The notes under the pieces were generated by a model. The model ran no database searches. It was not told the DNA's origin and was given only the letters and a program-made list of their open reading frames with translations. A program made the translations under genes and the position numbers. From assembly GCA_015146655.1 (NCBI GenBank), contig VKHL01000039.1:1-64000 (forward strand): a stretch of 64,000 nt of DNA, read 5' to 3'. The stretch comes from Ochromonas danica. Lineage: Eukaryota; Sar; Chrysophyceae; Chromulinales; Chromulinaceae. Each line of letters opens with the position of its first letter. Within the stretch, counting starts at the first letter, position 1. Of the stretch, positions 1 to 64,000 are shown one piece after another.

Positions 1-77
1 ATAAATATTTAGTATGAGTAGATCATAATTAATTAAAGTGTTTCAGAATTTCTTTCAAGTTTTTGTTAACTTTTTGC
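1..77. repeat. Direct repeat, left copy (77 bp or longer)
   Basis: These 77 bases are identical to 2323-2399. The match begins at the first base of the window, so the left copy may extend beyond it; the two copies diverge from base 78 (matching 2400). It carries an AATAAA-like stretch (ATAAATATTT) at its start. The right copy lies about 105 bp after the stop of the gene between them, so I infer that the left copy is the 3' end of an upstream paralogue. Confidence 0.9.
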
Positions 78-243
78 GTTTTATACTTAAATGCGTTGTT
101 TTCTCTCTTAAGTTAAAGCATCAACCAGTTTGGGGATTTCGAAGTTTCGTGTAGCGGCACGAGAACCAAAAATGGCCACTGAGCTGGGCAGCTGCCTCTC
201 AATTTCTCAATTCCAGTAGAAAAATAATTTCTATCAAAATAAA

Positions 244-2217
244 ATGTTTTCTGCGCTCTCCTCCACCCTTTCTAGGGTCTTTGGGCGTTTCACACGGACA
301 CAAGCACAGACGGAGCCACAGACAGAGGCACAGGTAGAGGCACGAGCTGAAGCTATGGCCAAGCAACTGATGCGGGGATTTCCACGGGCACGGGGACAGG
401 AACAGGCGCGGGCACGGTCTAAGGCACAGCTGACAAAGATATTGACACGGCTACTGCTGCAGGCGCAAGAACAGGCAGGGGTAGTAGTAGAGGTTGAGGA
501 ACATATAGAGGTGCAGACAGAGGTGCAGATACAGGCGCGAGCACGAGCACGGGCGATGGCAGAGGAACTGGTTCTAGGACTTCCACGGACACACGGATGG
601 GCACGAGCACATGAACGGCTCGTAAAGACCTTGACACGGTTACTGGCGGAGGTACGAGTACAGGCACTGGAAGAGGAACAGGCATGGGTACGAGCAGAGG
701 CGCAGCAGGCACAGGCAGAGGAACAAGCGCGAGTAAGAGCTGAAGCTATGGCCAAGCAACTGATGCGGGCATTCCCGCGAACATGGGGGCGTGCACAGGC
801 ACAGGCACGAGCACGGTCTAAGGCACAGCTGGCAAAGGTATTGACAAGGCTACTGCTACAGGCACAAGAGCAAACAGGGGTAGTAGTAGAGTTTGAGGAA
901 CATATAGAGGTGCAGGCACGAGCACGAGCACGGGCAATGGCAGAGGAACTGGTACTAGGACTTCCACGAACACACGGATGGGCACGGGCACACGCGCAGC
1001 TGGTAGAAACGCTGACGCAGTTACTGGCGGTGGTACGAGTACAGGCACTGGAAGAGGAAGAGGAACACGCATGGGCTCAGGCAGAGGTAAAGGTAGAGGA
1101 GCAGACACGGGCGAGAGCACATGAACAGGTATGGGCACTAGCAGAGGCACAGATAGAGGTAGAGGAACTGGCACGAGCACAGGCAGAGGCATGGATACGA
1201 GCAGAGGCACAGCAGGTACAGGTAGAGAAACAGGCGGCACAAGCACAGGTGGTGCAGGCAACAACAGAGGAAAAGGAAAGGGCAGGACCGCCACAGGGAA
1301 AGGCGGCATCGGCACAGACGGAGGTAGAGGAACGTGCACGAGCTGAGGGAAAGGTAAAGGCAGAACCGACACAGCAAAAGGCAAAAACAGGACTGCCACA
1401 GGGAAAAGCAGTACCGATGCAGACGCAGGTAGAGGAGCGGGCACGAACAGAGGGAAAGGCAAAGAGAAAGGCAGCACCGGCACAGAATGTGCAACAACAA
1501 CACCACAAAGAGAAAAAGGAGTTATCAACTAACAATCCCCCTCAGAAAGAGAAGATGGCCAAACTACCCACAACTACAACTTCTGCTTCTTCTTCGCTAA
1601 CCTCACCTCCTCTATCAACAACCGCTGCTTACCACAGTGGTTTAGAAAATAGTTGCTTAGACCAAAGCTCTGACAATGATGATGATAATGATGATGATGA
1701 TCCGCAAACGAAGCTCGAAATGGAAATTGATTTTGCAATTAGAACCAGTGAAGGGTTTGATAGTCGAGCTCCACTGAAAAAGAAATGTAATATTCATGAA
1801 CTTGCAGTAACCCCTGCAGTGAGGAAGGCATGGAGACATTTCAACTCCTTGGAGAGAATCTCACTGGAGTCGTTTATTAAACGTAAACAGAATCGCTTCC
1901 GATTTGATTCACCTTGTGTGAGTTTAAAGTATCTTACTCCTTTCCAAGGGGCAAGTACACATCGTGTCTATGGTATTTTCAAATGTGGAAAATGTCAGAA
2001 CACATGGTCAAGTGCTAGTTCTTGGGCTAATAAATGGCAAAAATGTAAGAAATGTGAATCGAAATGTTATCCGCATGATCAAACTGCTTTAGCACGAAAG
2101 CCTCTACCTGATAATGAAGAACAAAGAAGAAGACCTCATGATGTTGATCGTTGTCAAAAATGTGCAGAATTGGGTAGAATATGTTCACCTATGTACTATT
2201 ATGATTCTCGTTTGTAA
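244..2217 (+). CDS. Repeat-rich protein with C-terminal ZAR1/3CxxC-type zinc module
   Basis: Single-exon gene for 657 residues, starting at the first in-frame ATG. Residues about 20-420 are almost only Ala, Arg, Gln, Glu, Val and Lys and look helical. They contain a duplicated block of about 131 residues (MAKQLMR...LTRLLLQAQEQ and MAEELVLGLPRTHGWARAH...LTRLL). Residues about 430-520 are low complexity and acidic. The last 100 residues are conserved in character: YGIFKCGKCQNTWSSASSWA, then CKKC, then a HDVDRCQKC ending shortly before the C-terminus. This CxxC spacing with FKCGKC and the late CxxC resembles the zinc-binding end of ZAR1/RTP-type 3CxxC proteins, which bind RNA or act in trafficking. 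The repeat region is richer in G+C than its flanks, so several other frames are open by composition only. Function is unknown; the zinc-module call is moderately sure. Confidence 0.72.
   Translation: MFSALSSTLSRVFGRFTRTQAQTEPQTEAQVEARAEAMAKQLMRGFPRARGQEQARARSKAQLTKILTRLLLQAQEQAGVVVEVEEHIEVQTEVQIQARARARAMAEELVLGLPRTHGWARAHERLVKTLTRLLAEVRVQALEEEQAWVRAEAQQAQAEEQARVRAEAMAKQLMRAFPRTWGRAQAQARARSKAQLAKVLTRLLLQAQEQTGVVVEFEEHIEVQARARARAMAEELVLGLPRTHGWARAHAQLVETLTQLLAVVRVQALEEEEEHAWAQAEVKVEEQTRARAHEQVWALAEAQIEVEELARAQAEAWIRAEAQQVQVEKQAAQAQVVQATTEEKERAGPPQGKAASAQTEVEERARAEGKVKAEPTQQKAKTGLPQGKAVPMQTQVEERARTEGKAKRKAAPAQNVQQQHHKEKKELSTNNPPQKEKMAKLPTTTTSASSSLTSPPLSTTAAYHSGLENSCLDQSSDNDDDNDDDDPQTKLEMEIDFAIRTSEGFDSRAPLKKKCNIHELAVTPAVRKAWRHFNSLERISLESFIKRKQNRFRFDSPCVSLKYLTPFQGASTHRVYGIFKCGKCQNTWSSASSWANKWQKCKKCESKCYPHDQTALARKPLPDNEEQRRRPHDVDRCQKCAELGRICSPMYYYDSRL
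346..1115 (+). repeat. In-frame tandem duplication, period 393 bp
   Basis: The stretch from 346 (GCTGAAGCTATGGCCAAGC) recurs from 739, a period of 393 bp or 131 codons. The second unit lacks about 8 codons (VQTEVQIQ) and then drifts. Each unit itself holds two diverged halves of about 65 residues built on MA(K/E)-(Q/E)-L...FPR...L(T)RLL. The period is a multiple of three, so the frame is kept. Confidence 0.85.
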
Positions 2218-2322
2218 TAATGGAGTTCTTCCATTTATTGTTTTCTATTCAAATTTCTATTCAAAGTAAGCAATGTATTATTATGTTATCCTTTGCTTAA
2301 GGAAGCTACAAATTGTGTTCTA

Positions 2323-2399
2323 ATAAATATTTAGTATGAGTAGATCATAATTAATTAAAGTGTTTCAGAATTTCTTTCAAGTTTTTGTTAACTTTTTGC
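2323..2399. repeat. Direct repeat, right copy (77 bp)
   Basis: Exact copy of 1-77, located 106 bp after the stop codon of the ZAR1-like gene and starting at a likely polyadenylation signal (AATAAATATT). It probably marks the 3' end of the transcript. Confidence 0.9.
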
Positions 2400-2834
2400 T
2401 ATTGGGTAGAAACACAAAGTCAATCTTCCAACACAATATAACAATTGTTGTTGCTAGCTGTTAAGAGTTGCTAGTTCCATTCAATCAATCTACAAGCACC
2501 AACACCAAGACTTCGATATGGTGGTACTGGCACTAACACTAACATGCATGACAATGACGCTGGCAACCCTGATGAAGATGATGATAGTGATTGTGGCGGA
2601 TTAATACCAGAGGGTTGACCAAGGCTGGTCACTCCATGACAACCAGATCATACCATCATATCGCTCTAGAAAACGGTTGTCAAGAGAATTCTCTATGATG
2701 TTCATAGAATAGTCAATAGTATGACACCACATGTCATTGATATTGCCATCTGATCATGATGAGGATTATTATACAAGAAACATACAAACACTACCACTAC
2801 CACTACAGTACATCAACTCCTATCCCTTTTCTTT
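2400..2834. other. Intergenic, with short coding-like stretches
   Basis: No convincing gene. Two short open stretches, near 2541-2618 and 2614-2712 in different frames, have protein-like composition (acidic, then Arg/Ser/Lys-rich), but neither has a recognisable family or an intact context. The rest is ACTACC-type low complexity at 2790-2820. Confidence 0.4.
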
Positions 2835-4400
2835 TTAACGACTTGCCACCAGATCTCGTCGAATAAGATAGTCATTTAATGCAGCGCGGAAGGCATTGAT
2901 AGTGGCCAAAGATCGACCTGGTCCCCCAGCAGCACGTTGAAAGATCTCCTCAAAGGTTTCCTCGTCCAGATGGAAGCCAATCCGTCGAAACAATTCCATG
3001 ATTTTCTCTCGAGGTCGAGGTTCATTCATGACAAGAGGTCCAATGGATAAGTCAGAGAAAGCAGGAGGGTTGACAAGGTCCTGGGCAGGGAGATCATCAC
3101 CATAGTTCTGACCATCTGCTAAAGATCGTTTAGCAAAAGTTGGAGCAGGAATATCACGTCGAATACTAGGACATCCATAGACACGATCCTATGTAATAAC
3201 CAAATACATTTTCATTTGGTTAGCTATTATTAGGACACGGGGTGAGGGTATTATTGCAATACGCGGTGAGGGTGGTGTGTGTGGGGGGGGTATCACTATC
3301 ACTCACTATCACTATCACTACTACTACCACTAGTAGCACTACAGTACCTGTACAGTAAGATTACGAAATCCAGGGAGAACAGATCGACCAAGATCTCGAT
3401 CAGGTAATTGATCTGCATCAGCATAGTTACCACGAATAACTTCCGCAGCACTCACTGTCTTCTTGCCTGATGGTTTACCATAGACACGACTCAACGCACT
3501 CCCTCCTCCTCCTCCTCCTCCTGCTGCTGCTCCTCCTCCTCCACCACCACCTCCACCACTGTTCTGTCCTAGATTCCTAGACTGACCTAGAATATGTCCC
3601 ATATTTCGAAAATCTTCTACTTCTTTCGGATTGACAACAGCAGTAGCAGTCAACGAGGAAGAGTCACAGAGCACATCGTGTATATTGGCTGAGACGCCAT
3701 TGAAGGCGATGGACTCGCCGCGACGACCAAATCGAATCTCTTCAGGGGGGGTCTTCCAGGTATATCCTCTTCGTCGTTGTTCTCCAGGGGCATAACTATG
3801 ATGAGATCGTTTGTAAAGTTCTCGTGCTAGTTCATCATCATATAGTTCAGAGGAGGCAGTAGTAGCAGGAGGAGGAGGTTGACGAGGGAAGATGAGGTCT
3901 TTAGCAGGCTCTAGACTTGTAGCAGATTTGATACCAAAGGCTTCTTGACCTACAGACCGTACAGCACAGTACAGTATCACAGCATATGATGGTCAGACCA
4001 GATAGTCAAAGTAACAGAAGGAGGAGGAGGAGGAGGAGTGTTTCCTACCTTGTGTGAACTTAAGAGGAAGAGCTACTTTCCTATCAGGACTACGTGCTAA
4101 AGGTTCTCTTTGTGTGTGATAATAGATCTTCTCTGACTTGATGAGATTCATTCTCTCAAGATCTGATAGCTTATGTTGATGAATGAGATCTCCTGCACCA
4201 TCTCGTCGTCCATCTTCTGTAATACCAAAGATCTTTTCTTCTAAGTGTAGACCTGGTAAATCATCTTTTATACCAAAATGTTGAAAACGTTGACCTGGAT
4301 CAAGATAAGCTGATCGACGATATTTACGCATTTGTGGTGGAGTGGAAGAACGTTCTTCAAAGGCTAGACATTGTTTTGTTAATTCTCCATTCCTTAACAT
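2835..4400 (-). CDS. EFHB: EFHB/CFAP21-like ciliary microtubule protein
   Basis: Three exons: 4400-4049, 3949-3348 and 3188-2835, with GT-AG introns of 99 and 159 bp; the join gives 435 residues. Family features are the FGI box near residue 40, the DGAGDLIH segment (RRDGAGDLIHQHK), the REPLARSPDRK box, SYAPGEQRRRGYTW and the repeated short DRVYGxPS / LVNPP-type motifs. In animals and Chlamydomonas (FAP21) this protein sits inside doublet microtubules of the cilium. The C-terminus (MNEPRPREKIMELFRRIGFHL...) occupies the place of the EF-hands, but the loop has AAGGPGRS where acidic ligands are expected, so Ca binding looks lost. At 435 residues it is about half the human length. A poly-Gly run (about residue 270) is species-specific. 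Family call is firm. Confidence 0.85.
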
Positions 4401-5089
4401 TTTTTTTTTTTGAATTTATTTTATTTTATTTATTTTTTGATTTAGTTGTCAAATCAACTGTCATCTCTCTTGTTGTTGCTGGTGCTGATGATGCACAGTC
4501 AGAGTGTGAAACCGCTGTGAACTTAACAACCGCCCCGTTTCCGGGATTGACCAAGTGAAAGGGGGAAGTGCCCAATGGGAAGTTAAACCTTCGCAACCAG
4601 CCAAAGTCATTCCCCCTTTTCACCCTGGTTTAACATGTCGAACCCCCGCTGTGACTGGAGAGTGAGTGAGCGAGTGAGTGAGTGAGTGAGTGAGAGTGTT
4701 CATGAGCTGTGGACACGTTTGCTTTGCCTTCTTCACCTTCTTTACGCCTTTTTGCTTCAAGGCCTTTCACCTTATTAACTAGTTAAGGAGTCTTCATTGT
4801 TCCTTATCCTAGAAGAAGTGAAAGAAAGAAAGAAGAAGAAGTTAAGAGCAAGAAAAACTGAATTGAAAATTAAAAAAGTTGTTCCAAAAAGTGAAAATCC
4901 TTCTTCATTCCTTCATATTATTAGATAGGAAAGATACCTTTCTTTCAGTTTGTTTTTATTTTCTATTTCTCTAACGAAAGAGAAAATAAAGGAAAGAATA
5001 ATAAAGAGAATATATAGGAAAGGGTTAGGAGGTATAAGAGAGTATTCCTAACATAGTAGTTGACTGACTATATATATAGTGGTAATAAG
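4401..5089. promoter_or_regulatory. Shared upstream region of EFHB (-) and CCT gene (+)
   Basis: This 689-bp divergent region has a T/A-rich tract at 4401-4440, a GC-richer core (4510-4620) with ACCGCCCCGTTTCCGGGA-like sequence, a (GAGT)n microsatellite at 4662-4694 and a purine-rich AGAA/GAAA stretch to the CCT start. No gene is supported here. Confidence 0.5.
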
Positions 5090-7863
5090 ATGGAGAATGA
5101 TACTTTCGTTAGTTTCATTTCCTCTTTTCTCTTAGAACCACCACCTGAACCACGAGAGCATCCAGGAGGAAGTAAAGTTGATCTCTCTCCTCCTCTTCAT
5201 CATCATCATCATAATCATCATAATCATAATCCTCATCATCTAGAAGAGGAAGAAGAAGAAGAAGAGGATACTGCTATTATTGGGGTTGATAACTTTGTTG
5301 AAGGTACTCACTTCCTCCTCCTACATACATACACTTACCTTACACACTGTCTCCCTCCTATTGACTAATGACTGACTGACTCTCTGTCTGTATAACTGTC
5401 TTTCTCTTTGTCTGTCTCTGTCTGTCTCCCACCTATTGACTACCTTGTCCACCTGTTTGACTCTCTCTCTGTCTGACTACCCACCTGTCTCTCTTTCCCT
5501 CACTCATGTATGACTTATGGCCTCTCTGATCTATGGCTATACTGTTACTTTCTCTTCTCTTTAGTTCCTTTCTCCCATGATGTCCACCTCGTGGCATTAC
5601 GTGATCGTGCCTTTAGTTGGGATGTTAGCTTAGAGAATGACAAGTTCCTTCCTGACCAATTACTAGGAGGACTTGTTACACATGATCACAATCATCATGT
5701 TACTACCACTGCTACTACCTCCTCTTCCTCCTCCTCAAAAAACACCTCCTTTTATCGTCCTAAAGTCTTCACAGGCAAAGAAGATCATCAAACAGTTCAT
5801 AGTCATAATAACAACAATCACAATAATAACAATAGCCATGTCATAAGTGAGAGCTTTTTGAAATTGGAACATGATCATGATCTAGTTCATGATATGGTAC
5901 ATGATGATCATTTCCTATTGGATGGTGAAGGAGAACTCTTCGCGGATGATGATTTACTACCTTCAGACTATCCGTTATCATCTTATGAAGGAGGAGCAGG
6001 GGGTAGTAGCGGCAGTGGTGCAGACATGCCCGTTAGTAGTAATGCTGGTGGTAATACTCGTGCTAGACCACGTATTCGTCTGTCATTGAAGGCAGAGAGT
6101 CAAAGCCCTGCCCCCACGACTAATTCAACAGAACGCAATCGAACAGGTGGAAACAGTCGGAAGAGGACCTATTCAGATCAGAATAATAAAGGTGGCAATA
6201 CGAAGAAAGAAGGTAGCAACGCAACGGGTAGTTCTGGAGGTAACAATGGTGGTGGTAATAATAGTGGAAATAAGAGCTCTAATAATCGAAATCGAGGAAG
6301 TGGAGGAGGAGGAGCTGCCAATAACAACTCGAATAACAACTCTATTATGGAAGGAAGTAATGGCAGTGCAGTGATGGAGTCAGGATCGCCCAGTCTTCAT
6401 CACACACAGTCTATAGGACAACTTTCTTCTCTCTCCCAGCCACAACAACAAGCGCTACAGCAGCAGCAACAACAACAAGTACAGCCACCTACGCTATTAC
6501 AACCCAATCAAGTCAGTCTTCAGCAAATGGCGGGTCTTGCCTCAGGTGCAGGAGGATCAGGTACAACGTTCACCTATCCAGAGCTTGCCTACCAATCCTC
6601 AGGCGCTGCTATGACTGCAGGGAGTAGTTCTTCTATGGGTGCGTTAGGAAGCAACCCAGCACTTTTGTTACCTGGTACTATGGGATCGATGCAATCGTCT
6701 ATCATATCATTAGCAGGGACAATGGGTGGTAATGATCGACGTGTTGGAGCGTATACGATTGAAGAACGACGATTAAAGATCGAGAAGTTCCGTGAACGTA
6801 AACGTCAACGTATATGGCGGAAGCAGATCAAATATGACTGTAGGAAGCGTTTAGCTGATACAAGACCAAGGTAAGACATGTCGTAGCTACTCACTCATTC
6901 GACTGCCATCTAATGTGTGTTACACCACCACACTCCTTCTCTTCGTCATTCAGAGTGAAAGGTCGTTTTGTATCTCGTAAGAAGCTGAATGCAGAAGGTG
7001 GAGGAGGCGGAGAAGATGGAAATAATGATGGGTCAGGTGATGAAGATGATGAAGGTAATGGTGGCAATAGAGACAATAACAATGAGGATGAAGAAGGAGG
7101 TGGAGATACTATTGCCAAGGATCTTCTTGGTCACTCTCTGCCATTGAATAGAGAGACAAGTGTTGGTATGGAGAGTGTTGCAAGCTCAACGAACTATCCT
7201 GTCGGTACATCCCTAAGCACAAGTTACAATCTATTAAATTCAACGAGTCAAGCCTCGTCTTCAGGTGCACTACCTGGGACAGGTTTAAATCGACCACCTC
7301 ATACACTTGCTTCAATACCAAATGCGCCTTCTTCATCGATGATTGCTAATACAGTGAGTGGGTCGATGGTAGGAGCAGGTAGTAGTGGGAGTGGTGGATT
7401 TGCTAGTATTGTGTCTGGCCCGAGCATACTAGCAACAGCTTTGACAACAGGGCTAGTTCCCAGTATGTCTGCTACCGTAGCTCCAGGCATTACAACCACC
7501 ACGTTAACTCTGCCTGCTTTAACTGTCCCTTCTTCTGTAAATGTTGGGATGGGGATAGGGGTAGGCAGTTCGCTAAATGTGGGCACTGCTTCGTCTTCTT
7601 CCATGGGAATAGTGGGAGGAGTGAGCAATGGCCAGCTTCCCTCTATTAGTGGAGCAACAGTTTCTAGTAGTCCGCTTTATTCCAATGGCACCTTAGCAGG
7701 TCAACAATCATTTAATGGTGCCGTGCCTCCTAATCTTATGAACACTGCACTCTATACCAGTACAGCAGACCATAATAACAATGTACATCCTCACATCAGT
7801 ACATCCTCTTCGTTGTCATTAACATCATCCACCACCACATCTACTACTACTGTGATGAAGTGA
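5090..7863 (+). CDS. CCT-motif transcriptional regulator
   Basis: Three exons: 5090-5303, 5565-6870 and 6954-7863; introns of 261 and 83 bp; 809 residues. I start at ATG 5090 (MENDTF), the first ATG in frame. The only recognisable domain is a CCT motif (CONSTANS, CO-like, TOC1) near residues 475-525: IEERRLKIEKFRERKRQRIW, then KYDCRKRLADTRPRVKGRF. It is split by intron 2 inside an Arg codon. CCT motifs carry nuclear import and DNA or NF-Y contacts in plants and algae. There is no B-box or response-regulator domain. The rest is low complexity: His/Glu-rich N-terminus, Asn/Gly/Ser-rich middle, Gln run, and Ser/Thr/Gly/Val-rich tail. An upstream segment, VHLVALRDRAFSWDVSLEND, looks ordered and may be a second conserved box. 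Targets are unknown. Confidence 0.85.
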
Positions 7864-8416
7864 TAATAGGATTATGATGGTGGTGGTTATGATGATGATC
7901 AGTGATTAGTGATTGTCATGCTTTGATAGGATAGAAATTGTCTGTTGTGAAGGACAGCGATTAGTTTGCATAGTGCGAAGTATAGTTTGTTGTGTTGTGT
8001 AGTTGTGTTAGACGTTATTCCCTCTTCCCCTTGCCATACGTCCCCTACCTCTCATTGCCTACCTTCATCCCCTCACCTGTTCCATACGTAAACCCATGTC
8101 ATAATCCTAATAGTTTTGTTGTTCTCTCCTCCACCCTCCATGTGATACTGGGAGACAGGGTGCGTTCATTCTTCCACTCAAAACGATGTCTACAACAATA
8201 ATGACAATGACAACTACTTCCTAACGCTTCTTCGCTATTCCAAGGCAAGCAAACTGTTTCTAGAAATGGTGGATGAAAAGACAAGAAGAGAAATTGAGTT
8301 TTCTCTGTTTAGCTAGACATGGATCAACCTGATTATGATTATGGTTGTCATCTTTGTTCATGTTACTGTCTTATCATCATCTACTACCTGGTCCAATCCT
8401 CGGCTTCTTCTTCACC
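7864..8416. other. Convergent intergenic region, no gene seen
   Basis: 553 bp between the stops of the CCT gene and CDC37. It starts with GATGATG/GGTGGT simple sequence and holds only short chance open frames. It should contain both 3' UTRs. Confidence 0.6.
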
Positions 8417-9880
8417 TCATGTCGATGTGTTTCCTTCAATTTGGTCAGCATCATCTTGGCCTTCTTCTGCTTCATCAGGCTGGGAGTCATCAAAGACAGT
8501 AGGATCTTTGGCTACCCAAAGGCCTGAATCCACACACTGTTTCATGTAGAACTTGGCATCCTTGGGGTCCATCTCTCCTAAGACCTTGTGCAATTGACTA
8601 ATATCCTGAGATTCAAATGCATCTCTCATAGTCTTTGGCAAAGACTTGAGTACTGTAATGGGATTCAATCCACCAGGACCAAGTTGGACAGATGACTCTT
8701 CGTATTCTTCTTCTTCTTCCTCTTCACCTGCTTGAATGCGAGCAGCTCGTTCAGCATCCATTTCTTTCCGCTTTTCCACAGCTCTCTTTTGAATCTTAAT
8801 AATGAAATCCTCAACAGCAGCAAGGAAACCTTGTAAATACTCCTTCTCTCCAATACGACGGAAGAAAGGCAAAATGACATCACGAGGATCTCTTTTCATG
8901 GATAGTCCTAATTCTTGGATATGAGTTAAGATTTGTGATTGTCTACAATCTAACTTCATTCTCTTATGTTTGCCATTCATCTCATCTTCTAAACAAGAAA
9001 GAAGAATATAAGATTGAGCATGTTCATGAAGAAGGATATCACAATGTTTGAAAAGGTATTCCTTGGTAGCTTCTAAATCTTGAATCTCACAGTATGCTTC
9101 CAATATCTTCTCATGTTTAATACAGAAATCATTGTAAGATATCACTGCCATACGTTGACGCTGAATATTTGCAGCAGGTTCTACACCACGATTAACCGTC
9201 ACTTCTGTGGTAGTAGCACTACTACTTCCAGTAGCAGGTGGTGGTAATGCTGGTCCTGCAACAACAGGAGGGGAAGGAGGACTAGCAACAGCAGCAACAG
9301 GTTTAGACGACACAGTGGTGTTGGTCTTCACAGTGGTAGTAGTACTAGTAGTAGATAAAGGTGGTTGAGGTAAAGCAGCTGCTGCTTCACTTGCAAGAAC
9401 AGCCTGAGCTGTTGGACTAGTAGTCAAGTCAACAGCAGCCAGTGAGGCTTCATCTGACTTGAGAGGAGCAGATGTGATCTTATTCACTACTGTCTTCTCT
9501 TCTTTGACACGACAGATATTATCAATTGTCCATTTCCTCTTCTCTTGAATCTCTGCAATACGTGCATTACGATTTGTAATCGCCGTTTGTATTTCTTTTA
9601 ATTCAATTTCTAATGCTTCAGTATCAACAAAATCAGCATCTTCTCCTTCTCCTGATTTCACTCCTTTTATACGAGCTTCAATTAACTTCACTCTTGCTTC
9701 ATCTTCTATATTCTTTGTATTATATTCACGTATTTCTTCATCTTCACGTGCTTCACGTTCTAATCGTGTACGATGTTTTAAACGAAACCAAGATTCTTTA
9801 TCAATATTAGGATGAAGATCACTTTCATCATCTGATAGTTCAATATTATCCCATTTACTATAATCAAACGATTTTGCCAT
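8417..9880 (-). CDS. CDC37: CDC37, Hsp90 kinase co-chaperone
   Basis: Intronless, 487 residues. The N-terminus MAKSFDYSKWDNIELSDDES matches the CDC37 signature: the FDYSKWD block followed by ELSDDESD, where the Ser before DDE is the CK2 site that activates CDC37 in yeast and animals. HPNID and a charged kinase-binding coiled region follow (about 25-120). A Ser/Thr/Pro/Ala-rich linker (about 150-230) is longer than in most relatives. The Hsp90-binding domain (about 240-380: ISYNDFCIKHEKILEAYCEI...) and the C-terminal helical domain (DPKDAKFYMKQCVDSGLWV) are present. CDC37 loads client kinases onto Hsp90 in the cytosol; the LAMMER kinase in this window could be a client, but nothing here shows it. 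Confidence 0.93.
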   Translation of the reverse strand: MAKSFDYSKWDNIELSDDESDLHPNIDKESWFRLKHRTRLEREAREDEEIREYNTKNIEDEARVKLIEARIKGVKSGEGEDADFVDTEALEIELKEIQTAITNRNARIAEIQEKRKWTIDNICRVKEEKTVVNKITSAPLKSDEASLAAVDLTTSPTAQAVLASEAAAALPQPPLSTTSTTTTVKTNTTVSSKPVAAVASPPSPPVVAGPALPPPATGSSSATTTEVTVNRGVEPAANIQRQRMAVISYNDFCIKHEKILEAYCEIQDLEATKEYLFKHCDILLHEHAQSYILLSCLEDEMNGKHKRMKLDCRQSQILTHIQELGLSMKRDPRDVILPFFRRIGEKEYLQGFLAAVEDFIIKIQKRAVEKRKEMDAERAARIQAGEEEEEEEYEESSVQLGPGGLNPITVLKSLPKTMRDAFESQDISQLHKVLGEMDPKDAKFYMKQCVDSGLWVAKDPTVFDDSQPDEAEEGQDDADQIEGNTST

Positions 9881-10232
9881 TTTCTCTTCTTCTTCTTCTT
9901 TTCTAATTTCTTTCCTTCAGGGGAATGTTTTGCTTTGATTTGCTTTGCTTTGGTTTGGTTTTTCTGGAATCATCTCCAAACAAGTGTTAATCGTTATTAT
10001 TGTTTTGCGTGTGGAATATATGAGTCAAAAATCGCGTGGTGCTGGATTTCGTGTGGAAAAGAAGACTTTCATTACTGGGAAAGGTGAGATTTGAATATGC
10101 TGTGTGGTGGGTGGGTTGAATGGAATTGCACAAGAACAACAGCAACAACAACAACAACACAGACAGGCTGACAGGAACATTGGGAAATCCATTTTGATAG
10201 CATTTTGAACAGATATAGCATAAATAAACAAT
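9881..10232. promoter_or_regulatory. Divergent promoter region CDC37 / PRPP synthetase
   Basis: 352 bp between two opposite starts. It contains a TTTGCTTTG direct repeat (9940-9960), a TTATTATTGTTTTGCGTG element (9994-10011) that resembles elements at 49684 and upstream of the demethylase gene, and a CAACAA run at 10137-10157. Confidence 0.45.
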
Positions 10233-11384
10233 ATGTTCTTTTATCTTGCTTGTCTTTCTTTATTAGTCTTCTCTACAGGATTTCGATTAGGTGTTGTTCA
10301 TCATCATCATCCTTCTCGACCATCTATTCGTCTTCACCGTCGATTATATGCCACCACTCAACAACCCCCTGCTACTACCCCCCATGGCCATCCTGTCTCT
10401 GAAATGTGGGATAAATATTTTGAGAAGACTCATCATATTAAGTACCAAATCGTGGCAGCCCCCGGGATGGAAGGCTTGGCAGAGAGTATTGTAGCGAAAT
10501 GGCCTGATCGCTTTCTTTACCATAAGACCCAATGGAAGAAGTTTCCTGATGGTACAGATAATATTGAAATTGGTGGATTTCAACCACGTAATCGTATTTC
10601 AGGAGAAAATGTCTTAATGTTGGCATCATTTCATAATAATGATGTCACATTATCTCAATTTAGTGTGATGATTACCTTGTTACAAAGCTTTGTTGATTCT
10701 TTAACAGTTGTGTTACCTTTCTATCCTGTTGGTACCATGGAAAGAGTAACTCAAGAAGGGCAGGTTGCTACTGCTAATACTTATGCACAAATGTTTAGTC
10801 ATCTGCCATCTTGTGGTCGTCCAACAAGATTGATTGTCTATGATCTTCATACCTTACAGAATCGTTTCTATCTACATGGAAATGCTGTAGCATCTCTACA
10901 AACTTCGATTCCGTTACTGATTCAGCGTTTAAAGGGTAGTCCAATTGATTGTATTGCCTTTCCTGATGATGGTGCTGCCAAGCGTTTTGGTGCGATGTTT
11001 AAAGGTCTTGGCTATGAGATTGTAACTTGTGGAAAGACCAGAGATGGTGACAAACGAGTCGTGGTGATTCAAGATGGAAATGCCAAGGGAAAGCATGTGG
11101 TTATTGTGGATGATCTCGTGCAGACTGGCGGGACCTTATATGAATGTGGAGTCGCACTGCGCAGTGCTGGCGCTCTCTCTGTCAACGCTTTTGTTGCTCA
11201 TGGTGTCTTCCCTCAGGAGTCTTGGAAGAGGTTTATGAGACAAGGAGATCGAAACTGCTTTGAGAAGTTCTTCCTCACCAATTCCATCCCTACTATTACG
11301 GACATATTGCCCACAGATGATGTCTTTGAAGTATTGCCACTGCAAGATCAAATCGTAGAAGACCTTGATAAATACTCTCATTAA
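10233..11384 (+). CDS. Organelle-targeted ribose-phosphate pyrophosphokinase (plant PRS3/4 type)
   Basis: Intronless, 383 residues. It makes 5-phosphoribosyl-1-pyrophosphate from ribose 5-phosphate and ATP for nucleotide, His and Trp synthesis. The PRPP loop VVIVDDLVQTGGTL is intact; FPDDGAAKRFG and the YDLHTLQNRFYLHGN block fit the phosphate-independent plant class (Arabidopsis PRS3/4) better than bacterial Prs. The segment KTRDGDKRVVVIQDGNAKGK matches the same subgroup. The first 20 residues are a hydrophobic signal-like stretch (FFYLACLSLLVFSTG) with Phe next, then a basic His/Ser/Pro-rich stretch, as in plastid preproteins of heterokont algae. Location is inferred; the enzyme family is firm. 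Confidence 0.88.
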   Translation: MFFYLACLSLLVFSTGFRLGVVHHHHPSRPSIRLHRRLYATTQQPPATTPHGHPVSEMWDKYFEKTHHIKYQIVAAPGMEGLAESIVAKWPDRFLYHKTQWKKFPDGTDNIEIGGFQPRNRISGENVLMLASFHNNDVTLSQFSVMITLLQSFVDSLTVVLPFYPVGTMERVTQEGQVATANTYAQMFSHLPSCGRPTRLIVYDLHTLQNRFYLHGNAVASLQTSIPLLIQRLKGSPIDCIAFPDDGAAKRFGAMFKGLGYEIVTCGKTRDGDKRVVVIQDGNAKGKHVVIVDDLVQTGGTLYECGVALRSAGALSVNAFVAHGVFPQESWKRFMRQGDRNCFEKFFLTNSIPTITDILPTDDVFEVLPLQDQIVEDLDKYSH

Positions 11385-11671
11385 TCGCTATCGCTTATAG
11401 CTTTATTGACTGAGTTTCTTATTGTGTTGAAATTTGACACTTTACATAGTGTAGTTGTCACTGCTAAATTCTGAAGATCTGGCCTATTGGATCGGTCTGG
11501 TCGTTGGAGTCATTGCGAGGGAAGGTAATAATACTGGTTGGGCTTTGATCATCTTTGTCTGAACCATAACGTAATTACAACAACCCTTTGATCGACTTTC
11601 TTCAGACAAAGAAGTCATATTACTTGATCTTTTCTTTATTCATCATTGTCACGCGATTGAAGCGAATAAAA

Positions 11672-13922
11672 ATGTATTTAATGGTGATTTTAGTCGTTTT
11701 CTTCTTGTCCTTGCAGATGACCGTTCAAGGTGCTACAAGTGCTCCCAGGTAGGTTGAGCAACATCCTTCGGTTTTTGCTTGTTAAGACCATCTTTTGATG
11801 GATTCGTTTTGTTGTTATGGATAGTACAAAGCCTACTGTGAAGCCCAGTTTCAAGCCAAGCTTCAAACCCACAGCTAAGCCAAGTGTCAAGCCCAGCAAG
11901 GCTCCCACACTGACTCCCACAAGAAAACCAACGCGAGTACCAAGCATTCAACCTACAGATCGACCAACAGCTCGCCCCACAGGCCGTCCAACAAGTCATC
12001 CGACCGTTGCCCCGACTGCGCGACCTACCTCTAGACCTACCTCTAGACCCACCTTGAGGCCAACAAGTCACCCTTCTCCTCGTCCCTCCGTTGCCCCTAG
12101 TGAGCCTCCAAAGAGTAGCCATTCTTCCAAGAAGAAGCTTGGTCCAGCTTCCACGGCTGGTATTGTCATCTCTGTGGTTGCTGTTGTCTTTTTCATTGGC
12201 CTCTATCTCTATCGCACTCATTATCAATATCTGCGAAGATTTATTAAGGTCAATCTCAAAGTTGATATTGCTAAGTACTCTTTTCTGCGTGATCCAAATG
12301 AAAAGAAATCTACCATTAGTCGAAATAACCTTGATGATGAAGGCGATGATGTTGAACTATTGGCACGTGATCGAAGAACAAGTAGTGATCATGTAAGTAG
12401 TAAAGATACAGGGAATGTAAGTAACCCACTTCATTCATCTGAAAGTTCAAGAGATAGAGAGAATTCAGATGCATCGGCCTATCATAAGATTTCTTCTTTG
12501 GGTATTACCATTGCAGGTTATCTATTAAAGCAAACAACAAACATGCAACACAATTGGGTTAGAAGATGGTTCTTTGTTAAAGATGGTTATTTATATTATT
12601 CTAGAACTCATAATGATGTCATTGCTCCCCCAACAGAAAGTCCTAAAGAAGAAAAAGTTATCACAGCAGTATTAGTAGCAAATTTAATGATTTCAACAGT
12701 GAAAGAAATCAATGAAGTTGAATTTCATATTGTTTCACCAGGTACAAGAGGTGTTGGTACAGGTGGTGGAGTCTATTGTCTTCAAGCAGAAAGTGAACAA
12801 GATGCAAAAGATTGGATTCGTGTAATTCGTCAACAAATAGAAACTTATTTAACCAAGTCTTTACCTTCCAGTAAAAGTCAAAATGATAATAATACTACTC
12901 TAGGAAATCATCATAATAGTAGTGGTAGTAGTAGTCAAATAATGGGAATAGATCTATTGACAGGAGAGAATGTGGACAATAGGAATCCACTCATTCCCAC
13001 TTCTTCGGTTCTCTTCGTGCCTACTGAAGATATGCTAAGTCAATTATATGAAGCGAATCCATATTGTGCAGATTGTCAAAAGCCTCATCCTGAATGGGCT
13101 TCAATTAATCTTTGTATTATGATTTGTATTGATTGTGCTGGTGTTCATCGTAAATTAGGTGCTCATGTTAGTAAAGTTCGTTCTTTGAAATTAGATAAAT
13201 GGTCACTCAATTTGATTGACTTGTTGACTATCATTGGAAATAAGCATGCCAATGAACTTTGGTTAGGTATTCCTAGTGCTCGTAGACCACAGTTATTGGA
13301 CTTGAATGCCTCTTCTAAAGAAAGAGAAGAGTATATTCGTCGTAAATATGAAGATCATGCTTTCTTCTCTGTGAAGAATGTCAATTCTGTGGAAATGCAG
13401 TATAATTTCTTGTTAGCTGCTCGTAGTGGTGATTTAGTCGGATTGATGAAAGCATTAATCTATGGTGTGGATGTTGATTTCACTATTCAATTAATGAAAG
13501 AAGAAGTTAGTGAGAGTCAGTCCAGTGGTGGTTTGTTATCGATGAACATTCTCCCATCTTCCTCTACAGCCCCCACTTCTAAAGACATCTCTAGTATACC
13601 TATTAATAATCATAGCCATACGGACACGATCAAAGGACATAGTGAGATGGTACATAAGCTTCTCTCTACAAAGGGAAGTGTTGAAGAAGTGCCAATAGTG
13701 GCAGGCAATCTCCTGGATATGACAGGTTTAATGCTCAGTTGTCAGCATGGTCATATTTTATGTGTTGAATTGCTATTGTTGTGGCAAGCGAATGTTCCAT
13801 TTCGCAATGCCCAAGGTCTGACTGCACGAGATGTCATAACCTTAACAGAACCAGCACGTAGTGAGATCATGCAGATTCTATCCACCTCCTATGAAGCTAA
13901 CAAGGTTTGGTCGTCTTCATAG
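11672..13922 (+). CDS. Membrane-anchored ArfGAP with PH domain and ankyrin repeats
   Basis: Two exons, 11672-11748 and 11825-13922, intron 76 bp; 724 residues. Exon 1 supplies a signal peptide (MYLMVILVVFFLSLQMTVQG). Residues about 27-125 are KPTxKPS/RPT repeats, a secreted stalk common in heterokont surface proteins. A single membrane span lies near 137-158 (GIVISVVAVVFFIGLYLY). Then come a PH domain (about 255-350, AGYLLKQ...WVRRWFFVKDGYLYY), an ArfGAP zinc finger (about 430-550) with CADC, 16 residues, CIDC and AGVHRKLGAHVSKVRSL including the catalytic Arg, and ankyrin-like repeats to the end. ArfGAPs switch off Arf GTPases during vesicle budding; PH-ArfGAP-ankyrin order is the ACAP/ASAP layout, normally cytosolic. 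The signal peptide plus stalk would make this a type I membrane ArfGAP with its catalytic part in the cytosol. No BAR domain is present. Confidence 0.85.
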
Positions 13923-14184
13923 ATCTTATTCTTGTTCTTTATTCTTTTCCCTGCCGATCACGGCGGCTAATGCTGGACGATGTAAATGGGACTTGCCTTG
14001 CCTATACTATGGATAGGTACTTTTGCTTTCTTTGCATCACACATAGCTAACATACAGAGTATTTAGCTTTTGAACTAACGTAGCTAAAGAGTAAATATGT
14101 CTGCTGCTCTAGCAGAAAAAGAGAATTGGTTCTTCATGAATTGAAATAGGTATTCAATATTTATTACAATATAGTACAAGATAT

Positions 14185-15717
14185 CTAAGTCGAAGGTGAT
14201 TGTGTTGATGAAGCTACTAAAGACGAGAGATCAAGCGGAGCACCCAATGGCCATCTTGGACTCACTTCCTGTCCTTCTATACTATTTGATATACCACGAT
14301 TGAACTTTTCGATGCCAGTCCAAGCAACCATGACTGCATTATCAGTACAAAGAGGAATTGGAGGGAAGATAAGAGGGAGGGGAGGTCTCTCTGGACTGCT
14401 TTCTTGATTCACTAAAGCCGTTAATCTGCGCCGTAACTCCTGATTGGAAGCAACCCCTCCCACTAACACTAAGGCAGTTAGATTTTGTTCTAAGCGAGGA
14501 CGTACAGTTCTCAATGCTCGCTTTAATCGATCTTCTACATGAGTGAAAGCAACATCTTGGAAAGCATGACATAGATAGGCTGTGACCTCTTCAGGTAATG
14601 TTACAAGATTCTCTTCGATAGGAGCCATTTGATTGGTTGGAGCATTTGTTGCGTCTTCACTCAATCCAAAGGATTTACGAGTTTGCGCCACTTCATTACG
14701 AAAAGAATTCTTTAATCCAGAATAAGAGAAATCACAATTTGCTTTTTGTCTCAATGGAACAGACATTGAATGTCGGAAAATAGGTTTCGTAGGATCAAGA
14801 GCATATTTCTCTTTATAGAGTCTTGCCATTCGTTCAATGGCAGGACCTCCACTAGGTGAGCCACTAGGTGAGCGTAGCCCAAGCAATCGTCCTGCCTTAT
14901 CAAAGGCTTCCCCCAAGGCATCATCCAGAGTACCACCTAACAGATCATACTGACCAAGATCACGGACAACTAACAGACTAGTATGTCCACCAGAGGCCAA
15001 TAAGGCAAGGAACGGAAACTCCACACGCGGTATACTGCTATTATTGCTACTATTGCTGGTGGTGGTGTCATTGACAATTCCTTCACCTGCTAGTCTTGCA
15101 ACCATACAATGTGCTTCCAGATGATGAACAGTTACAAATGGTTTAGTATAATTCCTTGCTAACTCTTGTGCTTTTCTTAAACCAACACGAAGACAGATTT
15201 CTAATCCTGGTCCCTTGGTTACTGCAATACCATCAATCTCTTCTATGGACTGTAAGCCAGCCTCTCGGATAGCACGTTCTACAGCAAGATCAATATTAGC
15301 CTTATGTGCCTCCATAGCAAGGCTAGGAACAACTCCACCAAAATTAGCATGGATATCATGTTGAGAATAGACGATATTGGATAAGACTACTCCATCAGAT
15401 CGTACAACAGAGACTCCAGTATCATCACAGGAAGATTCAATACCAAGGACAAGGTATGGACGACTACGATCGGGAAGACCTGATAACATTTCTTCTTCTA
15501 ATCGATAACGTCCTTTAACATCAAGTGATCCTTTGGGGAGTCCTCGACCATCTTGACGGGAAGAGGAAGAAGAGGATGATGAAGAGGCTGATACCTTCAA
15601 CTCTGTCCTTAAGGCGGTTGTGCTAAAGAAGAGTGGTCGAAGCAACCTTGTTCTAAGAGAGGAAACCTGCATCATGCCGATGATAAGGAGTGAACAAAGC
15701 CAAACAAAGGGATTCAT
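14185..15717 (-). CDS. Organellar TsaD/Qri7/OSGEPL1 tRNA threonylcarbamoyltransferase
   Basis: Intronless, 510 residues. It transfers the threonylcarbamoyl group to A37 of ANN-decoding tRNAs (t6A). Signatures: LGIESSCDDTGVSVV at the start of the domain, GGVVPSLAMEAHK, the metal-binding HHLEAH, LASGGHTSLLV, and DNAVMVAWTG near the end. It matches the bacterial and organelle subgroup (TsaD/Qri7) rather than cytosolic Kae1 (longer N- and C-terminal regions, PSLAxxxH). The first 95 residues hold a hydrophobic stretch (FVWLCSLLIIGMMQVSS) then Arg/Leu/Ser-rich sequence, so it is imported into plastid or mitochondrion. Ser/Asn inserts interrupt the middle. It ends 262 bp from the convergent ArfGAP gene. 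Confidence 0.92.
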   Translation of the reverse strand: MNPFVWLCSLLIIGMMQVSSLRTRLLRPLFFSTTALRTELKVSASSSSSSSSSRQDGRGLPKGSLDVKGRYRLEEEMLSGLPDRSRPYLVLGIESSCDDTGVSVVRSDGVVLSNIVYSQHDIHANFGGVVPSLAMEAHKANIDLAVERAIREAGLQSIEEIDGIAVTKGPGLEICLRVGLRKAQELARNYTKPFVTVHHLEAHCMVARLAGEGIVNDTTTSNSSNNSSIPRVEFPFLALLASGGHTSLLVVRDLGQYDLLGGTLDDALGEAFDKAGRLLGLRSPSGSPSGGPAIERMARLYKEKYALDPTKPIFRHSMSVPLRQKANCDFSYSGLKNSFRNEVAQTRKSFGLSEDATNAPTNQMAPIEENLVTLPEEVTAYLCHAFQDVAFTHVEDRLKRALRTVRPRLEQNLTALVLVGGVASNQELRRRLTALVNQESSPERPPLPLIFPPIPLCTDNAVMVAWTGIEKFNRGISNSIEGQEVSPRWPLGAPLDLSSLVASSTQSPST

Positions 15718-16206
15718 TTCCCCTCAGCCTCATCAATTCACCACTCCTCCTCATCACAACACAAAGACCCCAGATTAAGTTAACATCAGAACTCCAATAA
15801 TGTGACTTTAAATTCTATTTATGCGACCAATAACCCCCAAGTAAAATACATGGTCTTGATCATGGTTGGTGTTGTTGATCGTTTTGGTTTATTTGGTTCA
15901 CTTTTACTTTTATTTGGTTCGAAATTTCTCTTTACTTCCACCTTTCTTTGCATTTAGTAAAGCTAGAGAGTTCATTAAGCATCGAATCAATTGCTAACGT
16001 ATCCGGACACCACAAGTTTATTATGCGGGCAGTGGGCTGCTTTCTTCTTAAGTTATAGGCAAGGCAAGAGTGACGTACGCGTTAGAAATGAGAGTCGCAC
16101 TTCATCGTGACTTTGTTCTGGTTAAGATTGAAGAAGAAAGACCATAATTATATTCTACTACTTCTACCCTCCTATATAGAGAGAAAGAGAAAGAAAGAGA
16201 AGAAGA
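15718..16206. promoter_or_regulatory. Divergent promoter region TsaD / PAS gene
   Basis: 489 bp. T-rich with several GGTTTATTTGGTTC-like repeats at 15885-15920 and a GTGACGTACGCG element at 16071-16082 that contains an ACGT core. AGAAAGAGA-rich sequence precedes the PAS start. No gene seen. Confidence 0.45.
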
Positions 16207-17040
16207 ATGATGATGATGCTTCCTGATTCTTCCTCTTCTTCCACAAATCAACAACCATTGCCTTCCAAACGAAAGCGTTCTAATAACAGAAAGAAGCAAT
16301 CTGGTGGCTCATCTGGTAAAACCAAGTCATCTACGACAACCACAACAGGGATAGGTAAGTCAAGATGCAAGATCGTTGTTTCTCTTAATCCTTTTCAACG
16401 TGATGGTCCTGCTGGACAGGAAATTATCATTCAACATGCTGAAGAAGATTTCTTTGAGCTTTTTGGTTATTCTGAGACGGATTTACCCATGAGACTTGAT
16501 CGTCTCTATGGAACCACTACATTGAGAGTTGTGGCTCATCAGATACAACGAGCCATTCTCTCTAAGGAGTCAATGGTGAGTTATATCAATCTATATCATA
16601 CCAATATGAATGCTATGTCTTGTCACGTTACTATAGTCTCTCTCCCACTGACTTCTCAGGAAGAAGAAGTAGCGATACTTGCTATGCCAACTACTAATCT
16701 GTTGGGTTTTCCTACACCTTCAATGAGTCCTCTCTACTGCCCTGATCAACGTTGGTCTGTTCTGACTATTCGCAGTTCTAGTGTAGTGGGAAACTCTAAG
16801 TATTGTGGTGTAGGTTTACTTCCTGGTGAGGAGGTTCTGCCAGAATATCTTCAAGTTATTGGCAATGTGACCAATACAACGAACAAAAGGGGTGGGAGGA
16901 AAGCCTCTTCTTCTTCTTCTTCCTCCTCCTCTTCATCTTCGGTGGCAGTAACAGGCAGTGCTAGTGCTAGTACTACTATTCTGACCTCAACTTCCACTTC
17001 TTCTAACATTCGTGGTAGAGATGCTAAAGGTGGAGTATAA
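16207..17040 (+). CDS. PAS-domain protein
   Basis: Intronless, 277 residues. The N-terminus is basic and Ser/Lys-rich with nuclear-localisation-like KRKRSNNRKKQ. Residues about 75-165 look like a PAS fold: EDFFELFGYSETDLPMRLDR is the usual F-G-Y-x-x-x-[DE]L start, followed by HQIQRAILSKESMVSYINLY and CHVTIVSLPL strands. The flavin-binding Cys of LOV domains (NCRFLQ) is absent, so a blue-light role is not supported. The tail is Ser-rich low complexity. No output domain is seen; it may be a small partner protein. A broken partial copy lies downstream (about 17965-18080). Family call is moderate. Confidence 0.7.
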   Translation: MMMMLPDSSSSSTNQQPLPSKRKRSNNRKKQSGGSSGKTKSSTTTTTGIGKSRCKIVVSLNPFQRDGPAGQEIIIQHAEEDFFELFGYSETDLPMRLDRLYGTTTLRVVAHQIQRAILSKESMVSYINLYHTNMNAMSCHVTIVSLPLTSQEEEVAILAMPTTNLLGFPTPSMSPLYCPDQRWSVLTIRSSSVVGNSKYCGVGLLPGEEVLPEYLQVIGNVTNTTNKRGGRKASSSSSSSSSSSSVAVTGSASASTTILTSTSTSSNIRGRDAKGGV

Positions 17041-18484
17041 TGAATGAAATCTATGAGATGTCATTATGATTGTATTTCTTTTTTATTTTCCATCTGCTTT
17101 CCTACTATCTCACCCAGTCTACTATCGTACCCAGTCATTCTTCTCGTTTATAGATTATAACAAGCTTGTTGTTGCTTATTTTGTCTTAAAACCAGCTCTT
17201 GATGAAGAAGACCTTATCACTATGCCGTCATATTTACGCTGCTTTACGCTACATTCCAGGCCATTGCTAACTTACTGGTAAAATAAACTTTATAATCAGA
17301 AGCTATGATCTTTATAGTCTATCTCATTTTATGCGTGAAATGGATAAATTTAACTGTTGCTTTCTTTTTGTCATTTTTGTGATGACCGATATTGTGCTTT
17401 TGTTTTCCGTACCGCTGGCAAAGAATGATTGATATCATTCTATGATATGAATGACTTCAGAAGTTAATAAATTAGTTTGATGATAGCCTTTAACCACATC
17501 CTAATATCTGTTTTGTATATTGATTGAAAAAGTGCGAGTTTCAAATCTCCACACATTAATCATAATGCGAACAATAGAAGGAAGGAGAGGCTACAAATGC
17601 TTAGCATTAATCCTTAGTCTGTGCCACTCACAAAGACTTCAAAACTTGGTGATGTATCAAACTGCTAGACCAAAGTAGCCAATGGTTGTGTAAACCATCC
17701 AAGATGGGTCGTCAGCATTATAGCCATTCAAGCATAGAAAAGTTCGTCTGAGGCATTTTGCTCGACAGGGTCTCTTCAAAATCCCTACTTCCCTCCACAC
17801 CCAAAGCTTTATTCGGTTTGGTTGTCAATAAGGGCAAGAGATCGAGGTCGAGGGCAAAAAGATCTCAGGATATCTTAGTTGACGGCAGTTGTTGCGTTGG
17901 AAAAGGTGACCAATGTGTCTTCCTGATGTCACTCATCACATTAATCACTTGCATGGATTGAGGTCTGCATAGCAATCTAGTGACTCATTCGATAAAAGCA
18001 AGTCATCCACGACAACAACGAACCACAGGGATAGTTATGTTCCTTCTCTTCATCCTTTTCAACATGATGAGTACTGTTTAATAAAAGGATGTAGAGAAAC
18101 AACCACGATCTTGCATCTTTAGGTCTATTGAAGCCAGCAGGGAAGGAGGGTCTAGGCAGGTAGTCTAGTGAGATGAACTAATAAGTTCTTCTTCATCTGT
18201 TATTGGAGTTGAACAGGTCCGCTGGGAGGGAAATGAAACATGACAGGAAAAGGGAATGAGTATAGTTATAAAACAAACTTTTAGACTTTTATTAGAGAAC
18301 TTAGTCAGTTTGCTGTTTTGCGCGTATTTTCTTTCCCACCCACCAAAACGGCATGAGAGACAGAAAAGCGAGTTATAAGTCCATATTTAAAGCTTTCTTC
18401 TTGTCATTCAACAGTCGCAATCTGCTCTGTGAACGAATAAAATCAGCTATCACAACTGTTTTGTTTGTACAACCTCATCTGATC
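17041..18484. other. Long intergenic stretch
   Basis: 1.44 kb between the PAS and tetraspanin genes, AT-rich with short chance frames only. It holds the PAS gene fragment at about 17965-18080, described separately. A segment at 17640-17760 has TGATGTA and GTCTGAGG boxes reminiscent of C/D snoRNA, but the rest does not support one. Confidence 0.5.
17965..18080 (+). pseudogene. Broken partial duplicate of the PAS-gene 5' region
   Basis: The stretch GCAATCTAGTGACTCATTCG, then AAGCAAGTCATCCACGACAA, matches 16293-16345 of the PAS gene (GCAATCTGGTGGCTCATCTG, ACCAAGTCATCTACGACAAC) at most positions. A second matching part follows: CATCCTTTTCAACATGATG against AATCCTTTTCAACGTGATG. The copy lacks about 10 bases between the two parts, contains stops, and has no PAS core after it. 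It is a decayed local duplicate of a host gene. Confidence 0.75.
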
Positions 18485-19596
18485 ATGTCAAGATTGAATA
18501 ACTTTATCAAGTTCTCTATGATTAATCTCAATATTCTTGCTAGTCTAATTGGCTTAGCACTCTTTGCCTTCTCTTTCTATTTATGGTTCTCAGATTGGGG
18601 AGCCTTAGATAAAGGCTTTTTTGCTGGAATGGGTGCACTTATCTTTCTCTTTGGATTACTTATTCTTTTTGCTTCATGTATTGGTTGTCAAGGAATTACT
18701 AACCAGACTGTGAAATTTGGTATCATTTCCTTCTATTTCTTCTCTTGAAATATGTTTTACACATATACTGATGCTGCTACTACTGTATTATGCTCTTCCT
18801 AGGTCTATGGACAGGTCGTAAGATTATGGCAGTACATATCATACTTCTTGCATTAGGTCTTGCTATTGAAGTCTATATCTTTAAGACTGCCCTCTATGCT
18901 GTAGGACAATATGAAGATGTCTATAATGAAATGGTAGCTGATCCTGCTGTCATGCCTGACTATGTCATCTATGAAGGATTTATTGCAGATAAATTTAATC
19001 GCTTCTTCTTTGGTGCTTCTTCAGAATGTCAAAGTAAGTCTACCTTCCACCTCTCTCTTTCTTTATCATAATAGCTGATACATGACTGACTGGTTGTCGT
19101 AATTGTGGTTTGATCATGTCTGTGGTAACGAGTAGAGACTGTCTATAGCTGGTTCTGGAGTTGGGTTGATGGGCATTGTCCTTCTTCTATAACCTCATCA
19201 ATGTGTCAAGGCTGTCATTCATACTCTCTTACCTTTTGCCAAGCTGATGCTGATTTATGCTTTGATACTTCTTCTATGGAGAATAATTCTTATTGCCCTT
19301 ATACACTCTGTCGAGAAGATATCTTACATTATATCAGGCAGAAAATAATGTAAGAAAGTATAATAGTTACATAGAGCTTCGTTATCAGCTAATTGTTTAC
19401 TCATTGTGAATGTTGTGTGTTTGTTCTGTGCTTGTTTAGACCATTCTCAATTGCATTGGGTGCTATTATTGTTTTCCAGATTGTCCTCATTATCTTAGAT
19501 ATTCTGATCTTTTGTTATCATCCTCGAGATAGTTGGGAACAGATTCTCTATAAGAGTGGAACTGTGGCTAAGACACGTTTCCAAGTACCTGTCTAG
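18485..19596 (+). CDS. Tetraspanin-like four-span membrane protein
   Basis: Four exons: 18485-18719, 18803-19033, 19136-19349 and 19440-19596; introns of 83, 102 and 90 bp; 278 residues. All junctions keep one frame (phases 1, 1, 2). The start MSRLNNFIKFSMINLNILAS, just before the first span, is typical. Spans are near residues 10-35, 45-70, 85-110 and 230-255. The large loop between spans 3 and 4 holds ten or so Cys (MCQGCHSYSLTFCQADADLC and more) but lacks the exact CCG triplet. Tetraspanins organise membrane proteins into clusters. The family call rests on topology and loop cysteines, so it is moderate. Confidence 0.72.
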
Positions 19597-20320
19597 GAAA
19601 GATGATATACTTGTTGTAGAGGAGATCGAGGAGAGAGGATGTGTTATGCCATCTATGTCGTGTAGTAGTGATCAGATATGTTTTGATCGTCCTGCTAGAA
19701 GCTGATAGGAGTTAATGGTTCCACTACAGTGTTCTGTACCAGACTGTTGCTCCTCGTGGTGGTCCCTAATGTCTTTGTCTAATAGTTAGTAGTCATGTTG
19801 TATGTGTGTGTGTGATAGTGAGGGTGACGAAGGTCATCGTGGTTGTTCAGATAGCAACGTTTTGTAGAGAAGTAATAACGAACTGCAGCATCATTCGGTT
19901 GTCTGATTCCATTGTGTTGCTAGCTGTTGATATGTTTGTATAGTGTAGAAGTATGACAAGACACGCTATGATAGCTTCACTTGTATAGTTGTATGATGAT
20001 GAAGAAAAGATGATGTCATAAGAAGAAACACGCTTTGCTTGACATGCATTGTTTTCACTGATAAATGTATTTCATTTAAGTCATTAACTTCTCAATATGT
20101 CTTTCTAACTAAACTACCACCACAGGATAATATTCTAGCTCTCTTTCCCTAGCTACCAACTTACTCAATTAACATCCTGGAGTTACCTTTTCCAACATTC
20201 GCATAGAATAGCAAAAAATATGCCTCGATCAGAGTAAACGATCAAATCACAAATTGGCTACAATATCCACGGTGACAAATAGCCTCTAAGTGAATTACCT
20301 TGCTCATGAATGAGAGATAA
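19597..20320. other. Convergent intergenic region, no gene seen
   Basis: 724 bp between the stops of the tetraspanin and the PH-IQ gene. GT-rich on the + strand (GTGTGTGTGATAG at 19804). Only chance frames. Confidence 0.6.
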
Positions 20321-22355
20321 TTATTTGAAGATAGACACTCTTCGAGAAACAGGGATACGTGTCTTGGCATCTCCTCCAGCACCTGATCTGGCCATTGGAG
20401 AGCGAGGAGCATGTGATTCTTGCTGTAAAGAAGGAGAGCAGCGTCGAAGCTTCCGTAACCACATGGCCCGGATCGGAGCAGTCTCACTCTCGTCGAAATC
20501 AAGCATCCAGAAGCTCTCGACACCGCTCACAGTAAAAGTGATCTTCCAAGCGTGTCTTCCTTTGTAGCTGTCCTCGGTAAGAGCAGTTACATCACCACAA
20601 TTAATGGTGTTTTTGTTTGCATCCAAAGCCAAGTCAGAGTTGTAATAGGTAAGTTCATCGTCCACAAGGATAAACCAACGCTTTTTCCAAGCATTAGATA
20701 ACAAAGATTCAGACACTTTCCACATCCAGCCGCACATAGTGTGATTGCGGGAAGGAATAGATATTCCCAACGTGAGTTGAGGCAGAAGATTATAGCGACT
20801 GCTGATACGACTTCCTTGGCCAGTTTCCTTTGGCTTAAGAGGCACCAAAGGTACTTGGTTGCTGTCAAGAATAGGGATAACCAAATCATGGAAGAGAGGC
20901 ACGGTGAAGTTGGCGGGAGTAGGTGAGCGAAGGGCATCAGTGACTTTGACAATCGCCTGGCCGAGGAACTCGCTGGTGTTCTTGTCCATCAACGTCACAA
21001 TAATGTAATCCACCTGGTTAAGGGCAGTAGCTGGCACCTCTTTCTTCAGATTGAGACTTTCCAAGCGATAGTGGGAAGTGACTTTCCCAGCAGACTTGAC
21101 CAAATCCAGAGGCACTTTGACGTCAGGATCGACTAGAGCGTGGTGACCGATAGGAAGAGCCAATACGAGACCGGACACAAAGGCACAGACATCACCTTCA
21201 GACCCACGTAACCCCTCCAATTTATGAAGGATGGTGTTGACCACCATGGGGTAAGCAACACGAAGACGAGCAGCACGACGGATGGCCAAGAATCGACGAA
21301 CAACAGATTGAATAGTAATGATGCGACGTTGACGAGAGCGACCACGATTGACTTCTTTAGCCATTCTCTCATCCACCTTCTGCTTGTACAAACGACGAGC
21401 CTTGTGGACACGCCAGGCACATTGGAACTTGATAGCAGCTAAACGCTCACGATTGCGCTGCTTCTGAGCCTTAATAGCAGCCATACGACGCTTAGCCAAA
21501 CGAATACGATATCGACTCTGAATCTTGCGAGCATAGGCCTCACGCTTCAACTGCTCTTTTTGTGCCTTCCTGATAAGCATGCGACGACGAGCTTGCTTGG
21601 ATCGCCAAGCATTTTGTACCATGATAGCAGCAGCTTCACGAGCTACAAACCATTTCTTCTCCTTACGAGCAGCAAAGAATCTGGCTTTAGCACCCATGCT
21701 CTTAAACATTTGTGCAAGATGCTTCTCCTATATAAAATACATGGATACAGTATCCGTCAGTTAGGTGGAGGATAAGACAAGGTGATCTTCTATAAAGTAA
21801 AGCACTGACCTGTTCTTCTTGTTGTAGAATAGCAAGACCTTCAGCTTCTCTTAGCTTCGCATTAGCAAGCTCTTCTTCCATCATTTTAGCCGTTGCTGCA
21901 GTAACTTCTTTCAATCTTTCTTCTTCTAAACGCTTTTGTTCTTGTTCAATCTTAGTACGTTCTGCATTAGTGGACATAATCGAGATAACAGATTCCGCTG
22001 CCGCAGTTTCTTGTCCTCTCTCAGGAGGCATTGTCCAATTAGCATCACTCGCAGACAAGTTAAAAATCTGAATGCATCGTTGTCTGATTTCATCACAAGA
22101 AGCATTTAATAAAAGCTTCTCGCCATTTACAAGATCCACGGCAAAAGGAAAAGGTTTATCGTCAGCATCTTTAGGAGTTAAATAATTACTTTTAGAGCCA
22201 GCCATGTTGAGAGTTCCTTTGAGCTTTGTGGAGTCATAATATTCCAAGCTTTGCTCTTTAAGTTTGAAGGTACGTACAGCCCAAGGTCTGGCAAGAGCAA
22301 ATCCTCTACCACGTCCTTTCTTTTCAAGAAGTACTTCATAAGTTGGAGAAGACAT
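20321..22355 (-). CDS. PH - coiled coil - IQ repeats - PH protein
   Basis: Two exons, 22355-21810 and 21727-20321, intron 82 bp, phase 0; 650 residues. Order: a PH-like domain (about 5-100, YEVLLEKKGRGRGF...PWAVRTFKLKEQSLEYYDS), a Glu/Lys/Arg coiled coil (about 130-190), at least four IQ motifs (about 210-345: IMVQNAWRSKQARRR, ARKIQSRYRIRLAKRR, AIKFQCAWRVHKARR, ITIQSVVRRFLAIRRAARL), a middle region with C2-like VDYIIVTLMDKNTSEFLGQA (about 420-480), and a C-terminal PH domain (about 520-620, CGWMWKVSESLLSNAWKKRW). IQ motifs bind calmodulin; PH domains bind phosphoinositides. The name and pathway are unknown; a Ca-sensitive membrane scaffold is an inference. Confidence 0.85.
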
Positions 22356-23178
22356 TCTTGATCACAGAATTAATAATTAATGAAGAAAGAAAGAGAGAAA
22401 AAAGAGAAAAGAGAGATGAGGAGGAGGTGGAAGATAGTGTGGATCTTCTTTGAAATTTTATGATGCTTTTGCTTCTGCTTCGTCTTCTTCTACAGCGGCG
22501 TGGCTGACCGACCACTGGCCAGACAGACATAGCCGGTGTGTGTGTGTGCGTGTGTGTTTGTTCTGTATGGGGGGGTGGGGGCATGTCTGCGTGGTGGGTC
22601 AATCTTTCGATTTGCGCAAAAGGTGGAATTTCTTCAAGATGGTGAAAATTTCAAAACTTTGGGGGTGGAAACTGGAAACTGGAAACACAGGGTTATGCGA
22701 TATTTGAGTTTTTGTTCAGGGGAGATTAGTAAAATTGATATTTTAGAATCTGATGTTTGAAGAAAGTGGGGATATAATTTAGATAATTGCCCTAGGAAAC
22801 CAAAATCTCTAATAAACGCTATTGGAAGTCAATAAAACAGTCTTCCTGTCAAATAAGATGGTTTTGTGTGTGTGTGACCTTCAAGCTCTTGACTGAGAGA
22901 GATCATCATCTCCTCATATCTCATCATATCTCTGAGACAACAACAGAGAGGACTTGACTTCATTCATAAAAGAGAAATCTATCTTATTTCTCTCTTCTAA
23001 TACTTGACAAGTCTTCTTTTTTCTTTAATACAACTAACTTCTATTCCTACTATCTGATCAAGTTTATTTCTGTTTTTAATTAATTTCATCCAAATCAATC
23101 AATCAATTTCTACTTTTGGATCGTATTTTTTCAATTATCAGAGAAATAAAAGAAAGAGAAAAAAGATCTGTTTTCGTC
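22356..23178. promoter_or_regulatory. Divergent promoter region PH-IQ / Miro
   Basis: 823 bp. Contains a (TG)n tract at 22531-22560, GGAAACTGGAAACTGGAAAC direct repeats at 22670-22688, and TCTCATCAT-type repeats at 22905-22930. No gene supported. Confidence 0.45.
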
Positions 23179-25571
23179 ATGAAAGACCATGTTCGTATCT
23201 TATTGTTAGGAGATGATGGAGTAGGTAAATCCTCTCTTATCAGTACTTATATCTCCAGGCATTTCCCACAGAACATTCCATCCATCTTAGCAGATGCTAC
23301 CATTCCTGCAGAATCTAATGCTGATGATGTTCCTGTCACTATTCTTGACTCCTCTTCTCGTCTGTCTGAACGAGATCAATTAAAGAAAAAGATTACACTT
23401 GCTGATTCTTTAGTGATTCTCTATGATGTTACTCGACCTGAGACTTTAGAAAGTGTTTCACAATCATGGTTACCATTAATTATAGATGTTTGTGGAGGAA
23501 GTGTTAAGAAGCCTGTGTTAGTACTAGGTACAAAGATTGATCGACAAGATGATGATGAAGATTTGGAGAAGTTACAAGCAATTATTGAACGCTTTCCCTT
23601 TGTCGTCTTAGCAACAAAATGTTCTGCTGTTAAGCTAGAGGTTGATCGTGTGTTTCATTTAGGTGCCTCCTTGGTTACACACCCTTTATTCCCAATCTTT
23701 GATATGAATTCAAAAGATCTTACACCATCAAGTCGATCAGCATTTTTTCGTATTTTCCGTATCACAGATTTGGATGGAGATAATCTTTGGAGTGATGATG
23801 AGTTATTTCGCATTCAATCACAATGTTTTATGACTCCTATTACTGCCCGAGAAGTTCCAGCTATTAAAAGACAGATTCAGATTAGTACACCAGGTGGTAT
23901 TTCAAACAATCGACTGACTTTTGAAGGATTTCTGGCTTTGATGAAGATGAGTATTTTTAGTGCCATGGGTGTAGTACCATGGACCATTTTGAGGAAGTAT
24001 GGTTATGATGATGATCTCAATCTCCAGGTAACCCACCAATTCCTTCTATTTTGTCATATTGCCTTCCTATCCCTAATGTTCTGTATCGTTTTTTCTGCAT
24101 ATCATAGATACCTAAAGAAATCACGATACCTCCACCTTTACGTGACGATGAAGTTGCTGAGCTGACTGATGATGCAAAGGCATTTCTGCTTTCTCTAGCA
24201 CGGAATGCATATACTGAGAATGAGAAGCCTATCAATCCTGATTCTGATTCTAACAGTGAGATTGAGGATTGTCTGACATGGGAAGCACTAAGATTCATCT
24301 GGTCAACACTGACGACAGAAGATAATATGCCTTGGGCACACCCTCCCAATTACAACATGAGTTGGGCAGCCAGTGAAGATAAAGTTCATCCTACCACCTT
24401 ATCAATCCTCTTGACTGGCTTACCCCATAGTGGAGCAAATTTCTCCTTTGATGCTTGGTTATGCCAATGGAGTTCTCTGGCTGTTATTGATCCTGTGAGG
24501 ACTCAGATCTTACTCTTCAAGTTAGGTTATGTTGATCGCCCAGATCTAGGATTGGTTGGTTCCAAGGGGACTGTTAGAACGCTACAAGAAGAATATGATC
24601 GGCTGAAGACCCCCAAATCCTCTTGGCCTTCCCTTTTTTACTCTCCTTTCTCTAGTTCTTCCAACAATAATCCTTTCAGAAAGAGGACCACGGCTAATAT
24701 TTGTGTTCTTGGAGATAATGGAGTTGGCAAAAGTAGTCTTGTCTACCATCTCAGCGACTTGACGCCACCCGGAGCCAGAGACATTCTAGGTGTTGAGAAA
24801 GGTCAGTCTGGGCAGAAAGCATTTGAGTCTATTGTGGTAGGTAGTTGCATGGTCGACATTGGCCATCTCAATGAGAATCCGGCTTCTGTTGCTAGTGGAC
24901 CTCATTCCAGTATGGCTGTGGTACAACCAAGCCATGGTGTAGCCAGCAAAGATTCATGCAAGAATATCTCTGACAAGCCCCCATCCGTAGGACATCTAAA
25001 GAATCCTCTCTGCACTGTCTTCACGGCAATCCCTAAAGAACACATTCAGCAGTGGATGAAAACTAGCATTCACTCCTGTGACTGTGTTGTAATTGTTTTC
25101 CAATGTGGAGATTTATCCAGTTTGCAGTATGCATGGAAAGTAAATGAGATGCTACCTGATCATATTCCAAGGCTTTTTGTTGCTCAAAAAGTTGATCTGC
25201 TACAAGGAGCTAGCAGATACAAAAACAGCGATTTGTTGCGCAAACATGAAGAGGTTCTAGAAGCAGCTGTTTTGTATGCTAGTGAACATGATTTACCTAA
25301 AGTACATTGCATTTCAACCATGAATGCCTCTGGGATGAAAGAGTTCATGATAACTGTGGAAGACGTCTTACTACATCCTCTAAAGGGACTTCCCAAACGT
25401 TACAAGATTGCTCGTGAAGCAGCTGCTTTCAATACTCGGGTTTTGATTTACTTATCCACAGCTGTAAGCATTGTCTCATTGTCAACCCTGTTGTGGCGAT
25501 ACAATAAGGAGGTGAAAAGTTGGTTACATCAACTGTGGAGAGTTCCGACAGTGCTACGATTAGGAAAATGA
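23179..25571 (+). CDS. Miro, mitochondrial Rho GTPase
   Basis: Two exons, 23179-24027 and 24108-25571, intron 80 bp, phase 0; 770 residues. It is a tail-anchored outer-membrane GTPase that links mitochondria to motors and ER contacts. GTPase 1 (1-170): P-loop LLLGDDGVGKSSL, a degenerate G3 (TILDSSS, usual in Miro), G4 GTKID. EF-hand near 200 with FRITDLDGDNLWSDDEL; the helices and second hand follow (LTFEGFLALM). GTPase 2 (about 477-665): NICVLGDNGVGKSSLV, with a species-specific Ser/Pro/His insert and G4 changed to AQKVD. A membrane span near 735-752 (LIYLSTAVSIVSLSTLLW) ends the protein. It is longer than the usual 620-650 residues. I use ATG 23179 because translation upstream lacks an ATG. 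Confidence 0.93.
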
Positions 25572-25955
25572 GTGCATGTTAACCGATTAACGGCTGAGAT
25601 AAGTTCCTCTTTTCCATTTTTTTTTTCGCTGAGATTGAACTAGACTAGTGAGATTAGTAATGCACTATATTCCAAAGACAACATGTCTATAAGGTAAGGT
25701 TAGAATAAAAGGTGGTTTAGGCTATTGAAGGCCATGTGGTGCAAGGTTTTGCTGTTTTAACGAATTTAACGGTGTTTGTTATTATTCGACCTCGTGATGG
25801 TCAGACAAGTCAACCCTAACAAGGTACAGTATGTTATTCTAATAGAGCATTGAGTTTTAGATCTCCATACTTTATAATGCCATATCACAAAACACCAAAA
25901 GGACCAGCAGTATAGTATATATGGACGAGAGAAACAAAGAGAAAACCCAAACTTT
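25572..25955. other. Convergent intergenic region, no gene seen
   Basis: 384 bp between the stops of Miro and the purple acid phosphatase; T-run at 25616-25627. Nothing else recognised. Confidence 0.6.
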
Positions 25956-27758
25956 TTAATGTTGTTTCACAATCCAGAATTCATCATGATTCATCAGACC
26001 ATCTACATTTGGAATAGATTGGAAATGAAGATGACTTGCATTAAATGCGGTAATGAGACCAAAGCCAAAGGAATGAGAATAGTTGAAGTTATCCCAATCA
26101 ATATCCAAGGCCTTAGGAAAGAGTGGAAGATCATCAAGCATATCATAAGTCTGTTTGCTGTTGTCTGAGAGATCATAGAAGAGATCACCATAAGGTGCAG
26201 AAACATTCAAACTAGGCATAACAATACCATCAGCCATACGATAAGCAGACCAAGCAGGAGTTGGACTAATCCAACGTTCTGCTTGCATTCCACCAGCATG
26301 ACCTTGCATTACATGAACAGGTCCTTTTCCTTTGGAGTAATAGACATCAGGACGACCAGACTTACGAATAACACCTTTAGCACTTTGTAATAATGGTTCT
26401 TGTCCATCATGGAAATGTGTCGGGAAGACAGTAACTTGTCCATTTTCAACAGGATGGATACGTTCATAAGCATGCATATGACCAGTAATGGTTAAGTCTA
26501 CATCATATTGTAACAAGAGTGGTTCTAATAATGAAGCAAAGCTTGGTGAACCATCAACAGAACAATAGAAAGGTTTATGAAGTGAAACAACAATCCATGG
26601 TACATTAACACGATTGGCTTGAGCAGCTTCTAAGGCATTAATAAAGAAGTTACGTTGATCAGATCCTTCATCTAAAGAATGCTCAGAACTTAATGAAATC
26701 CACTCCACATTACCATAAGTAAACGAATACCAAAAGTTACCATTCGATCCTAATGCATTATTTTGTGGCATTTTATAACGTTGACTTACAGCAGTCCAAT
26801 TATAAAATCGTTCATGATTACCAACACCAACCATCCAGGGTACACGTGCAGCAATACGTTCATTTTGAATACCTAATAAATCCCAAATATGTTCAAATTC
26901 ATCTTCTTTAGAGATATTCAAGAGTTTAATTTCACTTGATAATCCAGCATATGATAAATCACCTGCAACAAAGACCATATCCCATGCTAATTCTCCCATG
27001 AGACTGACCATACGATCAATAGTTTCAAAACCAAATAACATAAATGTACCATGATCAGCTAAGGTAGCAATCTTAGTTGTTTGTGATGGATGATTTGTAC
27101 GTGGTGCAGCAGTAAAAGGGAAAATATTACTATAACGTATCGTAGCATTAACAGGATCATATCCGCCTACACGATAACAATATTGTTGACGTGGTAATAA
27201 TTCGATCATATTCGCTTCATAAATCATTCCTGTAAAAATTGGCCACCATTTTTGAGGTACAGTATAGGTATAATTAATAGCATTACTATAACGTGTGGTA
27301 ATATCATCCATGTTAATACCCTCACAGGAAGAAGAATGAGGTTGATATTGCACAAATGGTTTTTCTAAATTTTCCATTGTAACCCATTGTACTTTCATAG
27401 TAGATAATTCATTACCAAGTGCTAAATGAATTTCTTGTGGTTGATAAGGATCTTCTGAAACTAAATCACCATAAATTTTTTCTAAGATTTCTTCAAATCG
27501 ATCAAAAGTAATAGATGGTGTATTTCCTAATTTTTCGGTTAAATATTGTATAGCAGCACGATTATATTTAGGATTGCCATTCATTAATTGTAATAATTGT
27601 AATAATCCATCAATATCAACAGAAGAACGATGAAAACCTTCAGATAGGATTTTACGATAAGCTTGTGCTTGTTCATGAACAAGACGTGAACTAGAAGAAC
27701 TTCTTAACCATTGAAAAAGACAAAGAAGAGTTAATGAGAAAAACGAAGAACCAAGCAT
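25956..27758 (-). CDS. Secreted purple acid phosphatase
   Basis: Intronless, 600 residues. Signal peptide MLGSSFFSLTLLCLFQWLRS. After an N-terminal helical region (about 30-110) come a fibronectin-like domain (about 110-230) and a metallophosphoesterase domain (about 240-490). The metal-binding blocks are LADHG (the first Asp, usually GDxG), GDLSYA, GNHERFYNW, VVSLHKPFYCS and GHMHAYER. These provide the Fe-metal dinuclear site and the Tyr that gives purple enzymes their colour. It hydrolyses phosphate esters at low pH outside the cell or in the vacuole, probably for phosphate scavenging. The Gly-to-Ala change in the first block is minor. Substrate is unknown. Confidence 0.92.
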   Translation of the reverse strand: MLGSSFFSLTLLCLFQWLRSSSSSRLVHEQAQAYRKILSEGFHRSSVDIDGLLQLLQLMNGNPKYNRAAIQYLTEKLGNTPSITFDRFEEILEKIYGDLVSEDPYQPQEIHLALGNELSTMKVQWVTMENLEKPFVQYQPHSSSCEGINMDDITTRYSNAINYTYTVPQKWWPIFTGMIYEANMIELLPRQQYCYRVGGYDPVNATIRYSNIFPFTAAPRTNHPSQTTKIATLADHGTFMLFGFETIDRMVSLMGELAWDMVFVAGDLSYAGLSSEIKLLNISKEDEFEHIWDLLGIQNERIAARVPWMVGVGNHERFYNWTAVSQRYKMPQNNALGSNGNFWYSFTYGNVEWISLSSEHSLDEGSDQRNFFINALEAAQANRVNVPWIVVSLHKPFYCSVDGSPSFASLLEPLLLQYDVDLTITGHMHAYERIHPVENGQVTVFPTHFHDGQEPLLQSAKGVIRKSGRPDVYYSKGKGPVHVMQGHAGGMQAERWISPTPAWSAYRMADGIVMPSLNVSAPYGDLFYDLSDNSKQTYDMLDDLPLFPKALDIDWDNFNYSHSFGFGLITAFNASHLHFQSIPNVDGLMNHDEFWIVKQH

Positions 27759-28147
27759 TCTTTCAATTTTATTTTATTTTTCTCTCTCTCACTCTCTCTT
27801 ACACTGGTAATGTCTAATCAAAGAATGTCTAATTTGATGATGTGATGGACTTGTTGCAGACAAGAGATTGTCAGAACATGTGACACACCCAGTGATCAGA
27901 GGAAAAGTTAAGTTAACACTCCAACCCTACAATATCGACTCTAAACTAGTTGTTACCTCTCTGTTAACCTACTATTTTATTCTTCTCTCACTTCATCTTA
28001 AGTTAATAATACCATCTAAGAGGAATTACACAACGCGAAACAATCGTTTGAAAAACAAAAAGTCTGCCAGGAGTGGATTTGAATAAGAAAATTCAAAAAA
28101 AGAAGACAGTATTCATCATTAAGATAAGGATTAAGATTAATGATAGA
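27759..28147. promoter_or_regulatory. Divergent promoter region PAP / kinesin-like gene
   Basis: 389 bp; CT-rich stretch at 27781-27802 and AATACC/GTTACC-type sequence. No gene supported. Confidence 0.45.
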
Positions 28148-31007
28148 ATGTCTTTACCACCTTCTCTACTCTATGCAGGAGTGAATAAAGAGATTGTTGA
28201 TCTCAGTCAAGAATTACGATGTTTAGGTGGAGGAGATGCTAAAATTGAACATGTTGAACTCTTTGCCTTTATTCGACCTCATGAGGATCAAGATAACAAG
28301 GAAGGAAGAGGAAAAGGAAAAGGTGGGATGACGATATTGTGGAATCATGGATCATCCATTGCCTTGAGAGACATCACCTTCCCTGTCAATCATCCTGCCT
28401 CTGAGAGTCTCTCGCATTTCCCTGTGTCAGGTGCTACAGTGATGAATACTAATGAGGTTATAACCCTTCCACCTGCTGGTCGTCCTCCTTCTCCTCCTCC
28501 TTCTACCTCTACTGTCTTCTCTTCTAGTAAGATAGGAAGAGAGCTAGTGGAGAGAATTATGGACAGATTGATATCTGGTTTCAATGTCTGTGTCATGGGT
28601 ATAGGTGGATATGGAGGCAAGAAGACCTTCTCTTTGTTAGGGTCAACCATGTCAACGGCTACTTCTACCCATATGGAGACAGCAGACCCTAGACAAGAAG
28701 AGGAGGAAGAAGAAGAGGAGGAGGAAGAAGAGATAGAGCAGCAGAGTAAATATGGTAGTTTGATTGACTTGGTCCTAACGCGTCTCTATCAAACCTCCTC
28801 CACCACTACCTCTGCCACTACTACTCGTATAGCTATCTCAGCCTGGGCATTGATTAATGATGAGTTAATTGATCTTCTTCAGCCTAGCTCATCGAGTCAG
28901 ACACCAACACACTCCACCACTACCCCTACCCCTAGTGCTACCCCTAGTAGTGCTACTATACTAACAATGCCTCTACAATTCACTACCATATATTGTCCTA
29001 CACAACAGACAGCACAAAGAGTCATCCAAGAAGCTAGACGTCGTATGCACAATCCTATCTCATCTCATTTCTTCTTACGTATTCTTCTTCATACCAGTCT
29101 ACCACAAGGTAGTGGTATCAGTAGTGGTAGTGGTAGTAGTAGTGATAGTGGTAGTGATAAAGGACAAGTACGTTACTTCTATCTAATAGATTGTGCTGAT
29201 ATTGTTGCTTGTGGGAAATCTCACTATTTCCAATCTTTATCAGAGAAAGAGAAGATTATCGTTAGGAAAGATCAATTACAGATGAATCATCTCTTTAAAG
29301 TCATTCGTGAGATGAAGGAAATTAGTCGCAGCAGCAGCAACAGTAGTAGTGCTAGTACTGGTACTGGTAGTAGTAGCAGTAAGAAGGAAGGAGATAGTAA
29401 TGGTGGTAGTAATAATAGTGCTAGTGGTAGTAGTGGTGAGTTACAGTCTCAGCAGTCTGTCTCAGGTGTAGCAGCAGTACAAGTAAAACAGATTCTATCA
29501 GCACGAAATTCTAAATTGACAGCAATTTTAACACCAATTCTACAAGGAAATATGAAAATCTTTATTACAAGTTTTCTATCTGATAATAGTAATGAAGAAA
29601 GTTATTATTATGAAAATAAAACTATTTTAACATCTCTTTATCATGTATCAGATATACTTTCACCTTGTTATCGATTATTTGATATTCCATGGTCAGATTT
29701 TCATACGATGAGACCAGAAGATTATCTTGGACCTGTATATGTATCAACAAGGAAGAAGAATAAGAGAAATAAGCAGAAGTCACTGTCTAATAGAGATGTT
29801 GTTAAAGAAGCGGTAGTAGTAACTGCTGGTGTCTCTGGGCAGAATAGTAGTAGTAATAGTGGTAGAAATATACCTTCTAGTCCAGCTCATAGTATTGGTA
29901 CAGATTATGGTGATATTGATTTAGAAGCTATTGCAGGTGGAGCATTAGATCATCATCTCAAATCATCTCCATGGAATAGTAAACTATCTAGAGGAGGTCA
30001 GTCACAGCCACAACTACAACAACAACAACACGACACATTCTTGAGAGAAGTATCTTCCTTTCCTACCAAACCACCCTCACCACCACCGCCACCACTACTA
30101 GTACCAACCTCACGTCAACCATCTGCACTCCAGCTGAATGGGAAGCTATTTTCTTTTATTCCAAATACTAAAACATCTTCAACAGGAGGAGAAGAAGAAG
30201 AAGGCAGTGGTAATGGTGGTGAAGTGAAGAAAATAATGAGTGAATTTCATCAGTTATTAAATCAAATCAAATATCAAGAGGATATAGTCAAGACGGATGT
30301 CATTGTATCAGATAGTATTCTTCATCGTGCTAGTTGGCTTTCTTCTCAAGAATGGCATAATACGATAGAATCATCCTCCTCACCTATTAGAAGACCTAGT
30401 TTAGATCCAATGTCAGCATCTACTACTATTAGACAAGCAACAAGTTCCTTCTTGCCTCACAAGAATCATGACCACTGTATGATGACAATAGGAGGAGGAG
30501 GAATACAACAGTCTAATAATGTGTTGAATAAAGAGAAGGTGGTGAAAGGTCAACAACATGTCATTATTCCTCCTTCTAGTGATAACAATAATACTAATAA
30601 TACTAAGAGTAATTGGCATATCCTATCTGATGGACAACAAGCATCATCAGACCATATGAACACAACAACAGATCATCATCATTCAATAAAGCAATCATAT
30701 GATTTCTCTTTCAAACCATCTATCAATCAATTTCATTCTTTATTAGATGAAGATGATGATGCTGATCATAATAGCATTGGACAAGAAGAAGGAAGAAGAG
30801 ATAGAGAAGGTGATAATCATCCAGTTGGTAAGAAGAGTTCAATAGTCCAGCAGGACGATAATAATAACAACAAGAATAATCAGAATAATCTATATTATGA
30901 TGGTAAGTATTGTTCTTCTTCTATCTTATTTTGTCAATGTCTCTTCACCATGTGTTGAACAATTCTTCTTATTGTTTGTTTGTTTGTTTGTTTGTTTGTT
31001 TGTTTGT

Positions 31008-31048
<41 letters not shown>

Positions 31049-33038
31049 GCTGTTGTTGTGGTTGTGGTTGTTGTGGTTGTGGTTGACGATGATGATGATG
31101 ATGACGACGATGTTGCTTATAGGTGATATGATAAATGCTCTTCTCAATGAGAGTGGACCTTATATGTGTCAAGATGATTTCTCTTATCATCAAACAACTT
31201 CTTCTCCAGATCACAAAGATATGGACTATTATGATGATGTTGATGATCCTTCTTATCTATATCATGATCTCAATACAACTGATGATAATAATCATAATCA
31301 TGATCAAAATGCAGATGATAGTATTATTAATCCTGACTATTTGAGTGACGGTCACAGTAGTCATAACAGTGTTGTGGATAGCTTAGACTCTCCCCCACTG
31401 CCACCACCCACTAGGACTAGCATTAGCACCAGAGGCAGCAGTGAGAATAACCCTCCATTGTCACCCAATCGTCTTCATGGAGATACTTCCCCTTCTCTTC
31501 CTCCTCCCCCTCCTTCTCATATCATTCAATCAACAACTGCTTCTAATCGACAGGTTAATAAATCAGATGAGAGAAAGGATAGACTACAAGGTATTAAAAG
31601 CTCCAGAAATCTTCGTTCTACTTCTCTTACCATACCAGACTATGGTAGAAGCTTTTCTGATGAAGTCAACCTTGGCTCTCTCTCTGATTTAGCTATTCCT
31701 ACTGACATTAAAGATCTTGCTAGTGCTTTAAAAGAAATTGAACAATTACGAAGACAACAACATTCTTTATTACAAACAATTCAAGTCAATAAAGCAGAAA
31801 AGGAACATTGGATAGAACAATGTCAAAACTTACAAAATGATATAGCAGAGATGAAAACACAACATGAAGTTGATATTGATCATTATCAATATAAAATAAA
31901 ACAAATAGAAGGGAAATTACGTCTTGCTATGGAAGGAAATTCATTTGAATTACTTTTCCAATTATTTGAAAAAGAAATTTCGAAATTATCAAATGAAAAT
32001 CATTTTCTACGAGAAAAAAATCTTCATTTAGAAAGTCATCAATTCTTAATGAAAGAGAAGCAGAACCATCCTAGTAGTAATAATAATAATAGTAATAATA
32101 ATAATGGGAGTGAAGAGAAGACTTATAGCCAACAAGCTAGTAGTTATAGTTTAAATATTCAACGTTTAACAGAACGTTTAAAGAAATCAGGTCAAGAAAG
32201 AGAATCAATTCGATTAGCTTATGATGAATTAAAAGTGAAAGAAAGACGTTTTCTATTACAAGAAAAGTTATATAAAGATATGAATCGAAGATTAACTTTA
32301 ACATTTCATGATTTACAAAAATATAAAAAACAACTTGATCAAGAACAATTACAACATATGGAATTAAAAAGACAATTTCAAGGTTTACAAGTCTATAGTG
32401 AAGAATTAAAAGATGCAAATAATAGATTATTAACAGAAAATGGTGAATTAAATCATGAAGCTGCTATAATGCGTCAACAATTAAGAGAATTAGAACAAGA
32501 AAAACAGAAAAACTTGAAAATGCGTAAAATAGCAGATAAATATGATCGTCTCTCACAAAGATCGATTAATCAAAGGTCTTCGATATCTCCAAATCGACCA
32601 CCACCACCACGACCACCAGCAGCAGCAGCAGCTCTTCCGTTAAGAAGTAATATCGACATGACTAGTAGACAAGGTGGTGTAAATGGACTAGGAGCAGGTT
32701 ATGAAGCTAAACATCTTCGACAAGAATTACCCTCCTCCTCCTCTACTATGGATCGTATGGGTGGACCTCGAGAAAGAGATCCTCACCCTTCTTTATCAAA
32801 TTTCACTATTAACGAGATTGATCGTAAAATACCTGCTCCTTCTTCTACAATCGAACAGATTCTAACTTCACTACAAACTACAATGGTATCGACCAATCCT
32901 GCTTTATTACCATTAATGAGAAGATTAGAGCAAGCTATTCATATTGAACGCTTACGTGCTCTTGATGAGAAATCAAAGCTATTAGATAAAATCAATGTTG
33001 TCAATGGTGGTGTTAAATCAAATCCTTTGAAACGCTGA
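28148..33038 (+). CDS. Kinesin-like protein with eroded motor motifs
   Basis: Two exons, 28148-30902 and 31123-33038, intron 220 bp; 1556 residues. Residues about 30-560 follow the kinesin motor plan: FNVCVMGIGGYGGKKTFSLL at the P-loop place, AISAWALINDELIDLL (usual EIYNExIxDLL), NPISSHFFLRILLHTS at switch I, RYFYLIDCADIV at switch II, then ILSARNSKLTAILTPILQGN, the clearest kinesin box. The Walker A spacing, the SSRSH switch I (here SSH) and DLAGSE are altered, so ATP turnover is doubtful. Low-complexity inserts (Glu run at about 190, Ser/Thr, Ser/Gly/Asn) split the motor. Residues about 1105-1400 form a long coiled coil rich in Gln/Glu/Lys/Leu; a Pro/Ser tail follows. It may be a non-motile tether. 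Which kinesin class it came from cannot be told. Confidence 0.78.
30974..31103 (+). repeat. (TTTG)n-(TTG)n-(GAT)n microsatellite in intron
   Basis: Inside the only intron of the kinesin-like gene: about nine TTTG units to 31010, then TTG units to about 31085 with TGGTTG variants, then GATGATG to 31103. It makes most of the 220-bp intron, the largest but one in the window. Confidence 0.9.
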
Positions 33039-33292
33039 TTTATGATCATTGTATTCCATTGGAGTTGCACTGCTCTTTCCATGGAATGTCCTTGTAAAGA
33101 GAGTGGGGAAGGAAGAAGGCTTTAACTTCCCCCAAGTGTGGGGTGTTAGTCCCTCGAGTAAGTGAATGATGGAAGAAGTCTCTCCTAAGAGATCATTTGT
33201 TATTCATAATCTAATTCATATCAACTGCTGGTCACACACTCTACCCTCCCTCCCTCAGTCACTCTTCTATTGAATAGTCATCATCTTTCATT

Positions 33293-35981
33293 ATGCCACA
33301 CTTACAAATTCGTAATAGATATTGGCTAATTGGTGGTGATGAGCTTTTCTTCCCTACTATAATAGCTATCATGGGTCGATTACTGTGGACAATTATGGTC
33401 ATCGGAATTCTGTTTTTGGACTTTGATGGACTCCTAGGATGTAGAGATAGCTTTATCTTATTATTGTATCTGTTCTTTACTGCAGGATTATTTTTCTTAG
33501 CTATTGTTTGTGATATTCTCATAATGATTGCTTCTCTTCAAGGGACTATGGTGGAAACACATAAAAGGATGGCTATTCAGTATCTGATTGCTTTTCGATC
33601 CATAATAGCTTTGTTGCAATTACTCAGTGCACTTACAGGTGCAATTGGATTAGGGTTGAGTGGTCGGATACCATGCAATGCTGCTGCTGAACGAACTGAT
33701 GCCAATAAAGCTATTCTATCAATCTTGATTATTTCGCAGTTTGTGGATGTCGCGATTCAAACTTGCTGTTGCTATTTAATCTCTACTGGTGAAGTTATTC
33801 CTTTTGGAGAGAATAGATTCGATGAAGAATCTCAGCTAAGCAAGTGGGAAGAGAGAGCTCGAAGGCTTTTGCAAAGGTTTAGTCTTAATCCAGAAGGAAA
33901 TAATCCCATTCATCCTGACAATAGAATTGAAGATATCGCGAGGATAATGACTAGGTTATTCCATCATGACGGGTTTTTGGATGTTGTTCCATCTGATGTT
34001 GCTGCTGGCTTGATCCTTGTCCGTATTATACAACGCTCAAAAAGGCAGAATGCCACCGAAAGAGCTAAACGCCGCAGTACTCGAACCAGGCAGACGACGA
34101 TGAATACTCTTTTCCTATCTTCTGATGATCCACGCAATCCTCAAGTTATCTATGAAGAGCCATTAGCTGATCCCATTGCCGATGTGCATTATACTCGTCA
34201 TATCGCGTTGTTACCCAATGGACAACTCCGTCCTCTCCGAAATCATCAAGCACCCACTTTCGAATTAGGTTTTCTCCGCGTATCAAGTACTTTTGAATAT
34301 GCAAAAGATATTGATCTATTAACGGTGTTAGTTCATTACATAAAGTATGCTGCTCTCATATATTCAACTATCGTACCATTAAGGAGAGAGCTCTCAATTT
34401 GGACTTGCCTAGCATGTCATCGTTGTGCTGGCTTACCTGTGACGCATCATGGCCTGCAACTTTGTTGTGATTGCTGGCTTGGATCAACTGGAGTGACCGC
34501 TGGCCATCCGGAGCGGAGTATGGGGGCTGCGTTTGTGGAGTTATCCAATAGATATGAAAGAAGAGGTTCGCCTCATCTTGAAGCTTATTATTGTGCTTGG
34601 AACCGTTCTGGCATCAACAAGCATGGGACCGCATTGAAACACACCGAGTTGATACAATACTCTCAAAGGAATGATATGACCCATAAACCATACGCAATTT
34701 TTGTGGATCATGCAATGCAAACAGTGGTGCTCACTATTCGAGGCACTGTGTCTATCGAGGATTGTATCACAGATATTTTATGCGACCCTGTAGAGCTTGA
34801 AGCAGCAGGGAGAATGTGGGGTTTTGATGGCAGAGGAAAGTATGCCCATGGTGGTATGCTTCGCGCGGCCTTAGCCATACGGCAAGAAATTCAAGATACG
34901 CAGATTCTTGACCAACTGTTAGGTCGACAGTCAGAGTCAGGCAAAGAAGTCGATCATCCGGAAAGTGTATTGCAAACTCCACTGGTCAGTCAGCATGTAC
35001 GCGTTTTCACCTTCTTTTTTCGCTCAATTTTCACGTTGATGCTCTTAACTTGGTGTAGTTTGAACGATTCAGCCATTATTGCGTGGTGATCACAGGGCAT
35101 TCTCTTGGTGCGGGAACAGCGGTACTGCTCGCCATGCTGCTGCGATCTCGTTATCCTTCAGTGCAATGCTATGCTTACGGTACACCAGGTGCTGTCTTGG
35201 ACCGCTCTACTAGCGTAGGTAAGAGGTTTTCTTCAATCGTATGGAAACCAGTTGACAAGATGTTTGCTGTAACTTCAGAAGTTCGTTCTTTCGTTACTTC
35301 CGTCGTACTGGGCAATGATTTGGTTTGTCGGCTGAATTTTGTTTCTATATCAGCTTTGAGGAATGATGTTTTGGATGCTATCTGCCGAGCGAAAGCTAAT
35401 AAGATGGTTATTCTTTCTGCAATATGTCGCGATCTCAAGGAGGAAGATGTACTCTACCCTGAGAGTCAAATCCCGCAGTCACATTTTCGAGACAAAGTTA
35501 CTGCATTTAAGGTTTCAACCCCCTCCCCAAGAAATACTGAATGACAGCTAATTCGAATTCAAATTTTAGCGTGCTTGCGAAGAGAAGGCAAGAACGAGCC
35601 CACAAGTTCCTCTCTATCATCCTGGTCAAATTCTGCACATGGTTCGAACACAAACAAGTGAGTCGTCTCCGCTGTATGAGTATGCTTACATTGATTGTCT
35701 GTTGTTCTATGCATTACTGGTTAGGGAAAAGGGGATTCTGCGGCACTGCGCATAATTATGAGTTGCTGGCGACTCGTCCCCTCTTCTCTCTGGAGGAAGA
35801 TGAGAAGAAGGAGGCTGTTGATATGGCTGGTGCCAACAACATTCCAGGGGTAGAGGTGCTCCATGAAGATTTAGATGACTATAAAGATATATGTGTTAGT
35901 CGGACCATGGTTAACGATCACTTACCTGATCGTTACTATGCAACATTGCAGCAAGTTCTGTTTAGCTACTACAGAGAGTGA
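33293..35981 (+). CDS. sn-1-specific diacylglycerol lipase (DAGL-alpha/beta type)
   Basis: Four exons: 33293-34984, 35059-35511, 35570-35657 and 35725-35981; introns of 74, 58 and 67 bp; 829 residues, frame kept at each join. The N-terminus (PHLQIRNRYWLIGGDELFFP, about 5-170) has the four membrane spans of animal DAGL. The lipase_3 domain follows: HKPYAIFVDHAMQTVVLTIR with GTVSIEDCITDILCD, the nucleophile in ITGHSLGAG (Ser near 579), the Asp block LGNDLVCRLNF, and the His block VPLYHPGQILHM. A DICVSRTMVNDHLPDRYY ending matches the DAGL C-terminal helix. The enzyme cleaves diacylglycerol to 2-monoacylglycerol, a signalling lipid in animals. The role here is unknown; the catalytic triad looks complete. 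Confidence 0.9.
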
Positions 35982-36115
35982 AAATTCTAAATTCTCAGAT
36001 CTGGTCTTTGTGGGGAAGTTAAAGTGCTGGCCAGGCAAAGAAAGACAAGAAAGATCGATTGGTCATTTTTCTCTGTTTTACTCTTATTTTTACGTTATCA
36101 TATGCGAAGTGGTGA

Positions 36116-36493
36116 ATGGGTGCTGCAGTAGCTGTGGAGATCAAGAAGCCGCCAGATGCCAGCGATATTCTTGAGACACACAATCTTGCCTTTGCCCGTT
36201 CTGAGATTGTGCGTTTGAGAAGAGAATTAGGTCATCTAGCAGCTTCCTATGGCATGGAAGTAGTATCTTTGGATGCATCTGATTTAGTTCTTGGAGAGAA
36301 TGAAGAAGAAGATTTCATGCGATGTGTTAACGAAATCTCTCATATACGACGATGTCTACAACTACACACACAAACTCATATTCGACAAGGTAGACGAGGT
36401 TATAATAAGCCAGTGATCACAGAATCGGACGGTGTGACTAATGGTGATGACGCAGTAGACGATAACGGAGACAGCAGCGAGTCTGATGACTAG
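36116..36493 (+). CDS. Small acidic protein of unknown function
   Basis: 125 residues, starting MGAAVAVEIKKPPDASDILE, 134 bp after the DAG lipase stop on the same strand. A helical Arg/Leu-rich part (FARSEIVRLRRELGHLAASY, about 28-47) is followed by a second helix (EDFMRCVNEISHIRRCLQLH) and an acidic Asp/Ser tail. I do not recognise it. Coding is supported by amphipathic helices and a clean stop; the short upstream gap leaves room for only a small promoter. It could also be a 3' part of a longer transcript. Confidence 0.55.
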   Translation: MGAAVAVEIKKPPDASDILETHNLAFARSEIVRLRRELGHLAASYGMEVVSLDASDLVLGENEEEDFMRCVNEISHIRRCLQLHTQTHIRQGRRGYNKPVITESDGVTNGDDAVDDNGDSSESDD

Positions 36494-36954
36494 TCTTGGC
36501 CTCAGTGGCAATACTCTCCAGACTTCCACTTCCACCATGTGTGGTGTGGCAATGTGATGCTGCTCTTACTACTCCATGAGAGACCCTTAGATATTTCACC
36601 ATGTCGAGAAATCAATTTGGTTTGTGTGTGCTGGAAACAGAAAGAATGTAAATTAATTTAATTGTCCATTTGTTCTTGTGCTGTGCATTGTTTAGTGCTA
36701 TTCTAATTAAAAGAGTTTTTACAAATCATAGTGCTGTGCTTCTTATCCCAGTAATTGAGATAATGTATTTACTTGTCCTTGTCAATGTTGAGTACTTGAA
36801 CAAGAAGATTAGTGCCATGGAGAGAGAAAGGGGGTGAAGAGCAAGGGTCTAGACTGGACCAACAGTGTGGATGACCAGTGCAGAAAGATGACTGTTAATT
36901 AATATGCAATAACCTAGACAGCACACAGTAGACAGCATAACTAAATTACAGTAT
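36494..36954. other. Convergent intergenic region, no gene seen
   Basis: 461 bp between the small acidic gene and LSM7, both ending here. Contains AATTAAAAG and AT-rich sequence. Only 3' UTRs expected. Confidence 0.6.
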
Positions 36955-37150
36955 TCAAGTGCTACTACTACTCCCCGCGACAACTATTTCCTCTTCTTCT
37001 TCATCAAGGAAAGGATTAGCAATCTCTTCCATCTCATCACAAGGACAGATCAAACAGATCTGAGTACCTCTACAGACAACTAATCCTAACCTCCTTGTCT
37101 TCTCTGTCACTTGAGAAAGATCATTTGGGTCTGACTCCACCAACACAGCA

Positions 37151-37186
<36 letters not shown>

Positions 37187-37440
37187 AATAACAACAAAAC
37201 ACACACAAAAATCAAAATAGTTAGTCTACTTAGGAAAAACAACAATCTCTACAATAAGAAAGTGATTGTTTACTGACCTCGTAAATATTCAATAGTGTCA
37301 TCCAAAACCAGGTTATCCAGTTTATCAAAACCTTTTAATACACCTTCCACTTCTCTTCCACCTTGAAACTTTACTCTAACTCGTTGATCAGCATATTTAG
37401 CAAAATCAACTACTGCTTCACGTTCCCCTTTTGTACTCAT
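36955..37440 (-). CDS. LSM7: LSM7, U6 snRNA-associated Sm-like protein
   Basis: Two exons, 37440-37278 and 37130-36955, intron 147 bp; 112 residues. The acceptor at 37132-37131 keeps frame and gives EYLR-DPNDLSQVTEKTRRLG, as in human LSM7 (EYMRDPDD...). Sm1 motif: DQRVRVKFQGGREVEGVLKG, then FDKLDNLVLDDTIEY. Sm2: RRLGLVVCRGTQICLICPCD. It forms the LSm2-8 ring on U6 snRNA and LSm1-7 in mRNA decay. The upstream region is shared with dapF (201 bp between ATGs). The C-terminal acidic tail is longer than usual. Confidence 0.93.
37153..37186 (-). repeat. (TTG)n microsatellite in LSM7 intron
   Basis: About 11 TTG units on the coding strand (CAA on +), in the middle of the intron; the same unit and the same sense as in the kinesin-like gene intron. 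Confidence 0.85.
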
Positions 37441-37641
37441 CTTTCTTTCTCTCTTTATATTAATGCTTTGTATGAGTAGCAGTAACTTTCCATCACCAAG
37501 CAAGACGAGGGAGATATTATTGTTATCTCACGCACATAATAAATCAGTTAATTTGGAAAAAACAGGTTTTGTCTTGACTGCATTTTCATTTCCTCTTGTC
37601 CATTCGCATTCCTTTTTGGTTGTGAAAGATCCGATCCATTA

Positions 37642-38661
37642 ATGAAGAGTTTTCAGTTTCCTATGCGAAGGCAAGGTAGCCTTATGATGCTTCTCATGGC
37701 TTCTTTCTTTCTCTATGGTAGAGCTTTCCTCTCGATGACTAACAAACGTTATGCTTCCACCTCTCTTCTGATGACCACATCCTCCTCTACCACTATTAAA
37801 AGAAACTTTGTCAAGTATCAAGGACTTGGTAATGACTTTATCTTAATTGATAATCGTCATAGTCAAGAACCATCTTATAGTCCTGAACAAGCTGAAAAAC
37901 TATGTAATCGTTATTTTGGGATTGGTGCTGATGGTGTAATTTTTGCTTTACCAGGTGGAAATGGATGTGACTATACCATGAGAATCTATAATTCAGATGG
38001 TTCTGAACCTCAAATGTGTGGTAATGGTATTCGTTGTATGGCTAAGTTTTTGTTGGAATTGGAAAATAAGCAGCAACATAATACAGAAACTACTTATAAG
38101 ATTTGGACAAAAGCTGGTATCATTGTACCCAAGATAGCTAAAGATGGTTCTATTACTGTTGATATGGGTCAACCTGTACTCAATCCTCCTAATATCCCCA
38201 CCACCTTGGCTGCTACTAAAGACAATCGAGTTGTGGAAGCCCCCATCGAAGCCCTTGGCAAGACTTTCCATACAACTGCTGTGAGTATGGGAAATCCTCA
38301 TTCAGTTATTTTCGTGGAATCCATTGATCAAATGGAACCTCCTTTTGCTGCCGTTGGTCCAGTTCTTGAGAAACATCCCGTCTTCCCTCAAAGAGTTAAC
38401 ACTGAGTTCGTTCAAGTCATCAACAAAGATCATGTACTCATGAAGGTTTGGGAACGTGGTGCAGGTCCAACTCTGGCTTGTGGTACTGGAGCATGTGCTA
38501 CCGTTGTCGCTGGAGTATTGACAGGTCGAACTAATCGTCGTTGCAAAGTGACACTTCCAGGTGGAGATCTGAATATCTTCTGGAATGAGAGTGACAATCA
38601 TATCTACATGACTGGTCCTGCAGAGCCTGTCTTCCGTGGCACCATTGATATCCCTCTTTAG
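37642..38661 (+). CDS. dapF: Diaminopimelate epimerase, plastid-targeted
   Basis: Intronless, 339 residues. It converts LL- to meso-diaminopimelate, the next-to-last step of lysine synthesis. Both catalytic cysteines are present: [20 protein letters not shown] (Cys126) and [14 protein letters not shown] (Cys280). The domain begins [14 protein letters not shown] at about residue 55. The first 50 residues hold a hydrophobic stretch ([15 protein letters not shown]), a Phe directly after the expected cut ([13 protein letters not shown]), then Ser/Thr-rich basic sequence. This is the ASAFAP-like design of heterokont plastid preproteins. It ends 26 bp from the convergent RING gene. Confidence 0.93.
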
Positions 38662-38687
38662 TTAATCTTCCATTTTGAGAGATTAAG

Positions 38688-39773
38688 CTAAATATAGACT
38701 TGCATGCGCGATTTAATTCGCTGCCTGCACATAGGACAATGAACCAATTGATTTGCCATTCCACAAGTCTCGCATGTGCATAAGTGTTTGCAAGGCATGA
38801 AGACGACTCGTCTAGGAAGGGAGAGACACACACAACACTCGGTCATCCCACTTGGTTTCACTTCAGAATTAGGATCCTGCGAGCTTGAATGCGAGCTAGC
38901 TCTAGTAGATGACTCTAACAGAGGTCGCTGGGGAAAGAAAGAAGGCACCGGAAGAGGAGCATTGCGTGTGATGGACACTTCCTCCGATGTGCTAACTTCT
39001 GTCACACCCGCATCAGCATGATTCACATTGAATGAATTGATAGGCGATGGGGAAGGAGCTTGATCAGCGGAAAATCGGAAAGATGATTCAATCACTCTAA
39101 CTGACCCAGACAAAGCGCGTGGTGAAGAAGGAAGAGGGACATCCTCATTATCATTATCATCCTCATCATCATTCGGCTGCTCTGATTCCAAAGATCCCAA
39201 TAATGGAGAAGATCTCAACATAATATCTCTGTATTTATTGTCTAAAAGAATAGATACAGTAGATGAAGGAGACATAGTACATGCCATGACAAATTGAACA
39301 TCACAAAGAAGTCCATCAATTCTATGAACAGGTTGTTCATTATGATAGAAAACTAAGTAACCTCCATCATCACCTTCATTAAGGTCAAGATAGATGGATA
39401 TTCGGTCATTTGATTTGATCCTTTGGCGAGATTGGAATACACACTTGCCTTGACTCCATATGGCAGAGGTCTGACCTGCTCCTTGTGACCATCCCCAGCT
39501 ATTAGACATTTGACCAATACAATCCATTAGATTCTGATCGCATGCATATTCTTGATTGACCAACACACCAATAGAGAAGTCATGCATCTCTCCTTCATAT
39601 TGAATATGAAATGTTCCTAGACAAGTCCAACTTGCACAAGGTAATGTGAAAGCTACGGGGAAGAACTCAAAATGATCAGATCGACTGACTTCTTTGAGAT
39701 CACTAGAGAACTTCAGCTTAGGATTGGAAAAAGGCACATTCCAAGCTGCCATTTCTTGTAAAGATTGTTTCAT
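38688..39773 (-). CDS. SPRY-like plus C-terminal RING protein
   Basis: Intronless, 361 residues. Residues about 30-170 look like a SPRY/B30.2-type beta sandwich (FSIGVLVNQEYACDQ, SIYLDLNEGDDGGYLVFYHN, VQFVMACTMSPSSTVSIL). Acidic and Ser-rich linkers follow (about 185-310). The last 50 residues are a C3HC4 RING: CCVCLSLPRRVVFMPCKHLC, CETCG and CPMCRQRI, close to the RINGs of neuralized/MUL1-type ligases. It is probably an E3 ubiquitin ligase with a substrate-binding SPRY domain. Substrate unknown. An internal ATG (MAAWNVP, seven codons later) could also start it. Confidence 0.82.
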   Translation of the reverse strand: MKQSLQEMAAWNVPFSNPKLKFSSDLKEVSRSDHFEFFPVAFTLPCASWTCLGTFHIQYEGEMHDFSIGVLVNQEYACDQNLMDCIGQMSNSWGWSQGAGQTSAIWSQGKCVFQSRQRIKSNDRISIYLDLNEGDDGGYLVFYHNEQPVHRIDGLLCDVQFVMACTMSPSSTVSILLDNKYRDIMLRSSPLLGSLESEQPNDDEDDNDNEDVPLPSSPRALSGSVRVIESSFRFSADQAPSPSPINSFNVNHADAGVTEVSTSEEVSITRNAPLPVPSFFPQRPLLESSTRASSHSSSQDPNSEVKPSGMTECCVCLSLPRRVVFMPCKHLCTCETCGMANQLVHCPMCRQRIKSRMQVYI

Positions 39774-39855
39774 TGCAAAAACTTCACAGGTTATTGATCA
39801 CAATGTGATATTGATGATAAAACGGTTAGATTGTAATTGGTGGAAGAAAAGAGCA

Positions 39856-39860
39856 AAAAG
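39856..39860 (-). terminator. Pol III terminator of tRNA-Ala
   Basis: TTTTT on the minus strand two bases after the tRNA 3' end. Confidence 0.7.
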
Positions 39861-39862
39861 GT

Positions 39863-39935
39863 TGGACAACTGGGGCTTCGATCCCCATACCTCACGCATG
39901 CTAAGCGTACGCTCTACCAATTGAGCTAGTCGCCC
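39863..39935 (-). tRNA. tRNA-Ala(AGC)
   Basis: 73 nt, no intron. The acceptor GGGCGAC pairs with GTTGTCC, including the G3:U70 pair that marks alanine tRNAs. D arm TAGCTCAATTGGTAGAGC (A box). Anticodon stem TACGC/GCGTG around loop TTAGCAT, anticodon AGC. T arm TGGGG-ATCGAAG-CCCCA; the ATCGAxG loop (B box) is usual for eukaryotic tRNA-Ala. It lies in the 279-bp gap between two divergent protein genes. Confidence 0.95.
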
Positions 39936-40052
39936 AGATTGCTACACTGAAGTAGCTAAGTTGGTGATAGGTCTTGCCGGTTAGCGTTATATAAACTAAA
40001 GCGTACTTAATAAGTGTGCTTTCCTTGTTTCCATCATTTGTTTCTCGAGGGA

Positions 40053-40889
40053 ATGCTTGGTAATAAAGGAAGTCGTAAGCATTATCGTGTTGGTGGAACA
40101 CGTGGTGGACAGGATCAATTCAAGTGGGATGATGTGAAAACTGACAAGTATCGTGAGAATTATTTGGGTAACTCGCTTCAAGCTCCTGTGGGACGTTGGC
40201 AGAAAGGGAAAGACCTGACATGGTATGCAAAATCCAAAGAACAACAAAATCTAGCATTGGAAGAAGAAAGAAGAAAGTTGAGAGATCTTGATAATGATCT
40301 TCTCAATGCTTCTTTGGGAATTAAAGCAGAAAAGAAATGGACAGCATCTTCTAACCTAGAAAGTGAAGATTTAAAACAGTTACTAGCACGAGGTAATCTT
40401 GAACGATCAGAAGTCTCTGCTGAACGTATTCAAGGTCTTGGTGCTGCTCCAATGAAGTTTCATGATCATATTGAACGTAGAAGCTATCTTGAACGAGAAA
40501 TTGAAAAACTGAAAAGTCAGGGTCAGGATACGACGACCACACAGTCATCTTCTGCTCAAGGCCAATTCACTGACGCTCTCTCTCCTCTTGCTGCAGCTAG
40601 TCATAACAAGAAGGTCATCATACCCAAGAGAAATGAAGAGATGAGAGATGATGCTGCTGCTGCTGCTGCTGCTGCTGCTTCCTTGAGTGGTGGTGACTCG
40701 GAGAGTGATGAAGAAGGATCCAATAGACGAAAGCGTCATCGTAAGGACAATGATCACCATCACCATCACCATCGTCATGAGGATGGAGAAGAAGAAGAGG
40801 AAAAGAAAAGAAAAACAAAGAAGGAGAAAAAGGAAAAGAAAGAGAAGCATAAGCACAAGCACAAACATAAGACTCATCATCATAATTAG
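40053..40889 (+). CDS. MMTAG2-like nuclear phosphoprotein
   Basis: Intronless, 278 residues. The start MLGNKGSRKHYRVGGTRGGQ, then DQFKWDDVKTDKYRENYLGN and APVGRWQKGKDLTWYAK match the N-terminal domain of MMTAG2/C1orf35 (Pfam MMtag), as does the following helix with LDNDLLNASLG. ATG 40053 is the first in frame. The second half has an Ala run (about 205-215), acidic Ser, His-rich and Lys/Glu-rich tails (KKEKKEKKEKHKHKHKHK), giving a nuclear-localisation-like end. The function of the family is unclear. A run of GCT codons (40652-40678) and a His run are simple repeats. Confidence 0.87.
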   Translation: MLGNKGSRKHYRVGGTRGGQDQFKWDDVKTDKYRENYLGNSLQAPVGRWQKGKDLTWYAKSKEQQNLALEEERRKLRDLDNDLLNASLGIKAEKKWTASSNLESEDLKQLLARGNLERSEVSAERIQGLGAAPMKFHDHIERRSYLEREIEKLKSQGQDTTTTQSSSAQGQFTDALSPLAAASHNKKVIIPKRNEEMRDDAAAAAAAAASLSGGDSESDEEGSNRRKRHRKDNDHHHHHHRHEDGEEEEEKKRKTKKEKKEKKEKHKHKHKHKTHHHN

Positions 40890-41119
40890 ACTTGTAAAAG
40901 TGCTGTAAATAACGTAGCAATCAAGGATAATGCCAATGAGTTATGGACTTACAGAACAACCCCTCTGATCAAACAAATGATTGGAAGCCAAGACAACAAA
41001 GACAGAGAAGAAGTCGAAGTCCAAACCAGAGAAAAGAGCAAACGGAAGAGAAGAACCTTATACACATAATATAACGAACAAAACACACATGGTCTCCTCG
41101 AAAGCTCACCAGCTCTGAT

Positions 41120-42822
41120 CTAGGACATACTCGGAGTAGCTTGTTGAGCCTCTTTACGAATCTTCTTCGTTGCAAGTCGAGGATGCCAATGACCTTCCAA
41201 GCGACTATTTAATCCTGGAGTAGAGTTCACTGAGTATGGGCTCTCACGCTCTTCGTCAGTCTCTCCAGCAATGATTTGAGGAGATACTTTCTTGCACCCA
41301 TGGACGGTTGGGACGGGGAAGAGTACATCACCCGATCGATCAAACGTACTCAGCAATTGCCCTCGACTAGGAGGATGGGACAAGAAGGACGGAGTAGGCA
41401 TCAGGAAGGACACTGGTGACAGCTCCTCCGCTTCATGATTTTCCTTATTCAGCTCGGTCAACTCTGCACTGACTGTATCCAATGCAGTCAGAAGAGTTAC
41501 TGGAGTAATGCAGGAGCCCCTTGTTCCCGTCGATAGAGGAGCAGCAGTAACCGGAAGAAGAACTGGGGTTGGAATAACACGATCGGCAGATCTTTGGCTG
41601 TTATCAGAGCCCTTATTGACAGCGAAAGCAGCGGCCGCAGCTGCAGTGGCGAGAGCCATCTTTCGTCGCTTGCCTAAAACTGAAGGGGGAGGGTTGAGCG
41701 CATCCGTTTCCTCAACAATGGCTGATGCGGACAACACTGGTAGAGAAGTGCACGTAGCAGGTGACGTCAACGCCATCAATGCATTGGCTGCTTCGCAATC
41801 TTCGCGAGGAGTGGCTGATTTGCGTAGCAGCTCGTTCGCTCGGGAAACATATTCCTCAGGATTGCGACGTTTGGTTTGCTCACCGCGTGGATGGGGCGAG
41901 GACAAATTAAGCACACTTAAGTTCTTTTCAGTGGCGGTATCAGGGAAGAAATTCTTGTTCTTGCTGCTCTGCGATCGACGAGGTTTGGCTGTCTTCTTGA
42001 CAGTGATAGAAGTAGACTCCATCGGAGAGACTTCATTTTTGACCACAATCGCCGAATCAGGTGCAATAGAGGAGACAGAAAGAGAAGACGGAGGACTTGT
42101 GGTTGTGTCGGTTGCAGCAGAATCAAGAGAAGGAGTTTTATCCACGCCAATGGTCAAAGTGCATACTTTACCGGAGTAAAGATTGTCAAATCCTTCTTTC
42201 GCCGCGACACATTCAAGAAACTGCTGTTTAACTTTGCGGCTATTCGGATCATCAGGCTTCAAGACCTTGACTTCTTTGGGTTTACTCAAAGTCATAGCTT
42301 GCGCCTGCCTGGAAAGACGGCGTTTTGCACTGTTCCAATGATTCTTGATAGCGTTATCTGTTCTTCCTGGAATGAGCTTTGCAATTTCAGCCCATCGATT
42401 TCCGAGTTGAGCATGTGCTTCAAGCAGATGCTGCTCTTCTTCTTCGGTCCAGGGTTTCTTGTTAATATTGGGGTCGAGTTGATTGTGCCAGCGTTCACGA
42501 CACTGTTCAACGACATTAAAACCCAAAAATATATAAGAAAAGATAAAATATACAATAATTTAAAGACAAGCGGATCAATACCTGCTTGCCAGTTCGACCG
42601 GGTAATTTGGATGCGATCAGAGTCCAGTACCTCGTGCCGTTCTCCGTCACGAGTTTGATCATCAACGCATCCTATTGATTCATTTTAAAAGATTAGTGGC
42701 TGACATTCAAACTTGATCAAACAAGCTTTTCTTGTTACCTCTTCAGGCGTCCATTTCTTAACCGCTTTGCGATCCAATTCTTCTTTTGGGTCGATTTCTT
42801 CCATAATTTCCTCACTAATCAT
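41120..42822 (-). CDS. R2R3-MYB transcription factor
   Basis: Three exons: 42822-42739, 42671-42582 and 42502-41120, introns of 67 and 79 bp, all phase 0; 518 residues. R2: [20 protein letters not shown] with [21 protein letters not shown]3: [40 protein letters not shown]. Each repeat has the spaced Trp. The N-terminus is only about 20 residues, so there is no R1. The remaining 400 residues are Ser/Pro/Thr/Ala-rich with basic patches and no known domain. Such factors bind (C/T)AACNG sites; an AACGG palindrome lies 267-284 bp upstream (see below), which allows self-regulation. The MYB call is firm; targets are unknown. Confidence 0.93.
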
Positions 42823-43326
42823 TTTTCTACTATATGATCTATCTAATCCAAAGAAAGATAGAAAAGAAGAAAAAAACCAAACCAAGGTAAGAAAGCTTTG
42901 AAAAGATGGAAATAGCAAAGCAAGATTGTCAAAGCAAGTTTGATTTCGAGGTGTGGGTGTTAGTCTCACTGCCTGATGGTGCAGGATGGACTGCTCTTGC
43001 TGTGAGTGTGCCGTGCCATAGAGGCAGACCTGCACAGAAAGGGGCGCGCACCGGGCAGACGACTGTTTCGTCCGGTGGTTTTGCGGGAAACGGATGGCCA
43101 TCCGTTACAGTAAAGTTGAAATGAAACGCCTTTATTCCCAGACAAAGCGTTAGACTATACTGTACAGTACAGGCTGTACTACGTCAACAACCACCGTTTA
43201 CAATGCAAAAACGAAACAGATTATGATCATTTCAACTCTTACAATTTCTTCTGGTTCATTCTTTACTAATTTATATTATTACTGCTAATAATCTTCGTAC
43301 AAAGTACTCCTTCCAAATGATTATCA
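42823..43326. promoter_or_regulatory. Upstream region of MYB gene
   Basis: 504 bp between the MYB start and the 3' end of the kinase gene, both on the minus strand. It contains a GC-rich segment (43040-43105) and an 18-bp palindrome AACGGATGGCCATCCGTT at 43089-43106, i.e. two convergent AACGG half-sites 8 bp apart, plus CAACCACCGTTT at 43189-43200. Confidence 0.55.
43089..43106. promoter_or_regulatory. Perfect 18-bp palindrome with two AACGG sites
   Basis: AACGGATGGCCATCCGTT equals its own reverse complement. AACGG is the core bound by c-Myb, MYB3R and related MYB proteins. The only gene it fits as a promoter element is the MYB gene itself (start 42822). Confidence 0.6.
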
Positions 43327-45011
43327 TCAACACGACTCCTTCCGAGTGAAGAAAGTTGTATTCAAAGCTTGTTGAGCTGTAAGACGCACACAAGGATCGA
43401 TCGTCAGAAGACCTTTCATCAGTTCCACGATGCCGCTTTGCCAATCCTCGGGCTGCACAGAGAAGAAGCCTCGCTTTCCTTCCAATGGCAACAGCTCTTC
43501 CACAAAGGCATCAGAGGATCGAGACAATTCACCGCGTTTCACACGACCATGACTATTATTACATCAAATCAACAACCATCCAATCCAGTAGAACAATAAA
43601 CAAACAACATCATCATATACACATTCACATGACAAGATCATATAACAAACTATATCACCTGTCAAAATATCGCTTCTTATGCACAGATTCTCGCACCATA
43701 TGACCAGGAAAGCGTCCACATAGTTTCTCTACCATAGCCAAATGCTCCAACTGAGCATGTGTTTGGAAGAGAAGATCGCCCGCATAGACCTCTGCAATGA
43801 TGCATGCAGCTGACCAAATGTCCGAAGGGTAAGACCACTCTAACTCCAACAAAACCTCAGGACTACGATATTGTCGTGTGTTGATTATTCTACTTCTTTC
43901 TTCATCATTCTCATAGGTAGCACCACCAAAATCGATCAACTTGATACGTGGATTAACAGGAACAACAATCTCTTTCCTTTCCCCATGAATCATGATCGTT
44001 CTCGCTTCCAAAGTAGAAGAAACAAAGAGAACGTTCTCAAGTTTAAGATCAGTATGTACAAGATGAATAGATTGTAAAAAGTTCAATGCTTGTAGAAGTT
44101 GTTTACTCACAGAACGAACAAACTCCATAGGTAGACCCACATAGTCATTACGACGAACTAAATCATATAATGACAGTCCTAATGTCTCAAAGACCATCAC
44201 AAAGTGATCACCATATTTGAAATGAGAAAACATCTTTACACAATGAGAACTATCATGTCGATGCATCTGATCATAGACATCATTTAAGATAGCAGCTTCA
44301 ATCTCAGCACTTTTAATATAGCGTTTAATAGAACGAACGACTTTCAACGCTACCATATCTTTATACTTGTGATCATAACATTGAAAAACTTTACCAAAAG
44401 TACCTTTCCCTAACTCTTTCTCAATTTCATCTATTGACATCATCATTGATAACCAGGCAATAGTTTGTTAGTGGGTTACAATCAAGATTAAGAGAATGAA
44501 ATATACGAATGTTATAACACTTACACCGTCGAGTAATACAATCACCTTTACGACCAAGATAATGTCCAACTTCATCATCAATAGAGCTTGAACATGAAGT
44601 ATGATCTGATCGAGATGAAACTGAAGCACTAGCACTACGACGATAACGTTTATATGGATTACTTCTTCTTTCTCTTCTCTCATTGTCTTTACTGCTAGTA
44701 TAATAGTGGTTTGGTATAGGAGGTACAGGAGGGTAGTTATTATAGTAGTAATGATGAGTAGGAAGATGAGAGTGATAAGACTTGTTGTTGTAATCATTAT
44801 CATCATCATAACGTCGTTTATTCCTTCGCCATCGAGAAGATGACCTTTCTTGTTGTCTTATTTGGTCATCATGATGATGACGACGTGAGGTTGAAGGAGG
44901 AGGGAGTGGTAGAGGTTTACTAGCATGTGCTAGAAAGGCAGGCAGAGTAGATGGTGGTGGACTGCCTTCACGACGACGACGACGACGATCACTTCTCCCA
45001 ACACTTCTCAT
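43327..45011 (-). CDS. LAMMER/CLK dual-specificity protein kinase
   Basis: Three exons: 45011-44525, 44430-43659 and 43552-43327; introns of 94 and 106 bp; 494 residues. The N-terminus (1-160) is Arg/Ser/His/Tyr-rich like other CLK N-termini. The kinase starts RRYEIEKELGKGTFGKVFQC, the join bringing Tyr-Glu as in CLK. The catalytic loop is HTDLKLENVL (HTD replaces HRD, as in this family), then IKLIDFGGAT, and the LAMMER box is EHLAMVEKLCGRFP. It probably phosphorylates SR splicing factors. The start is ATG 45011. It faces the neighbouring gene across 88 bp. Confidence 0.92.
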
Positions 45012-45099
45012 TTGCAACACAAACAATAACAATCAGAAAAAGGAACTTAATTCAAGGGAAGAAGATGAACAATATCCTTCTTTACTATCTCAAATAAGA
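45012..45099. promoter_or_regulatory. 88-bp bidirectional promoter
   Basis: The ATG of the LAMMER kinase (minus) and that of the next gene (plus) are only 88 bp apart, so promoter and both 5' UTRs must share or overlap here. Confidence 0.6.
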
Positions 45100-46201
45100 A
45101 TGACTTCTTTCCAAAAAAAAATTCTTCAATTGAAAAGATTGATTAAATTCTGTTGTCTTGGGTTGATAATCCCATCCTTTTCATTCATCAATCACCACAA
45201 TACCTTGGTTTTACCACTTTGCGCTAGTTTAGCCTCATTTTTACCTTATTTTCCCCACTTTTGCCCTTCCACCAGCTCTCCTGCTGCTGATGCAAATGGA
45301 AGTGGAAGTGGAAGTCCAGAAATGACAACAAGGAGAATGATGATGACCTGGCAACTAAAGCTTGCAATAATAGCATTAATTCTATTAGTCTATAATAATG
45401 CTTATCTTAATCGACTTCCTTCAAGTGAGAAGAGATGGAAAGTTCTTTTCCATACTAAGCAACAACAACATCATCATCATCATCAACAACAACATATTCA
45501 TATTCTTCATTGTTCTTCTTCACCTTCCCCTATAGTACCAGAAAAAGACATTTCTTCTTCTGTTTCTTCTTCTTCTTCTTCTTCTTCTCTCACTAACAAA
45601 GATGAAAGGTCTTCAATAGAGAGTCTAGTAGGTCAAGAGCAAGAAGAAGTTAGTCCCAAGGAGTCTATGGGATATGATGACTTTGTCGATGAGGATGGGG
45701 AAGTAGATTATGCACTTTTACAAAATTCTCCTTCTGCCATTGATAATTCAATTATACAAGCTGTACAACGTCTTGTACGTGATAAAGATGAATATAAACC
45801 ACCTGAATTAACACCACTTGAGAAGTTTCAAAAGATATGTCAAGTAAGTCATTGTACTCAATACATATTGTACATACAGACAATTACACCCTGTGGACGA
45901 TGATGATGATGATGATGATGATGGTTGATGATTGAAAACTAGGAAATAAAGGATAGTAAAGAAAAAGGCGAAGAGGTGAATATGGATGGTGGAGCAATAC
46001 TACGTCGTATATTTGAAGCACATATAGTCCGTGAACCTTTTGATGAAGTAAGTCTAACGTCATTTTGTTTTCTTTTCATTGCATATAATGGCTCATACTG
46101 TTGTGTTATAGCGGAAGGTTATGATCAAACTACACAAGATGATGAAACCAGAGGACTTTGATGGCATTTTCAAAGACCCTGTAGTGGGTGATTGGCTATA
46201 G
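45100..46201 (+). CDS. Single-pass membrane protein of unknown function
   Basis: Three exons: 45100-45843, 45943-46047 and 46112-46201; introns of 99 and 64 bp, all phase 0; 312 residues. The first 60 residues have hydrophobic stretches (FCCLGLIIPSFSF; LVLPLCASLASFLPYFP). A better membrane span lies near 87-105 (LKLAIIALILLVYNNAYL), followed by His/Gln-rich and Ser-rich sequence. Residues about 200-312 look conserved in character: DEYKPPELTPLEKFQKICQE, then ILRRIFEAHIVREPFDERKV and MIKLHKMMKPEDFDGIFKDP. I do not recognise this C-terminal domain. An internal ATG near 45319 could also start it, still before the span. Confidence 0.7.
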
Positions 46202-46653
46202 TCTAGGCACAATAGCAGTTCTCATTACTGAGTGGTTGGCTAGTTGGTTGATGCAGTAGTTGCAAGAGTTAGTGTGAGACAGATTCTGATCGCCATGGTT
46301 ATAAAAGATAACATTGGCTGAGATGCGAATATCTGTGTGAGGAATTTGTGTATACTAATCACGTATCGAATATAGTCTATAATTTGTTGATTGAATATAG
46401 CACGAAGTGTTTAGATTTATGACTCGATACGTGAGTTTGACATGTCGTCTTACTCCTATCAAAGACCACAACAACATGCAAAGACATGCACAGAATGGAA
46501 TGGAACACAGGAACACATATGGTGGACGAGAGAGAAGAGAGAGAGAGAACTAGAGAGAGTAAGGGAGAGACATAGATATAGTGAGCACACATAATCATGA
46601 ATACCAGTCTAGACATAGCTATTTGTTTAGACAAAGAGACTTCAAGTATTATT
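46202..46653. other. Convergent intergenic region, no gene seen
   Basis: 452 bp between the unknown membrane gene and the phosphagen kinase; an AGAGAGAGA tract at 46520-46570. Confidence 0.6.
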
Positions 46654-48018
46654 TCAATGAGCAGCAGGATGAGGAGGATGAGCTTTTTCAGCTGCAATAA
46701 TGGCACGAATGTCATTAGGAGTGGCTCCAGCTTCAAGTAAACGCTCATACTTGATGACTTTCATTACACCATCAATCATCTTTTGCACCAATTGTACTTC
46801 AGAGAAACCCAAGCGTTGCTTGTTCGAAACATCAAACTTGGCACCCTTTGCAGCAGAATGCTCACCCGCACTACCACGTGGCTGAAGATCAAAAGCAGCA
46901 CAAACAGTCTCCAGAAGTTCCTTGTCTTCATGATTACTACCTTCCATCAACTTGTTAAAGTGTGGTAAAGTGATCATGACAGAAGCACGAAGACCAGTAC
47001 CAAGATTGGATGGACAAGTTCCCAAGAAACCTAATGTCTCATTCCACATCAATTTGGTACCATTCGCTTCAGCAGAGGCCTTCAAAGCATTTGATAATGC
47101 ACAGAAACGAGTGAAAACAGATGGGATATCACCACCTAATTCCATAGAGATAATACGGCAATGATCTTCTTCATTAACCCAGCAAAGAGCAGTCTGAGTT
47201 TCATTATGGAAGATACCACGATTATCAGGCCAGCTACGAGCTGCACCAGCACCAGTTAAAAGATTACGAGATGTAGGAATCTGGAAAAGAAATCCACGAT
47301 CTAAGAGGAATTGAGTCTGTTCATCAGTCAACTTGCCAAGCTCATAATAAGTACCAGAAAGTTCACCAGAGAGACCAGCAAATGCTTGTTTTAACACAGT
47401 CTCAACACCAGCACGTTCTTCAACAGTAGCACCAGCAGGTAAAGCAAAACCTGAGATATTACGAGCAGCACGAATACGAGTGGAAACAACATATTTATTA
47501 AAAAGACTACGTTGTTCATCAGAGAAATGAAGATGAGATGGATCTAAATCCATGGGATGCTTTTGAGTATAAGCATCATATCCATGCCATCCTTTAATAA
47601 TAGGATAGTAAAGTTCTTTAAAAATGTCCCAACATTCTTCATCACCCGCGGTAGCACCAACACCAAGATGAGGAGTAACTACACCTGTCATGATAGCATT
47701 AGATAAACTATATCCTTTATTAGACTTGACATCCTTAAGCTTATCGAATAGTTCTTGAGTCAGAGTCTTTGCCATGAGTGACTTGTGCTTATCAGTGAAC
47801 TTGGGTAATTCCGTGTAAGTGACGTATTTAAAGTCAGACGTGTCCTTAATGTCCCCCAAGTATGCTCCACCGAAAACCAGGTAAGGATCCTCAACTTTAG
47901 CAAGTTCGACTTTACCATCTTCATTCTTAAGTTCTTCAAATTTACTATCACCACCAAGAATCTTGTATTGTGGTAGATGATCCACTTCTTCTTTTGAAAC
48001 ACTTGCTCCAGCTCCCAT
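46654..48018 (-). CDS. Phosphagen (arginine-type) kinase, probably N-myristoylated
   Basis: Intronless, 454 residues. It transfers phosphate between ATP and a guanidino compound, buffering ATP. Blocks: STRIRAARNISGF, the NEED box WVNEEDHCRIISM and the reactive Cys in GTCPSNLGTGLRAS. The small C-terminal residues fit an arginine kinase, but substrate specificity cannot be fixed by eye. I start at ATG 48018: there is no ATG upstream, and this gives MGAGASVSKEE, with Gly2 and Ser6, a standard N-myristoylation signal. It is about 100 residues longer than most arginine kinases, the excess being N-terminal. Ciliary arginine kinases of ciliates are also membrane-anchored; a flagellar place here is inference. 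Confidence 0.9.
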   Translation of the reverse strand: MGAGASVSKEEVDHLPQYKILGGDSKFEELKNEDGKVELAKVEDPYLVFGGAYLGDIKDTSDFKYVTYTELPKFTDKHKSLMAKTLTQELFDKLKDVKSNKGYSLSNAIMTGVVTPHLGVGATAGDEECWDIFKELYYPIIKGWHGYDAYTQKHPMDLDPSHLHFSDEQRSLFNKYVVSTRIRAARNISGFALPAGATVEERAGVETVLKQAFAGLSGELSGTYYELGKLTDEQTQFLLDRGFLFQIPTSRNLLTGAGAARSWPDNRGIFHNETQTALCWVNEEDHCRIISMELGGDIPSVFTRFCALSNALKASAEANGTKLMWNETLGFLGTCPSNLGTGLRASVMITLPHFNKLMEGSNHEDKELLETVCAAFDLQPRGSAGEHSAAKGAKFDVSNKQRLGFSEVQLVQKMIDGVMKVIKYERLLEAGATPNDIRAIIAAEKAHPPHPAAH

Positions 48019-48849
48019 TGTTCTAATTGTATTCAATTATGACAAAAAAGTAAGTCACAAATCAATAGAGGATAATTACAGATGACCCAAGTCATACGTT
48101 TTGACTAACTCACCTAGTTAGTTTATGAAAGGTTGACTTGATAGTTTGACCTTGAAATAAGTTTCGAATAATAATAATACTACTAATCTTGATTTACAAC
48201 ACAATCAAATATTCAAACAAATCTTCTATTCTTCTTTAATAAAGAAAAGAATCAATGAATAATGAAGATGACAATGGATGACGGGCGGATCTCAAGAGAA
48301 CAATGCAATGCAATGGGATGTGATGCGATGCGATGGGGTTAAAACGGTCAGATTGCCGCTGTGCTGCGGTGCTGTGAGGAGTGTGTGTGTTGTGGAGGCT
48401 GCCGTTATGCTGACTTTGCAGTGCGAGATGACCGTTGACGGTTGTTGCACACTCATCTACGAGGTGAAACGGTCGTCATTTCTTGTGATGTTTTGAGGTT
48501 TCTCCATGTTGGATGTGTAACGGTGATGATTGAGGTTGGTAAAACTGCTGTCTTTGCATCCTTACTACTACAACTTCTAGAATCTCACCACTGATAAGAG
48601 TTGATTTGTATTGTGCTGTCTTGATAATAACGAGAGTTATCAGATTCATAACAAGAAATGGATCATTGTTAGTCTAGCAGTGGCATATTTACAATTTACA
48701 TAGTTTACATCTCATTTATGATCTGTTATCATAATAGTAAGTTATCTTATCTTATTGATTCATTAAAAATGACTAACAAAATAAACAAACAAACAAAGCA
48801 CACAGTTAGATCACAAGTTCAGAATACTTTTTGTTATTCAAGGATAAGA
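48019..48849. promoter_or_regulatory. Upstream region of phosphagen kinase with AACGG cluster
   Basis: 831 bp up to the EGF gene stop. AACGG/CCGTT cores at 48343-48347, 48432-48436, 48468-48472 and 48519-48523, with an ACGGTT at 48439, lie within about 180 bp, about 325-505 bp upstream of the kinase start. A GATGCGATGCGATGG repeat lies at 48321-48337. No gene seen. Confidence 0.5.
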
Positions 48850-49629
48850 CTAACAAACCTGATATTGACAACGTTTTCCATGGAATCCACTGAAGCAATT
48901 GCATGATCCTGTCGTGTAGTCACATATACCTCGTCCTGAGCAATCTCTTCCAGCTTCACTACCATAGCCTCGCAAAATATCGGGTCCACTTGGGCATTCC
49001 ACTATCACATCAACAATAGTGTAATTAAGTCAAATACGTCATGCACTAATGAGCCATATTCAAATTCTCACCTAGACTACAATCAGGTCCTCGAAAACCA
49101 GCATCACATACACATCCATAACTCTTATCCGCATCCCATGGTGTCTCATAAATTCTGTCGGCATCTTCTGCTAATTGTCGTTGTGAATAACAAACACCAG
49201 ACAAGTTACAGTCATTGGGGCAGACCATTCGCTCACAGGATAATCCTTCATAATTAGGGAAACATTCACACATGCCCGTATCACGATTACATAATCCACG
49301 ATTTGAACATTCTAATCGTGGATGAACATCATTCGCCTTGACCACATAACCTACCCATGATGACCCTCTAATGTGGACAGAGTTTAGTCATCAAGACATA
49401 GTAACATAACATCATGAATTGACAAAGAATGTACTTACTTAGGACAGACTCGTTGGGAACAATCATATCCTGTCCAAGCAGGTTCACCATCTGCTGCTCC
49501 TTTAAAACAAGTACAAAGATCATATTCATCACAGATACCATGACCATTACAAAAATTAGGACAAACTCCATTGATAAGAGGGATTAAAGAGAAGATAAAA
49601 AGATAAATCACAAGTTGCAATAGCTTCAT
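48850..49629 (-). CDS. Secreted EGF-like repeat protein
   Basis: Three exons: 49629-49439, 49367-49072 and 49001-48850; introns of 71 and 70 bp; 212 residues. Signal peptide [20 protein letters not shown]. Then EGF-like/tenascin-type repeats with paired Cys: [58 protein letters not shown]. The CPKG...[12 protein letters not shown] arrangement recurs in surface proteins of heterokonts. ATG 49629 is the first in frame. It is short and has no membrane anchor, so it is probably secreted or wall-associated. Confidence 0.85.
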
Positions 49630-50101
49630 TCTATTCTTTTCTATAGTACAGCCAGCATCATTTTGTTTCTCTTCGAAACTCAACTATTATTGCAATGCGT
49701 GTTTTGACTGTGAGACAGAGAGTTGTCTAGACTAATAGAATGCCAGAATGCAATCCTGTGGTACTTACTGTACGATAGTAGCCATAACTTACACTATTAT
49801 TATACAATACCAACTAGACTAACTTATTCTTATTGCTCATGAAATTAATTCACAACGAAGGAGTAATGGCAACGCAACCATTTCACATAAACACACACAT
49901 GACTGTAAAATACAATTTTAATGCATAAAACGTTATTCAATACATGTGAATATAAACAATGACGCTTCAAAATAGCGCATAAATCATCTCGCAGGGATAG
50001 AAGCCTGTGAGAAGGGACCAGTAGCATCTTCTCCCTTACTGCGTTCATGTAAGAAGACAATCCACATACAGCACAACACAGTAAAGCAGTACACACTGCG
50101 T
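49630..50101. other. Intergenic, no gene seen
   Basis: 472 bp between the EGF gene start and the leucine-rich gene stop, both minus. Holds CTATTATTGCAATGCGTG at 49684-49701, close to elements upstream of other genes. Confidence 0.5.
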
Positions 50102-51445
50102 CTAATGATTAGCACTGTCAAAGAAAACAGTTTCATGAGTCCGAAAGTTTTTATCTCTCCATATATTTATCAGGACGACACGAATTTGGGGTTGGCTGCA
50201 AAGCACACGTTGGATCTCATTCATGTGATCCTGGGGAAGATCACCAGGTTCCACAGTGCGATAGAGCAAGGAAAAGGTTGTCAAATATGGACAATGACTG
50301 TTAATGCTTTGATATACAGTAGGCAGAAAAGTCCAACCAAAATGCAGCTTCAACTCCCTCACAAATTGACCACAAAACTTCAACACCGTATCTAAGTCTG
50401 GATTTGCTGATGTTATATTGGATTTGAATTCTAACATATATAACTGCTGGCCAGGGTTAACTAAATCTGCTGCACTCGCTACGGAGTCTTCTATGCGCTC
50501 CGTCCAAATACAACCATTCACGAGTAGTCGTGACAGCTGAGGCATGTTTTCTCGAATAGCTTTCAAAGCTACTGGAAAACTGAAATCTACGCTATAAAGT
50601 TCCAGTTCTCTAACATGAGGACAACGGGTAACAAGGTCTAATATCGATGCAGTTCTACTATCGCCTTCCAATACCAATTTGCTCAAGGAAAGAACAATAC
50701 CCTTCGGAAAGAACTTATCAACCAGTTCATTGACGTCACCAAAGAAGCTAAGAGATTGTAAGCGAGCTAAAAGAGCTATGGTGTATTCACTAAGGTCTTG
50801 TTCTTTTTCTTTCTCCATATACTTGTTATACTCCAGCTTCATATCCAGGAGATCATAACAATGAGCAAACGCATCAATTACTGTCATGGACACATCACAT
50901 CTTTCAAGAGTAAGTGACTGCAACTTCGGACAGATATGAGTTTGACAAGACAGAGAGACATGTTTGGCATGCAGACCACGAAGACGTAATCTCCTCAACT
51001 CTTTACAAAGGGACAATTGACTTAAATCAAAATTTGTTGGTAGAGTAGAAAGTCGCATATCAATCATATTCTCTAAGATAGGACGATAGTTCATGTTTTT
51101 ATTCTCTTCTGATGGGGCAGTGGAAAGAACTTCCCAACAATCCACTTCCCATTGACCTTGACTATGATAGACTTTACGTAAAGCCATCCATTGAAAGATT
51201 GCTTCGCCATGTGTCCTCCACAGATTACCACGTTTTCCCCACAGATTGCGATGTTCTTTATCTTGAAAAGGTTGTATCATTTTGAAAGACTGCGATTGAA
51301 AGAAAGTATGAAGTTGTAGGCGATATTGACGATTTAAGGCAAGATCAAGATTGAGAAGATCTTTGAGAATCAGCCAATCAAGAAGAATCGATTGGAAAAT
51401 ATCTTCTTCATCAAGAATAGACGGTGTTTTGTAAAGAACAGCCAT
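50102..51445 (-). CDS. Leucine-rich-repeat protein, F-box-like N-terminus
   Basis: Intronless, 447 residues from ATG 51445; the frame is open upstream (Leu-rich) but without an ATG. Residues about 10-40 (EDIFQSILLDWLILKDLLNL) could be an F-box-like helix pair. From about 130 there are irregular Leu repeats (LCKELRRLRLRGLHAKHV, LQSLTLERCDVSM, VRELELYSVDFSF) with Cys/Asn at repeat ends, as in F-box/LRR substrate receptors. A short middle part contains HRNLWGKRGNLWRTHGEA. It may target proteins for ubiquitylation; this is inference. Without the F-box it is only an LRR protein. Confidence 0.7.
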   Translation of the reverse strand: MAVLYKTPSILDEEDIFQSILLDWLILKDLLNLDLALNRQYRLQLHTFFQSQSFKMIQPFQDKEHRNLWGKRGNLWRTHGEAIFQWMALRKVYHSQGQWEVDCWEVLSTAPSEENKNMNYRPILENMIDMRLSTLPTNFDLSQLSLCKELRRLRLRGLHAKHVSLSCQTHICPKLQSLTLERCDVSMTVIDAFAHCYDLLDMKLEYNKYMEKEKEQDLSEYTIALLARLQSLSFFGDVNELVDKFFPKGIVLSLSKLVLEGDSRTASILDLVTRCPHVRELELYSVDFSFPVALKAIRENMPQLSRLLVNGCIWTERIEDSVASAADLVNPGQQLYMLEFKSNITSANPDLDTVLKFCGQFVRELKLHFGWTFLPTVYQSINSHCPYLTTFSLLYRTVEPGDLPQDHMNEIQRVLCSQPQIRVVLINIWRDKNFRTHETVFFDSANH

Positions 51446-51981
51446 GTTCTTTTTAACAGCAAGTAGTAGTAGCAGTAGCAGGTGCAAGAGTTGATCGTGC
51501 ACAATATCTGTTGTCTACGAATCCAATTTCTTTTAGTAATGGATTGATCGAAAATCAGCTCCAAACTCGGAACTGTGGAACTCGTCAAAAAGGCTTTGAA
51601 AGTCAATTGTTTTTGGTAGGAATTTTCGCACGACACTCATCATGTGAATTAATCATCATGTACCGTCCAAAATCCTGGAAATCGCAAACGAAAGTTCCGT
51701 CACTGTTACAACAAAGTGCCATGATATCAACTTCTACAACTATCTAACCTGGCTCGAGCACATAGAAACAACTGAGTTGCCAACGGGCTCAACCTGTGTA
51801 TCATCTTTTTTAGTCTTATTAATAGTAGTAGTTTAGTGGACAGCAGTAGTATCAGAATAATAGTCCAGACTAGTAGTCCATTAGACTGAACTACTCTAGA
51901 CTAGAGTGGAGTAGAGTGAGGACAAGGGGAAGAGAACCAGCCACCAGTTACTGGTCTATCTGTTCTGCACTGTCTTTCACT
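51446..51981. other. Intergenic, no gene seen
   Basis: 536 bp between the LRR gene start and the HEAT-repeat gene stop, both minus; CTAGACT/GTAGTCC repeats at 51860-51910. Confidence 0.5.
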
Positions 51982-54900
51982 TCACTTACGATACTTGTCC
52001 ACATTCAGCTTCAACCCTCCTCCACTACGACCTGAGATACTCGAGGATGTAGCAGCTGCAGTGCTGCCACTACTAATGGTAGTACTAGCAGGATGTGGCT
52101 GTTGCTCGGCTAGTAGCGCAGCTTTCATGGCAGCCTGTAGCAAAGCTTTCTCCGAGTCAGACAAGCAAGTCAAGGCAGTGCGGAAGGACTCCGCAGCACG
52201 TCTTGCCATGGCAGTCAAGACCTTCCCTCGTACTACTCGCCGCCTCACTACCTCCTGCTCCTCCTGTTGCTGCTTCTCTTGACAGAAGAGAGGCAGAGAG
52301 ACAAGCAAGAGCTGATCGAAGAGAGCTTGTTGCTCAGGTAGAGGCCAAGTGGCAATAAGCAGCAGCCATAACTGAACAACCGCTACCCTCTCCTGCTCCT
52401 CCTCCTGCTGCTGCACCACCTGAGGAGAGGAGGAGAAGGGGTCGAGTAGAGAGGATAGTAGCAAGGGTAGCACGAGGCGGTAGAAAGACAGCCACCTCTC
52501 TGCCGAGGAGGAGATGTGGCTGGACTGTAAGGCTCGACTAGCTCCTTCTAATAGAGCTGCTAGACACCCCTTGCCTCTACCTCGACTAGCTGAGAAGGCA
52601 GTCCACACTTGCACCTGCTACCACGCAGTACACACACAGTGAGACCTGAGTGAAGAGCAAACAGTGAGACTAGTAACGATGAACACATTACCTGATTAGT
52701 GGAGGGAAGGGTTGCTGGAGAAGCAGCAGCAGCAGGAGGAGAGGTGAGAAGGTGGTGGAGGAGGAGGTTCTCCACTAGTATCGCTACCCCGTCGCTTTTC
52801 TGCCGCACTACCTTGGGTAACAACTGCCACATGAAGGAGCGAATGCGCTGGAAAAGGGGCAGGAGGAGGTTGTCTGGGTAGGTAGTGGGTAGGAGGGGTA
52901 ACTGCGATAGTGTTTGTCCAGTGCGAGTGACGACCTCTACCTGCTGCACCTCCTCGGAGGAAGTCTGTAGAGTAGCCACAGTGAAGGCTAGCCAAGAGAG
53001 ACGAAGTGTATAGTCTAGCATTTCAATAGGAGTAGAGGCAGTGCTAGAGGTAGCAGTAGTAGGAGCGGGAGGAGAGAGGTAGGGTAGCCATAGTCTAACA
53101 CAAGCACAGGCCAGAGTGACAGAACAGAGAGCCTTCTTCTTCTCTACCAGCACATGCAGACCCGCAACATCCACTAGTCTCACTACCCTTCCTCCTTCTA
53201 TCTCAGCAACTACTTCCTCAGAGAAGACTGCAGGGACTAGCAGGTGACTCAGTCGACTGAGAGAAGAGAAAAAGGAAGGAGAGGTAGCAGTCTCAACGGG
53301 GAAGACTTGACGAAGACGTGCCCAGAGGGTAGCCAGACCCACTGCTACCTCCTCCTGCTCCTCCTGCTGCTGCTTCAGCTTCAAGATGGTAGTAGCTAGT
53401 AGACTATCGAGTAGCTGTAGCCAGGTAGTAAAAGGAATGTTGTCTGCACCTCGTAGGCTGATCTCAAGTAAGACCTTTACTAGCACTTTCAACGACTGGA
53501 CAGGATGATGGTAGGAGGAGGAGGAGGAGGAGGAGAGGTCTGTTAGTGCTTGTGTGGCTAGCAGATAGACTAGCTGCACTACCTCAGAGGTGGCCTGGGT
53601 AGGAGTAGCAGGGTAGGAGGAGATCAAGGCATGGAGAAGAGGTAGTGCAGTCTCTTGCACTAGCACTGACTTCTCCTCTGAACTACTATCACTAGTATTA
53701 CTATCACTAGTGTTAGTATTAGGCAGTGTTGGGTGTAGTATGTGTAGTATAGAGAGTAATAGATGTGTCCAGTGATCTTTCAACACTGACAGAGACTCTT
53801 TAAACAAACTACCTATCTCTCCTCTAACATTACTATTAGCAGTAGTAATGGGGTAGAGGAGTCTAGCCAGCTGTGTGAGGTAGACGACCTTTTCTCTCTC
53901 TACCACTATTTCTCCATAGTCCCTCCTCCTCCTGCTACCAGCACCACCACCACCACTACTAGTGTCATTAGATGGTAGTGGTAGTTGATCTACCTTATTG
54001 TTAGAGAGCAGCAGAGTAGAGGAAGCAAAGGTCTGGAAAGGTCGCAGCACTCTTCTAACCAGAAGGCTATCTGTTAGCAACTCTCCCTCTACCAAGCCTA
54101 GCAACATCTCACTCGAGGCTGACAATAATACTGGATGGTAGCGTAATGCCAGGGTAGTTCGAAGAACACCTAGAATTTGAGAGAGGTACTGTACCAATAT
54201 CTTACCCTCCGCTCCTCCTGCTGCTACTGCCCTGCTAGTCTTCATTATAGAGCGAAGGTCTACATTAGAACCATGTAGCATGACTTCATGACTAATAGCA
54301 ATATTGTCTGTATGGTCAGGATCGAGAGTTTCGAGGTAGTGGGAGACGAGGAGGTGAAGGAGGAGGGTAGCCTCTGTCTGTAGAGGTCGTACTACCTCGT
54401 CACGGGTAGTCATGGTAGCGCATGCACAAGCTAAGTTAACCATGTCCGTGAGGTAGAGGCTGATTGGACAAGGTACAGCAAGTAGCTGCTTCTCTGTCAA
54501 GTTAACAGAGATCACCCCTCCTCCTGCTGCTACCAGAGTAGCATGGGTAGTACTGGTAGAACGAGAAGAGAGTTGTACGAGGTGCTGTTGGAGGTGGTAT
54601 CGAGCGAGGAAGAGCTCTAGTTTAGCGGGGTAGGTGGCAGAGTGGGGGTAGGCATAGCGTGCTAGCAACTTCCTCACTAGCGCTACCATCTCCGCCTTGA
54701 AGGCTAAGGGCCAGGCCAACACTTGCGATGTCATCGAGACTTCTCGATAGTGCACAAGGAAAGCACGCACACTGTCTACACGATAGGTAGGCTCTACTGC
54801 TGCAGCCTTCTTAGCACCTCCTCCTTCTCCTGCTGCAACCTCCTCCTCCTCCTCATCATCCCGATCCTGCGAGATCTCATCATTACTACTCGTTGTAGTA

Positions 54901-57900
54901 ACAGCAGGGGCAGCAGTAGCTACCCCTCTCTGCAGGTCGAGGATGATGGAGCGAGCGTGTAGCAGCCAGTAGGGCAGGCGTTGCGGTAGATCGGCTACTA
55001 CCTCCTGCTCCACCAGACTAGCCAGAGCCTGCCAACTCTTGTACAAGACACGAGCTACCCACCGCTCTGCAGGTTGTAGATGGAAGTGGTCGTACTTCAA
55101 GTCCAGGCCTAGCGAGGTGGTGGGGCAGGAGGAGGAGGAGGCGAGGCAGTGGCGAGGTAGTTGTAGGATCACCTCACTGAAGTCATGCTGGAGAATGATC
55201 TGCGGGAAAGAGTGAAGCAGAAGAAGGAAGATATCTAACGCAGCATCTAATGCTACTAACCCTCCTCCTCCTGCAGCTCCTACTCCTCCTCCTCCTACCA
55301 TGACAAAGCTATCAAATACCTTCTTAACCTCACTACATAGGAAGGTACTCCATTGTCCTTTCTGATCATAACGAGCACATAGCAGTAGTCCTCGATAGTA
55401 TTCATTCCACAGCACTTCTACCGCGGGTGAGAGTGGAGCAGCAGGAGAAGGAGTCTGTGCACCTAGTGATGTACAGTGTAGAACCACTTGATGCATGAGT
55501 CTCTGAGCTGTGTTGATCTTAGCCCAGGATAGGTCTGCATAGAAGGCCAAGGCTAGTGCTCGAGCGAGGAGGTGAAGGAGGTGCTGGAGCAGGAGGAGGC
55601 TGTCTTCGGTTACATTGAGACTTGCCAAGGCGATGGTCACACCTTGTATTATACCTTCAAATAGGTCCGATACTCCTTCTTGATCTCCTGCGAAGATGGG
55701 AGGTGGTGCAGGAGGGTAGGTGGTAGTGGAGGAGGGTAGCTGCGCTTGGCAGATGGTAGCCAAGGCAGTGACAATTGACACCAAGAAGACAGCAGAGCTC
55801 TGGCCATCCGCTTTCTGAAGACTGTCTAGTAGAGTCTATAGCACACAGACAGCACACACATACCATACAAACACAGCACACAGTCAGTCAAAGGGATTGA
55901 TTAGCCAAATCATCATCATCATCATCATTATCATTATCATCATCTTTATTATCAACAACAAGTGAGTAGTGTAGTTAGTGTTGCTAGTAACCTACCAGTT
56001 GTAGCAAAGCTCGTTGATCACTATCTTTCGAAGCCTTCCACAGTCCTCCCAGTGCTAACAGGTATCCCGCATTGTCAGCAGTCTGACTGCTACCACTGCC
56101 TCCTGTCATCGTCATTGTCATGGTAGGTCTCTTCTTCCCATAACGAGAAAGTAGAAGACTGCGAATACGACCTGCTACAGTCGTCGCTACCGTGGATCCT
56201 TTCCATTTCATCGCGAAGCAGGCTAAAGTCTGTGCTACTTCAAGGTGTAGTGCAAAGGTCGCCCCCGAGGATGTGCTGAGGGAGGAGGAGGAGAGGATAG
56301 CAGCACTGGCTACACTTGTCACAGACAAGGCCGTGACATTGGGAGATGATGTTGCACTACTACTACTACCACTACCTGAAGCAGGAAGTGTTCCTCCTCC
56401 ACTACTACCTACAGTAGAAGCAGTGGTAGTAGCAGCAGGAGGAGGAGGGGTAGTGGTGGTAGCAGTAGGCAAGGTGAAGGCTAGCGATGAAGCAGCGGGT
56501 ATTAAGGCAGAGGCAGGGAGTGTCTGTGCTAGCAGGCTGTAGAGAAGGTCTACCAGGCTCTGTCTCCAGGCATAGGCTAGATCGAAGAACTCTCCCTCGT
56601 GCACAGGGTAGTGCTGCACGATCGCCTTGAGGGTAACCAGAGTATTGACAAGCACGATCTGCTGGCGTTTCTCTTTCTTACGTCGTTCTTCATCAGAGGT
56701 GAAGAGAGAGAGGGACTTGGTAGAGAGACGACTGCTAGTAGAGGAGGAGGAGTAGAGTTGGCTGGTCGCCTGAGCTAGTAGCTGCACTGCCTTGTCTTGA
56801 TAGTCATTGGATTGGAAAGGAAAGCTCCTTGCTAGAAGATGGATAGCGACATCTAAAGTACGTCGATCCATCATAGCCGAGGAGGAGCAGCAGGATGTGG
56901 TGATAGTGGTGGTGGTGGTGGAGGAGGAGGGTAGTCGATATAGCGACACCATCTTCTCATCTTCAAAGAGCGTCTGATAGACTTCATACTCTTTCCTAGG
57001 CAAGGGATAGACTAATCCTTCCACTTTCAACAGGAAGAGTTCAGCGGGACAGACCCACTGTCCTACCCACTCTTCCTCCTCCTCCTCCTGCTGCATTACC
57101 TTACCTCTCCCCGACCAACTACATTGTAAGCCACTGGCTAGCCCATCTCTCAATACTCGCAGTGCCTCGACGAAGAGTGGCGGGGGGATGAGGGCAGGGG
57201 GTAGAAGGGTAACACAGCCCAGCAGCAGGCAGTGGCAGCTCTGCAGACGAGTCTGACCTCGATAGAGAGGCTGGTACCGATGCTTGAACAGATGGAATGC
57301 TGTCTCAAGATGTTGGAGGAGGAACACCTCCTCACCTCTACCCTCGCCTCCTGGTACCTCGGTACCCAGAGAAGAGGAGGAAGTTAGCAGTGCTCGGATG
57401 ACAAGGAGTCCTGCCTCCACGAACATCATCTCATAGAGAGCATCATCTGCTGCAGGCGTAGCAGCAGCAGGAGCAGGAGGAGGGAATAGCTCTTTGCTAC
57501 TCAGACCCGATGACGCCGTGAGCAGAACATTGTTCGCCGTGGCGATGGAAGAGAAGAGTGAGGAGAGGTTAGTTAGTGCTAGCTCTGTGGTGGAGGAGGA
57601 GGAGGTGTGAGGCAGTGCAGAGGCTAGCAGCCAGGCACCCGCTCGATGAATAGAGCAGAGCACATTCAAAGGCAACTGCTTCCTACTAGAGGAAGGTTGC
57701 GACTGAGAACCTCTTCTACCCTTCTCACTCACTGCACAAGCAGGAGAGGTAGTCGCCAGGCAGTCCATCATCTCCAAGGCCACTGCACAACAATCTTCTA
57801 TCACACGCGAAGACAATTCACTCGTAGTGCTAGTAGTGGATGTAGTAGAGGTAGGAGGTGCGATGAGGTGTTTGAGCAAGGAGGTGGCGAGGTAGACGTG

Positions 57901-59805
57901 GCCGTGTATGAAATACAGTCTCTGTAACATCTCTCCTTCCTCTTCTCTATTCACTGAGAAGCTCATTCGACGTGATGACATCGTCATATTCATACCGGTA
58001 GCACTACTACCAGCTACCTTGCCTGACGTACTACTACTACCAATGGTAGTAGCAGCAGGAGGAACTGCCCCCTCCATAATCTCTTCCTCCACACCACTAT
58101 TGCCTTCTAAGATCTCTCTCAACAGCTTCCTCAAGAGCAGCACAGCTTGGCTAGCTAGCACGTTGCCTAGGCCTTCTACCTCTTTGGCTAGCCTCACCAC
58201 TGCCTGGACTGCAGCCTGGCGAACCATAAAGGAAGGATGTCTCAAGAAGCGCTGAGACAGACCTAGCACCTCCTCCTCTACAGCTACAGCAGTAGCACCA
58301 AGAAGAGAGAGGAGGTGGTCGATAGCTTGCAGAGAGATGAGAACCTCTCCTTCCCCTCGCCCTCCTCCTCCTGCTGCTCCACCACTACCACCTCCTACCT
58401 CTACTGCTGAACACAATCGACAAAACTCACTTGTTAGAGCAAGGAGTTGATTCTCTGAGAGATGGCCAGCACAGAAAATGACAGCACGAAGAAGTGCTGA
58501 GAGACGAGCTTGGCCCACTACCTGCTCCTCCCACCCTCCTCCTCCTGCTACCCCCTCTTGTGCTAGTAGCAAGAAAGCAGAGGGAATACTCTCTAACTCT
58601 TCTAAGGTAATCTCAGGGATGACTTGTTGGATAAAGAATCCCCACACTAAGAGATAGCCTGCCCTCAAGTTACTAGCCGCACCTCCTCCTCCACCTCCCT
58701 GCGCACCTTTGCCTACCACAAGCTTCAACAAGTTGTCCACGATCGTCTTGAAATCATTGACTTCCTCCATTAACGTCTTCTTCGCAGAGGTTAGCTTAGT
58801 CAAAGCAGCTAGGCGACTAGCCGTTGACATGGTAGTAGCAGCAGGAGGAGCAGATCCTCCTCCTGCTCCACCACCCGAGGGTAGTTTACTGTCATCTCCT
58901 CGAGCAGCACCGATCTTGGACAGCTCCATCTTCTCCTGGTAGGCATGGCAAAGCACCTGGTAGAGCGTAGCCATCGCTCGAGCAGCTGTGCGCTGCACTA
59001 CCGCATCCTCATCTTCTAGCCCCCGCACTAGGAGAGGTAGCACACTGTCTAGACTATGACCACGTCTAGCAAGACCATCGAGAAGGAAGGCGGCTTGACC
59101 TCTCATCTCTGCAGAACGATCATAAATAATCTTCGAGGCGATTTTCAACACTTCCTGCAAGGTCTCTAAGGGTAGAGCAGGAGGAGGAGGAGGAGCACTA
59201 CTACTACCACTGGTACCAGCAGGAGGGTTGACTAGGCAGGCCAAGATCTTCATGGCTGCTAGCCGCAGAGGTTGTTCAGCCATGCGGACGGCTTTGTTCA
59301 CAATGACGAGACAGTCTGTCTGCAGACCTACCCCTAAGTCTGCGCTACGATAAAGTAGCAAATCATGTAGCACTCCAAGACTCAGCTCTTTGCCTGGTAA
59401 AGTGACTAGCTTGTGCTGGAAGATGGAAGCCATGGACTGGAAGAGAGACCGTGTGAGATAGCCTGGAGAGGTGGTGGACAGAAGGAGAAGAATACGTCGA
59501 AGTAATACAAGGAAAGATCGTGTGAGATGAACTTTCTTCCCCAGTGCTACTTCCTCAAAGAAAGGCAAAGCAGTGGGATTCTCTTGCAGGAAGAGAGAGC
59601 AGGAGGAGGAAGAGGTCAGAGCATCCTCCAGGTCCATGAGTCTTTCTAAGATAATCTTGTTTGAAATGGAACTATCCACTTTCGTTGTTGAAGAAGAAGT
59701 TGCGGAAGAAGTTGTAGTAGTGGAGGAAGAAGAAGAAGAAGAGGACGTATCCAGACATGCTTTCAGTTTTTGGAAGCATTCCATGGAATTAGACGAGGAA
59801 GCCAT
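51982..59805 (-). CDS. HEATR5/LAA1-like giant HEAT-repeat protein
   Basis: Three exons: 59805-55996, 55835-52692 and 52614-51982, introns of 160 and 77 bp, all phase 0; 2528 residues. The last acceptor is a tandem TAGCAG, so one extra Gln may be made. The N-terminal 500 residues are HEAT-like helices matching the HEATR5B/Laa1 plan: KIIYDRSAEMRGQAAFLLDG, EDEDAVVQRTAARAMATLYQ. Many inserts are Ser, Ala/Gly or Thr runs coded by triplets, which explain the length over the usual 2000. In yeast and animals this protein helps AP-1 clathrin adaptors at the trans-Golgi. The C-terminal third is weakly conserved by eye. Start ATG 59805. The one-gene model rests on frame-keeping joins and no internal start. 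Confidence 0.75.
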
Positions 59806-61061
59806 GACTGAATTCACTGACTCTGTCTGCCTGTCTGTCTGTCTCTTTGTCAGTCTGTGTGTCCCTCTATTTCAGTCCCTCTATAGGCAATGCTGGGACA
59901 AGAAGACAAGACACTTCTAGGAGATAGAATTACAGAATGAGGATGATCTTAAATAGACGAAGAGGAATGATATGGTATTCTTCTATCTTTCAGCCTATTA
60001 GAAACCTTTTATTTTACTATCTTTTTCTTTTTCTTGTCTTTCGTTTGGATGATAGGACAAGCAAAGCTATCCATTGTCCCAATCAAGGATGCGCCAGAGT
60101 AAGTTATTATTAGGATGCGTGGACTAGCTCTTTTCCCAAGCGATTATTGTGATGCGTGCTCAGCATATAACAACGGATTCAAAGACAGACAAAAGTCTGA
60201 GGCAACCAAAATGGTCTAAGGCTTAAACGCCCATTGTTAGGTTTTGACCTAGTAACCCTTTGAATTAGTCTGCGGTCAAGCATCTTTTCCAAGTGTTATG
60301 AGGTTGGCTAGGTTTTAACTCAAGAACTCGAGGAAACTTACCTTAATAGTTTCGATTCTCTGATATCTTCTTATTATCTTCTTACAGTAGTCTAAGGCAT
60401 GTTATTACTCTCCACACTGTGGTGTAAGGCATTGTTAATTATCTTGAAGACGTTCCGATTACGATTATTGTAATGCGTGGGAGCCTGCAACGCAGCAGAA
60501 AGACAGCGCCAGCACCAAAGCCGCTGGCACACACAACGGCGGGGCATCAGCAACAGCACAGCACAGCAGCAGGAGCAGCTCGACAGCAGAGCAGAAAACA
60601 GAAGAGCACGAAGAGGGACCTAAAGTCCATCTCCATTGATCAATTGATCTTGCACCTTATCTCTTCTACTTTCTTTTATAACCGAGTTCTTAATACCTTT
60701 GTGGCGTAGGATACGGTGTTAAATTGGAATTGGTAAGTGTGAAATATTGTTAATCTCCTCATGGAGAATTAGCAGGGAGACTACCGTTATGTAGACTCAC
60801 ACACAGTGTCTTGCTAACGTGGGAGGGACTAATTCTCCCCCTTATCATACTATACCCTTATTATATAACTTGTTTTCACTTATTACATTGATTATTAGTC
60901 TTTCCTTGTTATTGAGGGTTCTACACGCCACACACTAATTCCGTGTTCTCACACCTCTTTCTGTCAACATAGGATTGCGTTAAACACCACGATATCAAAT
61001 TTCCAGAAGGCACTGTAATTTATTGAAAAAGATTATTGAGCTATTGCAGAGATTGTAAATC
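59806..61061. promoter_or_regulatory. Long divergent region HEATR5 / demethylase
   Basis: 1256 bp. Three copies of a TTATTGTRATGCGTG-type element: 60104-60121 (variant TTATTATTAGGATGCGTG), 60142-60158, 60463-60479. A CAG/GCA-rich island at 60476-60620 differs in composition from its flanks. An inverted pair GGAGAATTAG (60763-60772) / CTAATTCTCC (60829-60838) is seen. A CTGTCTGT tract lies at 59825-59850. No protein gene is supported; a 5' UTR exon of the demethylase is possible. Confidence 0.5.
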
Positions 61062-63344
61062 ATGGCAGAAGTAGGTTCCAAGCGAAGACGAGTCAAGACA
61101 AGTCGCTATAACTTTGACTTCATGGAAAATGAAGAACAAAAGTTATTACAGCAGGTAGAAATCATCTATGATATCTAAAAGACTACTTCAAATTAAAGGG
61201 TATGGTGAGAATAGGCTCTGAAAATTTCTCGAAAGGATACTCGACGAGTGCAACTGGATGTTCCAGATGCACCAGTCTACTACCCTACATCAGAAGAGTT
61301 TAAAGATCCCATTGCTTATATTCAAAAGTAAGAATTGACTTTTTTCTCTGTCTGAATGGATGGCCAATAATAAATGAATGAAACCATGGTGTGAATGTGA
61401 CAGAATTCGGCCAGAGGCAGAACCCATTGGCTTGTTGAAGATCGTGCCTCCCCCAGACTGGGACCATACCTGTCTAGTGAATCTTGACAATCCTAAGAAA
61501 TTCTCTACTCGACTGCAACCTGTTCACACCTTAATGCAAGGTCAAGGTTTTGATGATGGAAAGATGTATACACTTCGTGAATATCAGGAGATGGCAGACA
61601 ACTTCTTCAACCATTGGAAGAATACCTATTATGACGGCAAGGAGCCTACCGTAGATATGCTTGCTAAGGATTATTGGGATATGGTAGAGACTGGTACTCG
61701 TACTGCAACAGTGGAGTATGGCAATGATATTGACTCTTCTGTCTATGGCTCTGGGTTTCCCTCTCTTTATGAAAATGGAGTCAAAAAAGAACTTCCTGGC
61801 AAGTATTCACGATGGAATCTGAACAGTCTACCTGTTGATTCTAGCTCTTTGTTACGATTTCTCCAAGCACCAGTGAATGGAATTAATGTTCCTTGGGTTT
61901 ACGTGGGCATGTTATTTGCCACGTTCTGTTGGCACTATGAAGACAATAATCTCTATTCCATCAACTATTCTCACTTTGGATCTGTAAAACAATGGTATGG
62001 TGTTCCAGGGAATCAAGCAGATGCCTTTGAAAAGGTAGGTTGTGGTATTTCTATTGAAACCTGGGGTTATCCTCTCACGTCTGTTATTATTCTACCACTG
62101 TCAGGTCGCAAAGGACTATTTGATGGGCTTATTCAGAGAAGCTCCGGATTTGCTTCACCATATGGCTACTCAGATTCCTCCTTCATTGCTGATATGTAAG
62201 TTGTTTTCCTATGTTGTTCCAATCAGCACAGAAGGGCTAATCTTACCTCTTTTTGCTTCTTCTCCAGCGAATGGAATTAACGTCTACAAAGCATCGCAAG
62301 AAGCCGGCACTTTTATTATCACATTTCCAAGATCTTTCCATGGTGGTTTTGGCTGTGGAGTAAGTGGATGCTATTCCTAATCTTTTACTCATTTTGAAAG
62401 GAGGCATTAACAATGTTCTCCCCCCAGTTCAATGTAGGAGAGGCAGTCAACTTTGCCTCCTTTGATTGGTTACCATATGGAGGTAATTTTATTTACAATT
62501 CAGTTGAGAACTAAACTGACGAGGAAATTGCGTTTAGGCGTTGCGGAGGAGAGATACCGTATGTTTGCCCGAGAACCCATCTTCAGGTATATATTGTATT
62601 TCCTTTGATTATGACTTCCTGCTTCCTTCTAATGTAAGCCCCTTCATAGCCACCAAAGGTTGCTCTTTACCCTCTTACATAATAAGGACCAATTGAGTAC
62701 TTCTGAACAACGGCAGTAAGTATACAGCGTGCCATATTTTGCTTTGCACACTTTTCCCAGATTAACAGCAGGTGTTTGTTGATTAGGTTGTATAAATTGG
62801 TGATCAAATCTCTGGAGGGGGAAATAAACAGTCGACAATATTTGCTTTCTCACGGTAAGCGCTTTTATTGATGGCACAATAATCAGCTACTTTTATTGAC
62901 AGATCGTAATTCAGGTGTGAGAGATCTTTGCTCCAGCTCAAGCAAAGTTGTTCTTCCTGAGAACAATTTCACTATCATCAATAAGAAGGTAGCAGAGCCA
63001 TTGTTGTACTATCAAGAAATGTCAGTTTTTCTAATTGTCATCGAATTCCCTATGTAGACTATCGACTATGATGATATGCGAGCGTGCGCTTTGTGCAAAC
63101 AAATCTGCGTATTCACAGCTGTGGGCTGTGAATGCAATCGAGTTCAAGTCGCTTGTGCGGCACACTACCATATGTTATGTCGCTGCTCCAAGGAGAAGAG
63201 GTTCATGCTTGGTAAGCACCTCCTGCATCTGCCTTCTCTTTTCCAATATTTGGTAATGTCTCATCACGCTCATTCACCTTCAATAGCTTGGGCTAAGACT
63301 TCCTCCCTGATCTCTATGAAAGAAGATTTAGCGAATCGGCTTAA
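61062..63344 (+). CDS. JmjN-JmjC-C5HC2 histone H3 lysine demethylase (KDM5/PKDM7-like)
   Basis: Twelve exons, 61062-61154, 61215-61327, 61404-62034, 62105-62195, 62268-62359, 62428-62482, 62538-62586, 62650-62715, 62787-62854, 62903-62988, 63058-63211 and 63298-63344, introns 48-86 bp; 514 residues, all joins in frame. JmjN about 50-85 (PVYYPTSEEFKDPIAYIQKI). JmjC: Fe ligands His246 and Glu248 in CWHYEDNN, His334 in FPRSFHGGF; 2-oxoglutarate Lys in GSVKQWYG; then NVGEAVNFASFDWLPYGG. C5HC2 zinc finger: CALCKQICVFTAVGCEC, CAAHYHMLCRC. PHD and ARID domains of animal KDM5 are absent, as in plant PKDM7 types. It is likely to remove H3K4 methyl groups. The last exon, with acceptor CTAAG at 63297, gives DFLPDLYERRFSESA; other acceptors are possible. 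Confidence 0.88.
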
Positions 63345-64000
63345 ATGATACATGAACTTCCTTCCGAAAAATTTAGTAGTGAGTTCTCGTCGTTTGTGCC
63401 ATTGAAATGAGTCATGATATTCTCCATTTCTACATATAAAGAAGGCAAAATGAGAACATTTTCCTCGCTGAAACGAATTCGTTTTTCTAGCAATTCTCCG
63501 GGAGATATGTTAAAATTGTATTAAGAATAGACCAACAGCGATAGGACGATGAAAAATGAGGTAGAACTTCAAATGACGGAAGGAAGATCATCCAAACCTC
63601 TCTCCATTCGCACAGTGTATATTCATCCCAAATTATCTTGTATAAAACTCTCTATTCTCTAATAATAATAAAATGGAAAAAAGAAAATCTTTATTATTAT
63701 TATTATGATCTCATAATTATTCCTTTCTTTCTGTTCTTTTCTTTTTCTCTTTTTCTGTTCTCCTCTTCATTGGATTCCATCCAAAACGGGGAGTTGATCG
63801 GATGCCAAGCGCCAAGCCCAACCACAGAGACGACAGACAAGACAAAAAGCACTTTTGGCCAAAAGTCCATAAAGTCGAGTTAGCTTGAGTTGAAAGGCGG
63901 GTTTTCGTGGACACACCTCTCTGCCCTCCAGCAGGTTTTGTACCAGTGCTGAGTGCTCTCCTCCCACATGATCATTGATCAACCTCCTCTCTTCGTCATC
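63345..64000. other. 3' flank, no gene seen
   Basis: 656 bp: AT-rich, AATAATAATAAAATGG near 63661 and T-rich (TTTTCTTTTTCTCTTT) near 63736. Short open frames only. A gene may begin beyond the window. Confidence 0.5.

Follow-up and report, generated by a model that had tools for sequence, protein, structure and literature searches.

A predicted single-pass membrane Arf GAP with a basic Pro-Thr/Ser stalk, encoded in one continuous reading frame

Introduction

What does an Arf GAP do when it is unable to leave its membrane? The Arf GAPs that carry a PH-ArfGAP-ankyrin (PZA) unit are thought of as recruited enzymes, and the relative share of place and of PH-driven activation in their action is debated. 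A natural Arf GAP fixed by its own membrane span would separate place from activation. The gene described here raises this question. Its catalytic unit has apparently been grafted onto a surface-anchor gene of the lineage's own, likely donor relatives of which persist in the same genome. The gene occupies positions 11672..13922 on the plus strand of the window, by which is meant the whole 64,000-nucleotide stretch of DNA that was analyzed (bases 1-64000 of contig C39, in an assembly of 31.19 Mb and 337 contigs). Introns and gene content identify the source as a eukaryote. The gene's 724-residue product is defined by the reading frame, Pfam matches and codon bias. The membrane-anchored ArfGAP layout is known from this one gene in one genome, and the gene models are predicted.

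Gene structure and reading frame

Splicing of 11672-11748 (77 bp) to 11825-13922 (2098 bp) joins the exons in phase 2 and yields a frame of 724 codons closed by a stop, exactly as the first-pass annotation had placed them. An in-frame TAA lies upstream of exon 1, at 11567. Exon 1 (11672..11748, plus strand) encodes a signal-peptide-like start, MYLMVILVVFFLSLQMTVQG followed by ATSAPS, for which hydropathy, relatives, shuffles and codon bias all speak, and a putative cleavage site can be placed by eye after G20 under the -3,-1 rule. The intron (11749..11824, plus strand) is a 76-bp GT-AG intron in phase 2 that splits a Ser codon into AG and T, and four other genes have introns of this phase in the corresponding place. 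Introns of ArfGAP relatives in this genome, as read by eye, are also GT-AG and run roughly 70-110 bp, which makes 76 bp a usual length in this genome.

The frame from the stalk to the ankyrin region is open across 707 codons. Codon usage was scored in nine coding segments (exon 1, the stalk, the span, two halves of the linker, the PH domain, the next linker, the ArfGAP domain and the ankyrin region), with one training set made of nine other long frames in the window and another of six frames with Pfam matches. With both training sets, the frame of the gene scored highest among the six possible frames in all nine segments, linker included. In the intron segment, unlike the coding segments, the best frame was on the minus strand. 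The earlier proposal of one gene, running in a single frame from the signal-peptide-like exon to the ankyrin region, is therefore sustained by codon bias in every segment. The possibilities that two genes were joined by accident or that the sequence is misassembled were considered and rejected because frame and codon bias are continuous across the junction.

The evidence for exon 1 can be considered separately. When the 330 upstream bases were shuffled with dinucleotides preserved, none of 2000 shuffles matched the real spliced hydrophobic start, while 149 gave a model of any kind; of about 3000 random positions in the window, however, 15 reached the strength of the real start. Taken alone, these chance tests make a fair case for exon 1, and the like gene structure in four other genes is stronger evidence. 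Two possibilities raised in the first-pass annotation, that the stalk and the ArfGAP domain belong to separate transcripts or that no transcript joins 11748 to 11825, appear unlikely on sequence grounds, because the codon bias crosses the junction and the intron recurs in those four genes. An in-frame ATG is also present at 11817, inside the intron, and an unspliced form starting there would carry no signal peptide.

The anchor module

Two hydrophobic peaks, at residues 3-21 (Kyte-Doolittle 2.04) and 136-154 (2.51), flank a clear match to the PT disordered repeat of Pfam (PF04886, 50.9 bits), and this bears out the signal peptide, KPT stalk and single span that had been described from the sequence. 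The stalk (residues 26-127, 11825..12128 in exon 2, plus strand) is a basic Pro-Thr/Ser repeat by both its PF04886 match and its composition. The 107 residues from 21 to 127 include 9 Lys, 10 Arg and 3 His with only 1 Asp and 1 Glu, and contain 24 P(T/S) units. These basic residues are ordered, with a Lys zone toward the N terminus and an Arg zone nearer the membrane (permutation p 0.0034). The Pfam scan of the product shows the PT repeat alone outside the membrane and no folded ectodomain.

The span, TAGIVISVVAVVFFIGLYL (residues 136-154, 12153..12209, plus strand), is defined by hydropathy and by alignment to other spans. It has basic residues on both sides, with KKK before it and RTHYQYLRR after it. 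Because the KKK is on the lumenal side, directly next to the span, the orientation rests on the signal peptide. A 99-residue linker (12210..12506, plus strand) follows in the same reading frame, as codon bias indicates, and connects the span to the PH domain.

The catalytic unit

The PH domain spans residues 254-364 (12507..12839, plus strand; PF00169, 47.3 bits), and the ArfGAP domain spans residues 433-541 (13044..13370, plus strand; PF01412, 118.5 bits) and has relatives among solved structures. The finger is a C-x2-C-x16-C-x2-C motif at residues 440-463, and both it and the Arg at 468 are intact (13065-13151, plus strand). We take the catalytic Arg position to be five residues past the last Cys of an ArfGAP finger, and Arg468 fits this position.

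The ankyrin region (13395..13826, plus strand) comprises one repeat recognized by eye (residues 550-578), an insert, and Ank and Ank_2 matches within residues 629-693. The Ank match (PF00023, residues 658-683) passes narrowly, with 22.4 bits against a cut-off of 21.1, and the Ank_2 match, at 19.5 bits, is under its cut-off of 27.3, so the repeats are weakly supported by sequence; the region also has local matches to ankyrin chains among solved structures. Of the catalytic unit as first annotated, then, the PH domain and the intact ArfGAP finger with its catalytic Arg stand, and the ankyrin repeats are weak. The best solved relatives of the whole PH-ArfGAP-ankyrin part are SMAP1-like (86.7 bits), ACAP1 (85.4 bits) and PYK2-associated protein beta (83.4 bits). 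A structure predicted for residues 219-724 (starting at 12402) as a single sequence reached a mean pLDDT of 33.5 and was set aside. No BAR family occurs among the Pfam matches of the product up to an E value of 1. A BAR_3 profile search of the whole genome was silent, and its controls were equally silent, so this search carries no weight on whether BAR domains are absent.

Relatives of the stalk in the same genome

A genome search with the stalk and span, in which 150 of 1120 candidates were scored, gave 266 matches, and the matches listed lie mostly within long PT-repeat frames. Five stretches were inspected. Three of them hold genes of the same build, four in number (C99, C92a, C92b and C50, named for their contigs), and the other two, on C43 and C13, hold other PT proteins. 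The four predicted models each begin with a hydrophobic first exon, followed by a short phase-2 intron (80, 72, 67 and 78 bp, respectively, compared with 76 bp in the ArfGAP gene) and a KPT stalk, C92b being modeled in part. The signal-peptide-like exon and short intron that had been proposed for the ArfGAP gene thus have counterparts in these four genes. Two of them, C99 and C50, need a spliced first exon, because no ATG is present in the open frame that precedes their stalks.

C99, C92a and C50 were modeled through the span. All three have a Lys/Ser patch, as the ArfGAP gene product does, and an AGIVIG-type span, to which the span of that product may be related; they stop at short acidic tails, whereas the ArfGAP gene product continues for 570 residues with its PH, ArfGAP and ankyrin regions. 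Residues 1-187 of the product are 49.5, 44.1 and 44.8% identical to C99, C92a and C50 over 184, 177 and 174 positions, values that are inflated in the stalk by repeat composition, of which the phase and place of the intron, the span and the Lys-then-Arg order are independent. The permutation p values for the Lys-then-Arg order are 0.0068 in C99, 0.0004 in C50 and 0.10 in C92a.

With the combined stalk and span as query, the match to C99 covers query residues 43-130 and extends into the span (51%). The two spans are 37% identical in a short alignment and have AGIVI in common. When the span and juxtamembrane part of the ArfGAP gene were used as the query, the gene found itself alone in the genome at E<=1. 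The span and tail of C99 gave at least 15 matches at E<=0.1, and the ArfGAP gene is absent among the matches listed. Both results weigh against a close relationship of the spans.

Other PT proteins of this genome differ from the ArfGAP gene stalk. With 150 of 2639 candidates scored, the top PT matches listed lie in long frames, mostly of more than 1000 residues, while the ArfGAP stalk is short and strongly basic; the PT proteins on C13 and C43 are of a Gln/Ala/Ser type. A LSGGAIAGIVIG-type membrane span (L060-L067) recurs on single-pass proteins with very different ectodomains, and there are 80 instances of the codon pattern that encodes AGI(I/V/M)I, compared with 18 of the reversed control.

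Other ArfGAP and PH loci in the genome

A search of the genome for the ArfGap family gave 11 matches at nine loci. At the eight loci other than the stalked gene, ten open frames were scanned with Pfam (for C14 and C8, a downstream frame only), so extra domains may be present in exons farther upstream. Some of these loci are presumably SMAP-, ArfGAP1- or AGFG-like. The scanned frames of the loci on C76, C111, C8, C69 and C211 contain no further Pfam domains. There are 83 PH matches in the genome, in an exon-by-exon search that PH domains split by introns could escape, and the only one with an ArfGAP match less than 7 kb away is the one in the stalked ArfGAP gene. The next nearest PH matches are in another gene of C39, at 20435 (~7.1 kb), and on C111 (~7.3 kb), both on the other strand.

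Domain partners of other kinds were found at three loci. On contig C26 (L051:4471-8499, plus strand), a 1343-residue frame combines an ArfGAP domain with uDENN-DENN-dDENN domains and a sub-threshold IQ match. Its ArfGAP finger has a wider spacing (20 residues) and a His in the catalytic Arg position (CASVHHK), and the protein may combine an inactive GAP with a unit of the Rab GEF type. On contig C17 (L046:4167-4874, minus strand), a compact frame of 236 residues encodes an ArfGAP domain and then a FYVE finger, a pairing that we do not know from animals or yeast. On contig C14 (L047:3037-4629, minus strand), a frame that matches PDZ lies downstream of an ArfGAP exon, and the two are probably parts of one gene.

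The genome also contains a match to the silicon-transporter family on contig C2 (L068:235-1365, minus strand), which scores 82.1 bits where the cut-off is 26.8; in the genome search 1 of 14 controls also matched, below the cut-off. Together with the many PT matches, this gene makes it plausible that the organism is a silica- or wall-forming stramenopile.

Comparison with known Arf GAPs

The stalked product has the same order of PH domain, ArfGAP finger and ankyrin region (weak in this product) as the PZA Arf GAPs (ASAP, ACAP, ARAP and AGAP), and the catalytic Arg is present in both. Its solved relatives include the PZA-type ACAP1 and PYK2-associated protein beta, while the top relative, SMAP1-like, lies outside the PZA group. 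The BAR, SH3, RhoGAP or other extra domains of the PZA groups were not detected here by Pfam, and a signal peptide, a stalk and a span are found instead.

TBC1D20, a GAP for Rab1, is a membrane-spanning GAP of another small GTPase. Like the stalked ArfGAP, it is held in the membrane by its own span; the GTPase family and the fold are different. We know of no membrane GAP of the TBC1D20 kind with an ectodomain made of a signal peptide and a stalk.

In the open-licence literature, which leaves out most subscription papers, no description of a transmembrane Arf GAP was found among the matches listed, in keeping with the first-pass statement that no ArfGAP of this layout has been described. The phrase "transmembrane ArfGAP" occurs in no paper of that literature, and none of the matches listed for "ArfGAP" with "type I transmembrane" has a direct phrase for a transmembrane ArfGAP. 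A review devoted to human Arf GAPs likewise does not use the word transmembrane in its main text (PMC6358971).

Searches for relatives gave 17 pattern stretches in viral contigs and 13 in prokaryotic contigs, and none in either set was confirmed; because these collections are viral and prokaryotic, this absence means little. Undescribed relatives may well exist, for example among heterokont predicted proteins.

Proposed origin and mechanism

The most likely account of this layout is a fusion. Because its anchor module resembles three genes that end in short acidic tails, the ArfGAP gene looks like a fusion of that module to a catalytic unit. It is probable that a KPT-stalk gene for a single-pass membrane anchor was joined to a PZA unit, and that the anchor serves to localize the catalytic unit. 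From the arrangement of the predicted product we infer this fusion history, a type I topology, GAP activity, a place for that activity, and an anchor that acts as a localizer rather than a sensor. The reading of the anchor as a tether is well supported by the sequence features described above.

The joining would have occurred probably at or past the span, and the anchor would now occupy the position where ACAPs and ASAPs have their BAR domain. The product would enter the membrane co-translationally, its basic stalk facing the lumen or the outside and its PZA unit reaching into the cytosol on the linker. It would then travel the secretory pathway to whichever membrane the KPT proteins have, at the cell surface or on a wall-forming vesicle, where the PZA unit would hydrolyze Arf-GTP. 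Activity would be set by contact of the PH domain with phosphoinositide and Arf, and place would be set by the span, not by BAR-type recruitment.

Two described modes of action bear on this proposal. For Dictyostelium ACAP-A/B, one report describes a truncated PH-ArfGAP-Ank form as sufficient for Arf GAP activity in vitro (PMC2797641), and another describes the PH domain of ASAP1 as acting directly on Arf at the membrane (PMC12485133). Both modes would be workable on a span with a 99-residue linker, so the most likely arrangement would be one in which the anchor fixes place and the PH domain sets activity.

Alternative readings

The first-pass annotation had gone further and proposed that the protein couples an outside or lumenal signal to Arf inactivation. 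Such a true receptor, in which the stalk would sense contact with a wall, matrix or mineral and change the PZA unit and local Arf-GTP turnover, would suit the apparent type I layout, the long basic ectodomain and the complete catalytic unit inside, and the silicon-transporter-family gene and many PT-repeat matches make a polyanion- or mineral-facing surface plausible. Pfam, however, finds no folded ligand domain outside the membrane, where there is only a PT repeat, and three modeled proteins with short tails have a similar ectodomain and span. Both findings suggest that the ectodomain is a module for anchorage or the cell surface and not a dedicated sensor. The coupling claim is not upheld by these observations, and we consider a receptor unlikely. 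The boldest version, in which the first integral-membrane Arf GAP would be a surface or wall-vesicle receptor whose cationic stalk binds a polyanionic wall or silica matrix and ties Arf-GTP turnover to wall sites, is a long shot; if true, vesicle delivery or retrieval would be tied, by way of that turnover, to the places of wall deposition, and the protein may have succeeded a BAR-type ancestor in the organism's sole PH-ArfGAP-ankyrin post.

Two further readings retain the catalytic unit and differ in how the N-terminal part is used. The locus could make two products, the anchored form and a soluble PH-ArfGAP-Ank protein from an internal start or promoter that does an ordinary ACAP job. This is the sole ArfGAP locus found with an adjoining PH match, which may leave an ordinary soluble role to be filled, and the ATG in the intron is in frame with exon 2. 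The single uninterrupted frame and the coding bias through the stalk, span and linker nevertheless weigh against this idea, and reading of the frame gave nothing positive for a second start; we regard it as unlikely too. It is very unlikely that the hydrophobic segments are used otherwise, with the span acting as a signal anchor if exon 1 is not used, or with the product sent to an unexpected destination, such that the GAP would not simply be cytosolic. The Lys/Arg-rich side does lie N-terminal of the span, and an unspliced reading from 11817 is possible, but four other genes show a signal-peptide-like exon and the same intron phase, and splicing is needed in C99 and C50, where the frames above the stalk have no ATG.

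Another feature of the window

Elsewhere in the window, two long frames on the minus strand (52563-59871) have matches to HEAT and Laa1/Sip1/HEATR5 repeats. The G+C content of this region is 0.50-0.53, compared with ~0.40 on its flanks.
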